Of a stretch of DNA of 64,000 bases, positions 1 through 64,000 are shown one piece after another; positions within the stretch are counted from its first letter, which is position 1, and each line of letters starts with the position of its first letter. The DNA comes from Candidatus Rubneribacter avistercoris. GTDB lineage: Bacteria; Actinomycetota; Coriobacteriia; Coriobacteriales; Eggerthellaceae. Position numbers and translations under genes: made by a program. The stretch lies in contig DXCU01000075.1 in assembly GCA_019115845.1 (NCBI GenBank), positions 1 through 64,000 of the forward strand, in the 5' to 3' direction. The notes under the pieces are model-generated. The model searched no databases, had not been told where the DNA came from, and saw only the letters and a list, made by a program, of their open reading frames with translations.

Positions 1-98
1 TCGGGGGTGGTCACGTCCATGATGACGCCGCCTTTGAGCATCTGGGCGAGCGAGCGGTTGAGCAGGCGGCGGTCCTGCGCGGTGTCGGGTGCTGTCAT
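1..98 (-). CDS. pdxS: Pyridoxal 5'-phosphate synthase lyase subunit PdxS, N-terminus only (cut by window edge)
   Basis: Minus strand from ATG at 98 reads MTAPDTAQDRRLLNRSLAQMLKGGVIMDVTTP, the conserved PdxS N-terminus; divergent from a MocR/PdxR regulator. Confidence 0.88.
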   Translation of the reverse strand, partial: MTAPDTAQDRRLLNRSLAQMLKGGVIMDVTTP

Positions 99-174
99 GG
101 GGGCTTCCTTTCCTTTGCCGCAGAGGGGCGGCGGCGATTCTGACGGTTTCGTTTCCGTTCGAGGGTAGGGCATT

Positions 175-222
175 TCTGGCTCTGCTAGTATGTCCAAATC
201 AAGGCAATTTGATAGGGCCAGA
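175..222. promoter_or_regulatory. Candidate PdxR operator in pdxS/pdxR divergent region
   Basis: Imperfect inverted repeat tctggctct (175-183) / agggccaga (214-222), 8/9 match, in the divergent intergenic region. Confidence 0.3.
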
Positions 223-244
223 TAAGGCTAGAAGGGAGGGCGGC

Positions 245-1768
245 GTGCTCACGTACTCGCTTGGCGACCGGGGCGAAGAGAGCCTGTATGGGTATCTGTA
301 CCGCCGCATCAAGGAGGACATCGAGTCGGGCGCCATCCCCGCCGGAGAGAGGCTGCCCTCAAAGCGCGCCCTTGCGGAGCACCTCGGCGTGAGCCTGGTC
401 ACGGTGGAGGGGGCGTACGGCCAGCTGGTGGCCGAGGGGTATGTGAGCGCGAAGCCGAGGCGCGGGTTCTTCGCGAACCCCGTGGATCGCCCGGCGACGC
501 GCCCGCGCCGCAGCGCGCCGGTCGCGGCCCCGGCCGTACACGGCCCCGTTGCGGCCGGGGTTGCGCACGGCTCCGCCTGGCCCCCGGCCGCCTCCGCCGA
601 AAAGCCGCTTCTGGCCGATTTCACGGGCGGGGAGGTGGCTGCCGAGCTGTTTCCCTACCGCGCGTGGGCGCGCGCCATGCGCGATGTGCTCTCGCACGAA
701 CCGGAGCGGGCGCTTCTGTGCGAGTCGCCCTCCATGGGGTCCGTTCGGCTGCGCGAGGCGCTGGCCGCTCATCTGCGGTCGTTTCGCGGAATGGAGGCCG
801 ACCCCGCGTGCATCGTGGTGGGGGCGGGCGCGCAGACGCTGTACAACCTGCTGGTGCAGCTTTTGGGCAGGGGGCGGCGCTTCGCGGTGGAAGACCCCGG
901 CTATCCGCGCCTGACCAGCATCTACCGGGCGAACGACGTGGAGCTTTCGCATGTGCCGCTCGACGGCGCGGGCATCGGCATGGCGGCTCTGAGGTCGTCG
1001 GGCGCAAGCGTGGCGCACCTTGTGCCCTCGCATCAGTTCCCCACGGGGCTGGTCACGTCCGTCAGCCGCCGCTACGAGCTTTTGGGCTGGGCGAACGACG
1101 CCGAGGGCCGCTACGTGGTGGAGGATGACTACGACTGCGAGTTCCGCTTGGCCGGCAGGCCCATCCCCTCCATGCAAAGCATCGACGCCTCCGAGCGCGT
1201 CATCTACGCCAACACGTTCGCGCGCAGCATGGGTCCGGCGTTTCGCGTGGGATACCTGGTGCTGCCCGCTCATCTGGCCCGCCGCTTCCAAAGCGAGCTG
1301 GGGTTCTACTCGTGCACGGTGTCGTCCATGGAGCAGTTGGCGCTTGCGCGGTTCATCGAAGGGGGCGACTTCGAGCGCCATGTCAGGCGCATGCGGACCC
1401 ACTACCGTGCGCTGCGCGATCGTTTGCTTGCGGCGTTGTCGGACGGCCCGTGGGGCGACCGGCTGCGCGTGGAAGGGGCCGACGCCGGGCTTCATTTCCT
1501 TTTGCGCGTGGACTCTGCGGCGACCGAGGCCGACCTTGTCCGCGCCGCTCGCGCCGAGGGGGTGGCGTTGGCGCCGCTCTCGGCGTTTCGGCAGGCTTCT
1601 GTAGGGTCCGGGCGTTGCGCAGGGGCTTTCGGGGAGGGCGGCGCTCCGTCCTTCGTGATGAGCTACGCGGGCGTTGGGCGCGACGTTGTGCCGCATGCCG
1701 TCCGGGCCCTGGAGCGGGCCTTCGACGCGGCCGAGCGGGAGGCTGCGCGCGCCGGGGCGCGGCGATGA
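245..1768 (+). CDS. pdxR: MocR/GntR-type regulator (wHTH + aminotransferase-like domain), PdxR
   Basis: N-terminal GntR wHTH (LYRRIKEDIESGAIPAGERLPSKRALAEHLGVS) fused to aminotransferase fold I domain; divergent from pdxS. GTG at 245 preferred over the ORF-track start at 89. Confidence 0.85.
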   Translation: MLTYSLGDRGEESLYGYLYRRIKEDIESGAIPAGERLPSKRALAEHLGVSLVTVEGAYGQLVAEGYVSAKPRRGFFANPVDRPATRPRRSAPVAAPAVHGPVAAGVAHGSAWPPAASAEKPLLADFTGGEVAAELFPYRAWARAMRDVLSHEPERALLCESPSMGSVRLREALAAHLRSFRGMEADPACIVVGAGAQTLYNLLVQLLGRGRRFAVEDPGYPRLTSIYRANDVELSHVPLDGAGIGMAALRSSGASVAHLVPSHQFPTGLVTSVSRRYELLGWANDAEGRYVVEDDYDCEFRLAGRPIPSMQSIDASERVIYANTFARSMGPAFRVGYLVLPAHLARRFQSELGFYSCTVSSMEQLALARFIEGGDFERHVRRMRTHYRALRDRLLAALSDGPWGDRLRVEGADAGLHFLLRVDSAATEADLVRAARAEGVALAPLSAFRQASVGSGRCAGAFGEGGAPSFVMSYAGVGRDVVPHAVRALERAFDAAEREAARAGARR

Positions 1769-1867
1769 CCGGGCGCGGATCGGCCGGCCGGGCGCGTCGG
1801 TGGCCGGAGGGCGCGCGGTCGGGTAGAATGGGGAGACGGCAAGTCCGCGCGACGGAAAGGAGATCCC

Positions 1868-2323
1868 ATGCATGTCGAAACGCCCGCCGATCGATCAGGC
1901 GAGCTGGTGGCCGCCCTTGTGGATGTGTGGGAGCGCTCGGTGCGGGCGACGCACGGCTTTTTGTCGGAAGACGACGTGGCGGGCCTGCGCCCCGAGGTGG
2001 GGCCGGGCGTGGCAGGCGTGTCCGAGCTTGCGGTGGCGCGTGGCGAGGACGGCGCGCCCATCGGGTTCGCCGGCGTGCAGGATGGCAAGCTGGAGATGCT
2101 GTTCGTGGCGCCCGAGTCGCGCGGGCGCGGGGTGGGGAGCGCCCTGCTCGCGCACGCGGTGGAACGCTTCGGTGCGCGGACGCTCGACGTGAACGAGCAG
2201 AACCCGCAAGCGGTCGGCTTCTACGAGCACGAGGGTTTTGCCGTGGAGGGACGCTCGCCTGTGGACGGCGCCGGCCGCCCCTGGCCGCTGCTGCACATGC
2301 GCCTGCAGCGCGCCGTCCGCTGA
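1868..2323 (+). CDS. GNAT family N-acetyltransferase
   Basis: GNAT motif A (LEMLFVAPESRGRGVGSALLAHAVERFG) and C-terminal NxxAxxFYxxxGF-like NEQNPQAVGFYEHEGF. Confidence 0.88.
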   Translation: MHVETPADRSGELVAALVDVWERSVRATHGFLSEDDVAGLRPEVGPGVAGVSELAVARGEDGAPIGFAGVQDGKLEMLFVAPESRGRGVGSALLAHAVERFGARTLDVNEQNPQAVGFYEHEGFAVEGRSPVDGAGRPWPLLHMRLQRAVR

Positions 2324-2344
2324 TTCGCGGATCCTTCTCTTTCG

Positions 2345-2770
2345 GTGTCGCTTCTGGGAATGTCGCCTGACCGGCTGTTGTTTGAATCGCAGGTGCTCGG
2401 CAATCTTTTCGAGGAGTTTTGTTCGCGTGATCTGCGCGTTTACGTTTCTGCTATGCGACAGGCACGGGAGCCTGAACTTCGCTATTATTCCGATGCGGAC
2501 GGCCTGGAAGTGGATGCGGTTATAGAACTTTCGGATGGCCGCTGGGCGGCTATCGAGATCAAGCTGAGCGAAAAGAAGGTGCTCGAAGCAGAGAGAAGCC
2601 TGATCAGTCTGCGCGACAAAGTGGCTGCAAATCCCGCTGCCCGCAACAAGGAGCCTTCTTTTTTGGCGGTGCTCGTAGGAAAGGCGACGTTTAGAGTGCG
2701 GATGCGCGCTCGTCGTGCAGCGCGCATCCGCGAAGCTCCTCGGGGAAGGAGATGGCGCCGGGGAGGTTGA
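2345..2770 (+). pseudogene. Remnant of DUF4143-type AAA+ ATPase (C-terminal fragment)
   Basis: LLFESQVLGNLFEEFCSRDLRVY...LRYYSDADGLEVDAVIELSDGRWAAIEIKLSEKKV matches the DUF4143 C-terminal region; no ATPase domain upstream, and the tail degenerates into Arg-rich sequence. Confidence 0.65.
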
Positions 2771-3443
2771 ACGGGCGGTTGGAGGCGGCCAGCAGGTAGT
2801 TGTCTTCGGCCGAGAACCCCTCGTCGGAGCAGGGGAGCATCTGCACGTGCGCAAAGACGTGCGCGAGCGCGGCGGCGGCTGCGCAAAGGATGCTCACGTC
2901 GCAGCCCTCCCGCTCCGACACCGCGTTGGTCAGGTAGAGGCCGTCCGGCGTCAGGCACCGCGCTACGGCCCGGGCGGCTTCTGCGGTCATGAGGGAGCGC
3001 GCGGGCCGGGTGCCCGAGAAGCAGTCGTTGATTATCACGTCGTAGGTTTTGGGGCAGCTATCCAGGTAGGCGCGCCCCTCGGCGGTGATGAGGCGCAGCC
3101 GGTCCGGATCGTCAAGCCCATCGAGCACTTCCTGCAAGAAGAACCGCTCCTTCGCTAGGCGCGTGACGGCTGGATCGGCCTCCACCACGTCCATGCGGCA
3201 AGCGGGGTGCGTGATCGCGAAGTGCTTGGGATAGGAGTACCCGCCGCCGCCCAGCATGAGCACGTCGCGCACGTCGATGCCGGCCTGGAACATGCAGTCG
3301 AACGCGCGATGGTAGGCAAACACCGGTTCGAAGCGACGTTTTCCCAGGTAGGTTGCCGACTGGTAAGCCCCGCCCGCAACGAGTGCGAGGATGGGTTCGC
3401 CATCGGGCCCCTCCGCAGCCTCCACATACGGTTCGGTTTTCAT
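2691..3443 (-). CDS. Spermidine synthase-like methyltransferase-fold protein
   Basis: Rossmann motif VLMLGGGGYSYPKH, DVVEADPAV, YDVIINDCFSG; internal ATG at 3443 preferred. Confidence 0.75.
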   Translation of the reverse strand: MKTEPYVEAAEGPDGEPILALVAGGAYQSATYLGKRRFEPVFAYHRAFDCMFQAGIDVRDVLMLGGGGYSYPKHFAITHPACRMDVVEADPAVTRLAKERFFLQEVLDGLDDPDRLRLITAEGRAYLDSCPKTYDVIINDCFSGTRPARSLMTAEAARAVARCLTPDGLYLTNAVSEREGCDVSILCAAAAALAHVFAHVQMLPCSDEGFSAEDNYLLAASNRPFNLPGAISFPEELRGCALHDERASAL

Positions 3444-3562
3444 GGCGCCCCCTTCCGTGCGTTCGTTTCTTGTTGGGTGCCAGTATACCTTGGAGGTTGG
3501 CGCAGGCGGCTTGCGGCTGCGCCGCGAGGGGCTCTGTGCAAGATGAATCGGGGAAAACGGAC

Positions 3563-3736
3563 AAGTTCTTGAGTTATGAGTCATCTTCGCCCCCTGTTTC
3601 GAGTGCTCGTCGAGAACGGTTCTCTTGTCGTGTTCGAAAATGCCAGATCAAAAAATAGATGTCTGAAACTCATTAATACTTTAACCGCAAGAAAGACTCA
3701 TAACTCGGGAACTTGCGACTCATAACTTAAGAACTT
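3563..3736. repeat. AT-rich element bounded by 20-bp inverted repeats (MITE-like)
   Basis: aagttcttgagttatgagtc (3563-3582) versus inverted copies gactcataactcgggaactt (3695-3714) and gactcataacttaagaactt (3717-3736). Confidence 0.6.
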
Positions 3737-4205
3737 GGCCAAAAATGGCGAATCATCTTGCATGGTGACCGGTGCAGGCGGCTCGTTTCTGCTCTGAGGT
3801 GCGATTCTCGGGGTTGTGGCGCCGGTTTTCCAAGGCGGGCATCGTCGCTGGTCAGCTTTTGCGGCTGACGGGCGGCGGATGCCTCGGTGCTCTCAGAAGC
3901 GCATCGAGACATGGAAAAGACGTTCTCGCTGTTAGACCGCCGCCGGCATGGGACGAGCAGCTGTTTTGCGGGCGGGGCCGTAGATGAGTTCCAACTCAGG
4001 GCTTGCCTCAGGCGGGAAGGGGTCGTTTCCAACGTGCTGAAAGGGGTGCTCCGGGGGCTGCGAACGCGCAGAACGCCTCGTCGGAAAGGATTGCCTCTAG
4101 AGGTCGCTCGTGCCATTGGGCATGAGCGATGCGGTGTGACGCTGGTGCCGTTCGGCGCGTTTCGAGTACAATGATCTGCGGCCCGTATGGTGGAAGGGGT
4201 GAGCG

Positions 4206-5681
4206 ATGGAGGATTGCGCTCGAAAGCGGCGTGCGCGGGCGGTTCTGTCGATTGCGGTGGCGGCGTTCGCCCTTTTGTCGGTGGGGATATGGACGGCGCG
4301 ACGCGATGCGGGGCTGGACGGGAATCTGCTCTACGTTGCCCGCGTGTCCCAGCTGATGACATACTTCGCGATCGCGTTCATGTTCCGCTCCCACCTTCCT
4401 TCGATCAAACGCCTTCTCGCCGTCTCCTACGGCGCGGCCCTCGTTCATATGGCGGCGCAGGCGGCTCTTGGGGCGTTTGGGGGCGCGCCGGGACCCGCTT
4501 TCGCGTCGAATGTGGTTTCCGGCATCGCGAACGCCGTCGGCATCCTGCTCATCATGCATGTGATCTCCTCCTACGATGCGAGGCGCAGCTCGTTGGCCGT
4601 GATGGCCGCCTATCTTTTAGCGGAGGTGCTGTTCGCCGCCACTTCGGTCATGTCGGCCGAGGCCATCGTGGTCGTCCAATATGCGTTCAAGCTATGCGGG
4701 TTTGCGCTTTTGGGTCTTGCTATCGCGTTCAAAGGAGAGGGGGCTGCCACGGAAAACGAGCATCCTCTGCAGTACGGTATGCTCACTGTCCGTCAGCGTG
4801 ACGAGAAGCCCCTGCGGTTGCTCGTCAACGAAGCGGATTGGGTGTTTCAGATCATCGTCGCCGCCCTCATCCCATTCGTGTTCGGCTTCACCTCTCAGCT
4901 CTTGTCCCAAGCGGGAAGGAGCGATGGGTTGCACGATCCCGTCAACGAGGCGGCCGCCATCGTCGCCTTGATTGCGTTGTTCGCGTTCTGCTTGGCGCGC
5001 GGGACCCGGATGGGGTTCGACGACCTTTTCCTTATTGTGGTTTCCCTGTACGCCACGGGGCTTATGCTCCTTCCAACGCTGTGGGAGGCGGGATCGCCGT
5101 TTGCAGGGACGTTCATAAAGTGCGGCGACGTCGTGTACTTCCCCCTCCTGTGGATGCTGCTCGTGCGCAAGGCGTTCGCAGATCCTCGGCACACGTATTT
5201 GTACTTCGGGGTTTTCTCGGGCTTCGCGAACGTCACTTACGGACGGCTGGTGGGACCTCTCGCCCTCGGACCCACTCCTTCGGACACGGGGACAGTGGCG
5301 TTTTGGGCGCTTGTGTTTCTGTGGCTTTTGGTGCTGATTTGCGTCACGTTGTTCGCTCTTCAGCGCGCTCGGGGCGTCGCCCTGCCGGACGGGGCGGAGG
5401 GTGATGTTTCGGCTGAGGGCGAGTTTGATAGGGAGCCTTTCGCAGAGGGGGTGGACGTGCTTGCCGAGTGGTATCGGCTCTCGCCCCGCGAGCGGGAGGT
5501 GTTGGTGGAGGTGCTGCACGGCTACAGCATGCCCAACGTGGGTAAGAAGCTGTTCATTTCCCCCGAGACGGTGCGCACCCATATGCGCAACATCTATCGG
5601 AAGACGGGCGTGTCGAACAAGCAGGCGCTTGTTCGGATGATCGATGCATTGGTGGACGAAGTGCGCCCGAGCCTCAAATAG
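4206..5681 (+). CDS. Membrane-anchored LuxR-family transcriptional regulator
   Basis: Multiple hydrophobic TM segments followed by C-terminal LuxR HTH (LSPREREVLVEVLHGYSMPNVGKKLFISPETVRTHMRNIYRKTGVSNKQAL). Confidence 0.88.
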   Translation: MEDCARKRRARAVLSIAVAAFALLSVGIWTARRDAGLDGNLLYVARVSQLMTYFAIAFMFRSHLPSIKRLLAVSYGAALVHMAAQAALGAFGGAPGPAFASNVVSGIANAVGILLIMHVISSYDARRSSLAVMAAYLLAEVLFAATSVMSAEAIVVVQYAFKLCGFALLGLAIAFKGEGAATENEHPLQYGMLTVRQRDEKPLRLLVNEADWVFQIIVAALIPFVFGFTSQLLSQAGRSDGLHDPVNEAAAIVALIALFAFCLARGTRMGFDDLFLIVVSLYATGLMLLPTLWEAGSPFAGTFIKCGDVVYFPLLWMLLVRKAFADPRHTYLYFGVFSGFANVTYGRLVGPLALGPTPSDTGTVAFWALVFLWLLVLICVTLFALQRARGVALPDGAEGDVSAEGEFDREPFAEGVDVLAEWYRLSPREREVLVEVLHGYSMPNVGKKLFISPETVRTHMRNIYRKTGVSNKQALVRMIDALVDEVRPSLK

Positions 5682-5845
5682 CTTTTCGTTTACGCAGGTA
5701 AAAGGAGTTTTACCCGGAAACAAGGGGATGTTCTCGTTTTCGGATTACCGCAGTTTTGGGGGAGGTTCTTCGCGAGGTTATCCCATAGTCTTTGCAGCAG
5801 AGCGCGCGGGGCGCTTCTGCAAGATGCGAAGGAGAAGGGATTGTC

Positions 5846-7438
5846 ATGAGCAAGGAACTGAGCCGGAGGAGTTTCGTGAGGGCTGCAGCGATGGGCGCTG
5901 CGGGTTTGGCGGTTGCCGGGGCGGCGGGATGCTCCTCTGCCGGCGGGGAAGCGGACGCGCACAATGCGGGCGATGCCGCATTTGACGAGGAGTTCGACGT
6001 TGTCGTTGTGGGGGCGGGACTTGCGGGTGCGGCTTGCGCTCTGACGGTTGCCGACGAAGGGGACGGGGCTTCATGCGTGTTGCTCGAGAAAGGGCAGGCG
6101 CCTGGTGGAAACTCGCCTTTCTGCGACAACGCCGCCCTGTATTCGGACGACGTCGATGCAATCGAGGCTCATCTTAAAGACCTGTCGGGAGAGTTCGCCC
6201 CGAGCGACGAGATGATACGGGCGTACGCCGAGGGGTTCGTGGAAAACCGTGCATGGGTGCAGTCGTTCGGCGTCGGCGACGAGCACGTCAAGGCCGCTCT
6301 TCAGGAGCCGTCGCTGTTGGAGTACGAAGAGTTTGGAAGCGACGGCGGCTCCCTGTACGTCATGCGGTTGCTCGATCCCCAGGACGAGGAGAACGACAAG
6401 TACATGCATCCGTTCCTGCTCGCTCAAGCTCAAGAGCGCGGAGTCGAGTATCGTCTTGGCTCCCCTGTGGAGGACCTTGTCCAGGAAGAGGGCACGGGGC
6501 GCGTGATCGGCGTGGTGTCCGATGGGAAAAACATTCGGGCGCGCAAGGGCGTTGTGTTGGCGTTGGGAGGGTTCGAGAACAACCCGGAGATGCTTGAATG
6601 CTACGTGCAATGCGGAGGAGCCCTTCCGGCTGCGGCTACGTTGAACACCGGCGACGGCATCACCATGTGCCAGAAAGTAGGGGCGAAGCTGTGGCACATG
6701 TCCGGTTGGGCCGGAGCGTGGATGGCGCCTGTCAGCCTGGACGGAGAGACGTTCCTCATCCCCGGCGTGGGCGTTGCCCGTCAGAAGATCAAGCAGTGGG
6801 GCATCACGGTTGCGAACAACGGACGGCGCTACTACATGGATTTCGACGGGCACAACATCAAGGACCTCGACGACTACGCCCGCTACCCCACGATGGACCG
6901 CCATGTCGGTTCCCGCCACGGCCACATGCAGTTCGGCGGGGAGTGGCCCAATCTGCCCATGCCGACGACGAGCTGGTTCGTGTTCGATTCCGCTGGTTTG
7001 CAATCAGGGGCTTTGGGGGAATCTTTCGAGGGGGACCCGGTCGTCGACGGCTGGTGCGTGTCGTCTGACAACATCCAGGGGCTTGCGGAAGCGATGGGCG
7101 TTCCGTCCGACGAGCTTGTTCGTACGGTCGATCAATGGAATGTTTGGTGTGAACAGGGGGATGATCTGGCTTTTTACCGTCCGCAAAGCACGCTTCATCC
7201 CATTGCGACGCCGCCGTTCTACGCTGTTCGCTGCAACTCGACGTTCCTGAACACCGACGGAGGCGCCGAGCGCAACGAGCACTGCCAAATCGTCGATCCT
7301 GACGGTGCGCCTATCGAGGGCCTGTACGGTATCGGGGAGTTCGGGAGCTTCTGGGGGCATTACTACCAGGGGGCGGGCAACGTGGGCGAGTGCCTTGTGT
7401 CCGGCCGCATAGCGGCGCGGCACATCCTTGGCCAATAG
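5846..7438 (+). CDS. Tat-exported FAD-dependent fumarate reductase/flavocytochrome c-like oxidoreductase
   Basis: Tat lipoprotein-like signal SRRSFVRAAAMGAAGLAVAGAAGCSS; FAD motif DVVVVGAGLAGAACALTVADEG; C-terminal GLYGIGEFGSFWGHYYQGAGNVGECLVSGRIAARH. ATG at 5846. Confidence 0.87.
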   Translation: MSKELSRRSFVRAAAMGAAGLAVAGAAGCSSAGGEADAHNAGDAAFDEEFDVVVVGAGLAGAACALTVADEGDGASCVLLEKGQAPGGNSPFCDNAALYSDDVDAIEAHLKDLSGEFAPSDEMIRAYAEGFVENRAWVQSFGVGDEHVKAALQEPSLLEYEEFGSDGGSLYVMRLLDPQDEENDKYMHPFLLAQAQERGVEYRLGSPVEDLVQEEGTGRVIGVVSDGKNIRARKGVVLALGGFENNPEMLECYVQCGGALPAAATLNTGDGITMCQKVGAKLWHMSGWAGAWMAPVSLDGETFLIPGVGVARQKIKQWGITVANNGRRYYMDFDGHNIKDLDDYARYPTMDRHVGSRHGHMQFGGEWPNLPMPTTSWFVFDSAGLQSGALGESFEGDPVVDGWCVSSDNIQGLAEAMGVPSDELVRTVDQWNVWCEQGDDLAFYRPQSTLHPIATPPFYAVRCNSTFLNTDGGAERNEHCQIVDPDGAPIEGLYGIGEFGSFWGHYYQGAGNVGECLVSGRIAARHILGQ

Positions 7439-7531
7439 GGGATTTGGCGTAAAGGGCGGCCCGTCCGATTCCTTCTGGGAGCTGCGGGCGGGCCGCCTTG
7501 GGAGGCTGGTTTTGGCTGCTTGCGGCGGGGG

Positions 7532-8020
7532 CTACAGCCCCAGGCCCTCGATCCAGCGGCGCACCTCGGCTTCGCGGGCGGCGGGGGAGAGCACCTTGCC
7601 GGACAGCCAGCGCGCGTTGGGGGCGCTTGGGCGCAGCGCGTCCACCGTGCGGCCCATGCCCGAGCCGCCCGAGGTGGCGAAGGGGATGATCGTCTTGCCG
7701 GAGAGATCGTAGCCTTCCAAGAACGTGCTCACGATGGTGGGCGCGACGTACCACCAGATGGGAAAGCCCACGAACACGGTGTCGTAGCCGTTCATACCTT
7801 CCACGCGGTTTTCGACGGCCGGGCGCGAGGCGTGGTCGTTCATCTCCACGCTGCTGCGGCTTTTCGGGTTGTTCCAGTCCAGGTCGGCGGCGGTGTAGCG
7901 TTCGACCGGGATGATCTCGTGCAGGTGCCCTCCCGTCGCGTCGGCCACGGTGCGCGCCAGGCGCGCCGTCTGGCCGCTCGCGGAGAAGTAGGCAACGAGG
8001 GTTTTCGCGGAGTCGGTCAT
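7532..8020 (-). CDS. Flavodoxin
   Basis: KTLVAYFSASGQTARLARTVAD FMN-binding motif; VFVGFPIWWYVAPTIVSTFLE. Confidence 0.9.
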   Translation of the reverse strand: MTDSAKTLVAYFSASGQTARLARTVADATGGHLHEIIPVERYTAADLDWNNPKSRSSVEMNDHASRPAVENRVEGMNGYDTVFVGFPIWWYVAPTIVSTFLEGYDLSGKTIIPFATSGGSGMGRTVDALRPSAPNARWLSGKVLSPAAREAEVRRWIEGLGL

Positions 8021-8163
8021 GGTCGGGTCCTTTCGTTTTCAGGTGATTGTGCAGGGCTAAAGGGTTGGAGGGTTGAGAGGTCCGGGGTCAGCGAGTTGGG
8101 CGGCCAAAAGGCCAAGGGATCAAGGGGCCGAAGGGACCGAAGAGGCCGGTGATTGGGGGTCGG

Positions 8164-8697
8164 TCACAGGGAGCGTCCCAGGTCGTAAGCTTGCTGGGGG
8201 AAGCTTGTGCGGCGCGTCATCGGCACGGTGCCGCAGCCGGTTCCCAAAACCGTGCCCCTGTCCTGGAAGTTCAGGTAGCGGCACAGCGTGGCGTAATGCG
8301 CTGCCAAGTCGCGCATGATCCAGTCGGCGTCACCCCAAGCAGCGGCTAAGAGCACGGTTTTCAGGCCCTTGCCCATGAGCGTGCCGTTGAAGCTGTAGAA
8401 GCGGTCGATGGCGGTTTTGAGCTGCGCCGACATCCCAAAGTAGTACAGCGGCGTGGCGAACGCCACCACATCGGCGTCCAAGATGGCGTCGCGCAGGGCG
8501 GCCATGTCGTCTTTTTGGCAGCACTGTCCGGACATGCCGCATGCATCGCACCCCAGGCAGGGACGGATGTCGGCGTGCGCCGCATCGAACGAGGCCACCT
8601 CGTGCCCCGCGTCGCGCGCGCCCTCCTCGAAGCGCTCGGCCAGCAGGTTCGAGGAGCCATGCTTGTGCGGGCTTCCCTTCACAACGAGCACCTTCAT
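8164..8697 (-). CDS. Flavodoxin-family NAD(P)H-dependent oxidoreductase (FMN reductase-like)
   Basis: MKVLVVKGSPHKHGSSNLLAERFEEGA; CxxC-rich PCLGCDACGMSGQC; VVAFATPLYYFGMSAQLKTAIDRF. Start at 8697. Confidence 0.88.
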   Translation of the reverse strand: MKVLVVKGSPHKHGSSNLLAERFEEGARDAGHEVASFDAAHADIRPCLGCDACGMSGQCCQKDDMAALRDAILDADVVAFATPLYYFGMSAQLKTAIDRFYSFNGTLMGKGLKTVLLAAAWGDADWIMRDLAAHYATLCRYLNFQDRGTVLGTGCGTVPMTRRTSFPQQAYDLGRSL

Positions 8698-8734
8698 GCC
8701 CTTCTCCTTTCTGCGGCGCTTCGCCGCATGTCTG

Positions 8735-9802
8735 CTAAACATCAAGGTCGACCAGCCGGTACGTCTGGCTTCCCAAACCCAGCGCCTCGGCATGCGCCAA
8801 GGTGCGGGTCCCGTTGCGCGACTCCATGCGCCGCACGAGCGAGGCGCCGTCGGGCGCGGCGTACACCAGATCCACGCACGCGCGGTCGAGCGCCACCGGA
8901 TCGGTCGAGGCCAGGATGCCGATGTCGGCCATGTCCGGCTCGGCCGGGTGCGCGTCGCAATCGCAGTCCACCGACAGGCGGTTCATCACGTTCACGTAGA
9001 GCATGCGCCCGCCCAGGTAGTCGGACACGGACTTCGCCGCCTCGGCCATGGACTCCAGAAAGTCGTCCTGGGCGGGGCTTCCCCACGATGTGGTGGACGC
9101 GCCCGCGCTGTGGATGAGCAGCTTGCCCTCCGACGACGCGATGCCGATCGAGCAGTTCTTGACGGCCCCGCCGAATCCTCCCATGGCGTGCCCCTTGAAG
9201 TGCGCGAGCGACACCACCCAATCATAGCGCGAAAGGTGCGCGCCCACCAGGTTCTCGGAGAGATGTGCGCCGCCGTTCACCGGGATGCTCATATATCCGT
9301 CGGCGTCCATGATGTCAACGTCGGCTATGGCCGTGAAGCCGTGGTCGGCGGCCACCTGGAGGTGTCGCTCAACGCTGCCGCGCTGACCGCCGTAGGCGGT
9401 GTTGCACTCCACGATGGTGGCGTTCAGGGCGCGCACCAGGTCGCCCACAAGCTCAGGGCGCAGGTAGTTGCTTCCCGGCTCGCCGGTGGAAAGCTTCACG
9501 GCCACAGAACCGGAGGGTTGCACGCCCAGGGCCTCCCATGCGCGCGCAAGGCCCGCCGCGCTGATGTCGGCGGTGAAGTACACGGGGGCGGCGTTCGGGT
9601 TGCTCGCGTCCTCGCGTTCGGCAGAGGGGGCGCTTGCCGGAGCGGCTTCGGGTTCGGGCGTTGGGGCGGCGTCGACTTCCGAGGCGGCCTCAGGTTCCGG
9701 GGTGCCGCCCGCGCATCCCGCAAGCGCGCCCCCGGCGAGCACGGCCATGCCCAAACCGGCGGACCCCATCACGAACATGCGCCGATCAAGATTGCTTGTC
9801 AT
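8735..9802 (-). CDS. DUF362 domain protein with Tat/lipoprotein signal
   Basis: LDRRMFVMGSAGLGMAVLAGGALAGCAGG signal; VAVKLSTGEPGSNYLRPELVGDLVRAL and HFKGHAMGGFGGAVKNCSIGIAS are DUF362-like. Confidence 0.82.
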   Translation of the reverse strand: MTSNLDRRMFVMGSAGLGMAVLAGGALAGCAGGTPEPEAASEVDAAPTPEPEAAPASAPSAEREDASNPNAAPVYFTADISAAGLARAWEALGVQPSGSVAVKLSTGEPGSNYLRPELVGDLVRALNATIVECNTAYGGQRGSVERHLQVAADHGFTAIADVDIMDADGYMSIPVNGGAHLSENLVGAHLSRYDWVVSLAHFKGHAMGGFGGAVKNCSIGIASSEGKLLIHSAGASTTSWGSPAQDDFLESMAEAAKSVSDYLGGRMLYVNVMNRLSVDCDCDAHPAEPDMADIGILASTDPVALDRACVDLVYAAPDGASLVRRMESRNGTRTLAHAEALGLGSQTYRLVDLDV

Positions 9803-9826
9803 GGACTCTCCCTTTTCCCTTGCCGC

Positions 9827-10498
9827 TCACAGGCCCAGCGCTGCGAGCCATTCTTCGGCTGATGCGTCCATGGTGGCCAGGCCCGCCTCGGTCACGGTCA
9901 AACCGTCGAGCACGTTCGCATCCGGACACAGCTCGCGCAGGTCGGCCACCGAAGCAGCGATGGAGCTTGAGCCGGACGTGGCGAACGGCGCGATGGTTTT
10001 ACCCGCGAGGTCACCGCGGTCGGCAAGTGTCTTCACGATCTGCGGGATGTGGCCCCACCATACGGGGAATCCCAGGTAGACGGTGTCGTAGTCGGCCAGG
10101 CTTGGCACGTCGGCCGCCAGCGCGGGGCGCGCGTCTTCGTTTTGCTCGCGCTGGCCGAGGTCCAGCATCTCGTCGTAGTCGGCGGGGTAGGGTGTGGCGG
10201 GTTCGATGCGCACCAGTTCAAGCCCTGTGCGCGCTTGGATGGCCTCGGCCAGCGCGAGCGTGTTGCCCGTGCGCGAGAACACGGCGATCACGGCGCTGCC
10301 ACCGGCAGCGGTGTCGGCGGCAGACGTCCCTTGCTGCGGCTCGGCCTCGGGAGCGGGCTCTTGCGGCTCGGGCTCCGTCGTTTGCTGGGGCGCGGGCTCG
10401 TCGGCGGTTTGCGCGCAGCCGCCGAGCGCAAGCGCTGCCAGGGCTGCCGCCGATGCGCCCACGAACGCGCGGCGGCTCATCGTCTTGGTCTGCCTCAT
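9827..10498 (-). CDS. Exported flavodoxin (Tat/lipoprotein signal)
   Basis: MSRRAFVGASAAALAALALGGCAQ signal followed by AVIAVFSRTGNTLALAEAIQ flavodoxin motif and VYLGFPVWWGHIPQIVKT. Confidence 0.87.
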   Translation of the reverse strand: MRQTKTMSRRAFVGASAAALAALALGGCAQTADEPAPQQTTEPEPQEPAPEAEPQQGTSAADTAAGGSAVIAVFSRTGNTLALAEAIQARTGLELVRIEPATPYPADYDEMLDLGQREQNEDARPALAADVPSLADYDTVYLGFPVWWGHIPQIVKTLADRGDLAGKTIAPFATSGSSSIAASVADLRELCPDANVLDGLTVTEAGLATMDASAEEWLAALGL

Positions 10499-10610
10499 CG
10501 GGAATCCTTTCTCCTCGGCTCTGCGGTTGCGTCCGGCCTAGTCAGCCACCTGCGCGCGGAGTTCGCCGCTTGTGGACGGGTCGTTCCTGTCGTGTTAAAC
10601 TTCGATTGCC

Positions 10611-10641
10611 ATCCTAGAACTTAGAGTTAACTTTAAGTCAA
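10611..10641 (-). promoter_or_regulatory. MerR-type promoter/operator for the exported flavodoxin gene
   Basis: Minus strand: TTGACT-(19 nt)-TAGGAT with near-palindrome CTTAGAGTTAACTTTAAG (10620-10637) in the spacer. Confidence 0.7.
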
Positions 10642-10681
10642 GTGAATGTTTTGTGTATCGATTTGCCGAAAGAAGGACCAG

Positions 10682-11134
10682 ATGCTCTACACCATTGGCG
10701 ACGCGGCGCGGGAGCTGGGCGTGCCCGCCTCAACGCTGCGCTACTACGACAAGGAGGGCCTGCTGCCGCACACCAACCGCAGCGGCAGCGGCATGCGCAT
10801 GTTCACGGAGGACGACTTCGAATGGGTGCGCTTCATCGAACGCTTGAAGCTCTCGGGCATGCCCATCAAGGAGATCAAAAGCTACATCGACCTTTACGAA
10901 CAGGGCGATGAAACCCTCTTGCAGCGCCGCGAGCTCATCTACGCCCGCCGCGACGCGGTGGAGCACGAGTTGGAGCGGCTGCAGGAGACGCTCGCGTTCA
11001 TCACCTACAAGTGCTGGTACTACGACAAGGCCGTGGAGCTGGGTTCGGAGGCCGCCGTGAAGGCCATCCCCATAGACGAGCTGCCGCCCGACATCCGCGC
11101 CATCAAAGAGCGCTGCGGCATCAGCCGCTACTGA
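10682..11134 (+). CDS. MerR family transcriptional regulator (AdhR/NmlR-like)
   Basis: MLYTIGDAARELGVPASTLRYYDKEGLLP HTH_MerR signature; internal ATG at 10682 preferred. Confidence 0.9.
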   Translation: MLYTIGDAARELGVPASTLRYYDKEGLLPHTNRSGSGMRMFTEDDFEWVRFIERLKLSGMPIKEIKSYIDLYEQGDETLLQRRELIYARRDAVEHELERLQETLAFITYKCWYYDKAVELGSEAAVKAIPIDELPPDIRAIKERCGISRY

Positions 11135-11315
11135 GGACGACGGGGGAGCGACAGCGGGCAACATCGAAACTTTAGAGCAATCAATGCATGAAGAAGCGAA
11201 AGCAGATAAATCATTCCGTACGCTGCTAGAACCCGATTGGTAATACCGAGCGCATTTCCTAGCAACCGTAGAGTATTGAATATGATATGATATGAATAAA
11301 TAGAAAGGAACTTCG

Positions 11316-11570
11316 ATGCGGCTGGTAATCCATCCAAGAGTCCACATGAGGCATCCAGAGTTGAGTGAAGATGATGTCAAAACGGCGTTTCGGGGTATGT
11401 TCAAGCACATCTATCGCGAAAACGGTGATCTGGTTGGCGTCGGGATGGATGGGAAGAACCGGCTCGTGGAGATGGTGGCGAGGTACGCCGATGATGGCAT
11501 CGTGATCGTCTACCACGCTTTCACGCCGCCTACACACAATGTCATGCGTGAACTCGGGATGGTCAGATAG
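11316..11570 (+). CDS. Small protein, candidate DUF4258/RelE-like toxin
   Basis: 84 aa (MRLVIHPRVHMRHPELSEDDVKTAFRG...VEMVARYADDGIVIVYHAFTPPTHNVMREL) with compact toxin-like layout; 8-nt gap to the next small ORF. Confidence 0.5.
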   Translation: MRLVIHPRVHMRHPELSEDDVKTAFRGMFKHIYRENGDLVGVGMDGKNRLVEMVARYADDGIVIVYHAFTPPTHNVMRELGMVR

Positions 11571-11578
11571 GAGCGGAT

Positions 11579-11872
11579 ATGGCAGCGACGTTAGAAGAAA
11601 AACTGAACGCAATGCTCGGTATGACGGCCGACGAATTGGAAGAGAGCGCACAGGCGTACGAAGCCGGCGAGATTGATTTCACTTCTGCCGATGAGGTGCG
11701 TGACGGATCGCCATTCGACTACATAGGATCCAGGAGGGAGACGTTCGTTCTTGATGCTGCAGACTTTCGCGGCGTGATGCAGGTTATGAAGATGGATGGA
11801 TGCAGTAAGTCGACCGTATACCGCACCGCTCTCCGCGAATATCTGGATAAGCGCGGATTTGCTCACGCGTAG
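11579..11872 (+). CDS. Small protein, candidate cognate antitoxin (RHH-like C-terminus)
   Basis: 97 aa; C-terminal SKSTVYRTALREYLDKRG resembles a ribbon-helix-helix helix pair; adjacent to the candidate toxin. Confidence 0.45.
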   Translation: MAATLEEKLNAMLGMTADELEESAQAYEAGEIDFTSADEVRDGSPFDYIGSRRETFVLDAADFRGVMQVMKMDGCSKSTVYRTALREYLDKRGFAHA

Positions 11873-11903
11873 CCGATGGGCGCGCCATCGGTGTAGCAGC
11901 AGC

Positions 11904-11931
11904 GCCTCTCTCATGCAAGCACGAGAGAGGC
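11904..11931. terminator. Stem-loop after the small-ORF pair
   Basis: gcctctct (11904-11911) / agagaggc (11924-11931); no T-run. Confidence 0.45.
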
Positions 11932-12051
11932 CCAAACTGGTTTATAGGTCGCAGCAGGTTGAGCGAACCTGTGGCAGTCAATTTCGAGCATGTCACCGCC
12001 TTGGGAGCATAAGCCAATCTCGCAATCAGCAACCTGTCGCGGGCAACCGTC

Positions 12052-13161
12052 TTACGCGAAGTACGCCGCTATCTCGCGCATGCGATCTCCCTGCGCCACG
12101 CCGAAGGGGCAGCGCGCGTCGCAGTGGCCGCAGGAAAGGCAGTCCGCAGCGTTTCTGCCGAGGTGCGCGTAGTGGTCGCGGGCCAGGTCGTCTCCGGCGC
12201 GGGCTAGGTCGTAGTACTTGTTGACCAGCCCCACGTCGATGCCTGCCGGGCAGGGTAGGCAGTGGTTGCAGTACACGCACGCCGGCGCGCTGTTTGCCGG
12301 CGCGAGCGAGGCAGCCTCCGACCAGTCGCGCTCGGCGGGCGAGGCGTCCAGGAACGCCAGCGCCTCTTCGAGGTCGGCCAGCCCGCGCACGCCCGGCAGC
12401 ACGCAGAGCGCACCGGGGCGGTCGAGCGCGTACTGCATAAGCTGCGCGCGCGTGAGCGCCCGCCCAAGCGGCGAGCGCGCGTCGTCAAGCAGCTGCCCGC
12501 CCGCGAACGCCTTCATCACCGAGATGGCCACGCCCGCCTGCTCGCAGTCGCGGTAGAGCGCGGCACGCGCGGCCGCCGTGCCAATGCCGTAGGACCCCTG
12601 CGTGCAGTCATAAGCCGGGTTCACGCTGAACATGATGAGATCGACAAGCCCCGTTTCCAAGAACAGCCGTGCGATGCGCGGGTCGTGCGTGGAGGCGCCC
12701 AGATGGCGCAGCGTGCCCGTCGCCTTGAGGCGCTGCAGGTAGTCCCAGGTGCCGCCGCTCATGACTTGGTCGAAGTCGCGCTCCTCGTCAATGCAGTGCA
12801 CCATGCCGAAGTCGGCGTATCCGATGCCGAGCACCTCCATTTCTTCCTCGAAGGCGCGCGCGATGCGGTCGGCGTCGAGCGTCCAACCGTATTTGCGCTC
12901 CGGCCCCGTCTCGTACACGGCGCCGAAGTGCATCTGCACAATGACGTCATCGCGCCGTCCCGCGAACGCGCGCCCGTAAGCGCGGAAGGGACGAAACTCC
13001 GAGGGGCACAGGTCGAAGAAGTTCACGCCGGCGTTCAGCGCGCGCTCCACCGTGCGTGCGATCTCATCATCGGTCGAGGCGTGGATGGATCCCATCCCCA
13101 GCCCGATCACGCTCACGCGCTCCCCGCCGCGCGGCACCGTGCGGTATTCCATAGCTCCCAT
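12052..13161 (-). CDS. Aldo/keto reductase with C-terminal 4Fe-4S ferredoxin-like domain
   Basis: AKR fold (VIGLGMGSIHAS, GVNFFDLCPSEF) with C-terminal CVYCNHCLPCPAGID and CLSCGHCDARCPFGV cysteine clusters. Confidence 0.9.
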   Translation of the reverse strand: MGAMEYRTVPRGGERVSVIGLGMGSIHASTDDEIARTVERALNAGVNFFDLCPSEFRPFRAYGRAFAGRRDDVIVQMHFGAVYETGPERKYGWTLDADRIARAFEEEMEVLGIGYADFGMVHCIDEERDFDQVMSGGTWDYLQRLKATGTLRHLGASTHDPRIARLFLETGLVDLIMFSVNPAYDCTQGSYGIGTAAARAALYRDCEQAGVAISVMKAFAGGQLLDDARSPLGRALTRAQLMQYALDRPGALCVLPGVRGLADLEEALAFLDASPAERDWSEAASLAPANSAPACVYCNHCLPCPAGIDVGLVNKYYDLARAGDDLARDHYAHLGRNAADCLSCGHCDARCPFGVAQGDRMREIAAYFA

Positions 13162-13191
13162 GCGTCTCCTTCCGAGTTGTCCGACCCGTTT

Positions 13192-13222
13192 AGTATGGAC
13201 CTTGGAGCGTGCTCCAAGTCAA
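13192..13222 (-). promoter_or_regulatory. MerR-type promoter/operator upstream of the aldo/keto reductase
   Basis: Minus strand TTGACT-(19 nt)-CATACT with CTTGGAGCGTGCTCCAAG (plus, 13201-13218) in the spacer. Confidence 0.75.
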
Positions 13223-13331
13223 GCGCCCTCCGACTTGGTTCGACGAAGCCGGAGGGCGCGGGCGCTGCCCGATTGAGGGCTTTGGACGGCGGGCGCTTTG
13301 CCGTCGCCCTGCAGCGGCCAGGCGGCCACCG

Positions 13332-13859
13332 CTACCTGTCTGCCCAGGAAGTGTGGTTCAGATGCATCTGATGGCAGTCGGCGCAGCCTTGCGCCTCTTG
13401 GAGGTCGAGCGCGTCGTGGCGATCATGCCAAGAGCCTTCGGTGTGGCAGCCCGACCGCAGGCAGAAGCCTTCGGTGTTGGCTAAATTGCTCGCCCCCAAC
13501 GGGTCGTCGAAATTTCCCGTCGCCCATGCGATAGCCTCGGACACCTGCTCGTCTATGCGGGGTTCATGGCACTGCAGGCAGGTGACGTTCGCTTCAAGGT
13601 GCCGTGCGGCCATGAGCGTGTCGGCTTCGTAATATCCTTCAACGTAGGAATCCATGGGGGAGTGGCACACCGCGTTGCAGAATCCGGGTTGCTCGTGCCA
13701 GACCCAGAAGCCCGCTCCCGCAACGAGGATTATTGCAGCGGCCATCCCAAGCGCGATGCCGGATTTACGGGAGAGGCGTTTGCGCTTGGGTATGGTCGGG
13801 GTTTCGCGCGGCTCCGCGGCGTTTGCCGTGCCGCGCTCGTTTTTGTTGGTTTCGCTCAT
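13332..13859 (-). CDS. NapC/NrfH-like membrane-anchored tetraheme cytochrome c
   Basis: One N-terminal TM; four heme motifs CNAVCH, CLQCH, CLRSGCH, CADCH; first in GFCNAVCHSPMDSYVEGYY context. Confidence 0.85.
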   Translation of the reverse strand: MSETNKNERGTANAAEPRETPTIPKRKRLSRKSGIALGMAAAIILVAGAGFWVWHEQPGFCNAVCHSPMDSYVEGYYEADTLMAARHLEANVTCLQCHEPRIDEQVSEAIAWATGNFDDPLGASNLANTEGFCLRSGCHTEGSWHDRHDALDLQEAQGCADCHQMHLNHTSWADR

Positions 13860-13929
13860 GGAGGTTCCTCCTTGCGGGTTGTTCTGGTAGGGGCCGGCGC
13901 CCTTGCAGCGAGGCGCCGGCCAGGGGATG

Positions 13930-14583
13930 TCAGCGTGTTGCGGGGGCTTTCAGCAAGGCGGCGTCTTTGCATGTCAGCTCGGCCAGAAGCCGGGCGGCCG
14001 CACCGTACAAAGGCGCATCCTCGGCGGCGAGCCGGGAGGCGAAGGGGCCTGTCCACGTGCCAAGGTGCTGCTCGAGGAACGCCGCGCTTGCCGCACGCGC
14101 CTGTTCGAAGGCGGGTTCGTTGCCTTTCGAGGAGCTTTCCTGCATGCGCTGGGCCAACTGCGCAAGAAAGCCCGTCTCAAGGGCCAGGTGGTCGTCTGAC
14201 ACCTGCGGGTAGCGCTTTGGAAGAAAACCTGACGCCCGGTAGGCCGTGCGAACCTCGAGGGTCACGCGCGTGAACAGCGCCCGGTCCTTAAGCGTCCAAA
14301 CAGACTCCCACGGGGGAGCCGGCAGCGTCCCGGGTCCGACGAACAGGCGGGTGTACTCCCGGCGAGCCGCCGAGGCATCGCTGAGGGCGGAGGCGATGTT
14401 GGCAAAGCCCTCTTCCGGGTCGTTCGCCTCCTCATTGCCACTGATCAGCGCAAACGCCTCATTAGCAAGCTGTATGTCAAAGGCGTCGGCAAGCTCGGCG
14501 GTCGGTTCTTCTGCGAACAGGCGGTGGAGCAGCGAGTACAGATACGTTCTTGCAGCCAGCTGCTCGTCGGTCAAAGCGTTCAC
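13930..14583 (-). CDS. TorD/DmsD-family molybdoenzyme maturation chaperone
   Basis: RTYLYSLLHRLFAEEPTAELADAF...YTRLFVGPGTLPAPPWESVW is TorD-like; sits in a molybdoenzyme operon. Confidence 0.88.
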   Translation of the reverse strand: MNALTDEQLAARTYLYSLLHRLFAEEPTAELADAFDIQLANEAFALISGNEEANDPEEGFANIASALSDASAARREYTRLFVGPGTLPAPPWESVWTLKDRALFTRVTLEVRTAYRASGFLPKRYPQVSDDHLALETGFLAQLAQRMQESSSKGNEPAFEQARAASAAFLEQHLGTWTGPFASRLAAEDAPLYGAAARLLAELTCKDAALLKAPATR

Positions 14584-14595
14584 GGGTGCCTCCTG

Positions 14596-15171
14596 CTACA
14601 CGATCATCTGTCGGCATGGCTCGGCAAACGCCTGCGCCTTCGTGCGCATGAGCAGGTTGGGGGAGGTTTCGGAAGAGGAGGGCAAAACGGGCAAGTCGCT
14701 TGTCAGCTCTTCGCCGTGCGCTGCGCGCAACTCCTCGATGTCCCCGAACTCGATGGCGCGCATGGGGCAGGCGTCCACGCATACGGGGTTCTCGCCGTTG
14801 TCGCGAAACGCCTTGCATGCGTCGCACTTGCCCGAAACCCGTCTATCCTCGTCGTAGGAGGGGTGACCGTAGGGGCACACGGCAACGCAGGTGCGGCATC
14901 CTATGCACTCGTCCTGATCGATGTACACCGTGCCGTCGTCGGCTTTGCGACAGGCTCCAACAGGGCAGTTCTCCACGCAGGCCGGCTGTTCGCAGTGGTT
15001 GCAGGTGGCCGCGAGGCTGAAGCGGGACGCGGCGGGGTATGTCCCAACCTGGTACGTTCTCACCTCGCGGTACACGACATGCGCGGGCAGGTCGTTGCGG
15101 TCTTTGCAAGCCGTCTGGCAGGCACGGCATCCCGTGCAGCGGGCCAGGTCAAAGTAAAATCCCAAAGGCAT
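14596..15171 (-). CDS. DmsB-like 4Fe-4S electron transfer subunit
   Basis: CTGCRACQTACKDRNDLP, CNHCEQPACVENCPVGAC, CIGCRTCVAVCPYGHP, CDACKAF clusters. Confidence 0.93.
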   Translation of the reverse strand: MPLGFYFDLARCTGCRACQTACKDRNDLPAHVVYREVRTYQVGTYPAASRFSLAATCNHCEQPACVENCPVGACRKADDGTVYIDQDECIGCRTCVAVCPYGHPSYDEDRRVSGKCDACKAFRDNGENPVCVDACPMRAIEFGDIEELRAAHGEELTSDLPVLPSSSETSPNLLMRTKAQAFAEPCRQMIV

Positions 15172-15183
15172 GGCGCATCTCCT

Positions 15184-17913
15184 CTACTCGTTGACAACGG
15201 TCGGGTACGGAAGCGGCTTGTCCAGGTCGGCTGGCACTTCGCGTCCTTCGAACTTCTCCACCTGCACAACCACGGAGTTGAATCCCATAACCAGTGACTC
15301 GGCGAAGTACGATCCGTTGAGCGTGCTGTCGGAGGAGCCGAAGTCGATGCCGGTCTCCTCGTCCATCTCCACCCAGCCGCCGTGGGGGATGGCGCAAACA
15401 CCCTCCATGAAGCAGTCGTCGATGGAAAGATGGCGCACCACCTTGCCGTACGGGCTGGTCACCAGCACGGGGTCTCCGTCGGCAAGCCCCCGCTCGGCGG
15501 CGTCTTTGCTGTTCATGTAAAACGGGTTTGCGTACGCTTCGCGCAACCACGGGGTGTTCTCGAGGATGGTGTGCGCGCGGCGCAGATAGTGGGGCTGGAA
15601 GCACTGCAGCGGGTAGTCGCCCTTGGTCTTGGCGCCCCAATCGGAAAACGTCGCCTCGTAGTTGTCCTGCGACTGCAAGAACACGGGGTAGGGCTTGAAC
15701 TCGTGCGCGGACACGCCCATGAGGTTGAGTATGTCGGCGCGCGACTGGCAGTAGATCTCGAATTTGCCGCTTCTCGAAGGGAGCGGATGAGCCTCGGGAT
15801 CCGCGACGAAATCTTGGTAGGCGATCCATGTCCAGTTGTCGTCCTCGCGGCGGGGCACCTGGTAGCTGCCGGTCTTGATGAACTCGTCGTAGTCGATGAC
15901 GCCTTGCTGCGGCTCTCCTTCAAGGCCCAGCTCGTCTATCTTCTCCTGCGTGACGGTGACGAGGGGCTGTATGTCCGTGCCGTCTTCGGTGCGGATGGTG
16001 GAGGTCAGCACGGCGTCGAAGCGACGTTGCGCGTCGGAGCGGGTGTAGAACTCGCTCGGGTCCAAACCGCACTTCGTTGCGAGCAGCTCCACGAATTGAC
16101 GATCGCTCTTCGCTTCGTACAAGGGTTCGCACACGGTGCCCGGTATGAGCATGAAATCACGGTTGATCTGCGTGTTTATCATACCCGTTTCGTATTCGGC
16201 GTTCTCCCAGCGCGTCGTGCAGGGCAGCACGATGTCCGAATACTGCGCCGTGGGGCGGAACTGCCAGGTGTGGCACACCACCAGGTCGAGCCCGCGGAAC
16301 ACCTCGATGGCCTTGTTGATGTCCATATTGGTGGAGAAGCCCTCGTTGTTCTGGGCGAAGTACGCGCGGATGTTGATGTCGCGCTCTTCGGGTTCAACGA
16401 TGGAGGACGATCCGTCGGCGTAGCTGATGGTTCCCATGTAGCGGTAGCTTCCCTTGAGCACGGCCGACCACATCTCGGGTCCGGTGATGGCGTCGTCGTT
16501 GGGGTTGGCTATGGTGAGCGTGCCGATGGCACTGTTTCCCGTGGTCATGGATGCCAGATCGGGCAGGGGTGCGCCGCACTGCACAATGGCCTCGCCGGAG
16601 TTGCCCGCCGAGAAGCTGAAGATGCCGCCGGTGGCGTTGCCCGGCTTTCCCAGGTGGCCTCCCATGCAGCCGATGGTAAGGAACAGCTGCGGGAAGTACT
16701 CCGCCCCGTTGTAGCGTGCCGCCGCGTAGCTGTGCAGGTTCATGACGTTGTTGTCTTTGGCTTGCAGGCGGGCGTACCATTCGATGTCCTCGATCGGCGT
16801 GCCGCAGTACTCGGTGGCCCACTGGGGGGTCTTCGGCTGGCCGTCGTAGACGCCCAGCACGTAGTCGTGGAAATTCTCGTTGACGGTGGCGTCTGCGGGC
16901 ATGCTCTGGGCGTCGAAGCCCACGCAGCACCGATGCAGGAAATCCCAATCAAGGATGGAGCCGTCCTCGTCTTCGGTGATCATCACGTAGGCGACGGCCA
17001 AAAGGAACGCAGTGTCGCTGCCGGGTCGCACCCGTATCCAGCGCGCGTCAAGCGTGGAGGCCGAGAAGTTGTAGTCGGGTCCCACGTACACGAACTCGGT
17101 TCCGTTCTCCTTGGCGCGCATGAAGTGATACATGGGGTTGCCCGCCGAGCACCAGGCCGGATTCGCCGAATACAGCACGATGGTGTCGGCGTTCAGCAGG
17201 TCGAGCCGGTCGTTCGACCCGTTGATGTCGGGGTTGATGGCGTAGGTGATCCCCAAGTTCGGCGTGCCGACGAAGTAGGAGCCGTACGAGTTCGAATTGA
17301 GGAACGGGATATGGCCTCCCAGCTGGTCGAGCACGTTTTCGAGCTGCGCCCCCGCGTAACCGCCGATCATGATGGATCGGTTTCCGTACTCCGCATAGAT
17401 CCGGTCAACCTCCTGCGCGATCATCTCGCACGCCTCGTCCCACGAGATGCGCTCCCACTCGTCTTTGCCGCGCAGTTCTCCGTGGATGTTCTCGCCCCCG
17501 CCCGGCTGCCAGTGCACGCGCTTCATGGGGTACTTGATGCGGTCGGCGCCGAACAGATGCTGGCGCTGCGCGCGGCCGCGCGGGCAGGCGCGCTGCTGGG
17601 GCAGTTCGAAGGTGTCCTCGTGCGTGTCGTCGGTTTTCACGCGCGTCACGATGCCGTCCACGGTGTAGGCGCGCAGCATGCAGCGGCTGCCTCCGCAGTT
17701 GTGCCAGCAGGGCACGGTCACCCACTCGCCCTGCATGGTCGGATCGAACTCCGCATCAAGGCGGTGTCCGTCGGCGGAAACCCCCTGCGTGGGCCTATCG
17801 GCCTCGACCGCGCGCAGCTCGTTTTCTGAGCTGCAGCCGGTTGCGATCACCGCCGCGCTTGCTGCTGCGGCCGCCGCCACGAAGCTCCGTCTTGAGATGG
17901 GGATGGTGCTCAT
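15184..17913 (-). CDS. DmsA-like Tat-exported molybdopterin oxidoreductase catalytic subunit
   Basis: Tat signal ISRRSFVAAAAAASAAVIATGCSS; CWHNCGGSRCMLRAYTVDG...CPRGRAQRQHLFGADRIKYPMKR; GNATGGIFSFSAGNSG; typical length. Confidence 0.93.
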   Translation of the reverse strand: MSTIPISRRSFVAAAAAASAAVIATGCSSENELRAVEADRPTQGVSADGHRLDAEFDPTMQGEWVTVPCWHNCGGSRCMLRAYTVDGIVTRVKTDDTHEDTFELPQQRACPRGRAQRQHLFGADRIKYPMKRVHWQPGGGENIHGELRGKDEWERISWDEACEMIAQEVDRIYAEYGNRSIMIGGYAGAQLENVLDQLGGHIPFLNSNSYGSYFVGTPNLGITYAINPDINGSNDRLDLLNADTIVLYSANPAWCSAGNPMYHFMRAKENGTEFVYVGPDYNFSASTLDARWIRVRPGSDTAFLLAVAYVMITEDEDGSILDWDFLHRCCVGFDAQSMPADATVNENFHDYVLGVYDGQPKTPQWATEYCGTPIEDIEWYARLQAKDNNVMNLHSYAAARYNGAEYFPQLFLTIGCMGGHLGKPGNATGGIFSFSAGNSGEAIVQCGAPLPDLASMTTGNSAIGTLTIANPNDDAITGPEMWSAVLKGSYRYMGTISYADGSSSIVEPEERDINIRAYFAQNNEGFSTNMDINKAIEVFRGLDLVVCHTWQFRPTAQYSDIVLPCTTRWENAEYETGMINTQINRDFMLIPGTVCEPLYEAKSDRQFVELLATKCGLDPSEFYTRSDAQRRFDAVLTSTIRTEDGTDIQPLVTVTQEKIDELGLEGEPQQGVIDYDEFIKTGSYQVPRREDDNWTWIAYQDFVADPEAHPLPSRSGKFEIYCQSRADILNLMGVSAHEFKPYPVFLQSQDNYEATFSDWGAKTKGDYPLQCFQPHYLRRAHTILENTPWLREAYANPFYMNSKDAAERGLADGDPVLVTSPYGKVVRHLSIDDCFMEGVCAIPHGGWVEMDEETGIDFGSSDSTLNGSYFAESLVMGFNSVVVQVEKFEGREVPADLDKPLPYPTVVNE

Positions 17914-18096
17914 TGCGTCCCTCCTGTTTCTGCGGGCGCCACTTTGGCGCCCCTCCCGTCTTTCGCCTTGCGGCTTTCGACTAGATTATTGGGGGGCGCC
18001 CATGCGCAAAGCAAATGCCCATATCGAGTTGTTTTGTATAGCGATAAGGCATACTATGGACTTGAAGAGGGAAAACATAAAAGATAAGGAGGGGCG

Positions 18097-19017
18097 ATGC
18101 CTTCAGTTGACTCGCCGAAGCCGCATCTCGACATCCAGGCCCTGAGGTACTTTCGCGCGTTCGTTCGGGAGGGGACCGTTTTGGGCGCGGCGAAGTCTCT
18201 TCATCTCACCCAGCCGACGCTCTCTCGGCAGCTCATCAACCTCGAAAAGCAGGTGGGTGCGCCGCTGTACGTGAAGGAGGGGCGCCATGTGAAGCTCACC
18301 GAAAAGGGCCGCGTGCTCCTTCGATACGCCGAATCGGTGGTTGATCTGGTTGAGGAGGCCGAGCGCGAGCTTTCCTCGGCCGGATCGCAGGTGTCTGGCG
18401 GGGTGTTCATCGGGCATGGGGAGCCCGCCGCCATGAGGATTGTCACCATGGCGATGATGCATGTGCTTGATCGTTATCCCGATGTGCAGTTCCACCTGTT
18501 CACCGGTTCGACGGGGGATCTGTTCGAGAGGCTTGACACGGGGCTTTTGGATTTCATCGTGGAAAGCGAGGTGGTGGGGCGGCCCGGTTACCGGCAGCTC
18601 ATGATGCCGGTGTCGGACACATGGGGCGTGGTCATGTGCGAGGACGATCCGTTGGCCTTGCGCACCTCCATTCTCCCTTCCGATCTTGAAGGCAGGCCCA
18701 TCCTGTGCTCGCGCCAAGTGATCAAGGCGGGCGTGTTGCGGGATTGGGCGGGCGACTCGTTTGACAAGATGCGCCAAGTTGCCACGTTCAACGCGGGATC
18801 GTCCATGATCAACATGCTGTCCCTGTACGGCATGGCGTACGCGTTCACGTACGAAGACCAGTTTCGGGTCAGCGGGTCGCAGGGGCTGTGCTTTCGGCCG
18901 CTCGATCCGCCGACCGAATCGGAGTGCGGCATCGTGTGGAAGAAGGCTCGCGACCTTTCCGCCGCCGCCTCCGCGTTTCTCGAATCCGTTGAGGAGCTGT
19001 GTCGGGAGTCGGCATGA
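18097..19017 (+). CDS. LysR family transcriptional regulator
   Basis: LRYFRAFVREGTVLGAAKSLHLTQPTLSRQLINLEKQVGAPLYVKEGRHVKLTEKGRVLL; divergent from the Mo-reductase operon. Confidence 0.93.
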   Translation: MPSVDSPKPHLDIQALRYFRAFVREGTVLGAAKSLHLTQPTLSRQLINLEKQVGAPLYVKEGRHVKLTEKGRVLLRYAESVVDLVEEAERELSSAGSQVSGGVFIGHGEPAAMRIVTMAMMHVLDRYPDVQFHLFTGSTGDLFERLDTGLLDFIVESEVVGRPGYRQLMMPVSDTWGVVMCEDDPLALRTSILPSDLEGRPILCSRQVIKAGVLRDWAGDSFDKMRQVATFNAGSSMINMLSLYGMAYAFTYEDQFRVSGSQGLCFRPLDPPTESECGIVWKKARDLSAAASAFLESVEELCRESA

Positions 19018-19079
19018 CGCCGGCTCCCGATCAGCCCCCGCGCCGGCAAGCGGCGGCGAGGGCAAGCGGCGGTGAACCC

Positions 19080-20339
19080 TTATGCCTGATCGAAGTTCCA
19101 GGAGCTCATGTAGGCGATCTGCTCTTCGGTGAGCGCATCTATCGCAATGCCGAGCGTCTCCAGCTTCACGCGGGCGATGCCGTCGTCTATCTCCACCGGC
19201 ACGTCATACACCTTGTTCTCCAGCTCGCCGGCGTGCGCGTAGAGGTACTCGGCGGCCATGATCTGGTTGGCGAAGCTCATGTCCATCACCGACGCCGGGT
19301 GCCCCTCGGCGCAGCTCAGGTTCACAAGCCGCCCTTGGGCCAGCAGCACCACCGTGCGCCCGTCGGCGAGCGTGTACTCCTCCACCAGGGGCTTTAGCTC
19401 CTCCTTCTTCACGGCGTGCTCCTCCAGCCAGCCGATGTTGATCTCGGAGTCGAAGTGCCCGGAGTTGCAGATGATGGCGCCGTCTTTCATGTTCTCGAAC
19501 GCGGGTCCGTCGATGACCTTGCAGTTGCCGGTCACGGTCACCCACACATCGGCGAAGCGGGCGGCCTCGGCGGCGGGCATCACCTCGTAGCCCTCCATGT
19601 GGGCCTCGAGCGCCTTTAAGGGGTCCACCTCGCACACGATCACGCGCATGCCCATGCCTTTGGCGCGCAGGGCCAGGCCGCTTCCGCAGTAGCCGTAGCC
19701 CGACACCACGATGGTGCGCCCGCACATCAGGCGGTTCGTGGCGCGGATGATGCCGTCCAAGGTGGACTGGCCCGTGCCGTAGTGGTTGTCGAAGCAGTGC
19801 TTGGTGTTGGCGTCGTTGATGTTGAACACAGGGTAGGAAAGCGTGCCGTCGGCGGCCATGGCGGCCAGGCGCACCACGCCCGTGGTCGTCTCCTCGGTGC
19901 CGCCGATCACGCCTTTGAGCTGCTCGGGGAAGCGCGTGTGCAAAGCGGTGTCCAAATCGGCCCCATCGTCCATGACGATCTGCGGGTTGGTGGCTATGAC
20001 GGCCTCGATGTGGCGGTTGTAGGTTTGCGCGTCCTCCCCGGCGATGGCGAACACCTCCACGCCGAAGTCGCGCACGAGTGCGGCCGCCGTGTCGTCCTGG
20101 GTGGACAGCGGGTTCGAGGCGCAGAGCGCCACCTGGGCGCCCGCCGCCTTGAGCGCGCGCATGAGGTTGGCGGTCTCGGTGGTCACGTGCATGCACGCGC
20201 CGATGCGCACGCCCTCAAGCGGGCGCTCGCGTTCGAAGCGCTCGCGGATGGACGCGAGCACGGGCATGTCGCGATCGGCCCATAGGATGCGGGCGAGGCC
20301 GGCGTCGGCCAGGTTGATGTCCTTGATGTCGTGGTTCAA
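19080..20339 (-). CDS. ahcY: Adenosylhomocysteinase
   Basis: GVRIGACMHVTTETANLMRALKAAGAQVALCASNPLSTQDDTAAAL, VVSGYGYCGSGLALRAKGMGMRVIVCEVDP. TTG start at 20339 preceded by GGAGG. Confidence 0.94.
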   Translation of the reverse strand: MNHDIKDINLADAGLARILWADRDMPVLASIRERFERERPLEGVRIGACMHVTTETANLMRALKAAGAQVALCASNPLSTQDDTAAALVRDFGVEVFAIAGEDAQTYNRHIEAVIATNPQIVMDDGADLDTALHTRFPEQLKGVIGGTEETTTGVVRLAAMAADGTLSYPVFNINDANTKHCFDNHYGTGQSTLDGIIRATNRLMCGRTIVVSGYGYCGSGLALRAKGMGMRVIVCEVDPLKALEAHMEGYEVMPAAEAARFADVWVTVTGNCKVIDGPAFENMKDGAIICNSGHFDSEINIGWLEEHAVKKEELKPLVEEYTLADGRTVVLLAQGRLVNLSCAEGHPASVMDMSFANQIMAAEYLYAHAGELENKVYDVPVEIDDGIARVKLETLGIAIDALTEEQIAYMSSWNFDQA

Positions 20340-20632
20340 GGGATGCCTCCGTCTTTTGGGTAGGGGATTTCGACTCGTTGCGGGTGACAAGGGTATCACA
20401 GGGCCGATGCGCCCGCACGGCCCGTCCGCTCTAATATGGAGGCCATATGCAGAATCTGTGTGAAGAACGGTGTTTTCTCCGGGTAAAACCAGAAGAAAAG
20501 GTAACGGAGGAGCGCCTTTTGGCCCCATGTGCCGCGCAAGTCGCTATACTTTCACGAGTTTGGTGTGCGCCCTGCTGGCATGGGGGCGGCGTGAGCAGTG
20601 CGCTTCCGCTGGGGGCCGATAAAGGAGCAAAG

Positions 20633-21955
20633 GTGCTGGACCAGTTTTTCTCGCAGATTTCCTTCGTTGACGTGTTCAACTTCTGCGTGTTCATCGCGTT
20701 CACGATCTGCTACACCTATCAACTCTACTACGTGTTCGTGGTGCTCACCCGCAAGCCCCGGGAGCTTGTCGCGAAGCGCAACCACAAGTTCGCCGTCGTG
20801 GTGTCGGCGCGCAACGAAGCCGCCGTCATCGGCGACCTCATCCACTCCATCAAGGTGCAGAACTACCCTTCTGAGCTCATCGACGTGTTCGTGATCGCCG
20901 ACAACTGCACCGACGACACGGCGCGGGTCGCGCGCGAGGCCGGAGCCACCGTGTTCCCCCGGGCGAACGACAAGGAGGTGGGGAAGGGCTACGCGCTCGA
21001 CTACGGCTTCCAGGTCATCCGCGAGCAGTACGCCGACCGCGGCTACGAGGCCTATTTCGTGTTCGACGCCGACAACGTGCTGGACGTGAACTACTTCCGC
21101 GAGATGAACAAGACCTTCGACAACGGGGCCGTCGCCTCCACCAGCTACCGCAACTCCAAAAACTACGACTCCAACTGGATCAGCGCCGGCTACGCCGTGT
21201 GGTTTTTGCGCGAGGCGAAGTTCCTCAACCAGGCCCGCCTCACGCTCAACACCAGCTGCGCGGTGTCGGGCACGGGCTTTTTCGTGGCCGCCGACATCAT
21301 AGAGAAGCACGGCGGGTGGAAATGGCACCTGCTCACCGAGGACATCGAGTTCTCCGCGAGCAGCATCCTGGAGGGGCGTCGCATCAGCTACTGCCCCACG
21401 GCCATCCTCTACGACGAGCAGCCTACGACGTTCCGTGACTCGTGGAACCAGCGCTTCCGCTGGGCGAAGGGCTTTTACCAGGTGTTTTGGCACTACGGCG
21501 CGCGCCTGGCCAAGGGCATAGCCACCAACCCCAAAGGCTCGCGCTTCGCGTGCTACGACATGCTCATGACCATTGCGCCGGGCATGCTGCTGACCATCGT
21601 TTCGGTGACGTTCAACGCCATCATCTTGGCCCTGGCTTCCATGGGGCTTATGTCCACGGGCGTCATGGTGGCCTCGTCGGTGTCGTCCATCTTCTTCTGC
21701 CTGATGAACTACCTGGTGTTCATGTTCATGTTCGGCGTGCTCACCACGTTCGTGGAATGGGATTCCATCCGCTCCACCACGGGCAAGAAGGTGCTTTACA
21801 TGTTCACCTTCCCCTTCTTCATGCTCACCTACGTGCCCATAGCGCTGGTGGCGCTGGTGAAGAAGTGCAAGTGGAAGCCCATCCAGCACAGCATCTCGGT
21901 GGATGTTTCGGAGTTCTCCGAGGCCGCTGCCGACGCGCACAAGCGCTCGCTGTAG
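20633..21955 (+). CDS. Family 2 glycosyltransferase, membrane associated
   Basis: FAVVVSARNEAAVIGDLIHSIKVQNYPSELIDVFVIADNCTDDT; QRFRWAKGFYQV; C-terminal TM segments. GTG at 20633 with aaaggag SD. Confidence 0.88.
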   Translation: MLDQFFSQISFVDVFNFCVFIAFTICYTYQLYYVFVVLTRKPRELVAKRNHKFAVVVSARNEAAVIGDLIHSIKVQNYPSELIDVFVIADNCTDDTARVAREAGATVFPRANDKEVGKGYALDYGFQVIREQYADRGYEAYFVFDADNVLDVNYFREMNKTFDNGAVASTSYRNSKNYDSNWISAGYAVWFLREAKFLNQARLTLNTSCAVSGTGFFVAADIIEKHGGWKWHLLTEDIEFSASSILEGRRISYCPTAILYDEQPTTFRDSWNQRFRWAKGFYQVFWHYGARLAKGIATNPKGSRFACYDMLMTIAPGMLLTIVSVTFNAIILALASMGLMSTGVMVASSVSSIFFCLMNYLVFMFMFGVLTTFVEWDSIRSTTGKKVLYMFTFPFFMLTYVPIALVALVKKCKWKPIQHSISVDVSEFSEAAADAHKRSL

Positions 21956-22007
21956 CGCATGCGGGCGCCGGCGGGGCGCCTGGGTCCTCGCCGGTCGCGG
22001 GGTTGTG

Positions 22008-22853
22008 CTACCAGACGCGCGCGAAGGTAAGGCAGCGCACGGTGCCTGATCCGGCCGCCCGCAGGGCGTCGGCGGCGGCGAGCAGCGTGGCGCCCGTGGT
22101 GCACACGTCGTCCACGACGAGCGCGTGCGGGGGCGCGCAGGCTCCGGGCAGCACGCGGAACCTCCCCTCCATGTTCTCGAGCCGTTCGCGTCGCGAGAGC
22201 GCGCGCTGATCGTTTGCGCGCGGGCGCGCGAGCGCCGGGGCGGTTTCCAGCCCGAGCAGGGCGGCCGTTGCGCGGGCAAGCTCCTCTCCGTGGTCGAACC
22301 CCCGTCGCCGCCGTGCGGCGGAGGTGGCCGGGATGGGGACCACCGCAGGGCGCGCGGCCAGCCACTCCGGGGAGGGGATGGGGGCCATGAGCTTTGCCAT
22401 GACCCCCGCCAACCGGCGTTCTCCCGCGTCCTTCCAGGTGCGGACGATGCGCGCCGCCGCGTCGTCGAAGATGACGGCGCTCGCGCACCCGTCGTATGAA
22501 AGCTCCTCGCGGCCTGCCGCCCCCATCATCACGGCGTTGCACTCGGTGCATTGCACGCGGCCGAACGGCGCTCCGCATCGCGGGCAGGCGCGCCACCAGT
22601 CCAGGTGGCAAAGGCGCGCCTCGCAGCGTGCGCACAGGACGTCCCCCGGCTCGTCGCAGACGGCGCAGCGGGTGGGCCACAGCGTCTCCGCCACGGCCTC
22701 GGCGGCTCCCTGCGCGTACAGGCCCGCCGTGCGAGCTGTGCGGCGGAGCGCGTTTTGACGCAGAGGAGGTTGCCGACGCGCGGGCCGGGCGCGCCGAAGG
22801 GAGCGCTTTGCGCGCGACGGCGTTTCGGACGGTATGTGCGCGCTCGGCGTCAT
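22008..22853 (-). CDS. ComF family phosphoribosyltransferase
   Basis: Zn-finger-like CAVCDEPGDVLCARCEARLCHLDWWRACPRCGAPFG; PRTase motif ALVVDDVCTTGATLLAAADALRAAG. Start uncertain. Confidence 0.85.
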   Translation of the reverse strand: MTPSAHIPSETPSRAKRSLRRARPARRQPPLRQNALRRTARTAGLYAQGAAEAVAETLWPTRCAVCDEPGDVLCARCEARLCHLDWWRACPRCGAPFGRVQCTECNAVMMGAAGREELSYDGCASAVIFDDAAARIVRTWKDAGERRLAGVMAKLMAPIPSPEWLAARPAVVPIPATSAARRRRGFDHGEELARATAALLGLETAPALARPRANDQRALSRRERLENMEGRFRVLPGACAPPHALVVDDVCTTGATLLAAADALRAAGSGTVRCLTFARVW

Positions 22854-22920
22854 GTTCCGATGCTACCACGGAGGCCCTTGCGCGGAGCTTCCCGTTTTCC
22901 AGTGCGCCTTCGCTTCGTTC

Positions 22921-23141
22921 TTTCGCGGATCCAGCGTGGATCTGACGCGTGTCCGACGCGCGTTTGATGCGGATCCGACGCGAACTTGGCGCGCGTCCAG
23001 CGCGGACCTGGCGCGCGTCCGACGCGCGTTCGGCGCCCATCCAGCGTGCGCTCGGCGATTGACCCGCTTATCTCGTGCGCTCGGCATGCGCCTCGTGCTT
23101 GGTCCGCGTCCAACCCGCGCTTGGTCCGCGCCCACCCGCGC
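22921..23141. repeat. Degenerate 22-bp tandem repeat array
   Basis: Six consecutive 22-bp units 22921-23052 (e.g. tggcgcgcgtccagcgcggacc, tggcgcgcgtccgacgcgcgtt) and two related units at 23098-23119 and 23120-23141. Confidence 0.75.
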
Positions 23142-23507
23142 GTTTTCCGCCCTCTCGGCTTTCCGAGGTATTGAGCAGATTCCCGCCGCACGCTTTCGGG
23201 CGGATGGCGCATCTGCTACACTAACCGTGCTTCTTTCGAGTCTGTAGTTGCGGGTTCGGCGGTGGTTCGAGCCCTAGTCCACGGCAGATGCGGTCGAAAG
23301 GACCCACGTAAGCCGCGTTGCGCGGCGATCATGGCGTATCCTAGAGGTAAGTCGCACCGCCCGTCTGAACACGCGGCATCCGGTCGCGGCGGGCGAGAGG
23401 GCGACGGGCGCAAGCTCGGCTCCGGTGCGCGGGTGTGGGGGCAAAGACTAGGTCAGTCGGAAGAGGCGTTTTCGTCGAAGCAAACGGCAGATGGAGGCAT
23501 TCCGGTT

Positions 23508-24539
23508 ATGAAGCGTTTGAAGGCGCTCGCGTCCTGCGGCATCGCAATCGCGTGCGCGGCGGTTTTGGCCGCCGGTATGGCGGGCTGTTCGTCACAGCAA
23601 TCCTACGCGCCTCCCGAGGCGGTGCCCACGGTTTCCACGCCGGCCATAGGCCAGGAGGGCGTGCTGCGGGTGGGAGTGAACACCGACAGCGCTCCTTTGG
23701 CCGGTCAGCCGTCCGGTTCCGCCAAGATCGTCGGTGTGGACGTGGATGTGGCCGCGGCCTTGGCCGATGCCCTGGGGCTGAAGCTCGAGGTGGTTGACGT
23801 GGGGTCCGATCCCGAAACGGCCCTGACCGAAGGAACGGTCGACGTGGTCATGGGCGTGGACACCTCCGATTCCGACGCCTCGTTCTGGACTTCCCAGGCC
23901 TACCTTCCCACTGCGGTGGCCCTGTTCTCCACGCCCTCCAACGCGACGGTGCCCACGAACGCCTCGCAGCCCTCCGTTGCGGCTCAGGTGTCTTCCAAAA
24001 GCGCGTGGGCGGTCACCAACGAGTTCGACCAGGGCAGCATAACCACCACGCAAGACCTCAAGAGCGCGTTTTCCGCCCTTGAGTCGGGCCAGGTGGACTA
24101 CGTTGCGGCCGACGCCGTCATCGGCACGTACGTCGCCCATAGCGCCGGCGACGAGGTGCAGATCGTCGCGCTCATGCAGCAGCCGAGCGGGTACGCGGTG
24201 GGCGTGCTCGACGGCAACACCGAGCTCAAGCAGGCCGTGGCGGACGCGTTGGCCGTGATCGAAGGCAACGGCACCGTTGCGGTCATCGAGCGGAAATGGC
24301 TTGGAACGGCGCTCGATTTGTCCAGCACGCCCCTGACCGCGGGCGCGACGTCGTCGGCCTCCTCGGGGACCGATGCGGCTTCCGGCGAGACCGGCTCCGA
24401 GGCCGGGGAGGGCGCCCCGAGCGCGGACGGCGAAGCCGAATCTGACGCCCCGAGCACAGACGGCGGGGCTGCCGAGGGCTCTGCGACCGAATCCGACGCC
24501 CCGGGCGCAGCCGGCGCCCCATCCGAAAGCGCCGCCTAG
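23508..24539 (+). CDS. Amino-acid-type ABC transporter substrate-binding lipoprotein (SBP_bac_3)
   Basis: Lipobox MAGCSSQQ; VLRVGVNTDSAPLAGQPSG...IVGVDVDVAAALADALGLKLEVVDV; acidic low-complexity tail. ATG 23508. Confidence 0.85.
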   Translation: MKRLKALASCGIAIACAAVLAAGMAGCSSQQSYAPPEAVPTVSTPAIGQEGVLRVGVNTDSAPLAGQPSGSAKIVGVDVDVAAALADALGLKLEVVDVGSDPETALTEGTVDVVMGVDTSDSDASFWTSQAYLPTAVALFSTPSNATVPTNASQPSVAAQVSSKSAWAVTNEFDQGSITTTQDLKSAFSALESGQVDYVAADAVIGTYVAHSAGDEVQIVALMQQPSGYAVGVLDGNTELKQAVADALAVIEGNGTVAVIERKWLGTALDLSSTPLTAGATSSASSGTDAASGETGSEAGEGAPSADGEAESDAPSTDGGAAEGSATESDAPGAAGAPSESAA

Positions 24540-24567
24540 CCCGCGCAGTGTGCGGAAGGTGAGCCGA

Positions 24568-24604
24568 GGGCCCGCGACGCGAAATCGCGCCGCGGGCCTT
24601 TCCC
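24568..24604 (+). terminator. Rho-independent terminator-like hairpin
   Basis: agggcccgcg...cgcgggccttt hairpin downstream of the SBP gene. Confidence 0.65.
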
Positions 24605-24686
24605 TATGCGGCGGCACAGGGGCGATTCGCTTTGGAAGGCCGACGGCTTCCGAGGACGACGCCCCGCATTGTTTTTCGCTCATCGG

Positions 24687-24717
24687 TTGACTTGGAGCGC
24701 GCTCCAAGTGATTCAAT
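24687..24717 (+). promoter_or_regulatory. MerR-type promoter/operator upstream of larB
   Basis: TTGACT-(19 nt)-TTCAAT with perfect palindrome CTTGGAGCGCGCTCCAAG (24691-24708) in the spacer. Confidence 0.8.
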
Positions 24718-24752
24718 GGTTGCGTTGGACGAACGGAAGGCGGAAAGACGGC

Positions 24753-25586
24753 ATGGAGACACGGGAATTGCGCGCGCTGCTTGCGCGGGTGGCGGAGGGG
24801 AAGGCGTCCGTCGACGAGGCCGAGCTGGCCTTGCGCATGGCTCCCTTCACGGATCTGGGTTGGGCGAAGGTGGACCACCACCGCGGCGTGCGCCAGGGCG
24901 TGTCGGAGGTGGTGTACGGCGCGGGCAAAACGGCCGGTCAGATAGCGGACATCTGCCGGGCCCTTGCGGCGGGGGGGCAGGAGCGCGTGCTCGTCACGCG
25001 CCTGGACGAGGAGAAGGCCGGCGAGGTTGAGCGCCTGCTGTCCCAAGGCGGCGCGGCTGCGGGCGACGGGCCTTGCGCTGGCGCGCTTGCGGGCGGCGCG
25101 TTCTCGGAGGCCGCGTTTCGCTATCATGCGCTGCCGCGCCTGGGCATCCTCGGCGGCCTTCCCGAGCCTGACGGGAACGGGTCGGTGGTCATCGCCGCCG
25201 CCGGCACGAGCGATTTGCCCGTGGCCGAGGAAGCGGCGATGACCGCCGAGATGCTGGGCAACCGCGTGGTGAGGCTCTACGACGTGGGCGTGGCCGGCAT
25301 CCACCGCCTGCTCGCGCACGCCGACGACATCGCCGCCGCGAGCGCGGTGGTGGCTGTGGCCGGCATGGAGGGGGCGCTTGCCAGCGTGGTGGGCGGCCTG
25401 GCGTCGTGCCCGGTCATCGCCGTGCCGACGAGTGTGGGCTACGGTGCCAGCTTCGGCGGGGTGGCCGCGCTTCTGGCCATGCTCAACTCGTGCGCGTCGG
25501 GGGTGTCGGTGGTCAACATCGACAACGGTTTCGGCGCGGGCTACCAGGCGCACCTGATCAACCATGCGAAAGCGAGGAACGTATGA
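24753..25586 (+). CDS. larB: LarB-like nickel-pincer cofactor biosynthesis protein (PurE-like domain)
   Basis: LGWAKVDHHRGVRQGVSEVVYGAGKTAGQI; VVIAAAGTSDLPVAEEAAMTAEMLGNRVVRLYDVGVAGIHRLLAH; VPTSVGYGASFGGVAALLAMLNSCASGVSVVNIDNGFGAGYQA. Confidence 0.92.
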   Translation: METRELRALLARVAEGKASVDEAELALRMAPFTDLGWAKVDHHRGVRQGVSEVVYGAGKTAGQIADICRALAAGGQERVLVTRLDEEKAGEVERLLSQGGAAAGDGPCAGALAGGAFSEAAFRYHALPRLGILGGLPEPDGNGSVVIAAAGTSDLPVAEEAAMTAEMLGNRVVRLYDVGVAGIHRLLAHADDIAAASAVVAVAGMEGALASVVGGLASCPVIAVPTSVGYGASFGGVAALLAMLNSCASGVSVVNIDNGFGAGYQAHLINHAKARNV

Positions 25587-26134
25587 CGACCCTTTTCTGG
25601 AACCTTGAGGAAAACGCTACGCGAAGGCATCTTCTGGCCGAGGCTCTTTTGCAGCTGCCCGAGGAGGCGCGCGGCGCCGTGCTGGCGGCGGCCGACGCGG
25701 CGGGCGTTCCCGACTCCCACCATCACGATCTGGCGGAGGTGAACGCCACCATCGACGCGCTGCGGGCGAGCGAGCGCGCGAAGGCCGACATGCGGGCGGT
25801 CTACCGCATTCTGGCCGAAGCCGAGGCCGCCGCGCACGGCTGCTCGGTGGAGCAGACTCACTTCCACGAAGTGGGGAACGGAGAGGCGCTTAGGAACGTG
25901 CTGGCCATCTGCTTGGCCGTGGAGGCGCTTTCTCCCGATCGCGTGCGCGCCACGCGCGTGCAGACAGGCGAGGGCACCGTCGTGTGCGCGCACGGCGAGC
26001 TGGCCGTCCCCGCGCCCGCCACGGCCGCCATCATCGCGCGCGGCATTCCCGTGTGCGAGCGCACGCTGCCGGGCGAGCGTTGCACTCCCACGAGCGCCGC
26101 CGTCATTCTGCACTTCGTGGACGAGTTCGAATAG
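25583..26134 (+). CDS. larC: LarC N-terminal-domain-like protein (short)
   Basis: AEAEAAAHGCSVEQTHFHEVGNGEALRNVLAICLAVEAL and GTVVCAHGELAVPAPATAAIIARGIPV...CTPTSAAVILHFVDEF are LarC-like; ATGA overlap with larB. Confidence 0.8.
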   Translation: MTTLFWNLEENATRRHLLAEALLQLPEEARGAVLAAADAAGVPDSHHHDLAEVNATIDALRASERAKADMRAVYRILAEAEAAAHGCSVEQTHFHEVGNGEALRNVLAICLAVEALSPDRVRATRVQTGEGTVVCAHGELAVPAPATAAIIARGIPVCERTLPGERCTPTSAAVILHFVDEFE

Positions 26135-26200
26135 GGAGCCGGCGAAGGGCCGGGCGCGCACGAACGCTCGGGCATGCGCGAACACGGCCCTCCGCGCTTT

Positions 26201-26277
26201 CCGCAGCCTGGCGAGCATTCGACCGCCGCATCCCAGCAAGCATCCGAGCGGCCGCATCCCAGCGAGCATCTGGCCGT
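26201..26277. repeat. Degenerate ~26-bp tandem repeat (3 units)
   Basis: ccgcagcctggcgagcattcg... (26201), ccgcatcccagcaagcatccgagcgg (26226), ccgcatcccagcgagcatctgg (26252). Confidence 0.55.
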
Positions 26278-26386
26278 TCGTCGCACTCCCGTGGGCGCGT
26301 GGCCGCTCGCTTCGCGTTCTCGCGAGTGCCCCTGCCGTTCTGCATTGCTGCGAGCATTCCCGCCCCTTTGCGTTTACGCGTACGGA

Positions 26387-26402
26387 TGTTTCACGTGAAA
26401 CA
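26387..26402. promoter_or_regulatory. parS: parS site
   Basis: Perfect TGTTTCACGTGAAACA. Confidence 0.9.
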
Positions 26403-26435
26403 ATTGGTGCAGTATCGTGCGGCATTGCAACGAAA

Positions 26436-26451
26436 TGTTTCACGTGAAACA
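26436..26451. promoter_or_regulatory. parS: parS site
   Basis: Perfect TGTTTCACGTGAAACA. Confidence 0.9.
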
Positions 26452-26580
26452 TCCGTATGTGTTTTTGCGAGTTTTCGCAATGTGCGAATAGGGATTGCGC
26501 AGGGGAAAGGCTGCCGCGCGTTGCGCGTCGCCCATCTGCGGTTTCGGGAGGGCGTGCGGCCGTGCGGGCAAAACCTGGAA

Positions 26581-26596
26581 TGTTTCACGTGAAACA
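26581..26596. promoter_or_regulatory. parS: parS site
   Basis: Perfect TGTTTCACGTGAAACA. Confidence 0.9.
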
Positions 26597-26604
26597 TTCG
26601 TACG

Positions 26605-26643
26605 AAAAACCCGCCCTGACCGGAAGGTCGGTCGGGGCGGGTT
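26605..26643 (-). terminator. Rho-independent terminator of the suf locus
   Basis: aaaaacccgccctgaccg...cggtcggggcgggtt; T-run on the minus strand downstream of the sufB-like gene. Confidence 0.7.
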
Positions 26644-26799
26644 CGCGGAGCCTGACGCCGCCTGCGACGCACGCAAACGGTGCAGGCGGCAAGAGGTTCG
26701 CACGCGGCGTCGCACGACGGCGATGCCGCGTGCGCTGTGCCGCACGAGGACGGCACGCGTGCGCTGTGCCGCCGTGCGATGCCGCGTGCGGCAGAAGGG

Positions 26800-27729
26800 C
26801 TAGTTCAGGAAGTCCTCGAGGATCTCCTCCTCGGCCTCCTCCTCGGTGAGGCCGAGCGTCATGAGTTTGGTGATCTGGTCGCCGGCGATCTTGCCGATGG
26901 CGGCCTCGTGCACGAGCATGGCGTCCTCGCTGGCGGCCTCGATGCCGGGGATGGCCGTCACCTTGGCGTTGCCCATGATGATGGCGTCGCACTGCACGTG
27001 CCCGCGGCACGCCGCCTCGCCGATGACGAGCGGGTTGAACACCTGCTTGGAGTTATCCTGCGCCACCGAGCGCGAGATCACCTGCACGCTGGAGTCGTCG
27101 CCCTTGAGTTCCACCTTCATGTTGGAGGTGGCGGTTTGGTCGCCGTGAGTGAGCAGCTTCTCGATGAGCACCAGCTTGGCGCCGGCGGCCAGTTCGGCGT
27201 TGGTGTCGCGCACGGTGGAGGACACGCCGCGCAGCTGCACAAGCTCCATCTCGCAGTTGGCGTTCTCGTCCATGATGACGTTCGTCACGGGGTTGAGGAT
27301 GCGCTCGCCGGTGCCGCTGCCCTCGCCGTAGTGCTTCTCCACGTACTTCACGCGGCTGTTCTTGCCGCAGTGGAAGGTGTGGATGCCGTCGTGCTCGGAC
27401 GCCTGGTGGCTCTCGTTGTGGATGCCGCAGCCCGCGACGATGGTCACGTCGCAGTCCTCGCCGATGTAGAACGTGTTGTACACCACGTCCTTCAGGCCCG
27501 CCTGCGTGACGATGACGGGGATGTACACCGTCTCGCCCTTGGTGCCGTCGGCGATGCGGATGTCGATGCCGGGGTTGTCGGTTTTGGTGGCTATCTCGAT
27601 GTTCGCGGAGGAATGGCGCTCGACGAGCTGCCCGTCCTTGCGGATGTTGAACGCGCCTTTCGGCATGCCGTGGATGTTGGCTATCTCGGCGAGCAGGCTC
27701 TCGTCGATGGGGGACAGATCAACGGCCAT
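26800..27729 (-). CDS. sufB: SufB/SufD-family Fe-S scaffold protein, short form (SmsB-like)
   Basis: HNESHQASEHDGIHTFHCGKNSRVKYVEKHYGEGSG...NPLVIGEAACRGHVQCDAIIMGNAKVTAIPGIEA...LVHEAAIGKIAGDQITKLMTLGLTEEEAEEEIL. ~309 aa from ATG at 27729. Confidence 0.88.
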   Translation of the reverse strand: MAVDLSPIDESLLAEIANIHGMPKGAFNIRKDGQLVERHSSANIEIATKTDNPGIDIRIADGTKGETVYIPVIVTQAGLKDVVYNTFYIGEDCDVTIVAGCGIHNESHQASEHDGIHTFHCGKNSRVKYVEKHYGEGSGTGERILNPVTNVIMDENANCEMELVQLRGVSSTVRDTNAELAAGAKLVLIEKLLTHGDQTATSNMKVELKGDDSSVQVISRSVAQDNSKQVFNPLVIGEAACRGHVQCDAIIMGNAKVTAIPGIEAASEDAMLVHEAAIGKIAGDQITKLMTLGLTEEEAEEEILEDFLN

Positions 27730-27799
27730 GGGCGGCCTCCTTCTTGGTCGGTTGGTCGGTGCGGGTCGCGCCCGCGGCGCGCATGGCGCTGCGGCGGAA

Positions 27800-27815
27800 T
27801 GTTTCACGTGAAACA
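27800..27815. promoter_or_regulatory. parS: parS site between sufC-like and sufB-like genes
   Basis: Perfect TGTTTCACGTGAAACA. Confidence 0.9.
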
Positions 27816-28014
27816 TTCGTTCGCGAACCGGTTTGGGCGAAGCGGCTCGCCAGCGCGGTTCGGCGAAGCGATCCGGTCGTGCGGTTTTGCGTCGGCGGGT
27901 TGGCGGTGCGATCCGCCGACGCGGTTGCCGTCGCGCCGTCCGCTTGGCTCGGCGGCTCGGTGCTGCGGCGTCGCGAACCCGGTCCAGCGCCGCGCCTGCG
28001 GCGCCGGGCACGGG

Positions 28015-28791
28015 CTAGCAGGTGGTGGGGATCTCGGTGAGGTGCAGCTCGGTGGGGGTGGTCAGCTGGCAGCCGGGAACGCCCTTGGCCACGAAACCGA
28101 GGCGCGGCATGAGCTCCTCGGGCGCGCCCGTCTCCTCCACGCGGCCGTCGCGCAGAAGCACGATCTCGTCGGCCAGCTGGATGATGCGCTCCTGGTGCGA
28201 GATGATCACGATGGAGCGCCCGTCGCGCGCCTCGTGGATGTCGCGGAACGTCTCGGTCAGGCGGTCGAAGCTCCACAGGTCGATGCCCGCCTCCGGCTCG
28301 TCGTAGATGGCCAGCTTCGGGTCGCGCGCCAGGATGGTGGCGATCTCGATGCGCTTCACCTCGCCGCCCGAGAGGCTCTTGTCCACCTCGCGCGTGAGGT
28401 AGCTGGCCGAGCACAGGCCCACGCGGGCCAGGTACTCGTTGCAGGCGAGCATGGGCAGCTTTCGCCCGGCGGCGATGTCCAAAAGCTTCTTCACCTTCAT
28501 GCCCTTGAAGCGGGCGGGCTGCTGGAAGCCGTAGCCGATGCCCAGCTTCGCGCGCTCGGCGATGGACAGGTCCGTGATGTCGGCGCCGTCGAAGACGATG
28601 CTGCCGCTCGTGGGGCGCTCGATGCCCATGATCAGCTTGGCGAGCGTGGATTTGCCGCCGCCGTTGGGGCCGGTGATCACCGTGAAGCGGTCGTTGGGGA
28701 TGGAAAGCGACAGATCGTCGATGATGCGCTTCGTCTCCTTCGACCCTTCCTGCACGGGCACCTCGAACACGAGGTTTTTCAGTTCCAACAT
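28015..28791 (-). CDS. sufC: SufC-family ABC ATPase
   Basis: Walker A TGPNGGGKSTLAKLIMG; signature SLSGGEVKRIEIATILARDPKLAIYDEPEAGIDLWSFDRL. Confidence 0.92.
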   Translation of the reverse strand: MLELKNLVFEVPVQEGSKETKRIIDDLSLSIPNDRFTVITGPNGGGKSTLAKLIMGIERPTSGSIVFDGADITDLSIAERAKLGIGYGFQQPARFKGMKVKKLLDIAAGRKLPMLACNEYLARVGLCSASYLTREVDKSLSGGEVKRIEIATILARDPKLAIYDEPEAGIDLWSFDRLTETFRDIHEARDGRSIVIISHQERIIQLADEIVLLRDGRVEETGAPEELMPRLGFVAKGVPGCQLTTPTELHLTEIPTTC

Positions 28792-28929
28792 GATGTGCTC
28801 ACTCCGTCTCTCTCGTCATTTGACTCTGTATTACTATCATTTATCGAAGGGGGAGTCAAGGCCGCGTTCGCGCGAAACCGGGATGGAGGCCGATTTCGCG
28901 GGCGTCCGGCTCCCGAAGGCACTTGGCCT

Positions 28930-29110
28930 TTGAGGCCCGCGTGCGTTCAGGTCCCGAGTCTCAAAGGCGCCCGATCCTTGAGGCCCGCGTGCACTCGATT
29001 CCCAAGCCTCGCAGGCGCCCGATCCTCGGAGGGTCCGAAGGCGCCCGACTCCCGGGGTTTCGAAGGCTCCCGACTCCCGGCAGTCCGAAGGCCCCGCGCC
29101 TGCGTCCCGA
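28930..29110. repeat. Degenerate 48/24-bp intergenic tandem repeats
   Basis: ttgaggcccgcgtgc...aggcgcccgatcc at 28930 and again at 28978; then gaaggcgcccgactcccgg / gaaggctcccgactcccgg. Confidence 0.55.
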
Positions 29111-29122
29111 TTCCCCCGGCGC

Positions 29123-32100
29123 TCATTCGCTCAGCAGGTCGATCACCTCGAATCCGGCCGACGACCCCTCCAGGATGTCGCGGTTGCCGAACGCGCACGC
29201 CGCGCCCCGTTCGACGACGCGGGCGACGGGGCTGGCGAGGTTTCGGACGTCCTGCGCGCGTGCGGCCAGCATCTGCCCGCGCGTTTCAAGCCGCATGCGC
29301 GGGGTGCGCCCGCCAAACCAGTCGCCGTCTTGGCGGCGCGCCAGCTGACGGGGCTTGAGGGGTTGGTCGAAGGCGGCCACCGTGCTCACCACGTAGCCTT
29401 CCATCTCCTCGGGCGCGGGGTCGAAGGCGGCAAGCCAGTCGGCCGCGCCCGCGAACCGCGCCAGCGTCTCGTCGAGGTGCGGGTCGCGGTAGGAGTAGAA
29501 GCGCAGGTTGCCGGTGCGCGCCGCCTGGAAGCCCGCGCCGTACGCGCCGCCCTTGACGCGCACCTCGTTCCACAGGTAGTCGTAGGACAGCGCCCGCGCC
29601 GCCACCTGCCACGCGCCCGTGTAGGCGGCGCCGAGCTCGCGGCGGTCGAAGCCCTGCGCGGCGTAGCACACGTCGGAGGGCACGGCGAACGCCTCGTTGC
29701 GCACGACGGGGTCGGGCACGCGCAGCCGCACCGCGCCGTCTCCCGTGCGCCCGATCGCGCCGCCCTCCTCCCAGAAACGGGCGAAGTCCTCGTCGGATCC
29801 GGTGAAGCTCACAAGCGACCCGTCGTCCACAAACAGCCGCGCGGCCAGGTCGGCCAGATGCTCGCCCAGCTCGCCTGCGTATTCGTCGTAGCGCGCCAGC
29901 AGGCCTTTCAGGAAGCGGTAGAAGCCCACGCCCCCCAGCTGCTCGCGCACCACGCCGGCGGGCAGGTAGTACGACCCCAGGCGCGCCATGGCGCTGGCGT
30001 GGCCGGCGGCGGCGAAGCCCTGCTCCATGGAGATGCGGCGCTGCTGCAGCACGTCTTTGATCTTGCCCGCGTCGGAGAAGTCGGTCTCCAGCAGCACTTC
30101 GCGCGGCAGGGAGGCCAGTTGCGCGACGTTCTCCGAAAGCGCGCTCGCGCCCACGGCGAACCGGGGCGACACGGCTTTGGCGTCCTCGGCGTCCTCGTGC
30201 ACCTCGCAGAAAAAGCTCAAATTGCCGAGCGCCCCGTTCACCAGCGTGTCCAGTTCGGAGGCGCTGCGCCGGGCCGTTCCCAGCTTGCCCAGCACCATCG
30301 CCAGCACGGCGACATAGGGCAGCTCCTCGAACGGCACGCGCGCCAGGTCGAAGTAGCGGTAGGCGTAGGCGATGCCGCGCGTGGGGATGTCGTGGCGCAG
30401 GCAGGCGACGGACGAGTCCTCCGTCTGCGCCGGGCCGTAGGCGGGCTCGTCCGGCGCGGGGCCGATGTCGGATACCGTCAGGCGCGGCAGGGTTGCGAGC
30501 GCCTGAGGCGAGTCGGGCTCCTCCTGCAGGCGACGCAGCTCGGCCTCCTCCGCGGCCACGCGTGCGAAGTCGCCGGGTCCCATGCCGGCCGCGATGCGGG
30601 CAAGGCGCGCCCCCTCGAAGTCCTCCTCGTTATCTGCGGGCACCACCTCCACCTCGGCCATGTGGCCGTTCTCCAGAAACAGGCTGCGGATGAGGTCCTC
30701 GAAGTAGCCTTCGGTCAGCGCGCGGCGCAGAAACGCGAAGTCGTCCTCGTACTTGAGGTAGGACGTGGCCTCTTCGTCGTCGTAGAGCCAGCCCGAAAGC
30801 GCCGCCATGGAAAGCGCCACGCCGTCGGCCATGCCGAAGTCGCGCTCGCGCATGACGAACTCGGCGCGGGAAAGCGACGCCTCCACGAGCGCGTGGTCAA
30901 GCCCGCCGTCCGCAAGCTCGGAAAGCGTCCGTTCGACCACGGCGCGAAACCTCTGCGCGCCGTGGTCGGCAAGCCCGCGCAGCTGGATGACCGCGAAGGG
31001 CTGCAGAAGCGCGTCGGCCAAAAACGCGTTCGCGTCGTCGGCCAGCCCCGCGTCCAGAAGCGCGCGCTTAAGCGGCGCCTCGTTGCTGCCGGCGATGGCG
31101 TCCAAAAGGATGTCGGCGGCCACCGCGCGGGTGCGCTCGCGCGCCTGGCCTACGACGTAGGCCAGCCCCATGCAGGCGTTCTCGGGGGCGGTGTCCATGG
31201 TGCGGCGCACGCCCAGGGCGCGCACCGGCGCCTGCGCGGTCAGCGCGCGGGGGCGCAGCGGCGCGTCTCCCGCCGACGCGCGCGCCGCATCGCGGGCCGC
31301 CGCCTCGTCGGCTGCGGGCGAGAGGTAGCGCTCGTCCAAAAACGCGAGCATGCGGTCCAGGTTCAGATCGCCGTAGAGCGTGAGGTAGCTGTTGTCCGTG
31401 CGGTAGTGGCGCGCGTGCTCCTCCAGGAACCGCTCGTAGGTGAGGTCGGGGATGGCGCGCGGCGTGCCGCCGGACTCGAAGCGGTAGGCCGTGTCGGGGA
31501 AGAGCGCCGCCTGCAGCTCGTCGTAGAGCACGGAGTTCGGGTCGGAGAGCGCGCCTTTCATCTCGTTGTACACCACGCCGTTGAGGCGAAGGCGGGACGC
31601 GTCCCCCTCAGGGCCTCCGGGGGCCGCCGCGCCGTCTGCGGCGTCGGCGGAGGATGGCGTTTCCGCGCCCGCCGCGCCCGGGTTGCCCCCCGCTGCGTCT
31701 GCGCCGCCGCCTTCGCCGTCCGCCGCGCCTGCATCCTCCGCTTCCCCCGCAAGCTCCACGTGCCAGCCCTCCTGCTCGAAGATGGCGCGCTTGCGGTAGA
31801 TCAGGGGATGCAGCACCGCGTCCAGATACACGTCCATGAGGTTGAGCAGGTCCTGCTCGTTGGTGCTGGCCACCGGGTACATGGTCTTGTCCGGAAAGGT
31901 CATGGCGTTCAGAAACGTCTGCATGGAGCCTTTGAGCAGGTTCACGAACGGCTCCTTGACGGGGAAGCGGTCGCTGCCGCACAGCACCGAGTGCTCCAGG
32001 ATGTGGAACACGCCGGTGTCGTCGGCGGGCGGCGTCTTGAAGGAGATGGAGAACGCCTTGTTCGGGTCGTCGTTGGCAAGGTAGAGCAGCTGCGCGCCGC

Positions 32101-32203
32101 TTTTGGCGTGGTCGAGCACGTAGGCGGTGCCGTCTATCTCCGGCAGCTTTTCGCGCGTGCGCACGGTGAAGCCGTGCAAGGTTTGGCTCGGGGAAAGATC
32201 CAT
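29123..32203 (-). CDS. M16C-family (presequence protease-like) insulinase metallopeptidase
   Basis: Inverted zincin motif HILEH in ADDTGVFHILEHSVLCGSDRFPVKEPFVNLLKGSMQTFLNAMTFPDKTMYPVAS; ~1026 aa from ATG at 32203. Confidence 0.9.
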   Translation of the reverse strand: MDLSPSQTLHGFTVRTREKLPEIDGTAYVLDHAKSGAQLLYLANDDPNKAFSISFKTPPADDTGVFHILEHSVLCGSDRFPVKEPFVNLLKGSMQTFLNAMTFPDKTMYPVASTNEQDLLNLMDVYLDAVLHPLIYRKRAIFEQEGWHVELAGEAEDAGAADGEGGGADAAGGNPGAAGAETPSSADAADGAAAPGGPEGDASRLRLNGVVYNEMKGALSDPNSVLYDELQAALFPDTAYRFESGGTPRAIPDLTYERFLEEHARHYRTDNSYLTLYGDLNLDRMLAFLDERYLSPAADEAAARDAARASAGDAPLRPRALTAQAPVRALGVRRTMDTAPENACMGLAYVVGQARERTRAVAADILLDAIAGSNEAPLKRALLDAGLADDANAFLADALLQPFAVIQLRGLADHGAQRFRAVVERTLSELADGGLDHALVEASLSRAEFVMRERDFGMADGVALSMAALSGWLYDDEEATSYLKYEDDFAFLRRALTEGYFEDLIRSLFLENGHMAEVEVVPADNEEDFEGARLARIAAGMGPGDFARVAAEEAELRRLQEEPDSPQALATLPRLTVSDIGPAPDEPAYGPAQTEDSSVACLRHDIPTRGIAYAYRYFDLARVPFEELPYVAVLAMVLGKLGTARRSASELDTLVNGALGNLSFFCEVHEDAEDAKAVSPRFAVGASALSENVAQLASLPREVLLETDFSDAGKIKDVLQQRRISMEQGFAAAGHASAMARLGSYYLPAGVVREQLGGVGFYRFLKGLLARYDEYAGELGEHLADLAARLFVDDGSLVSFTGSDEDFARFWEEGGAIGRTGDGAVRLRVPDPVVRNEAFAVPSDVCYAAQGFDRRELGAAYTGAWQVAARALSYDYLWNEVRVKGGAYGAGFQAARTGNLRFYSYRDPHLDETLARFAGAADWLAAFDPAPEEMEGYVVSTVAAFDQPLKPRQLARRQDGDWFGGRTPRMRLETRGQMLAARAQDVRNLASPVARVVERGAACAFGNRDILEGSSAGFEVIDLLSE

Positions 32204-32374
32204 GGATGGTGTCGCCTTTCGTACGATGCGTGTCGTGTTTCGCCCCATTGTCTCACAACACGCCCCGGCGGTGCGCCTCGGACGTCCTCGGCAAGCGAAA
32301 CCCCCGAAAACGGCAGAGATCGCGCCTTTCTCTCCGCTTTCGTCCCGCGCCCCCTCCGTTCGCGGACATCCCCC

Positions 32375-32403
32375 TTCCCAAATAAAGGCGCGAAGGGTAC
32401 ACT
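32375..32403 (+). promoter_or_regulatory. Putative promoter of trp leader/trpB
   Basis: TTCCCA-(17 nt)-TACACT about 35 nt upstream of the leader ORF. Confidence 0.4.
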
Positions 32404-32437
32404 TGCCCGCGTACCCGGAACCATCGAAAGGACCTTC

Positions 32438-32527
32438 GTGCTCCACAGCGCCGACAAAGCCCGTTTCTCCGCCGTCGCCCTTGCGACGGGGCGGACGCGC
32501 GCATGGTGGTGGAACAGAAGAGCTTGA
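32438..32527 (+). CDS. trpL: Tryptophan leader peptide (29 aa, WWW)
   Basis: GTG start with aaagga SD; MLHSADKARFSAVALATGRTRAWWWNRRA*; three consecutive Trp codons at 32504-32512. Confidence 0.82.
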   Translation: MLHSADKARFSAVALATGRTRAWWWNRRA

Positions 32528-32603
32528 ACCCGGGTCTCGCATAGGCTTCTGTTCCGCGCACATGAACACAGAAGAGCCCTCGGAGATCCGGGGGCTCTTT
32601 TTT
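32511..32603 (+). promoter_or_regulatory. Trp attenuator: pause hairpin, antiterminator and terminator segments
   Basis: Segments 1/2: ggaacagaag (32511-32520)/cttctgttcc (32546-32555). Segment 3: gaacacagaag (32564-32574) can pair with segment 2. Terminator: agagccctcgg-agat-ccgggggctct + T-run (32573-32603). Confidence 0.82.
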
Positions 32604-32667
32604 GTCGCGCGGACGAAGGGACGGACCGCGGCCGGATGCGCCGCACGACCGAAGGAAAGGGACCGCC

Positions 32668-34053
32668 ATGACCGAGAACGCACCGCATCGCCTGTACCTG
32701 CGCGAGGACCAGATACCTGCGCGGTGGTACAACCTGCGCGCCGACATGCCGGAGAAGCCCGACCCCATCCGCCTGCCGAACGGCCAGGTGGCGCAGCATG
32801 ATGACCTGGCGCCCGTGTTCTGCGACGAGCTGGTGCGCCAAGAGCTTGACGACGATGCGGCGTACTTCGACATTCCCGAGCCGGTGCTGGAGATGTACCG
32901 CATCTACCGCCCCTCGCCGCTGTGCCGCGCCTACAACCTGGAGCGCGCCTTGGGCACGCCCGCGAAGATCTACTACAAGTTCGAGGGCAACAACACCTCC
33001 GGCTCGCACAAGCTGAACTCGGCCGTCGCCCAGGCGTACTACGCCAAGGCGCAGGACCTTGCCGGCATCACCACCGAGACGGGCGCGGGCCAGTGGGGCA
33101 CGGCGCTTGCGGAGGCGTCGGCGCATTTCGGGTTGAACCTGGACGTGTTCATGGTGAAGTGCTCCTACGAGCAGAAGCCTTTCCGCCGCAACATCATGGA
33201 GACGTTCAACGCCAACGTCACGCCCTCGCCGTCCGCCACGACCGAGATCGGCCGCAGGATGCTGGCCGAGCATCCCGACTCCACAGGGTCGCTTGGCACC
33301 GCCATCTCCGAGGCGGTGGAGCGCGCGCTCAACGTGCCCGGCAACAAGGGCCGCTACGCGCTGGGGTCGGTGCTCAACCAGGTGGCGCTGCACCAGTCGG
33401 TCATCGGGCTTGAGAGCTACACGGCCTTCGAGGAGCTGGGGGAGTACCCCGACATCGTCATCGGCTGCGCGGGCGGCGGGTCGAACCTGGCCGGCCTCAT
33501 CGCACCGTTCATGCGCGACAAGCTGACGGGGGCGCGCTTGGGCACGCGCTTTATGGCCGTGGAGCCCGCCAGCTGCCCGAGCCTCACGCGCGGGCGCTAC
33601 GCCTACGACTTCGCCGACACGGGCCGCACCTGCCCGCTTGTGAAGATGTACACGCTGGGCAACGGCTTTCTGCCAAGTCCCGACCACGCCGGCGGCCTGC
33701 GCTACCACGGCATGAGCCCCATCGTGTCCAAGCTCAAGCACGACGGTTGCTTGGAGGCGGTGGCCGTGCGCCAAACCGACGTGTTCGCGGCGGCCGTGGA
33801 GTTCGCGCGTCTGGAGACCATCCTGCCCGCGCCCGAGAGCGCGCACGCCATCTTCCAGGCCATGGAGGAAGCGCGTCGCTGCGCGCGGACGGGCGAGGCC
33901 AAGACCATTCTCTTCGGCCTCACGGGCACGGGTTACTTCGACATGAAAGCCTACGACGCGTTCAACCGCGGCGAGATGCGCGACCACGTGCCCACCGACG
34001 AGGAGCTTGAAGCGGGCTTCGCCACCATCCCGCGCATCGAGGGCGTGCAGTAG
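32668..34053 (+). CDS. trpB: TrpB2-type tryptophan synthase beta-like PLP enzyme
   Basis: KIYYKFEGNNTSGSHKLNSAVAQAYYAKAQDLAGITTETGAGQWGTALAEA; GCAGGGSNLAGLIAPFM; TrpB2-like N-terminus DQIPARWYNLRADMPEKPDPIRLPNG. Confidence 0.92.
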   Translation: MTENAPHRLYLREDQIPARWYNLRADMPEKPDPIRLPNGQVAQHDDLAPVFCDELVRQELDDDAAYFDIPEPVLEMYRIYRPSPLCRAYNLERALGTPAKIYYKFEGNNTSGSHKLNSAVAQAYYAKAQDLAGITTETGAGQWGTALAEASAHFGLNLDVFMVKCSYEQKPFRRNIMETFNANVTPSPSATTEIGRRMLAEHPDSTGSLGTAISEAVERALNVPGNKGRYALGSVLNQVALHQSVIGLESYTAFEELGEYPDIVIGCAGGGSNLAGLIAPFMRDKLTGARLGTRFMAVEPASCPSLTRGRYAYDFADTGRTCPLVKMYTLGNGFLPSPDHAGGLRYHGMSPIVSKLKHDGCLEAVAVRQTDVFAAAVEFARLETILPAPESAHAIFQAMEEARRCARTGEAKTILFGLTGTGYFDMKAYDAFNRGEMRDHVPTDEELEAGFATIPRIEGVQ

Positions 34054-34276
34054 GAAGGCGGCCGGGGCGCGGGCCGCTCGGGGCGCGGCCGGCGCCTTCG
34101 GGGCCGATGCGGGGCAGGGTGACGGCCGGGCCGCGGGATGTCCTGGCCGGCGCGGCGGGTGCTTGCGCGAAGGTGCCGCCGTCCGCGCCCGCCACACGCC
34201 CGATGGATATTATTTGGACGAGGGAATCCGCCCGGACAATCCTCTATAATCGTGTCCGACGCGAAAGGACGGTTCC

Positions 34277-34624
34277 GTGGCTGCTGGCGATACCAAGTTC
34301 TCCCATATAACGGTGAACGCCGACGACGATGACGACGTGGTGATCCAAGCCGGCGCCCGCCCGGCGCGCCCCGCCGCCGATCCTGCGCCGCGCGCTCCGG
34401 AAGCCGCCCCGGCCCCGGAGGCGCCCGCCGCGCCCGAGCGGTCTGCGGCCGCGCCCGCGGACGCGGCCACCGCCTCCCGTCCGCGCGACAAGAAAGGCTA
34501 CCGTCCGACGACCGCCGACGACCTGAAGGCCGAGCCCATGTCGACGATGCAGAAGGCCATCATCGTGCTCGCGCTCGTCGGCATAGCGGCGTTTGTCGCC
34601 TACTACCTGTTCTTCATGCGCTAG
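34277..34624 (+). CDS. Small Ala/Pro-rich protein with C-terminal TM helix, unknown function
   Basis: 115 aa, GTG start; C-terminal AIIVLALVGIAAFVAYYLFFM. Confidence 0.7.
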   Translation: MAAGDTKFSHITVNADDDDDVVIQAGARPARPAADPAPRAPEAAPAPEAPAAPERSAAAPADAATASRPRDKKGYRPTTADDLKAEPMSTMQKAIIVLALVGIAAFVAYYLFFMR

Positions 34625-34657
34625 CCGCAGGCCGGCGCCCAAAAGGAAGGTGCTCCG

Positions 34658-35797
34658 ATGCCCAAACATGCCTCAAACGAACCACGCGGCGCTTCAAGCG
34701 GCAAGAACGATTTCGACTCCGACGAGCGCATCGGCCTGACAGAGGCTTTCCCCGCCGTGCAGCCCTCCGACCCCAAGGCCGGGGAGGACGGGCGCATCGG
34801 GCTCACGGAGGCCTTCGCCCCCGTGGCGGCCGGCGAAGGGGCCCACGCCGGAGGGTTCAGCTACCAGGGCGACAACGACGACGAGTACCCCGACGCCTTC
34901 GAGAGCCTCGAGCCGGTGGAGGCGCCGCCGCTGCTGTTCGACGACGCTCCCGCTCCCGAGCCCAAGCGGACCCGGGGTCGCCACGGCAAGGAGCGCAAGC
35001 CTCCCGTTCCGCCGCATCAGCGCAAGTCCCGCCGGATGCGCAAGATACTCATAGCCATCGTGGTGCTGCTCGTGCTGCTCATCGGCGCCTTGGGGTACTT
35101 CGTCTGGCAGTGGTTCCAGGAAAGCCAGCTGGTGGCCGCTCAGCAGGCCCAGGAGCAGCAAAGCTCGCAGGAGGTGGGTTCGCTGCAGCAGGACCAGAGC
35201 GAGACCAAGGACGCCAGCACCACCGTGTCCAAGAAGACCGAGGCCCCCTCGCTCACGTCCCTTCTGGGCATGACCAAGGACCAGGCCATCGAGTCGCTCA
35301 AGCGCGGGGCGACCGAGACCAGCTCCAAGGAGGTCAACGAGGAGGGCAACCCCGTCAAGACGAACGTGACGGTGGCCCTGACTGACGAGCCCGCCGACAC
35401 GCGCTCGGGCACTCCCACGGTGTATCTGGGCCTGAGCGAAGAGGGCGCGGTGGTGCAGGCGGGCTATTCGGCCGCCACCGCGTCATTGGGCTATGGCTCG
35501 CTCAGCTTCGTGGATGCGGTGCAAAACGAGCGCATTGTGGAGAAGACCCTGCAGGAGGCGGGCGTCAGCGTGGCCGAGGGTTCGGTGGAGCTTCCCGCCG
35601 ACAAGTCGGAGTACTCCGAGTACGCCAGCGACGGCACCACGCTTGTGAAGGAGAGCTGTTCGTTCTCCGGCACGGTGGAGTTCAACGGGGCGCCGCACGA
35701 GTGGTCCTCGGTGTTGCTCTACGACTACGCCACGGCCAACACCTCCGGCAACCTGGCCGACACCGTTCGCATCATTTACGTCTACGTGAACGCGTAG
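34658..35797 (+). CDS. Single-pass membrane protein of unknown function
   Basis: 379 aa; acidic N-terminal region with duplicated RIGLTEAF, TM (ILIAIVVLLVLLIGALGYFVWQWF), extracytoplasmic domain. Confidence 0.7.
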   Translation: MPKHASNEPRGASSGKNDFDSDERIGLTEAFPAVQPSDPKAGEDGRIGLTEAFAPVAAGEGAHAGGFSYQGDNDDEYPDAFESLEPVEAPPLLFDDAPAPEPKRTRGRHGKERKPPVPPHQRKSRRMRKILIAIVVLLVLLIGALGYFVWQWFQESQLVAAQQAQEQQSSQEVGSLQQDQSETKDASTTVSKKTEAPSLTSLLGMTKDQAIESLKRGATETSSKEVNEEGNPVKTNVTVALTDEPADTRSGTPTVYLGLSEEGAVVQAGYSAATASLGYGSLSFVDAVQNERIVEKTLQEAGVSVAEGSVELPADKSEYSEYASDGTTLVKESCSFSGTVEFNGAPHEWSSVLLYDYATANTSGNLADTVRIIYVYVNA

Positions 35798-35838
35798 AGC
35801 CGCGGGCGCCGACCGTCGGTCCGGTCGGCGCCCGATCT

Positions 35839-35890
35839 CGCGAAGGGCCCGCCTCTCCCGTGCATGCGCCGGAGAGGCGGGCCCTTCGCG
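35839..35890. terminator. Bidirectional terminator hairpin
   Basis: 20-bp perfect stem cgcgaagggcccgcctctcc / ggagaggcgggcccttcgcg between convergent genes. Confidence 0.75.
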
Positions 35891-35925
35891 TTGGAACGCC
35901 TTCGAACGGAAGGGGGCGAATCCCC

Positions 35926-36336
35926 TTACTCCTCCTCCGCCTGCCGCGCCGCTTGCACGTGCTCGATGGAGATGGTGGGGATGCGCACGAACATGAGGTA
36001 GATCAGGAACAGGGCGACGCAGCCCAAGATCACCCACACCACGGGCTTCTGCACGATGAGCGCGCTTGCGCCCATGACCAGAAACGACACGGTGAGGATG
36101 CGCACCTTGGTGGAAGCTGGAATACCGCCTGCTTGTTTGAACGCCTCCACGTAGGTCTTGTACACCTTGGTGGAGACGATCCAGGCATGGCAGCGCGGCG
36201 AGGACTTCGCGAACAGGAAGGTCGCCAGAAGCAGGAGGGGAGTGGTGGGCAGCACCGGCACGAACACGCCGACGCACCCGAGGATGCAGGCGATCCAGGC
36301 GCCGATGAGCATGAGGGTGCGGATTGCGCGGTTCAT
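35926..36336 (-). CDS. YbaN/DUF454 family inner membrane protein
   Basis: AWIACILGCVGVFVPVLPTTPLLLLATFLFAKSSPRCHAWI is a DUF454 signature. Confidence 0.9.
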   Translation of the reverse strand: MNRAIRTLMLIGAWIACILGCVGVFVPVLPTTPLLLLATFLFAKSSPRCHAWIVSTKVYKTYVEAFKQAGGIPASTKVRILTVSFLVMGASALIVQKPVVWVILGCVALFLIYLMFVRIPTISIEHVQAARQAEEE

Positions 36337-36503
36337 GGGGCGTCCTTCCGGTTGTTGTGCGTTTGGGGCAGTATAGCAGACGCCCATCGTGCTCGCGCGG
36401 CAAAACCGCCCCCGTGCGCCAGATGGAGGGGTTATCCCTTTTCCTGCCAAATCGCTGCTGCCGCGGGCTTGTGCCGGCGGCAGGCCCGACAGGGGGAGGT
36501 CCC

Positions 36504-36661
36504 TTCCGCTGTTAAACCAGGATTGACATAGGCCAGGCCGGTTCGCCGGGCAAAACCCTACCCGTCAGGCGGGGAGGGCCTTGCCCGGCGCCCGACCAGG
36601 GAAGGCTCGGTTCGAGATTCGGCAAACACCGGTTCGTGCCAACGGTGGTTTAACAGCGGAA
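36504..36661. repeat. Inverted repeat element A
   Basis: ttccgctgttaaacca (36504-36519) / tggtttaacagcggaa (36646-36661), perfect 16 bp. Confidence 0.65.
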
Positions 36662-36673
36662 AGCCCCTCCGGT

Positions 36674-36823
36674 GGCGAGAAATCACCGAAGTCGGAAGAT
36701 TTCAGGGAGCGCGGGCGGCCCTGGGAGCCTCTTTCGGATGGCGGATCTCTTCCGATCAGGCGTTTTGCTCATGCGGCGGCGGGTGGTGACGGAAGGGCTT
36801 TCCGACTTCGGTGAATTCTCGCC
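36674..36823. repeat. Inverted repeat element B
   Basis: ggcgagaaatcaccgaagtcggaa (36674-36697) / ttccgacttcggtgaattctcgcc (36800-36823), 23/24 match. Confidence 0.7.
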
Positions 36824-37110
36824 ATGCGGCTCGTCGCCCGCCGTTCTCGCCGCAGCGCCGCAACGCCCTGCCGCCCGCAGCCGCCCTTCGCGCCGCGCCG
36901 CGGCCGTCGCCATCCTTTTCGCGCCCGCATGCCGCGCCCGCGACGCCGTTCCCTGCGGTAGGTTGAATTTCAAGATGCAACAGCGTTGCGTTCGACCTTG
37001 CAGCGACGAAGTCCGCAGGCCCCTGCGCGCCGCTTGGCACCGCGGGGGTTTGCGTCCGGGAGCAGGGCGTGGTACCATCGGACCGACCGGACAAATAGCC
37101 TGGTTTTTCT

Positions 37111-37136
37111 CGAAGGATGCCTGCGGGCATCCTTCG
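37111..37136 (+). promoter_or_regulatory. Stable leader hairpin upstream of the sipW operon
   Basis: cgaaggatgcc-tgcg-ggcatccttcg perfect 11-bp stem, ~68 nt before the GTG start. Confidence 0.55.
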
Positions 37137-37203
37137 TTCGTTTAAGGGGAAGATGAGCAAAGGGTAGTCTTTGGGAGCCTTTCCCGATCGGAGGAGGAGG
37201 GCC

Positions 37204-37818
37204 GTGCAGGCAGACAGCGGACATGCGGATGCCGTGAGGATTGTCATCCGGGAGGGCAAGCCGCCTTTTGCGGCGCGGGCGCTCCACGGGGTGGCGGCCT
37301 TGCTGTGCCTGGCCATGCTGGCGGCGCTGTGCCTTCTGGCCGTGCCGCGGCTCTTTGGGGTGCACGAGTTCAACGTCACCTCCTCTTCCATGTCGCCGGC
37401 CTACCCGGTGGGATCGCTCGTGTTCGCCGTGCCCGTTGATCCGGCTTCCGTTCGACCGGGCGAGGTGGTGTCGTTCGTCATGAACGAAGACTTGGACGTG
37501 GCCACCCACCGCGTGGTGGAGAACGACTACCAAAACGGCCGTCTTGTGACCAAGGGGGATGCCAACGCCAACCGCGATGACCCCATTCTGTACGAGAACG
37601 TGGTGGGCGTGGTGCGCTTCTCCGTTCCGATGGCGGGCGGCGTGATCGACAAGCTGTCGAACGACCAGGCGGGACGCATGGCCGCTGCGGGCGCGGCCGT
37701 GTGCCTGGTGGTTTTGGTGGTTTGCCTGGAGGTTGCGGCGGGGCTGCTCTCCCGCAGGCAGCCGACCGTCTCCGTCGCGTCCGCCGACGGCCTTGCGCCG
37801 AAAGGGGGCCTGCGATGA
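37204..37818 (+). CDS. sipW: SipW/ER-type signal peptidase I
   Basis: FNVTSSSMSPAYPVGSLVFAVPVDPASVRPGEVVSFV (catalytic Ser) and DVATHRVVENDYQNGRLVTKGDANANRDDP (His-type dyad); N- and C-terminal TM. GTG 37204. Confidence 0.9.
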   Translation: MQADSGHADAVRIVIREGKPPFAARALHGVAALLCLAMLAALCLLAVPRLFGVHEFNVTSSSMSPAYPVGSLVFAVPVDPASVRPGEVVSFVMNEDLDVATHRVVENDYQNGRLVTKGDANANRDDPILYENVVGVVRFSVPMAGGVIDKLSNDQAGRMAAAGAAVCLVVLVVCLEVAAGLLSRRQPTVSVASADGLAPKGGLR

Positions 37819-38468
37819 TGGGCGGCCTTCGGAAGTCCGCGCCTGCGGCGTGCGCGGCCGTGGCGGCGTGCGCCGTTGCGGCGGCCCTATGCCTGCTGCT
37901 CGCCGTGCTGGCGCCCCTTCCGGGCACGGCGGCGTTCACCTCGGCCACCGCGAACAGCGAGCCGAACGCCTTCACGCTGGGCAGCGTGAAGATACGCCTG
38001 GTGGAAAACGACGTGCCGGCCGAAGGCGCCGAAGCCGACGTCCCCTTTGGCGAGGATGCCAAGAAGGTCCAGGTGGAATGCATCGGGCGCAACCCGGCGG
38101 TGGTGCGCGCGTACCTGTATCCGGACGTGGCGGAAACGGACGGCACGAGGATGTGGGCCGCGCAGGATTGGTCGGAGCCGCAGGACGGCCGCATGAGCCT
38201 GGGTCCCGTGACGCTGCACTTGGCGCAGGGCTGGGAGCAAAGCTGGACCTATCGCGACGGCGCCTTCTACTACCGAAAGGTCCTGCAGCCCGGGCAGACG
38301 ACTGAGCCGCTGCTTGCCGGGGTCACCCTGGCGGACGGCGTGGACGCGGCCGCCTTGGGCGGGGTGGGGGTGGCGGTTGCGGCCGAGGCCGTGCAGGCCA
38401 GCCCCAGCGAGGCACCGGCGACGTGGGGCTGCACGGTCGGCGACGACGGCAGCGTGGAGGTGGGCTGA
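37815..38468 (+). CDS. SipW-associated camelysin/TasA-like exported protein
   Basis: Hydrophobic signal ending GTAAFTSATANSEPNAFTLGSVKI; GRNPAVVRAYLYPD; YRDGAFYYRKVLQPGQTTEPLLAGV; 4-nt overlap with sipW. Confidence 0.72.
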   Translation: MMGGLRKSAPAACAAVAACAVAAALCLLLAVLAPLPGTAAFTSATANSEPNAFTLGSVKIRLVENDVPAEGAEADVPFGEDAKKVQVECIGRNPAVVRAYLYPDVAETDGTRMWAAQDWSEPQDGRMSLGPVTLHLAQGWEQSWTYRDGAFYYRKVLQPGQTTEPLLAGVTLADGVDAAALGGVGVAVAAEAVQASPSEAPATWGCTVGDDGSVEVG

Positions 38469-38600
38469 ATGGCTCGCTTCGCGCCACGTATACGGCCTTC
38501 GGTGTCGCGCCGGCGGCGCTCCGGACGGGGGCGCGACCGCCCGCCGTAGCAGTGTGCGCACAGGATGCAGGGGTCACTGATGAAAAAGAAGGAGGAACCC

Positions 38601-39512
38601 ATGGAAAACCAAAGGCAAGACCCGGTCATCGTGGTGGAGAGGACCGAGCGCAAGCGCAGCAAGGGCCTGATGGCGGGCGTGCTGGGCGCAGCCCTGGTGG
38701 CGGCGCTCGGCGTGGGCGGCACGCTCGCGTACCTGACCTACACCACCAATCAGGAAAAGAACAGCTTCACATCCAACCCCAACATCACGGCCGATTTGCT
38801 GGAGCCTGAGTGGACGGCGGGCGCAGCCGAGGGGGATGCGAAAGACGCCCCGGATGGCTCGAAGATGCCTCTGGAGGCCGACAACATGATCCCCGGCAGC
38901 GAGGTGGCCAAGAACCCGTTCGTGGTGAACACCTCCGTCAACGGGGCGAAGGCGTGGGCCGGCATCAAGCTGCAGTTCGAGAAATGGAACGGTTCGGGCT
39001 ACGTCGCTATGACCGATGATGAGATGGGCAAGGTGCTTAAGGTGTACTCGCTGTACGCCACAGGCAAGAATGCGGATGCTGGCATCGTGTCGGCGGACGG
39101 CTGGACGGAGAGTACCGGCGATGCCGCAGATGGTGCGAGATACTTCTACTACGCCACTGCGCTCGAGGCGGAGACGGCGGATGAATTTACGGGCGAAAAC
39201 GATACCGATGCCTACCGCAACATCCCCGCAACCAAGCGCACCGTGGCGCTCTTCGACAAGGTGAAGTTCCTTGAGACCGCCACGCAGGCCGACATCGACG
39301 CCTTGAATGACGCTCTCAATCCGGGCGACGCGGTGGACGATCCGAGCTGGCGCGTGACAGTGACGGGCGCGATCATCGGCGCCACGGGCGCCGCGAGCGA
39401 GACGGCCGCCACTTTCGTCACTGAGACGGCCGGCGTGTCGTGGAAAGGCGTCCTTGACGCCGCAGCGGCTCCGGCCGCAGGCACGGGCGTCAGGACCCTG
39501 GTTGTTCCGTAA
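38601..39512 (+). CDS. TasA/camelysin-like SipW-dependent exported protein, candidate major fibre subunit
   Basis: SipW-type signal LMAGVLGAALVAALGVGGTLAYLTYTTNQEKNSFTSNPNI; NPFVVNTSVNGAKAWAGIKLQFE. ATG 38601 with aaggagg SD. Confidence 0.78.
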   Translation: MENQRQDPVIVVERTERKRSKGLMAGVLGAALVAALGVGGTLAYLTYTTNQEKNSFTSNPNITADLLEPEWTAGAAEGDAKDAPDGSKMPLEADNMIPGSEVAKNPFVVNTSVNGAKAWAGIKLQFEKWNGSGYVAMTDDEMGKVLKVYSLYATGKNADAGIVSADGWTESTGDAADGARYFYYATALEAETADEFTGENDTDAYRNIPATKRTVALFDKVKFLETATQADIDALNDALNPGDAVDDPSWRVTVTGAIIGATGAASETAATFVTETAGVSWKGVLDAAAAPAAGTGVRTLVVP

Positions 39513-39524
39513 GGCGCTCATCGC

Positions 39525-40241
39525 GTGGCCCGGGTGTACGACATAGCCCTTGAACGCCCCGTCCGGGGAAGGCGCGTGGTGCTCGCGGCGGCTGCTGCTG
39601 CCGTCGCGCTCGCCTGCGTCCTCCCCGGGATTGCGGGCACGCAGGCCTACTACGGGGCCAATGATCGCGACACGCACGTGTTCGTGCTGCCCGACGTGCG
39701 CATATCGCTCACCGAGCAGTGGGACGTCCAGGACGGCCTGGGCCTTGCCCCCGGCACCACCGTGGTCAAACGGCCGGTGGTGGCCAACGACGCGTCGCCG
39801 TGCTACGTGCGCGTCGTCGTGCGGCTTGCGGACGCGAACGGCGAGGCCCTGTCTCCCGACGCCTGCCCCGAGCGCTACCGGGCCATCATGGGAACGCTTT
39901 GGAGCGACCCTGCCGACCGCATGGAGGCGGGGCGGCCCTACTCCGCAAGCGAGCTGGCATCCCTGGAGGGCGTCGGCCAACTTTACGACGCCGAGTCCTT
40001 CCGCGAGCCGTACTACGACGCGTCCGTGGGCGGGCTTGTGTTCGAGCACGAGGGCGTGCTGGGCGCAGGGGAGTCGTGCGAGCTGTTCGCGAAGGTGTGC
40101 GTCCCGTCCGACTACACGGTACATGACATGGCCCTGATGGGCGACTACGTGCTGGGCATCCAGGCGCAGGCTATCCAAGCCGCCGGATTTAAGGACCAGC
40201 AGTCGGCCATGGAGGCCCTGTCCAAGGAAGGATTGCTATGA
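39525..40241 (+). CDS. Second TasA/camelysin-like exported protein
   Basis: Signal VLAAAAAAVALACVLPGIAGTQAYYGANDRDTHVFVLPDVRISLTEQWD; VVKRPVVANDASPCYVRVVVRL; GTG start. Confidence 0.7.
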   Translation: MARVYDIALERPVRGRRVVLAAAAAAVALACVLPGIAGTQAYYGANDRDTHVFVLPDVRISLTEQWDVQDGLGLAPGTTVVKRPVVANDASPCYVRVVVRLADANGEALSPDACPERYRAIMGTLWSDPADRMEAGRPYSASELASLEGVGQLYDAESFREPYYDASVGGLVFEHEGVLGAGESCELFAKVCVPSDYTVHDMALMGDYVLGIQAQAIQAAGFKDQQSAMEALSKEGLL

Positions 40242-41023
40242 GGGCCTCGCGTGCGAAAAGGACGCTGGCGACCGCCGCGGCCGCGCTGTTCGCGGCAGGG
40301 GCGATCTGCCTGGTTGCCGGGGGCGCCGCGCTGGCCTCGCCGTCGGCGGCAGAGGGCGCCGGGGACTATTTCGACGGGCGCCTTGTGCAGAAATGGGGGC
40401 AGGAAGGGCCCGTGCCCGCCTATCCGGGCATGACCGTGGAGCGCGACGCCCGGGCGGTGAACGAAGGGAGTGCGGTCATGGCGGCCCGCATGCGGTTCGA
40501 GAAATCGTGGGGCAGCCTGGAGGACGGCGCGTGGACCGCCTGCGACGACGGGTCGCTGGACGAGTCGCTCATAGAGGTGGAGCTGCCCGAGGGCAGCGGC
40601 TGGGTGGACGGCGGCGACGGCTGGTACTACTACGAGCGTCCCGTCAATCCCGGCGAGAGCACAAACGCGTTCATATCCACCTGCTCCATATCCGAGCACG
40701 TGGGCGAGGACGCGCACGTGGGCGAGGCCAGCGCGTACTCGGGCAAGGCGGCCCGGGTGGACGTCTACCTTGAATGCGCCCAGGCGTTCCAAGAATCTGC
40801 GGACGGGCCGGCAGAGAGCGCGTCTGCAGGCGGCGAGCAGGTGGTGCACAGGCTTCTCCGGTCGGTGACGGCCGCGTTCGCCCCCAAGACGGGCGACGGC
40901 GCGCTTGCGGGCTTCGCCCTGTGCGCCGCCGCATGCGCGCTGACGGCGGTTTCGGTCATCCTGCTTGCCTTGGCCCTGCGCCGCGGAAAAGACGACGACT
41001 CCCCAAGGACGGTGTCCTTATGA
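40238..41023 (+). CDS. TasA/camelysin-like protein with C-terminal sorting-like signal (APKTGD + TM + basic tail)
   Basis: YPGMTVERDARAVNEGSAVMAARMRFEK; GWYYYERPVNPGESTNAFISTCSI; tail APKTGDGALAGFALCAAACALTAVSVILLALALRRGKDDD; ATGA overlap upstream. Confidence 0.72.
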   Translation: MRASRAKRTLATAAAALFAAGAICLVAGGAALASPSAAEGAGDYFDGRLVQKWGQEGPVPAYPGMTVERDARAVNEGSAVMAARMRFEKSWGSLEDGAWTACDDGSLDESLIEVELPEGSGWVDGGDGWYYYERPVNPGESTNAFISTCSISEHVGEDAHVGEASAYSGKAARVDVYLECAQAFQESADGPAESASAGGEQVVHRLLRSVTAAFAPKTGDGALAGFALCAAACALTAVSVILLALALRRGKDDDSPRTVSL

Positions 41024-44000
41024 ACGCGAATCCGAGAACGCGCGCGGCCGCCGTTTGCGCGGCGGCGCTGCTGTTGGCCGCAACCCTGCTCTGCGCGGCG
41101 CTGGCGAAAGGCGGCATCTCGCGCGCATGGGCCGAGGATGGCGCCGTTTCTCTGGCGACGAACCCGGTGTGCCGCATCGTGGGCGGCGACGAGTACGATT
41201 CGCTCGCTCAGGCCGTTGCGGCGGCGGCATCCGGCAACACCATCGAGATCACCGCTAGCAACACCGTGGCACAGGCCATCGATGCCGGAGGCAAGGAGCT
41301 TACGCTGCGAAACGCCGACGGCGGGGCGCACGTCACGACGTTTTCCGCAGCGGGCTCTTTGACCACGTCCGGGAACTTCACGTTGGGCGCATGCGTCCTC
41401 GACGGCGGAAGCGCTTCGGGCACCACTCGAACCTCAGCCCTCATCACCGTGAACGGCGGCTCGTTCACCATGGACGGCGCCACGGTGCGCAACGTGACCA
41501 ACACCAACGCCAGCACCGCCGCTGCAAACCCGGGAGGTGCTTTCGGTGTGGCGGCAGGCACGCTCACCTTTGCGAGCGGCACCATTGAAGGGTGCCGTGC
41601 TGCATCCGGGATCAATACATACGACACGAATGGGGGCGGCTCCGTGGCGCACATTGCCTCGGGGGCGACCTTGGTCATGCAGGAGGGAACGTCTATCTCG
41701 GGCAGTGGGTCATATGACAAAGACTCCTCTGTCCAAGGCTCTCCTATCTGTGTGCGTGGCATGTTTCGTATGGAGGGTGGAAGCATCTCTGGCAACACCA
41801 GTGTTTGCGGGGGAGCGATCTACTGCACAGAAACCGGCAATGCGATTCTGACCGGCGGATCAATTGTGAATAACAATGCTTCCAGCAGTCCGACCAGAGG
41901 AGGAGACGGCGGTGCGATGTTCCTTGCGGCGAACGCGAGGGCCACAGTGGGCGGTGATGTGCTGATACAGGGAAACTCGTCCACTCGAAGTGCCGGAGCC
42001 ATTGCAATGCGCAACGGTGCGTCGCTTTCCATCGAAGGCGGCACCATAACGGGCAACAACACGGGAGGCGAAGCCTCGGAGGTTGTCGCGCCGTTCTACG
42101 GCGCCGTGTCCAGCCACGGAGCGGGCAACATAGCATCCGTCTCCCTGAGCGGTTCTCCGGTCATCGAGGGGAACACCTACAAAGGCTCCACCCCCGCCGA
42201 CCTTTCGGTGTCGGCGGCGAGCACGTTGACGGTTGGGAAACTGGAGCCGGGCGCGCACATCGGCATCTACGCCGCCTCGGGCATTGACGCTGCGGGCCAG
42301 CAGTTCGCCACGGGCGCGGACGCCGCGACGTCTTTGGGCGACCTGTCCGCTTTCTTCAGCAACACGCGGTCCGTGTCGGGGCGCCCGCTCATGGGCGCGG
42401 CGGGAGACGGCACCGCCATCATCTGGGAGAACCCGCCCATCTGCAAGATAGCCTCCGCCGACGGAACGTCGGCTGTTGCGTACAACTCGCTGTCCGCCGC
42501 GTTCTCCGCTGCCGTGGCGCAAGGCGGCGCGACCATCGAGATGCTAGTGGAGTCCTACGATCTGACCTCCTCGCTTGACGTTGGGGGTTTGGCGGTGGAC
42601 GTTGTGCTGACCACGGCCAAGACGGAAGGGGAGGGCTGCGCGGACGGCTACCCTTATGAAGGCGATGCTGAAACCCCCTGCACCATCAGGCGCGCGTTCA
42701 GCGGGGGCAGCATGCTCATGGTCGGAGGCGGTGGAGGGTCTCTGTCGTTTGTCGACCTCACGCTCGACGGCAACGCGGCCTCGTACACGGGAACGGGCGG
42801 CAGTGTCATCAGCGCTTCGAGCGGTGCTTCTGTGTGGTTAAGAGACGGATGCATCATACAAAACGCGCTGGCAGACCCCGGAAGCGGGGCTGCGGCCACC
42901 GCCAACGGGGGCGCGGCGGCTCTGGCCGATCAGGGCACGACGCTTCGCATGGAATCCGGTGCTGTTGCGCAGAACTGTCAAACAAAGGGTAGCTGGGGCG
43001 GCTTTCTGTATCAGGGTCCTAACACGTCGTTCATTGCAACAGGCGGCACAATACGAAACTGCGGCACCACCATAGCGGCCAGTTCGGGCGGTGCGATATT
43101 TGCGAACACCTCCTGCGTGACAGAGCTGGGTGGGGACTTCGAGGCATACGGCAACTACGCCTACGAGCATGGATCGTTCTGGCATGGGTTCAGCTCGACG
43201 GTTTTGCGGCTGAAGGGTTCGGCGAGCATTCACGACAACGACATAAAAGCCGCTGCCGCGAACAAAGAGGGTAGCGCGCTGTACACCTACGGGGCTATCG
43301 TCGAGATAGAGGGGTCCCCGACGGTCGCCGACAATCACCAACTGGATAACACTGAGTGCAACATCCACGTCACAGCCGATTCCCAGATCAAGGTGACGGG
43401 CAGTCTCACGGGTGGCGAAGTGGGCATTTACTTCTCGGCGCGGAGTGCGGCGGGAAACACGTTTGGCAAGGCATACGCGGGTTCCGCAGAGACAACGGCC
43501 ACCAATCTGACGGGCCTTTACCATCTGAAGAACGACATCACCGCCGGTTTGTCAGGCGCGCCGGGAACGGGATCCGCCGTCATCTGGGCCGCCACTCCCA
43601 TCTGCAAAATCGTGGACGGCGGCGTGGCTGCGCCGTACTCCACGCTGACCGCCGCAGTGGCCGCCGCCAAACAGAAGGGCGGCAACGTAACCATCGAGAT
43701 GATTGTGTCGTCCTACAGCATTGGCACCGCGTTCGCTTTTGGCGCGCTTACGGGTGGAGTGAACATCACCGTCACCACGGCGAAGACGATCGACGAGGGC
43801 TGCGCGGACGGCTATCCCTACGAAGGCGCCGCCGATGCTCCGTGCGTACTGCAAAGAGCCTTTGCAGGTGGCGTCATGTTCACGGTCACGGGCGCCTCCG
43901 GCGGATCCGTGTCGTTCGCCGACATCATCCTAGATGGTAACGGGGGCACATACACCGGCGGGTCGGGCAGCGTCATCTACGGGTCGGGCGGTGCGGCTAT

Positions 44001-45123
44001 CTACCTGAAAGACGGCTGCACCATCAGGAACGCGAAAGCCAACGCCAACGGCGGGGGAGCGTACCTGAGGGACTCGGGCACGACGCTGTACATGGAACCA
44101 GGATCGCTTGTGGAGGACTGCCAGACGAGTGCGATATACGGAGGTTTTCTCTACCAGGCTGCATCCACCTCGTTCGTCGCGACGGGCGGCACGGTGAGAA
44201 ACTGCAAAACCACCCTGTCGAGCGGTTCGGGCGGGGCGGTGTTTGTGAGCGGCAGCTGCATAACGGATCTGGGAGGGGATTTCCAGGCGTACGGCAACAG
44301 CGCGGCCGCCAACGGATCGTTCTATCACGGATACGGCGCCTCGTCTGTCATCAGGCTCCATGGAACGGCGAGCATCTGCAACAACACCAAAACGGGAACG
44401 GGCTACACCGGCTCCGCCATTTTCACGTACGATTCCCGTGTCGAGTTGTGGGATTCCCCGACGGTAACGGACAACTTCCAAGCGAACGGCTCCACCGAAA
44501 TGAACATCTACACCGACAACTTTGCCGAGATCAAGGTGATGGGCAACCTGACTGGCGGCGAGGTGGGCATTTACTCCACGTACTACACGAAGGGCGCCCA
44601 GTTCGGCACGGCGTACGCGGGGTCTTCAACCACGACGGCCGCCAACCTGACGGGCCTCTACCGCCTGACGAACGACCGCAACGACGAGTTGGCCGGCATG
44701 GCCGGCTCGGGCTCGGCGGTGGTGTGGGGCGTGGTGAAAGACATCCCCGTGCAGATCATCCAACGCGTTTCGGAGCCGCTTGACCACGACGCCTGGTTTG
44801 TCGTGGAGGTGCGGGACGCGGGCGAGCAGAACGCCTACCGCCAACCTGTTCTGGTGAGGGCCGGCCAGACGGAGGGGAGCGCGACGGTCATGGCGAAGTC
44901 GAGCCGGCCCTACTCCTTCACCGACGTGGAGCAGGCTCGTCCGTGGCGGCAAGGCAAGGCGGCCGTCACGTACGCGGGTCCGGAGTCCGTCTCGGCGAGC
45001 GCGGGGTCCGCGACGGCCACGTTCACGGACGCCACGGCCTCGCGGACGCTCACGTTCTCCTCTTCCGAGGAAAAAACGCAGTGGCTCTCCGACAGCGCGT
45101 CGGTCCGCAACGCCATGCGGTAA
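41020..45123 (+). CDS. Large secreted beta-helix surface protein with three internal modules
   Basis: Signal RAAAVCAAALLLAATLLCAALAKGGISRAWA; Gly/Ser/Thr-rich beta-helix repeats; modules begin at Cys codons 41170, 42442, 43603 (CRIVGGDEYDSLAQAV / CKIASADGTSAVAYNSLSAAF / CKIVDGGVAAPYSTLTAAV); ATGA overlap with upstream gene. Confidence 0.85.
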   Translation: MNANPRTRAAAVCAAALLLAATLLCAALAKGGISRAWAEDGAVSLATNPVCRIVGGDEYDSLAQAVAAAASGNTIEITASNTVAQAIDAGGKELTLRNADGGAHVTTFSAAGSLTTSGNFTLGACVLDGGSASGTTRTSALITVNGGSFTMDGATVRNVTNTNASTAAANPGGAFGVAAGTLTFASGTIEGCRAASGINTYDTNGGGSVAHIASGATLVMQEGTSISGSGSYDKDSSVQGSPICVRGMFRMEGGSISGNTSVCGGAIYCTETGNAILTGGSIVNNNASSSPTRGGDGGAMFLAANARATVGGDVLIQGNSSTRSAGAIAMRNGASLSIEGGTITGNNTGGEASEVVAPFYGAVSSHGAGNIASVSLSGSPVIEGNTYKGSTPADLSVSAASTLTVGKLEPGAHIGIYAASGIDAAGQQFATGADAATSLGDLSAFFSNTRSVSGRPLMGAAGDGTAIIWENPPICKIASADGTSAVAYNSLSAAFSAAVAQGGATIEMLVESYDLTSSLDVGGLAVDVVLTTAKTEGEGCADGYPYEGDAETPCTIRRAFSGGSMLMVGGGGGSLSFVDLTLDGNAASYTGTGGSVISASSGASVWLRDGCIIQNALADPGSGAAATANGGAAALADQGTTLRMESGAVAQNCQTKGSWGGFLYQGPNTSFIATGGTIRNCGTTIAASSGGAIFANTSCVTELGGDFEAYGNYAYEHGSFWHGFSSTVLRLKGSASIHDNDIKAAAANKEGSALYTYGAIVEIEGSPTVADNHQLDNTECNIHVTADSQIKVTGSLTGGEVGIYFSARSAAGNTFGKAYAGSAETTATNLTGLYHLKNDITAGLSGAPGTGSAVIWAATPICKIVDGGVAAPYSTLTAAVAAAKQKGGNVTIEMIVSSYSIGTAFAFGALTGGVNITVTTAKTIDEGCADGYPYEGAADAPCVLQRAFAGGVMFTVTGASGGSVSFADIILDGNGGTYTGGSGSVIYGSGGAAIYLKDGCTIRNAKANANGGGAYLRDSGTTLYMEPGSLVEDCQTSAIYGGFLYQAASTSFVATGGTVRNCKTTLSSGSGGAVFVSGSCITDLGGDFQAYGNSAAANGSFYHGYGASSVIRLHGTASICNNTKTGTGYTGSAIFTYDSRVELWDSPTVTDNFQANGSTEMNIYTDNFAEIKVMGNLTGGEVGIYSTYYTKGAQFGTAYAGSSTTTAANLTGLYRLTNDRNDELAGMAGSGSAVVWGVVKDIPVQIIQRVSEPLDHDAWFVVEVRDAGEQNAYRQPVLVRAGQTEGSATVMAKSSRPYSFTDVEQARPWRQGKAAVTYAGPESVSASAGSATATFTDATASRTLTFSSSEEKTQWLSDSASVRNAMR

Positions 45124-45385
45124 GAACGCCCCTCGCACTTGCCGCCCCTGTCCTGCGCTCGCCTGCTCCGTCTGGCGGGCGCAGGTCCTCAACCGCTTTT
45201 TGAACCAGCGGCAAAGCCCCGCCCTTCAAATGCTCCTCTTGCTACAATCATTCTCGATTTCGCAGATCAATCGAAGGAACGCGTTGCAAAGGGTTGCCAA
45301 GGGCAACCCCTGCGTCAGCATTGCCGCCAAAGCTGCGCCCGGCCTTGGCGGCGCGACTTAAAGAGAGGGGGGGAGGGAGGTGCGC

Positions 45386-45769
45386 ATGTAGATAACGACC
45401 GACTATGCCATTCGCATAGTCGTCTACCTTGCAACGACTCGCGGCGTGCGCACCGCCCAGGACATCGCCGAGCACGTGGGCCTGTCGTCTGTCAACGTCG
45501 TGCGCGTGGTGCAGAAGCTTCTGGCCGCCAAGGTGGTGGCGTCCCAGCGCGGCCATACCGGCGGGTACCTCCTTGCCGCATCGCCGGATGAGATCACCTT
45601 GCTTGACGTGGTGGAGGCCATGGAGGGAAACGCCGCCTGCAGGGCGCTGAACTCCACGGAGGCGGAGTACTTTCCCCGGACGGTGTCTCGGGACCTTTAC
45701 CGGCGCGTGGACGACATGCTGGCCTCTGTGACCTTCGGGGCGCTCGTCCAGGAGGGCTGGCCGCGCTGA
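45386..45769 (+). CDS. Rrf2 family transcriptional regulator with in-frame TAG at codon 2
   Basis: ATG TAG ATA ACG ACC GAC TAT GCC then ITTDYAIRIVVYLATTRGVRTAQDIAEHVGLSSVNVVRVVQKLLAAKVVASQRGHTGGYLLAAS, a complete Rrf2 wHTH apart from the TAG. Confidence 0.72.
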
Positions 45770-45883
45770 GGCGGCCGCAAGCGCGCCCGCTTCTTCCGGC
45801 ATCGCCTCGGACGGCGGCTCCAAGGGGATCGGCCCTGCAGGCGACGGCCTGGATGTCGGCTTCGGCGAATTTGCGGAATCTCC

Positions 45884-45911
45884 TTGCATCCTTGGCGTTG
45901 CGTGCTACAAT
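45884..45911 (+). promoter_or_regulatory. Promoter of infC operon
   Basis: TTGCAT-(16 nt)-TACAAT. Confidence 0.6.
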
Positions 45912-46017
45912 ATGCAGGCTGTTTACTCAAGCGGGGGAGCGATCCCTCCACCTGTTTCGGCGCTTCGGCAGCTGACGGGTCGCGCGAATACCGGCTTTCC
46001 GCCACCATCAAGCGACG

Positions 46018-46047
46018 CCCGCAGGCTTTCGGAGCTGCGGGTTTTTT
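46018..46047 (+). terminator. Terminator/attenuator in the infC leader
   Basis: cccgcag...ctgcggg followed by tttttt, ~40 nt upstream of infC. Confidence 0.7.
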
Positions 46048-46087
46048 GATGTCGCGCGCAGGCGCGGTGGAAAGGAAGGTGAGCGCG

Positions 46088-46669
46088 ATAGCTGCTCAGG
46101 AGCCTCGGCTCAACGAACAGATCACCGTCAGGGAGTGCCGCCTGATCGGCTTCGACGGTGAGCAGATGGGCATCTACACCACGGCGGAGGCCCAGCGGGT
46201 CGCCGACAACCAGGGGCTTGACCTGGTGGAGATAGCCCCGAACGCCGAACCTCCCGTGTGCCGCATCATGGACTACGGGAAGTTCAAGTACGACCAGGCC
46301 ATCAAGGCCAAGCAGGCCCGCAAGAACCAGAGCCGGGTCGAGACCAAGGAGATGAAGTTCCGTCCCAAGATCGACGTGGGCGACTACACGACCAAGAAGA
46401 AGCACGTCCTGCGCTTCCTTGAGGCCGGCAGCAAGGTGAAGATCACCATCATGTTCCGCGGTCGCGAGATGGCTCATCCCGAACAGGGCCTGGCCATTTT
46501 GGAGCGGCTGGCCGACGACCTGAAGGACATGGCGGTCATCGAGAACCAGCCGAAGATGGAAGGCCGCAACATGCACATGCTCATCGCCCCGCTGCCTGCG
46601 GCGGTGGCGGCGAAAAAGAAGAAAGAGACCGAGAAGAAAGAAGAAGGGAAGGGCGAGGATAATGCCTAA
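46088..46669 (+). CDS. infC: Translation initiation factor IF-3 (probable AUA start)
   Basis: [29 protein letters not shown]...[26 protein letters not shown] aaggaaggtga positioned for ATA at 46088. Confidence 0.94.
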
Positions 46670-46859
46670 GATGAAGACCCATCGCGGCACCGCGAAGCGA
46701 TTCCGCGTCACCGGCTCCGGCAAGATCATGCGCGCCAAGGCGTACAAGAGCCACATCATGACGAAGAAGAGCAAGAAGCGCAAGCGCAACTTCCGCCACG
46801 AGACCGAGCTGGCCAAGGCCGATGCGAAGGTCGTCGGACGCAACCTCGGCATCCGCTAA
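46662..46859 (+). CDS. rpmI: 50S ribosomal protein L35
   Basis: [45 protein letters not shown]. Confidence 0.97.
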
Positions 46860-46883
46860 GCCAGTAAGGAGCAGTGATACATC

Positions 46884-47237
46884 ATGTCCCGTGTGAAACG
46901 TGCAGTCAACGCGCATAAGAAGCGTCGCACCATCCTCAAGCGCGCCAAGGGCTACTACGGCGCGAAGTCCCGCACCTACCGCTCGGCAAAGGAGCAGGTG
47001 CAGCATTCGCTGCAGTACATGTACCGCGACCGCCGCAACAAGAAGCGCGACATCCGCCGTCTGTGGATCACGCGCATCAACGCGGCCGCCCGCCTGAACG
47101 GCCTGAGCTACTCGGTGTTCATGAACGGCCTGAAGAAGGCCGGCGTGGAGCTGGACCGCAAGGTGCTCTCCGACATGGCCGTGAACGATCCTGCGGCGTT
47201 CGCCGCCGTGGTCGAGGTGGCCAAGAAGGCGCTGTAG
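46884..47237 (+). CDS. rplT: 50S ribosomal protein L20
   Basis: [70 protein letters not shown]. Confidence 0.97.
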
Positions 47238-47265
47238 GCCGCGCGTCGAACGTCGCCTGCGAAAG

Positions 47266-47303
47266 AGGGCCCCGCAGCCGCACACCGGCTGCGGGGCCCT
47301 TCT
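47266..47303 (+). terminator. Rho-independent terminator after rplT
   Basis: agggccccgcagccg-cacac-cggctgcggggccct perfect 15-bp stem. Confidence 0.8.
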
Positions 47304-47419
47304 GTCTTTCGCGCGCCTTCCGACGCTAGCTTGCCGCCCTTCGCGGGCGCCTGGCGGGGCGGGGCGTTTCGAGTCGGCAGCCGGCTTTCGCGGCCCGTCG
47401 GGCGCGCCCGGGGCCGCGA

Positions 47420-47767
47420 TCAGCTTCGGTCGGCAGCGAGGTCGGGTTCGAAGGAGCCTCTTCCGGCCAGCATGTCCGCCAAAAACTCCTCGGCGGCCGA
47501 GCGCGCCGTGCCGATGGCGCCGGTGACCGTTTCCACCCCGCTCTGCTCAAGCGCCGACTGTATGGACGGATCTAAGGTGTGGGCTATGAGAACGTCCACC
47601 CCCAGCCTGTTGAGCAGGCTTGCCGTGGCGGCGGGGGGCAGGCAGGGGTTCGGGAAGTTCTGACACTGCGCGATCACCCCGCGCGTGACGGTGTAGCATG
47701 TGTAATCGGTGCAGCGCCCTCCGTGCGTCGATACGTCGAGGCCGTTGCTTGCGACCGCAATACGCAT
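47420..47767 (-). CDS. NifB/NifX-type (dinitrogenase iron-molybdenum cofactor family) domain protein
   Basis: MRIAVASNGLDVSTHGGRCTDYTCYTV...LLNRLGVDVLIAHTLDPSIQSALEQSGVETVTGAIGTARSAAEEFL. Confidence 0.82.
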   Translation of the reverse strand: MRIAVASNGLDVSTHGGRCTDYTCYTVTRGVIAQCQNFPNPCLPPAATASLLNRLGVDVLIAHTLDPSIQSALEQSGVETVTGAIGTARSAAEEFLADMLAGRGSFEPDLAADRS

Positions 47768-47983
47768 ACCGCTCCTCCCTTGCTCGGTGCATCATACGAT
47801 ACTCCTGTCCGCCCTCCGCGCGTCCGCCCTTTCGCCCAACGGGGACAAATCGCAAGGGGAACGACACGGGGGAGGGCCGTTCGAACGCGCGGCAAGGGAG
47901 GCTGCCGCGCGTTCGGACGCGCGCTAACGGCGCTTGCCCCCGATCTTCTCTGGCGCGATTTCGCGGACGTCGGCGTTTCATCC

Positions 47984-48046
47984 CTCCCGGAGGCGGTTCG
48001 GCGTTTGCAAGGGGGTTTGGGGTGGTGGACGAACCGCCTCCGGGAG
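47984..48046. repeat. Perfect 17-bp inverted repeat
   Basis: ctcccggaggcggttcg (47984-48000) / cgaaccgcctccgggag (48030-48046), 29-nt loop. Confidence 0.65.
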
Positions 48047-48062
48047 AGGGAGGCTGCGGGGC

Positions 48063-48091
48063 GCAGGCCCCGTCGAATCGACGGGGCCTGC
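48063..48091. terminator. GC-rich stem-loop downstream of the DmsC-like gene
   Basis: gcaggccccgtcga / tcgacggggcctgc. Confidence 0.5.
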
Positions 48092-48100
48092 AAGGGCTTG

Positions 48101-48991
48101 CTAGTAGTACATGAAGACGGAGCCGCCCGTCGCGTACATCGCCATGCGCAGGGCCACGGACCCCATCGCCCCACAAGCCACGACGAGCATCGCCAAGACA
48201 GGGAGCCTGGCTTGGCTCTTTCTCCGGCTTGCCACCGCGAGGGCCGCTGCCGCCACGGAAAGGGAGATGGCTGCGACGGTCATGCCGAGCGCGTCGCCAA
48301 AGAAGGGGGAGTATGATTCCACGGTGGCGAGGGGCTTTGTGGCAAGGATTCCGTCGAAGAAACGATCGATTTGGGTGAACGAGCTTGACGATGCCGCCAT
48401 CGAGGCAATGAACGCGCAAGTGGTCGCCGCGTTCGCGATCGATCCGATGATGATTGCGGCGGAAGCGCGGCTATCGGGCTTCCGGTGCTCCTCGCCGCGC
48501 TTCGCGAGTCCGTCGATCACGGTGTAGCTTGCCGGGCCGAGCACGCAGGCGTTGCCCAGCAAAGACAGCATCTGGGCGGGATTCTCCCACGTGGGGCGCG
48601 CGCTCATCATGTAGGAATGCCCGGTGACGAGCACGAGCGCAAGGGCTGCCGCTACGTTGAGCACGGCCAGTGCCGCAGGGATGTCGCCTCCTGTCCTGCG
48701 CAGCGCGGCAAGCGTGGCGACCATGCAGAGCGCTATCGCGACGACGGCGATCAATTCTTGCGTGATGCCGGAGCTCAGGTGACCGAATCCGTTGAAGATG
48801 CGATCCCAGTGCTCCAAATGGAAGAACACCGCCACGCCGCCGATAGCCAAGAGGACGGCCGACGAGGCCAGCGCGGGCATTCGGGCCGTTTTCGACCCCT
48901 TGGCCAGGGCATGCAGGTTCAAAGCCGCATAGAGGCCGGCCGACCACGAGATGAAAAGGGTGAACAGGATGAGTGGCCACTGCAGTTCCAT
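48101..48991 (-). CDS. DmsC-like membrane anchor subunit
   Basis: Polytopic, MELQWPLILFTLFISWSAGLYAALNLHALAKG...FFHLEHWDRIFNGFGHLSSGITQELIA. Confidence 0.88.
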   Translation of the reverse strand: MELQWPLILFTLFISWSAGLYAALNLHALAKGSKTARMPALASSAVLLAIGGVAVFFHLEHWDRIFNGFGHLSSGITQELIAVVAIALCMVATLAALRRTGGDIPAALAVLNVAAALALVLVTGHSYMMSARPTWENPAQMLSLLGNACVLGPASYTVIDGLAKRGEEHRKPDSRASAAIIIGSIANAATTCAFIASMAASSSSFTQIDRFFDGILATKPLATVESYSPFFGDALGMTVAAISLSVAAAALAVASRRKSQARLPVLAMLVVACGAMGSVALRMAMYATGGSVFMYY

Positions 48992-48994
48992 GAG

Positions 48995-49633
48995 TTACTC
49001 CTCTCCGTACCACGTGCGGTTGCGCAGGATGTAGCGGAACGAAGGGGCGTTGCCGACGTCGGGCAGGTGATGGACGTCGGCCTCCGACCATGCCCGGCTT
49101 GTTTGGGTGACGCGCAGGAACTCGGTTTCCTCCGGGCCCATCTTCGGTCCGCGGAACGATTCGATGCCCTGATCCAGATCGCCGAAGAATCGCGCGCGGC
49201 CTTGACATTGGCGAACGCATTCCGGCAGATCGCCTTGGGCCGTGCGTTGGTCGCACAGCGTGCACTTTTCGACGACGCGCTCCTCTTCGTTCAGGTAGCG
49301 CACGCCGTAGGGGCACGCCATGACGCAGAACTGGCATCCGATGCATTTCTCCTTGTCGATTTGGACCGTGCCGTTTTCCAGCTTGCGGCTGGCCCCGGTT
49401 GGGCACACTTCCACGCATTCGGGTTTCTCGCAGTGTTGGCAACCGATTGGTATGGAGTAGTACTCGACGTCGGGGAACTGGCCGGATCCTCCCGGAATGG
49501 GGTTCGGTCCGATGCGCAGCACCTTGTTCCAAAAATTCCCGACCGGCACGTCGTTGGCCATCTTGCACGCCACGCTGCAGGTGAGGCATTGGACGCAACG
49601 GTTCAGATCGGTCAGGATAGCGTACCTTGTCAT
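48995..49633 (-). CDS. DmsB-like 4Fe-4S electron transfer subunit
   Basis: CVQCLTCSVACKMANDVP, CQHCEKPECVEVCPTGAS, CIGCQFCVMACPYGVR, CTLCDQR clusters. Confidence 0.93.
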   Translation of the reverse strand: MTRYAILTDLNRCVQCLTCSVACKMANDVPVGNFWNKVLRIGPNPIPGGSGQFPDVEYYSIPIGCQHCEKPECVEVCPTGASRKLENGTVQIDKEKCIGCQFCVMACPYGVRYLNEEERVVEKCTLCDQRTAQGDLPECVRQCQGRARFFGDLDQGIESFRGPKMGPEETEFLRVTQTSRAWSEADVHHLPDVGNAPSFRYILRNRTWYGEE

Positions 49634-49634
49634 G

Positions 49635-52556
49635 TCAAACCTCCTCGTAAACCGGCAGCCAGCGCCTCAGCCTCTCGTCGTCGGGCGAGGAGATGATGGG
49701 CGTGCCGTCTTCGGTGGCGCGGGGGACGGGGTCTCCGTAAGGGCTGTTCTCGGGCGTGGCCTTGTACACCTTCACGAGATAGGCGCGCAGGCACGTCGAT
49801 CCGATGATGGGGTCTTGGTCGTACTGGTCCACCATGACGTTCGCGTTCGCCAGGTCGAATCCGTGCGTGGGAGCGGGAAGCTCGGGGTACCACCAGCCGT
49901 GGTCGGCCTCGATGACGCCGGGCTTTATGCCGTAAAACAGGTCGGCCACTTCGCGGATCTTGCCGCGCGGCGATTCGATCCAGCACCAGTCTCCCTGCTC
50001 GATGCCCAGCTCTTTCGCCGTCTCGGGATTGATTTGAAAGCACGGGACGGTGTACTGTTCGCGCAGCATGGGCACCTGGCGGCCTTCGGAGTGGAAAAAC
50101 AGCGGGTTTCGACGGCCCGACGTGTAGATGATGGGGTACTCCTCGTACACGTCGGGCGTCGAGCGCGGGCTCTCGCTTGGCTCGCGCGCGACGGGCCATT
50201 CCTCGCCGGGGTACAGCGATTCGAGGACGGTGGAGAACAGCTCGAACTTGGTGGAGGGGGTGCCGAAGCCCGGAAGCCCGTCTGTGCGGATGTAGCCGTT
50301 GATGTAGCGCTTGTAATACCCGATGGGACTCACTTCGCGCAGGTTCCACTGGCCGTGCTCCTGGTACTGCCGCACGGCGTCGTCCCAGTTTTCGAAGGAG
50401 AGCCTCTCGCCGTTGTGGCCGGGCAAGTTCATTCCCTTCACGACGGGCAGCACTTCAAGCTCGTGCATGAGCTGCTCGGTGGGGTATTCGTGCTCGAGCC
50501 ACTCTTCGGGCCAAAACGGCGGCGCGAACTCCTTTTTCGTCGGCCACCAGCCCAGACCAAGGGCTTTTGCGACACGCACGCAGGTGATGGCGTCCCACTC
50601 GGCTTCTCCTATGTGGTCGACGACGGGCACCATGATCCCGTAGCCCTTCTCGCCGCCCTGCGACGAGCGGACGCATCCGATCTCGAGGAAATGAGCTGCC
50701 GGGGTGATGATGTCGGCCAGCTCGATGGTGGGGGAGAACCACAGTTCGGACCCCCAGTAGAAGTCGAGGGTCTTGTAGGCCTCCCAGTTCGCCATGGCGT
50801 TGCCGCTGTGGAAATGGGAGCCCGTGTCGGAGATCATGCAGCGTATGGGATAGGGGTCGCCGGTCAGGATCATGTCGGTGGCCGTGGTGGTGTCGTGGAA
50901 GTTGGCGGCGCCTTGGCACTTGGTGGCCCACGGCAGCAAGGGGAACTTCTCGACGCCGGCTATCTTCTCTAGCTCGCTCAGCGGCAGCGAGGGCTGGCCG
51001 AAGGGGATGCAGTACATGAAGTAGTTGCCGTAGTTCCCATCTTGGCCGTGTCCGCCCACGTTGCCGCCTACGTTGTCGACGTTGCCCATGAGCGCCGACA
51101 GGGCGAGGATGGCGCGCGTCGTCTGTATGGAGTTGGCGGCGTGCTCGGTGGGGAGGTTGTACTGTATGCCGCCCAGGTTCGGCTCGGCGCAATAGATGTC
51201 GACGGCTTTGCGCAGCGCTTCCTCGGGGATCTCGCAGATGTCGGCGACGGTGGCGGGATCGTACTGGGAGACGTGCTCGCAGTACTTCTGCCATACGGGA
51301 ACGGCGGTGACAGTGGAGCCGTCCTTCAGGGCGACTTCGTAGGATCCTGTGAGAGCCGGATCGATGTCGAGCGCGAACCCGGGATCGACCACGAGCGTTC
51401 CGGTGTCGTTGAGTCCTGCCGGAACGAATTCGGTGGGGGCGTTGTACTCGGTTTCGCCCTCCCAAAGGGCGGTCTCGGAATCGAAGTAGATGGGTTTGCC
51501 CGAGCGCGCGTCCCATACGAGGAACCTGCGGGGGCTGCCGCCCTCTTTGACGTCGGCCTCCGTGAGCAGGCGTGTCCTAAGTTCGAGGGGGTAAGACCCC
51601 ACGGACGCTTCGTAAGGGGCGTAATCCCACGTGAAAGAGGTCGGTTCTTTCTCGTCCGCGTACAGAAACGGGGCGTTCGTCCATTTTTTGACGAAAAGCT
51701 CGTCGTAGGTTCCCTTCTCGTTCACCAGCAGGTTGATCATGCCCAAGGCCAGGAAATCGTCGGTGCCGGGGCGCAGGTGGATTTGAAGGTCGGTTTCCTT
51801 GCCAAGGCCCTGCGTGCGGGGCCCGACGCAGATGGACGCTTCGGCGGCGACGGCCGCGTCCACCGTGACGCGTCCGGCGTTGTCGTAGTTGGACACCTCT
51901 TGGTCGGAGCCCCACTGGAAGAACACGCGAGGATGATCGGACAGGCATGTCCAGTGAACGCCCATGTACGCGGTGAGGGCGCCGGATATCTCGCGGGGTC
52001 CCTTGCAGATCTGGCCGGCCGTGTTCCCGATGTTGGCCGTCTGCAGGCCTTGGGAGAGGCCCTCGATGCCGTAGGTGGTGATGCGGCTCGTGCCGTGCAG
52101 GATCTTCACGGTGTGGTTGCCGTATTTCTCGCGGCACTCCTCCACGCCTTTGGCGATGGCTTCTATGGCCTCGTCCCATGTGATCCTCTGCCAGCCCGGA
52201 TCTTCGCCTTTGGGGTTCGTCCGCCGCATGGGGTACTTGACTCTGTCGGGGTGGTAGAGCTGCTGGTGGGCCGTGCGCCCTTTGACGCACAGGTTGCCTC
52301 GGCTGGTGCACGAGCTCTCGTCACCCTCGATGCGTATCACGCGTCCGTCTCTGACGGTCACCCATGTCGGGCATTCCATTTTCCCGCAGGCGCGGCAGAA
52401 GCTGCGGATGCGCTTCGTTTCGCCGGTGGCGCCGGGATCTCCGGAAGCGGTTTCGGCGAGCGCCGGCATGGGCGACGTCGAGGCCAGGGCCGCGCAGCCG
52501 GCCAGTGCGGTTGAAAGCTTCAGGAAGCTGCGTCTGGATAGGCTTATCTTGCTCAT
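49635..52556 (-). CDS. DmsA-like Tat-exported molybdopterin oxidoreductase
   Basis: Signal LSRRSFLKLSTALAGCAALASTSPMPALA; CRACGKMECPTWVTVRDGRVIRIEGDESSCTSRGNLCVKGRTAHQQLYHPDRVKYPMRR. Confidence 0.93.
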   Translation of the reverse strand: MSKISLSRRSFLKLSTALAGCAALASTSPMPALAETASGDPGATGETKRIRSFCRACGKMECPTWVTVRDGRVIRIEGDESSCTSRGNLCVKGRTAHQQLYHPDRVKYPMRRTNPKGEDPGWQRITWDEAIEAIAKGVEECREKYGNHTVKILHGTSRITTYGIEGLSQGLQTANIGNTAGQICKGPREISGALTAYMGVHWTCLSDHPRVFFQWGSDQEVSNYDNAGRVTVDAAVAAEASICVGPRTQGLGKETDLQIHLRPGTDDFLALGMINLLVNEKGTYDELFVKKWTNAPFLYADEKEPTSFTWDYAPYEASVGSYPLELRTRLLTEADVKEGGSPRRFLVWDARSGKPIYFDSETALWEGETEYNAPTEFVPAGLNDTGTLVVDPGFALDIDPALTGSYEVALKDGSTVTAVPVWQKYCEHVSQYDPATVADICEIPEEALRKAVDIYCAEPNLGGIQYNLPTEHAANSIQTTRAILALSALMGNVDNVGGNVGGHGQDGNYGNYFMYCIPFGQPSLPLSELEKIAGVEKFPLLPWATKCQGAANFHDTTTATDMILTGDPYPIRCMISDTGSHFHSGNAMANWEAYKTLDFYWGSELWFSPTIELADIITPAAHFLEIGCVRSSQGGEKGYGIMVPVVDHIGEAEWDAITCVRVAKALGLGWWPTKKEFAPPFWPEEWLEHEYPTEQLMHELEVLPVVKGMNLPGHNGERLSFENWDDAVRQYQEHGQWNLREVSPIGYYKRYINGYIRTDGLPGFGTPSTKFELFSTVLESLYPGEEWPVAREPSESPRSTPDVYEEYPIIYTSGRRNPLFFHSEGRQVPMLREQYTVPCFQINPETAKELGIEQGDWCWIESPRGKIREVADLFYGIKPGVIEADHGWWYPELPAPTHGFDLANANVMVDQYDQDPIIGSTCLRAYLVKVYKATPENSPYGDPVPRATEDGTPIISSPDDERLRRWLPVYEEV

Positions 52557-52815
52557 TCGCCAGTCCCCCTTCTTTCTCGCTTGATCTGACGGCGAGCGCT
52601 GCCAAGCCGATGGCCTGATGGTTCTTTGGTCCAGCTGCCAATGGGCTTCCCGGTTCTCACGGTGCTCCCGGTTGGCGGCGCGCTCCTCCTCTCTCCTCCT
52701 TGCGCTTGACAGCCTCTCGCGGATCTATAATATGAAAGGCGGGATGCATAGGGAAATTTGATTGAAACTAACTGAATCGTTTTCAGAATGGCGCTATTCT
52801 TGAGGGGATAAGGTT

Positions 52816-53703
52816 ATGCGGATTGACTATCTGAGGGAGTTCGTCGAGGTCGCTTATTGCCTGAACTACTCCAAGGCGGCGAAAAACCTCGGCACCTCCC
52901 AATCCTCAATCAGCAAGCACGTCCAATCTTTGGAGAAGCGCTACGGGGCCCTGTTGTTCGAAAGGGACACGGCAAGCGTCTCGCTCACGCCTTTCGGGAT
53001 CGCCCTCGTTCAGGAGTCCATCGCCTTGCTCGATGCCTGCGACAGGTTCGAATCGCGGGTGGAGGAGCTTGGCGATCTTTACCGGAAAAGCCTTGTGGTT
53101 GGCGGAATGCATTACAATCCGAAAATCATGCGCTTGCTGGACAAGGCGCAGCGGGATGTCGACTCCGGAGCGGTGACGGTTCCCCTCCGGCTTGTTTCCC
53201 AGCTTTCCGATCCGCTCGTCGACAGCCTCAAGATCGGCAGGATAGACGTCGCGCTCACCTTGCGCGACGAGGCTCTGATCGACGACGAGGACGTGCATTG
53301 CGTCGACGTGTTGGAAGATCCCCTCTTCGCCCTTATGAGAAGCAGCCATCCTTTGGCGCATCGTCAATCCGTGACGTTCGTCGAGCTTTCCGAATGGACG
53401 TTCCTCAAGCCGAGTGGATCGTATTTTGTGCTTGGAAACGAGGCGCTTGAGGAGATGTTCTCCAGAAGCGGTATCAGGGTTAAGGATCGCATCGTGTTCG
53501 TGAAGGACGTCCAAGGCTTTCGCACCATCGATTTCATGGACGGTGTGACGTTTGTCGAGGGCGGCGTGGCGAGCACCATCTCTTCGGAAAGCGGTTTGAT
53601 TAGTGTTCCCATTGCGGACGCGGGCGCCTCGTTTCCCATCGTGGCTGCATGCAGGGCTCAAGATGCCCGCGCCGTCTCCTTTGTGGACGCGCTGCGAGCT
53701 TAG
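52816..53703 (+). CDS. LysR family transcriptional regulator
   Basis: MRIDYLREFVEVAYCLNYSKAAKNLGTSQSSISKHVQSLEKRYGALLFERD; divergent from the Mo-reductase operon. Confidence 0.92.
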   Translation: MRIDYLREFVEVAYCLNYSKAAKNLGTSQSSISKHVQSLEKRYGALLFERDTASVSLTPFGIALVQESIALLDACDRFESRVEELGDLYRKSLVVGGMHYNPKIMRLLDKAQRDVDSGAVTVPLRLVSQLSDPLVDSLKIGRIDVALTLRDEALIDDEDVHCVDVLEDPLFALMRSSHPLAHRQSVTFVELSEWTFLKPSGSYFVLGNEALEEMFSRSGIRVKDRIVFVKDVQGFRTIDFMDGVTFVEGGVASTISSESGLISVPIADAGASFPIVAACRAQDARAVSFVDALRA

Positions 53704-55169
53704 CGGCGCTTGCCGCGCTCCCGCGCGAGCGAGGCACGATGCGCGCGGCCGGGGCGCATGTCCGCGCTGCCCGCTTGGCGCGGTTTCTTAGCGGTCGGCT
53801 GGGCGGCTTGTTTCCGGGAGGGACGCTGACGAGCGGGTTGGTCTCCTTGGGTGCCGGCCTTCTTCTTGCTGCGGCGCTTTCTCGCGTTGCGGCCGGACTC
53901 GTCTTCGGCGCTTTGCGCTTTCCCGCGCGCTTTCGCTTTCTTGCGCTCGCGCGCAGCCTGCTCCTTGACGGCTTGGCGGATGTCCGGGTCGCGCCGCGCG
54001 TCGGCGCGCTGGGATTTGGAGGCCGCTTCCTCGGCGGCGGCCTTGGCGTCGAAGGAGGGAAGCTCCATCTCGGGGATGGTCCGCTTGATGAGTTTTTCGA
54101 TGTCGCGCAAGGCGTCTTCGGTTTCGGGGCTCACAAACGACACGGCGAACCCCGCCGCGCCCGCGCGCCCGGTGCGGCCGATGCGGTGCACGTAGTCTTC
54201 GGGCTGGGTGGGCAGGTCGTAGTTCACCACGTAGTCGACCTCTTCCACGTCGATGCCGCGCGCGAGCACGTCGGTGGCCACGATGACGCCGGTTTTGCCG
54301 GCGGCGAAGTTGTCGAGCGCGCGTCGGCGCTGGTTTTGGCTGCGGTCGGAGTGGATGGCCTCGGCGGCGTACCCTGCGCGCTTGAGGCGGCGGCAGGTGG
54401 CGTCGGCGCGGCTGCGCGTGCGCGCGAACACGATGACGCGTTCGGCGCCCTTCTCGGCGAGCACGGCCTTGAGCAGCGCGGGCTTGACGGTTTGCGGCGT
54501 GCGGATGATGAACTGCTCCACGGTGTCGGCCGTTTCGCCCTTGTGGGCTATCTCCACCACGGCCGGGTCGCTCAGGAGCGTGCCCACGCTGTTTTGGACC
54601 GAGCGGTCGATGGTGGCCGAGAACAGAAGCGTTTGGCGTGAGGCCGGCGTGGCGCCGACGATCTTTTTCATGGCTGGCCAAAAGCCCATGTCCAGCATGC
54701 GGTCGGCCTCGTCGAGCACGAGCACCTCCACGTCCGCCAGGCGCGCGGCCTTCTGCTCCATGAGGTCCACCAAGCGCCCCGGCGTGGCTATGAGCACGTC
54801 CACCCCGCGCTTGAGGCGGTTGATCTGCGGTCCGTAGGACAGCCCGCCCACCACGGTGAGGATGCGGTGGTGGGTGGAGGTGGCTATGGACTCGCACACC
54901 TCGCCTATCTGCTGGGCCAGCTCGCGCGTGGGCGTGACCACGAGCATGAGCGGGCCTTGCCCGCCTTTGGCGTGGCCGAGGCGGTCGAGGGAGGGCAGGG
55001 AGAAGGCGGCGGTCTTGCCGGTGCCGGTCTTGGCGGCGGCGATGAGGTCGCGCCCTTCGAGCGCGAGGGGGATGGCCTGCTCTTGGATGGGCGTCGGGGC
55101 CTCGTAGCCCAGGCGCGCGACGGCCTGGAGGGCTTGGTCGGACAAGCCGAGTTCGTTGAATTGCAGCAT
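53700..55169 (-). CDS. DEAD-box ATP-dependent RNA helicase
   Basis: AAKTGTGKTAAF, VLDEADRMLDMGF, SAT motif, VDYVVNYDLPTQPEDYVHRIGRTGRAG; basic C-terminal tail. ATG 55169. Confidence 0.94.
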   Translation of the reverse strand: MLQFNELGLSDQALQAVARLGYEAPTPIQEQAIPLALEGRDLIAAAKTGTGKTAAFSLPSLDRLGHAKGGQGPLMLVVTPTRELAQQIGEVCESIATSTHHRILTVVGGLSYGPQINRLKRGVDVLIATPGRLVDLMEQKAARLADVEVLVLDEADRMLDMGFWPAMKKIVGATPASRQTLLFSATIDRSVQNSVGTLLSDPAVVEIAHKGETADTVEQFIIRTPQTVKPALLKAVLAEKGAERVIVFARTRSRADATCRRLKRAGYAAEAIHSDRSQNQRRRALDNFAAGKTGVIVATDVLARGIDVEEVDYVVNYDLPTQPEDYVHRIGRTGRAGAAGFAVSFVSPETEDALRDIEKLIKRTIPEMELPSFDAKAAAEEAASKSQRADARRDPDIRQAVKEQAARERKKAKARGKAQSAEDESGRNARKRRSKKKAGTQGDQPARQRPSRKQAAQPTAKKPRQAGSADMRPGRAHRASLARERGKRR

Positions 55170-55417
55170 GGTTCCTTGGTTTTCTGTGTCGGCGCGGCGC
55201 GGGGCCGCGGGCTTTTCGCTTGGGGCTCGATGCGGCGGTGCGCAGCGAGCCGGAGCGCTGCGCGCGTGCGATGCCGCGCTGCGCCGACTGTTCATTGTAC
55301 CCGCTGCCCGCTCCCCGCATCCCAATCAACGCACAATGATCAGAAGGATGGGCTTTCTGCCGGATGGGAAACGGGCTTGCCTCCCTGGCGGAAGGCGCGG
55401 GGGAGGAGGTGGGGCTG

Positions 55418-56953
55418 CTACGGCTCCACGGGCGTCGCGCTGGCGGCCTGCGTGCCCGCCACCATGCCGAACACGCCGCAATCGGGAGCCGAGCATCCCG
55501 TAAGGCGCTGCGCTCCGTGCACTCCGCCTGTGACCTCGCCTGCGGCGTACAGGCCCTCTATGGGCCGCCCGTTCACGTCGAGGATGCGTGCGGACGTGTC
55601 GATGCGAACGCCTCCGGGCGTGTAGTTGTTGTTTGGGATGAGGTTCATGCCGTAGAAGGGGGGTTGCTTGATGGCGGCGCCTTGCAGGGCGGCCATGTCC
55701 TTTCCGAAGTCCTCGTCCGTCCCGTTGTCGAACATCTCGTTATAGCGGCTTGCGGCGTCCGCGAGCGCTTGCTTGTCGTAGCCGAAGTGGTCGGCTAGCT
55801 CGTCTAGGGTGTCGAACCGGTACATGGTGCCGTTTTTGAAGTTGCGTCCGGCAAGCGACATCTCGAGGCGCTGCTTGTCATGGAACAGCTCGATGCCTTT
55901 CGAGTCGTACACGAGCAAAGGGGGCTTGCCGTCGAAGTCGAGCATCTGCCTGAGGATGATGATGCCGAGGTCGTTGCGGCTTCCCAGCTCGTTCACGAAG
56001 CGCTTTCCGTCGGGGTTGAGGAGCATGCCCCAGCAGACATCCTCGGTGGGGATGGGGTAGGACAGGCGGAACAGCGAGAGGTTGACCGTCTGCGCGCCGT
56101 GCGAGGCCAGCATCCGCAGCACGCCGGAGGTGGCGCCGGGGTTGGTCATGGTGTCGGCCTGTGCCAAGACGGCGGACTCGGAGCGCAGAAGCTCCTTGTC
56201 GCGTGCGTAGCCGCCCGTGGCGAACACGATGCCGCGACGCGCTCCGATGCGCCTTGCGTTTCCCGTCTGGTTCTCAAGGTCGTCGGTTCCGGGCGCGTTG
56301 TAGTCGAAGGCGTAGTTCTCCCGCACGACGACGCCAACGGCCCGGCCGTCGCGCAGGACGAGATCGTCCACCTTGCAGCGTGCGCGCATCTCCAGCGTGT
56401 CGGCAAGAGAGCTTTGCGCATGCGAGACGAGCGCGTCGAGCAGGTAGCGCCCGCCGCCGGCCCATAAAAGGCGCTTCGCGCTGTGGCCGCCGCCGTTCTT
56501 GAGCTGCTTGAAGGTTGCGCCGCGTTCCGTGAGGAAGCGGTAGAGGCTCTGCGACCCTTCGGCCACGACGCGAGCCAGATCGGGGTCGCCGTAATCCTCG
56601 GCCACCTTCCTCATGTCTTCGTACATCCACTCGGGGTCGTCCTCTATGCCCTCGGCGCCCTGCTCGTCGCTGCCCGCAATGGCGCAGTTGAGTCCGCTCA
56701 CGCGCGAGGTGCCGCCGAATTGGCCCATCTTCTCGAGCACAAGCGTCTGGGCGCCGGCTTCGGCTGCCGTCACAGCGGCCACCGTCGCCGCGAGGCCGCT
56801 GCCGACGACGATGACGTCGAAGGTTTCGTCGAATCCCTCTTCGCCGGGGTCGTCGTTGTGCGCGGAATCGGCGAAGGCGCGTCCCGGTCCCGCCATCGCC
56901 GCAGTGGCGAAGGCGGCGACAAGGCCGGTTTTCAGAAACTGCTTCCTATCCAT
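55418..56953 (-). CDS. FAD-dependent flavocytochrome c/fumarate reductase-type flavoprotein
   Basis: FDVIVVGSGLAATVAAVTAAEAGAQTLVLEKMGQFGGTSRVSGLN; C-terminal GGVRIDTSARILDVNGRPIEGLYAAGEVTGGVHGAQRLTGCSAPDCGVFG. ATG 56953. Confidence 0.9.
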   Translation of the reverse strand: MDRKQFLKTGLVAAFATAAMAGPGRAFADSAHNDDPGEEGFDETFDVIVVGSGLAATVAAVTAAEAGAQTLVLEKMGQFGGTSRVSGLNCAIAGSDEQGAEGIEDDPEWMYEDMRKVAEDYGDPDLARVVAEGSQSLYRFLTERGATFKQLKNGGGHSAKRLLWAGGGRYLLDALVSHAQSSLADTLEMRARCKVDDLVLRDGRAVGVVVRENYAFDYNAPGTDDLENQTGNARRIGARRGIVFATGGYARDKELLRSESAVLAQADTMTNPGATSGVLRMLASHGAQTVNLSLFRLSYPIPTEDVCWGMLLNPDGKRFVNELGSRNDLGIIILRQMLDFDGKPPLLVYDSKGIELFHDKQRLEMSLAGRNFKNGTMYRFDTLDELADHFGYDKQALADAASRYNEMFDNGTDEDFGKDMAALQGAAIKQPPFYGMNLIPNNNYTPGGVRIDTSARILDVNGRPIEGLYAAGEVTGGVHGAQRLTGCSAPDCGVFGMVAGTQAASATPVEP

Positions 56954-57018
56954 GGAACCCTCCTTTTGGGCGTCGTGTTTTCCCTGCTCGTTGAGATGCG
57001 GTTGCCGCTTGGGGCGCA

Positions 57019-57435
57019 TCAGGGGGCATCGTTCATCCATTGGTCGGCATCGTGGCAGCTCATGCACAGGTTCACGGACTCCGAATGGGTTTTGTGGCAG
57101 GTCGTGCAGTCGAGTTGCTGGTCGTAGTGGAAGCTGTCGTGAGGATTGAGGTCCTCGCCGACGTCGGCCGTTCTCGCGGCCACCTCCTCGTAGCTTTTGT
57201 GGCATGCAAGGCACTTGTCGTTCGAAACCGCTGCGACCCCTTGCGTCGGATCCTCCTCGTCATGGCAGGATGCGCACGTCATGGACGCGTTCTCGCTGTG
57301 CAGCTGGTTTTTGATCGGGTGGCTCTCGCGAAGCTCGTCCTCGTTCGGGACGTTTGCGCCGCGGGGAGCGCATCCCAGGCACAGCGCGCCCGCGACGAGC
57401 GCGGCCGCTGCGAGCGCCGTCATCGCCTTCTTCAT
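57019..57435 (-). CDS. Tetraheme cytochrome c lipoprotein (electron partner of adjacent flavoprotein)
   Basis: Lipobox ALCLGC; CASCH, CLACH, CTTCH, CMSCH heme motifs. Confidence 0.87.
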   Translation of the reverse strand: MKKAMTALAAAALVAGALCLGCAPRGANVPNEDELRESHPIKNQLHSENASMTCASCHDEEDPTQGVAAVSNDKCLACHKSYEEVAARTADVGEDLNPHDSFHYDQQLDCTTCHKTHSESVNLCMSCHDADQWMNDAP

Positions 57436-57533
57436 TGCCCCTCCTCTTCGTCGTGGCTTTCGGGGTCGGCCTCGCCGGTTTCGCGCATGCCCGGCGGCGC
57501 CCCTTCGCCTTCTTCCGGTTCTCTTGCTTCGAA

Positions 57534-57551
57534 GTCATCCCATGGGATGAC
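57534..57551. promoter_or_regulatory. Perfect 18-bp palindrome, candidate operator
   Basis: GTCATCCCATGGGATGAC between the divergent cytochrome and XRE genes. Confidence 0.55.
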
Positions 57552-57583
57552 TACATGATATCCGAGTCGAATACGCTTGTCCA

Positions 57584-57799
57584 ATGGGAATCGAACAGAA
57601 GAAGCTGCTCGGACGTCGCATCCGCTTGCTGCGTGAGGAGCGGGGGCTGACGCAGGCCCAGGTGGCCGAGATGATCGGCAACGGCAGCAAACAGTACATA
57701 TCGGCAATGGAGCGCGGCGACAAAAACGTCACGATAGACGTGCTCTGCCGCGTTGCCGCAGCGCTCGGCACGGACGTTCGCGACCTGATCGAGTTCTAG
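57584..57799 (+). CDS. XRE family HTH transcriptional regulator (71 aa)
   Basis: LGRRIRLLREERGLTQAQVAEMIGNGSKQYISAMERGDKNVTIDVLCRVAAALGTDVRDLI. Confidence 0.88.
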   Translation: MGIEQKKLLGRRIRLLREERGLTQAQVAEMIGNGSKQYISAMERGDKNVTIDVLCRVAAALGTDVRDLIEF

Positions 57800-57858
57800 C
57801 GCCCGCCGCCGAGCGCGCACGCCGGCGGGCGGGGCGCCGGCCGCCTTGGCGGTGCGGC

Positions 57859-59211
57859 TTATCGGGTGTGCGCGGGCTTGCCCCCCCAGTAAAGGCGCAT
57901 GAAGCGTTTGCGGTAGCGCGCGTCGGCGGGGCTTTTCGGCTCCGCGATCAGGCGCAGCGTTGCGGCGGCCACGTCGCGGGCGGCGTCGGGGCGGCGCAGG
58001 AAGGAGCCGTTGACGAGCATGGCGCGGGCGCTTTCGGGGTTGCGCGCCACGCGGCGCAGCGCATCGAGCAGCTCGCGGGCCGTGGTCACGTGCATGGCGG
58101 CCCCCAGCGACGTGAGCATCTGCACGTTGACCTTCTCCTGCCCGTAGGCTTTGCCCATGAGGATCATGGGCACCTGCGAGCACAAACATTCGGTCACCGT
58201 GAGGCCGCCCGACTTGCAGATGGCCACGTCGCTTGAGGCCATGAGGGCGGCCATGCCGTCCACGTAGTCGAGCACGGTGACGTTGCCAACCCCCAGATCG
58301 GCGCACTCCTGGCGCAGGTGGCGCGCATAGTCGGCGTCGCTGCCCGCCACGAACACGAAGTGCAGCGCGTCCTCGAAGCTGTGCAGGTAGGGAAGCAGCT
58401 TGTCGAGCGCGGCGCGGAAGTGGACGTAGGGACGGGGCAGGTAGGCGCCCGCAAGCGCGAGTACGACGAGCTTGTCCTGGGGAAGGCCCAGCCGCTCGCG
58501 CGTGGCCGTTCGGTCGTAAGCCTGGCGGAAGTCCTCGCGCGTGGGGATGCCGGTGATGAGGATGCGCTCGTCGGGCACCTTGCGCGGGCGCAGCGTCTCG
58601 GCCATCGACTCGTTGGCCACGCAGAACAGGTCGGCGGCCAGGTGGGGCCACAGCCCCTCGGTCTCGTAGTCGGTGGGCACGCACACGATGGGGAAGCGCT
58701 GCCCGGTGAGCATGCGCGCCGCCACGGCCACGTTGGCCGCGGTGATGTGGGTGCACACGACGGCGAGGGGCTTGCGCTTGCGCACGAATTCGGTGAACGC
58801 GGGGTACATGATGCGGTTCCACACGGTGCCGCCGCCCCACAGAAGGCGTCCGGTGAAGGTGAAGCGCCAGGTGAGGTCGTAAATGGGCCGCGTGGCGCCC
58901 GTGAACAGCGAGGCGGCCTTGTTGCCGTCGAACACGATGCGCCCGAAGTCCAGCACGTCGAGCACCTCCACCTTAAGGTCGTCGGGCAGAGGGGGCGCGT
59001 CCGCAGCGTCGGCCGCACCGGCCGCGCGCGCGGCGCGCCGTTCGTCCTGCATGAGCGTAAACGCCTGCGCCACGGCGTTCGCCGCGCTGCGATGCCCCGA
59101 TCCCACGGAGGCGTGCATGACGACGACGAGGGGCTTTTCGGGCCTCGGCGCAAGGGCGGCGCCGTCGGGCGCTGCTTCGGGGGGCTGGAGGGTGAGGGCG
59201 TCGTTGTCCAT
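57859..59211 (-). CDS. MGDG synthase/MurG-like glycosyltransferase
   Basis: VVVMHASVGSGHRSAANAVAQAF (MGDG synthase motif); C-terminal DVAICKSGGLTVTECLCSQVPMILMGKAYGQEKVN. Start 59211 or slightly upstream. Confidence 0.87.
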   Translation of the reverse strand: MDNDALTLQPPEAAPDGAALAPRPEKPLVVVMHASVGSGHRSAANAVAQAFTLMQDERRAARAAGAADAADAPPLPDDLKVEVLDVLDFGRIVFDGNKAASLFTGATRPIYDLTWRFTFTGRLLWGGGTVWNRIMYPAFTEFVRKRKPLAVVCTHITAANVAVAARMLTGQRFPIVCVPTDYETEGLWPHLAADLFCVANESMAETLRPRKVPDERILITGIPTREDFRQAYDRTATRERLGLPQDKLVVLALAGAYLPRPYVHFRAALDKLLPYLHSFEDALHFVFVAGSDADYARHLRQECADLGVGNVTVLDYVDGMAALMASSDVAICKSGGLTVTECLCSQVPMILMGKAYGQEKVNVQMLTSLGAAMHVTTARELLDALRRVARNPESARAMLVNGSFLRRPDAARDVAAATLRLIAEPKSPADARYRKRFMRLYWGGKPAHTR

Positions 59212-59445
59212 GCGCACCATCATACCGCAAACCGCCGCCGACGCGCGCGAGGTTCGCGTGCTTGGCCGCGCCGGCGGCGGTTTGCGGGGTTGCCGGGCGC
59301 GGCTGTCCCTCGCCGGTCGCGGCGGCGTGCCGCCTCGCTCGCACCCTGTCTGCGCTGCGGTTTGCGCTCCGTTCGACAAACCCCTTGCAATGCGGCGGGG
59401 GCTTTGAGATAATACCCAAGCTGCATTCCGCCAAGGATGCCGCAC

Positions 59446-59520
59446 GTCCCCATAGTCTAGAGGTCAGGACGCGGCCCTTTCAAGGCTGAGACACGGGTTC
59501 GATTCCCGTTGGGGGCACCA
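59446..59520 (+). tRNA. tRNA-Glu (anticodon TTC), CCA encoded
   Basis: GTCCCCA/TGGGGGC acceptor, anticodon loop ctTTCaa, T-arm cgggTTCGATTcccg, 3' ACCA. Confidence 0.95.
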
Positions 59521-59533
59521 TTCGCAATTTGTT

Positions 59534-59568
59534 AGAACCCGCTTGGTGATGTACCGGGCGGGTTCTTT
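59534..59568 (+). terminator. Terminator downstream of tRNA-Glu
   Basis: agaacccgc...gcgggttcttt. Confidence 0.65.
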
Positions 59569-59751
59569 GCTTTCGGTGTCTGGGGGCGCCGTTCGCACGC
59601 TGCACGGACCCTGCGGGAATCCGCCCTCCCGCAGGGTCCGTTCGTTTTCCCTCGCTCTTACCCTCGCTCGTTCCGGTCTGCGTTCAAGGTGTTCTTCTGC
59701 ACGGGCGCGGTTTTCGGCCGGCGCCGCCCCCTCGAACGTTACAATGGCGCC

Positions 59752-62622
59752 ATGTCCTACAGCCTCGTCACACTCGACAACGCGGATGCCGTGCTCGAAG
59801 CCGCCCTCGTCCGGCTCTCCTCGCAGTGCGGCGGGTCCCGCATGCCCGTTGCGCTGACCCCCACCGCCGCCGCTGCCCTGCGTCTGCGCCGGGCCTTCTC
59901 GGGAGGCCCCTGCGCGATCGGCGTGCGCGCGGAGGCCCTTGACGCGTGGGTGGCCGACCGCTGGGAGCTGCTCGGCGACGGAAGGCGGCCCGTGCGTGCG
60001 GGCGAGCGCGAGCTGCTGGTGCGGCGCGCGTGCGGGGACGTCCCGGGCATCGAGGCGACGCCGGGGACGGTGGAGCTGCTGGCGCGGCTGGCCCGCGAGG
60101 CGCTTCCCCTGCTGCCGGGGGCAGACGGGGCCGCCGGCCTGAGCGCGGGCGAGCGGGCCGCGCTCGATGCGCTTTCCCGGTACGCGCTGCTTCTGGAGGA
60201 GCGCTCCCTCTGCGAGCTTTCCCAGGCCGCGTCCCTGTTGGCCGGGCTTCTCGACGATCCGCCGCCGCTGGTCGTGGTGGGCTTCGACGAGGTGCCCCCC
60301 GCCTACCAGGGCATGCTGGAGCGCTTCGGCGAGCGTGGCGACGTGCTGCGCTTGGACGACGGGTGCCGCGCCCCCTCGCGCCGCCCCGAACGCTCCCCCG
60401 AGCTTGACGCCGTGCTGGCCAGGTTGTTCCGGCCGGTCGGGGACGACCCGGTCAAGCCGACGGGCGCTGTCCGGTTCGCCTTGCCGGCCGGACGCTACGC
60501 CGCGCCCCGGCTCGTGGCCTCCTGCGCGACCGGCGCGGCCAAGCGGGAGCGGGCGCTTGCGCGGGAGGAGGGCCGGGCGCCCCTTCCCGTGGCCGTCGCG
60601 TCGCGCGATCCGCGCGCCCTGTTCGACTCTGTGGCGGACGCCCTGGCGGCGAAGGGGGTCTCGTGCGCGGCGTCCGCGACCCGTCCGTTTGCCGAAACCG
60701 CCTACGGGAAGGCGTTCTTGGCGCTTTGCGCGCTGCTCTTCGACGAGCCGTGCCCGTTTTCGCGCGCGTCCGATTTCGCGCTCGGCCCGTTCTCGGGCAT
60801 GGGCTGGCGCGCCGCGTGCGCCTTCGACTCGTCGTGGCGCGGCGACCGCACGGCCGATCGCGAGGGCGTCGCGTGTGCCCTTGCGGCGGAAAGCGACGTT
60901 GCGCGGGGCGCGCTTTTCGCGCTGGGGCAAGGCGATGTCGAAGCCGCCCTCTCCTGCCTTGAGGAGGCGGCCCTGCGCCGGGCCGACCTGGGCGCCGCCT
61001 TCCGAGCCGAGCAGGCCGCAGCCGCTCGGACGGCCCGCTCGTTTGCGGATGCGTGCCGGCGCGTGGGGGAAGACGCGCTCTCGTCGCTGCCTTTGCTCGA
61101 GCGCGCCTCGGTGCCGGCGGGGGCCTGCGTTCCCGACGGGGAGGAGGCGCCCGAGGTCGTGTTCCTGTCGCTTTCCGAGGCGGCCGAGCGCGGCCCGTGC
61201 TCGTTCTCGTCGCTTCTGGCATGCGACCTGGACGCCGCCTCGTACCCGGTGCGCGCGGCGGAGGACGGCGCGTCGCTGCTTCTGGAGAGGCTCTCCCTGG
61301 CCCGTCCCGCCGACGCGCTCTCCCTGGCCCGCAAACGCTTCTTCCGCGCCCTGTCCTCCGCGTGCGGGGGGGTGGTGCTCGAGCGCCCGCTCAACACCGT
61401 CGACGCCGACGAGGCGTACCCGGCCGTCATGTTCGAGGAGCTGACGGACTGCTACCGCTCGCAAAGCGACGGGTTTGCCGCCGACCGGGAGACGGGCCTG
61501 CCGCCTGCGCTGGTGCCGTACGCGCTGCGCGCGAGCGAAGCCGAGCTGCAGGCCGACCTCGCCTTCGGCTCGCTGGACGAAGGCCGCGCCCCGCTCTTTT
61601 GGCCCGTCCCCTCCCTCGGCGAGGTGTCCGAGGGCTTTCGGGAGCGCGTCGTGGTCCCGACCAGGTCGGTGGGGGGAAGGCCCGCCCCCGTCCTGTCCCC
61701 GTCTGCCTTGGAGAGCTACCTGGAGTGCCCGTGCAAGTGGTTCGCCCTGCGGCGCCTGCGGCTCTCCGAACCCGACGCGGGCTTCGGCCCGCTGGAGATG
61801 GGAAGCTTCTCCCACGGCGTGCTGAGGAGCTTCTACAGCCATTTCCGCGAGCAGGGGCACCCGAAGGTGGACGATGCGAACCTGCCGGGCGCCCGCAGCC
61901 TCATGCGCGAGACGTTCGAGCGGCATCTGGGGTTTCAACGCGAGCTTAGGCGCAGCCGCAACCCGCTTGTCCCCCGCACGAAGATCGAGGAGGCGGAGGC
62001 CGCCGGGCTGGGAAGGAGGCTTGAGGCGTATCTTGACCGCGAGGCGCGCCTGCTGCCCGGGTTCGAACCTGCCTACCTGGAGCTGGACTTCGGCGGGACG
62101 GAGCCGTTTTCGTACGCGGGGTGCCTTCTGCGCGGGAGCGTGGACCGTATTGACGTGAACGGCCGGGGGCAGGCGGTGATCATCGACTACAAAGGGTCGC
62201 TCTCGACCGATCACGCGCTTTCGAGCGCCTCGCCCGCGGCCCAGGCGGGGGGCGCTATGCTGCCGCACAAGGTGCAGGCCCTGGCGTACGCCCAGGCGGT
62301 CCGGCGGCTTCTGGGCCTGGACGTGGTGGGGGCCGTCTACGTGTCGTACGGGCGCGACGCCCGGGTGGCGGGGGCCGTCGACCGGACGGTGCTTGACGGG
62401 GCCGCCCTGCCGGGGCTTTCCCTGGAGGCGTGCGGCGTTCCCGGCCCTGCGGGGGAGGCCCTGGGCGTGCGGACGCTGTCGCAGCTGGCAGACGAGGTGG
62501 AGGAGCGCGTCTCTTGGGCGGTGCGGGCGCTTTTGGAGGGCGATGTCGCGCCCGACCCGCGCGGGGCCGACCCGTGCGGGCACTGCCCCGTGCTCGCCTG
62601 CGAGAAGAGGAGGCGCCCGTGA
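59752..62622 (+). CDS. AddB-like PD-(D/E)XK nuclease/recombination subunit
   Basis: C-terminal nuclease SPSALESYLECPCKWFALRRLRL...GSVDRIDVNGRGQAVIIDYKG and terminal PCGHCPVLAC cysteines (Fe-S staple). Confidence 0.85.
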   Translation: MSYSLVTLDNADAVLEAALVRLSSQCGGSRMPVALTPTAAAALRLRRAFSGGPCAIGVRAEALDAWVADRWELLGDGRRPVRAGERELLVRRACGDVPGIEATPGTVELLARLAREALPLLPGADGAAGLSAGERAALDALSRYALLLEERSLCELSQAASLLAGLLDDPPPLVVVGFDEVPPAYQGMLERFGERGDVLRLDDGCRAPSRRPERSPELDAVLARLFRPVGDDPVKPTGAVRFALPAGRYAAPRLVASCATGAAKRERALAREEGRAPLPVAVASRDPRALFDSVADALAAKGVSCAASATRPFAETAYGKAFLALCALLFDEPCPFSRASDFALGPFSGMGWRAACAFDSSWRGDRTADREGVACALAAESDVARGALFALGQGDVEAALSCLEEAALRRADLGAAFRAEQAAAARTARSFADACRRVGEDALSSLPLLERASVPAGACVPDGEEAPEVVFLSLSEAAERGPCSFSSLLACDLDAASYPVRAAEDGASLLLERLSLARPADALSLARKRFFRALSSACGGVVLERPLNTVDADEAYPAVMFEELTDCYRSQSDGFAADRETGLPPALVPYALRASEAELQADLAFGSLDEGRAPLFWPVPSLGEVSEGFRERVVVPTRSVGGRPAPVLSPSALESYLECPCKWFALRRLRLSEPDAGFGPLEMGSFSHGVLRSFYSHFREQGHPKVDDANLPGARSLMRETFERHLGFQRELRRSRNPLVPRTKIEEAEAAGLGRRLEAYLDREARLLPGFEPAYLELDFGGTEPFSYAGCLLRGSVDRIDVNGRGQAVIIDYKGSLSTDHALSSASPAAQAGGAMLPHKVQALAYAQAVRRLLGLDVVGAVYVSYGRDARVAGAVDRTVLDGAALPGLSLEACGVPGPAGEALGVRTLSQLADEVEERVSWAVRALLEGDVAPDPRGADPCGHCPVLACEKRRRP

Positions 62623-64000
62623 ACCTGGACGCATGCACCCCCGGCCAGCGCGACAGCATCCTGCACGTCGACGGACCCCTGCTCGTGTCCGCGGGGGCGG
62701 GTTCGGGCAAGACCTTCACGCTCACGCAGCGCATCGCCTACGCGCTCCTTCCCGAAAGCGGGCCGGCGGTCGGCGGCATCGACGAGGTGCTGGCCATCAC
62801 GTTCACGGAGAAGGCGGCCTCCGAGATCAAGGCCCGCGTCAAGCGCACGCTGCGCGCCGAGGGGCTGGGCGAGGAAGCCCTCAAGGTGGACGGCGCCTGG
62901 ATCTCCACCATCCACGGCATGTGCGCCCGCATCCTGCGGGCGCATGCGCTCGATCTGGGGATCGACCCGGCGTTCGGCATCGTGGGCGACGCCGAGCGGG
63001 CCGATCTGCTCGCCGCGGCCATCGACGGCGCGCTCGGGGCGGACAACGACATCGTGGGCCGAGGCTCCTTCGCGGCGCTGTTCGACGCCTATCCCGCGCG
63101 CTCCTCCATGCCCCAGGAGGCTTCGGTGGCCTCCATGCTGCAGGCGCTTCTCGACAAGGCGGCGGGCCTGCGCGGCGGCTTGGACGCCGTGGACTTCGGG
63201 CCGGGCGCGGCCCGCGCCTCCTCCTTGGCGCGCGAGCTGCTTGTGGCTTACGAGGAGGTGCGGCCCTGGGTGGAGCGGGCCAAGCGCAGCGCGGCGTCCG
63301 AGAAGGCGCTCGCGGGCGCGGACGAGGCGCTTGCGGCGCTTCGGGCGTACCTGGACGCGCATGGCGCGGCGAGGGAGGGGGCCGCGGGGGAGGCGGAGGC
63401 GTTGCGGGAGCTGGCCTGCGTGGTCGACGGCTGCGCCTTCCTGCCGCGCACCTTCGGCGATGCGGCCGTCAAGGCCGAGGTGGGGGTTTTCCAGGGCGTT
63501 TACGAGCACGTCGCGCGCCAGATAGCGCTCGCGACGGCGCTTCCCCTGGCAGGCGAGCTCATGGCGCTTGCGCGCGAGGTGGCGGCGCGCTACGAGCAGG
63601 CGAAGGGCCGCCTGGGCAAGCTGGACAACGACGACCTGCTCTCAAAGACGCTCGCCGCCTTCGAGGAGCATCCCGGCATCGCGCGGCGCTACGAGGACCG
63701 CTTCAAGCTGGTGATGGTGGATGAGTTCCAGGACACAAGCCAGCTGCAGATCGACATGATAGCCCGCCTTGCGGGGCCGCGCTTCTCGCATCTGTGCACG
63801 GTCGGCGACGCCCAGCAGTCCATCTACCGCTTCCGCGGGGCCGACGTGAACGTGTACGAGGCCCACAAGCGCGTCATGCGCTCCGCGGAGGTGGGCGCGC
63901 TCTACGTGGAGCTGACGCGCAACTTCCGCAGCCACGCCGACGTGCTCTCGTTCGTGGACCGCGTGTTCGAGCAGCCCGGCGTCTTCGGCGAATCCTTCAT
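62619..64000 (+). CDS. UvrD/AddA-like superfamily 1 helicase (partial, right window edge; not in ORF track)
   Basis: GTG at 62619 overlapping the previous stop; MNLDACTPGQRDSILHVDGPLLVSAGAGSGKTFTLTQRIAYALL (Walker A), VLAITFTEKAASEIKARV, WISTIHGMCARILR, later VMVDEFQDTSQLQIDMI. Confidence 0.9.
   Translation, partial: MNLDACTPGQRDSILHVDGPLLVSAGAGSGKTFTLTQRIAYALLPESGPAVGGIDEVLAITFTEKAASEIKARVKRTLRAEGLGEEALKVDGAWISTIHGMCARILRAHALDLGIDPAFGIVGDAERADLLAAAIDGALGADNDIVGRGSFAALFDAYPARSSMPQEASVASMLQALLDKAAGLRGGLDAVDFGPGAARASSLARELLVAYEEVRPWVERAKRSAASEKALAGADEALAALRAYLDAHGAAREGAAGEAEALRELACVVDGCAFLPRTFGDAAVKAEVGVFQGVYEHVARQIALATALPLAGELMALAREVAARYEQAKGRLGKLDNDDLLSKTLAAFEEHPGIARRYEDRFKLVMVDEFQDTSQLQIDMIARLAGPRFSHLCTVGDAQQSIYRFRGADVNVYEAHKRVMRSAEVGALYVELTRNFRSHADVLSFVDRVFEQPGVFGESF

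Follow-up and report, generated by a model that had tools for sequence, protein, structure and literature searches.

A SipW-linked gene cluster in an Eggerthellaceae genome predicts a BsaA/TasA-type surface fibre with a giant, conserved-tail adhesin-like protein

A six-gene cluster of Candidatus Rubneribacter avistercoris (Eggerthellaceae) probably encodes a SipW-processed surface fibre of the BsaA/TasA type, carrying a giant adhesin that docks via its C-terminal tail. The cluster occupies positions 37204-45123 (+ strand) of the analysed stretch of 64,000 nucleotides, hereafter the window, in a source genome of 3.2 Mb. It consists of sipW (p1) and five further genes, p2 to p6, all co-directional, with open reading frames verified at the coordinates given below. 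Our reading draws on the gene order, the homologies and export signals of the products, the anchor of one subunit, the modular head and conserved tail of the giant, and the constant linkage of that tail to clusters of this kind. A preliminary description of the same DNA had proposed a SipW-linked surface fibre or matrix locus with a giant beta-helix adhesin-like protein, and homology and architecture supported that proposal. The six co-oriented genes and three ATGA overlaps that it listed are all present; the 4-nt overlaps are exact and lie at 37815-37818 (p1/p2), 40238-40241 (p4/p5) and 41020-41023 (p5/p6). Through the latter two, p4, p5 and p6 are predicted to be translationally coupled.

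The first gene, p1 (37204..37818, +), starts with a GTG codon at 37204, preceded by the Shine-Dalgarno sequence ggaggaggag, and encodes a signal peptidase of 204 aa with two hydrophobic segments. Its product scored 77.5 bits, over the cut-off, against TIGR02228, the NCBIfam model for signal peptidases of the SipW/archaeal type, and 49.5 bits, below the cut-off of 190, against the Bacillus SipW equivalog NF046067. In an alignment of 15 SipW homologues, S62-M63-x-P65 and H102 were invariant; p1 is a peptidase of the Ser-His type, in agreement with its earlier designation as a His-type SipW signal peptidase. In a profile search, SipW was found over cut-off in 59 of 140 Eggerthellaceae genomes. 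A search of GTDB, one genome per species, was made with a six-sequence SipW alignment, as a wider alignment was too diverse for a pattern scan; it gave 80 loci, nearly all in gut Clostridia. The SipW of the window grouped with those of L132, L135, L018 and L063 (support 0.64-0.72), in a tree whose resolution is too low for a transfer to be dated or rooted.

The next four genes encode exported proteins of 217, 303, 238 and 261 aa: p2 (37815..38468), p3 (38601..39512), p4 (39525..40241) and p5 (40238..41023), all on the + strand. All four matched one Clostridial protein encoded next to SipW (L108:10610-11218), with E values of 2e-14, 1e-7, 6e-7 and 8e-9 for p2 to p5, respectively, and we therefore assign them to one superfamily; that protein itself matches TIGR04090 (BsaA; 52 bits), TIGR04088 and, weakly, TasA (2e-4). 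Against the family models, p3 exceeded the cut-off of TIGR04088 (SipW-dependent signal protein; 21.6 versus 19), while p2 and p5 reached 29.4 and 26.4 bits against TIGR04090, both below its cut-off of 60 bits. NCBIfam gave no match for p4, whose homologues were found by direct sequence comparison, and none of p2 to p5 matched its TasA equivalog (NF046066). Separate orthologues of all four were found in a cluster of another genus (L018): for p2 a protein of 237 aa (E 9e-17), for p3 one of 314 aa (E 2e-15), for p4 one of 271 aa (E 7e-15) that passes TIGR04088, and for p5 one of 445 aa that also ends in APKTGD and scores 64.7 against the TIGR04090 cut-off of 60. Because these orthologues recur gene by gene, the subunit types are maintained separately and the cluster is more than a chance arrangement, although the gene order in L018 differs from that of the window. 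A further homologue of p4 was present in L140 (E 3e-10).

The candidate major subunit, p3, has a SipW-type signal and no Cys. It is separated from p2 by a 132-nt gap and has the best ribosome-binding site of the cluster, features that fit the most abundant product; its translation more likely starts at ATG 38601, with aaggagg a few nucleotides upstream, than at 38565. When its AlphaFold model (pLDDT 71) was compared with 350,542 PDB chains, the TasA fibre 8aur ranked first, at a non-significant Foldseek E of 0.01 and a TM of 0.20-0.24, and a sequence search for TasA in the PDB with the subunit profile returned chance matches only. Since the structural match reaches an E of only 0.01, the case for a TasA fold in p3 comes mainly from the sequence links. 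The signal of p5 is more ordinary (ALA-S) than SipW-type. The tail of p5 (40880..41020, +) consists of APKTGD (40880-40897), a hydrophobic segment and RRGK, and resembles a sortase signal or a stop-transfer anchor; this is the sorting-like tail that had been attributed to one subunit, and it would place p5 in the membrane or wall.

The four exported proteins had initially been called camelysin/TasA-like. Membership of the BsaA/TasA superfamily holds for p2 to p5, but the link to camelysin itself comes down to a match of p3 to Peptidase_M73 at an E of 0.1. That weak similarity bears on the idea that the products form no fibre and are separate, SipW-exported and membrane-tethered surface proteins, for example camelysin-like metalloproteases or inhibitors, and a camelysin metalloprotease ancestry has been proposed for TasA (PMC9674648). 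However, the specialised subunit types are inherited together with an anchor and a giant, and filaments are formed by those BsaA-family and TasA proteins that have been characterised (PMC7395162, PMC9674648), so that we regard a locus of fibreless surface proteins as quite improbable and prefer a fibre.

The last gene, p6 (41020..45123, +), encodes a giant of 1367 aa with an ordinary signal peptide, three beta-helix-like modules and a CnaB-like C-terminal tail. Module 1 covers aa 49-472 (41164..42435), module 2 aa 473-859 (42436..43596) and module 3 aa 860-~1232 (43597..44715), the last being a close paralogue of module 2, with about 55% identity. In the AlphaFold model of p6 (pLDDT 63.7), short strands are stacked into ladders. 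Nearly all of the top-ranking PDB structures for this model are beta-solenoids (tailspikes, GH28/GH87, CE8, NosD), none reaching E<=1e-3. Sequence searches of Pfam and the PDB gave no match, and the 140 Eggerthellaceae genomes held no full-length homologue. Of the initial view of p6 as a 1367-aa beta-helix protein, the length, the internal modules and a solenoid-type model were borne out, but sequence or significant structural matches were not obtained. That p6 attaches the cell to mucus or glycans, as was also suggested, is a guess.

The C-terminal region of p6 (aa 1233-1367; 44716..45120, +), which ends in TQWLSDSASVRNAMR, resembles a CnaB-like tail found at the ends of giants in other SipW clusters of Eggerthellaceae and Clostridia, with the pattern LTIxK ... 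GxYTVTE ... WSWRY ... TN-x6-WLxG-x5-N (alignment A3). With a model built from 26 giant ends, p6 being left out, the last ~125 residues of p6 were matched at an iE of 7e-7 and aligned to the very end. In A3, p6 keeps the tail end WLSDSASVRN, including the W and the final N, while the near-invariant K/E/N triad of the tails is replaced by Q/D/S. These are positions at which CnaB domains form their internal isopeptide bond. The tail of p6 is the most diverged among those aligned. As a family, the tails match the CnaB parts of VWA-type surface proteins of solved structure (7vcn, 7vcr) and of a pilin, BcpA (3kpt), at E 3e-5 to 9e-5. A mixed alignment of p6 modules and tails (A5) was discarded, as the tails had been threaded into the modules.

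We then considered where such tails occur. The 140 whole Eggerthellaceae genomes yielded 16 full-length tail matches, two of them in the source genome, and all 16 sit in SipW/TasA-like clusters, a linkage test with some circularity, as the tail model already contained the majority of these giants; the matches in G123, G124, G137 and G157 belong to giants outside it. Twelve tails lie within 8.3 kb of SipW, and the remaining four sit at the ends of contigs with TasA-like subunits alongside, together with an anchored subunit where the contig extends far enough. Matches that stopped short of the WL..N end were ordinary CnaB-like repeats. The corresponding scan in Clostridia, covering 29 genomes of SipW loci, found three tails beyond the model loci (L177, L178 and L179), all amid TasA-like subunits, two of them beside SipW and one adjoining a PDTGD-anchored subunit-like gene.

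The heads joined to these tails are diverse, all of them of adhesin or glycan type. VWA heads were found in the giants of L109, L121, L122, L140 and L156, Sgo0707 and AgI/II (C2) domains in those of L020 and L033, and InlB-type repeats in those of L068 and L177. In the giant of L130 (6073-10212), a tail of this kind carries a GH20 beta-hexosaminidase domain, an enzyme that is possibly displayed on such a fibre. Clear beta-helix heads occur in L106, a Clostridial MAG with PMP repeats, and in L025, from another Eggerthellaceae, so that the combination of this tail with a beta-helix head recurs, p6 being one case. The types of head, and the tail as the sole part that the giants share, suggest a position of p6 at the tip of the fibre, and the constant linkage of the tail despite changing heads would be hard to explain unless the giants dock. 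In the likeliest rival explanation, the genes specify a matrix (pellicle) of the BsaA/TasA type, and p6, free or separately bound, acts outside the fibre as an independent secreted matrix or glycan-binding protein. C. perfringens BsaB and BsaC are secreted accessories dispensable for BsaA polymerisation (PMC7395162), the signal peptide of p6 is an ordinary one, and proteins with beta-helix folds often act as enzymes or as unattached glycan binders. On the other hand, every full-length tail belongs to a SipW/TasA-like cluster, however completely the heads differ, and p5 and p6 are probably coupled in translation. We consider such an independent p6 unlikely, albeit with a chance worth bearing in mind, and prefer docking of the giant to the fibre.

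The sorting-like end of p5 and the homology of the tail to the CnaB domains of sortase pilins would also suit a sortase-type pilus, in which p5 and the CnaB-like tail are polymerised by a sortase and SipW is merely a dedicated signal peptidase. The source genome has four sortases, and some Lachnospiraceae SipW genes adjoin LPXTG pilin-like genes. The sortases, however, are on contigs C43, C52, C3 and C45 and none is on the cluster contig (C54), p2, p3, p4 and p6 have no sorting signal, and the subunits belong to the BsaA/TasA superfamily. With neither a sortase nor LPXTG backbone pilins in the cluster, we rejected this candidate as highly improbable.

In the preferred model of a SipW-processed fibre with a docked giant, p2, p3 and p4 would have their SipW-type signals removed by SipW at the membrane, and the freed N-terminal strand of each would complete the sandwich of the next subunit by donor-strand exchange. 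The model follows two characterised systems: the N-terminal strand of TasA completes the next subunit (PMC9674648), and both the secretion of BsaA and its filaments require SipW (PMC7395162). By analogy with these, p3 would form the bulk of the fibre, and p2 and p4 would be minor subunits or adaptors; p5, which would have the same fold and a C-terminal transmembrane/sorting anchor, would form the cell-proximal base; and p6 would be the adhesin. The latter would be exported by its ordinary signal peptide and dock to the fibre via its CnaB-like tail with the WLxxx..N end, most likely at an end or adaptor position, so presenting the long beta-helix head to a surface ligand, either glycan or protein.

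The closest characterised system is sipW-bsaABCRSD of C. perfringens, which likewise has sipW first, BsaA-family subunits and several more secreted proteins, namely one fibre protein and three further secreted ones (PMC7395162). It differs in its two-component system, bsaRS, which has no counterpart in the window, in that no giant beta-helix/CnaB-tail protein has been described for it (PMC7395162), and in the APKTGD-anchored subunit, which is a feature of the window cluster. The tapA-sipW-tasA operon of B. subtilis shares the dedicated SipW, the TasA-type signal and weak fold and sequence links to TasA, whereas no TapA homologue was identified in the window cluster, which has more subunit types, an anchored subunit and a giant, with a SipW far below the equivalog cut-off and no match to the TasA equivalog. 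The B. cereus locus sipW-tasA-bc1280-calY has one additional gene besides SipW and two subunits of the TasA type, and an anchored subunit is unreported there (PMC4292775). Sortase pili with VWA/CnaB tip adhesins resemble the Clostridial giants in their head-plus-CnaB layout and p5 in its transmembrane/sorting-like end, but the window cluster has TasA/BsaA-type subunits in place of a sortase and LPXTG backbone pilins. Judged by gene content and model scores, the cluster is classed with the SipW/BsaA/TasA-type loci, and neither with sortase pili nor with the strict Bacillus equivalogs.

The expanded subunit set had been taken as the mark of a distinct system. This did not hold up, since SipW clusters of Clostridia and of other Eggerthellaceae usually have three to six subunits and C. 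perfringens already has several (PMC7395162); nor is the system unique, in view of the frequency of SipW in the family and of matching clusters in gut Clostridia. What distinguishes it is the conserved tail of the giants, the swappable heads and the acquired block described below. No description of such clusters in Eggerthellaceae or gut Clostridia was found in the literature searched, from which most subscription papers and all preprints were excluded; within that scope the fibre chemistry is known, and the conserved tail with interchangeable heads is undescribed. TasA/BsaA fibres are, to our knowledge, known as biofilm scaffolds and not as pili with a dedicated adhesin. We tentatively suggest, at somewhat less than even probability, that gut anaerobes widely possess a class of adhesive pili independent of sortase, in which fibres of the TasA/BsaA type, formed through strand exchange once SipW has cleaved the subunits, are tipped by giants with interchangeable heads (VWA, beta-helix, GH20, antigen I/II-like) on one conserved tail. 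The tail, which at full length was found only with SipW/TasA-like clusters in two phyla, would mark adhesins riding on such fibres. Sequence searches can detect it in any genome, and it makes attachment of gut Clostridia and Eggerthellaceae by TasA-type pili experimentally testable.

Other arrangements were seen among the related loci. The commonest order in Clostridia was sipW-subunits-giant-subunit (12 of the 80 loci). The source genome has, on another contig, a second SipW cluster of different arrangement (L017, G000:C17:9000-23812), which encodes a tail-domain giant of 1924 aa, BsaA-like subunits and a protein of 616 aa that ends in LTKTGD. In many Lachnospiraceae and Oscillospiraceae (L087, L113, L134, L142, L147, L152, L157, L162 and others), the neighbours of SipW are two small subunits and pilin-like LPXTG proteins of 500-900 aa; by gene neighbourhood, these loci form a second, sortase-linked class of SipW loci.

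The cluster lies in an acquired block of ~9.5 kb (36351..45881) between a DUF454 gene and infC. Window position 36350 maps to 16841, and 45882 to 17060, in one congener (G001), with 218 bp between them, and a second congener (G002) has unrelated genes at the site. As the block is missing in both, the cluster is accessory and occupies a variable DUF454-infC site, which looks like an insertion hot spot. By eye, the genes at this site in the second congener (G002:C67, L173) include one for an apparent oxidoreductase with a Tat signal and one for a regulator of the LuxR type. Within the block and immediately downstream of the cluster, we noticed an Rrf2-family regulator (45446-45769, +), a candidate regulator of the cluster; the match begins at profile position 25, and the N-terminus may be truncated or mis-started. 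Ahead of the cluster, a perfect 11-bp hairpin followed by TTCGTTT (37111..37136, +) ends 68 nt before the sipW start codon and could be an attenuator or read-through terminator in the sipW leader. The leader as a whole folds no more stably than its shuffles (z -1.07) and matched no Rfam family; a sigma-70 promoter scan was empty, and a terminator scan gave counts at chance level, this hairpin excepted. Elsewhere in the window, a membrane protein (34658-35797, +) carries the N-terminal motif RIGLTEAF-[PA]-[AP]-V twice and shows a weak SpoIIIAH-like match, and two large Tat-signal proteins (15184-17913 and 49635-52556, both on the - strand) appear by eye to be molybdopterin oxidoreductase-like, each with ferredoxin-like partners.
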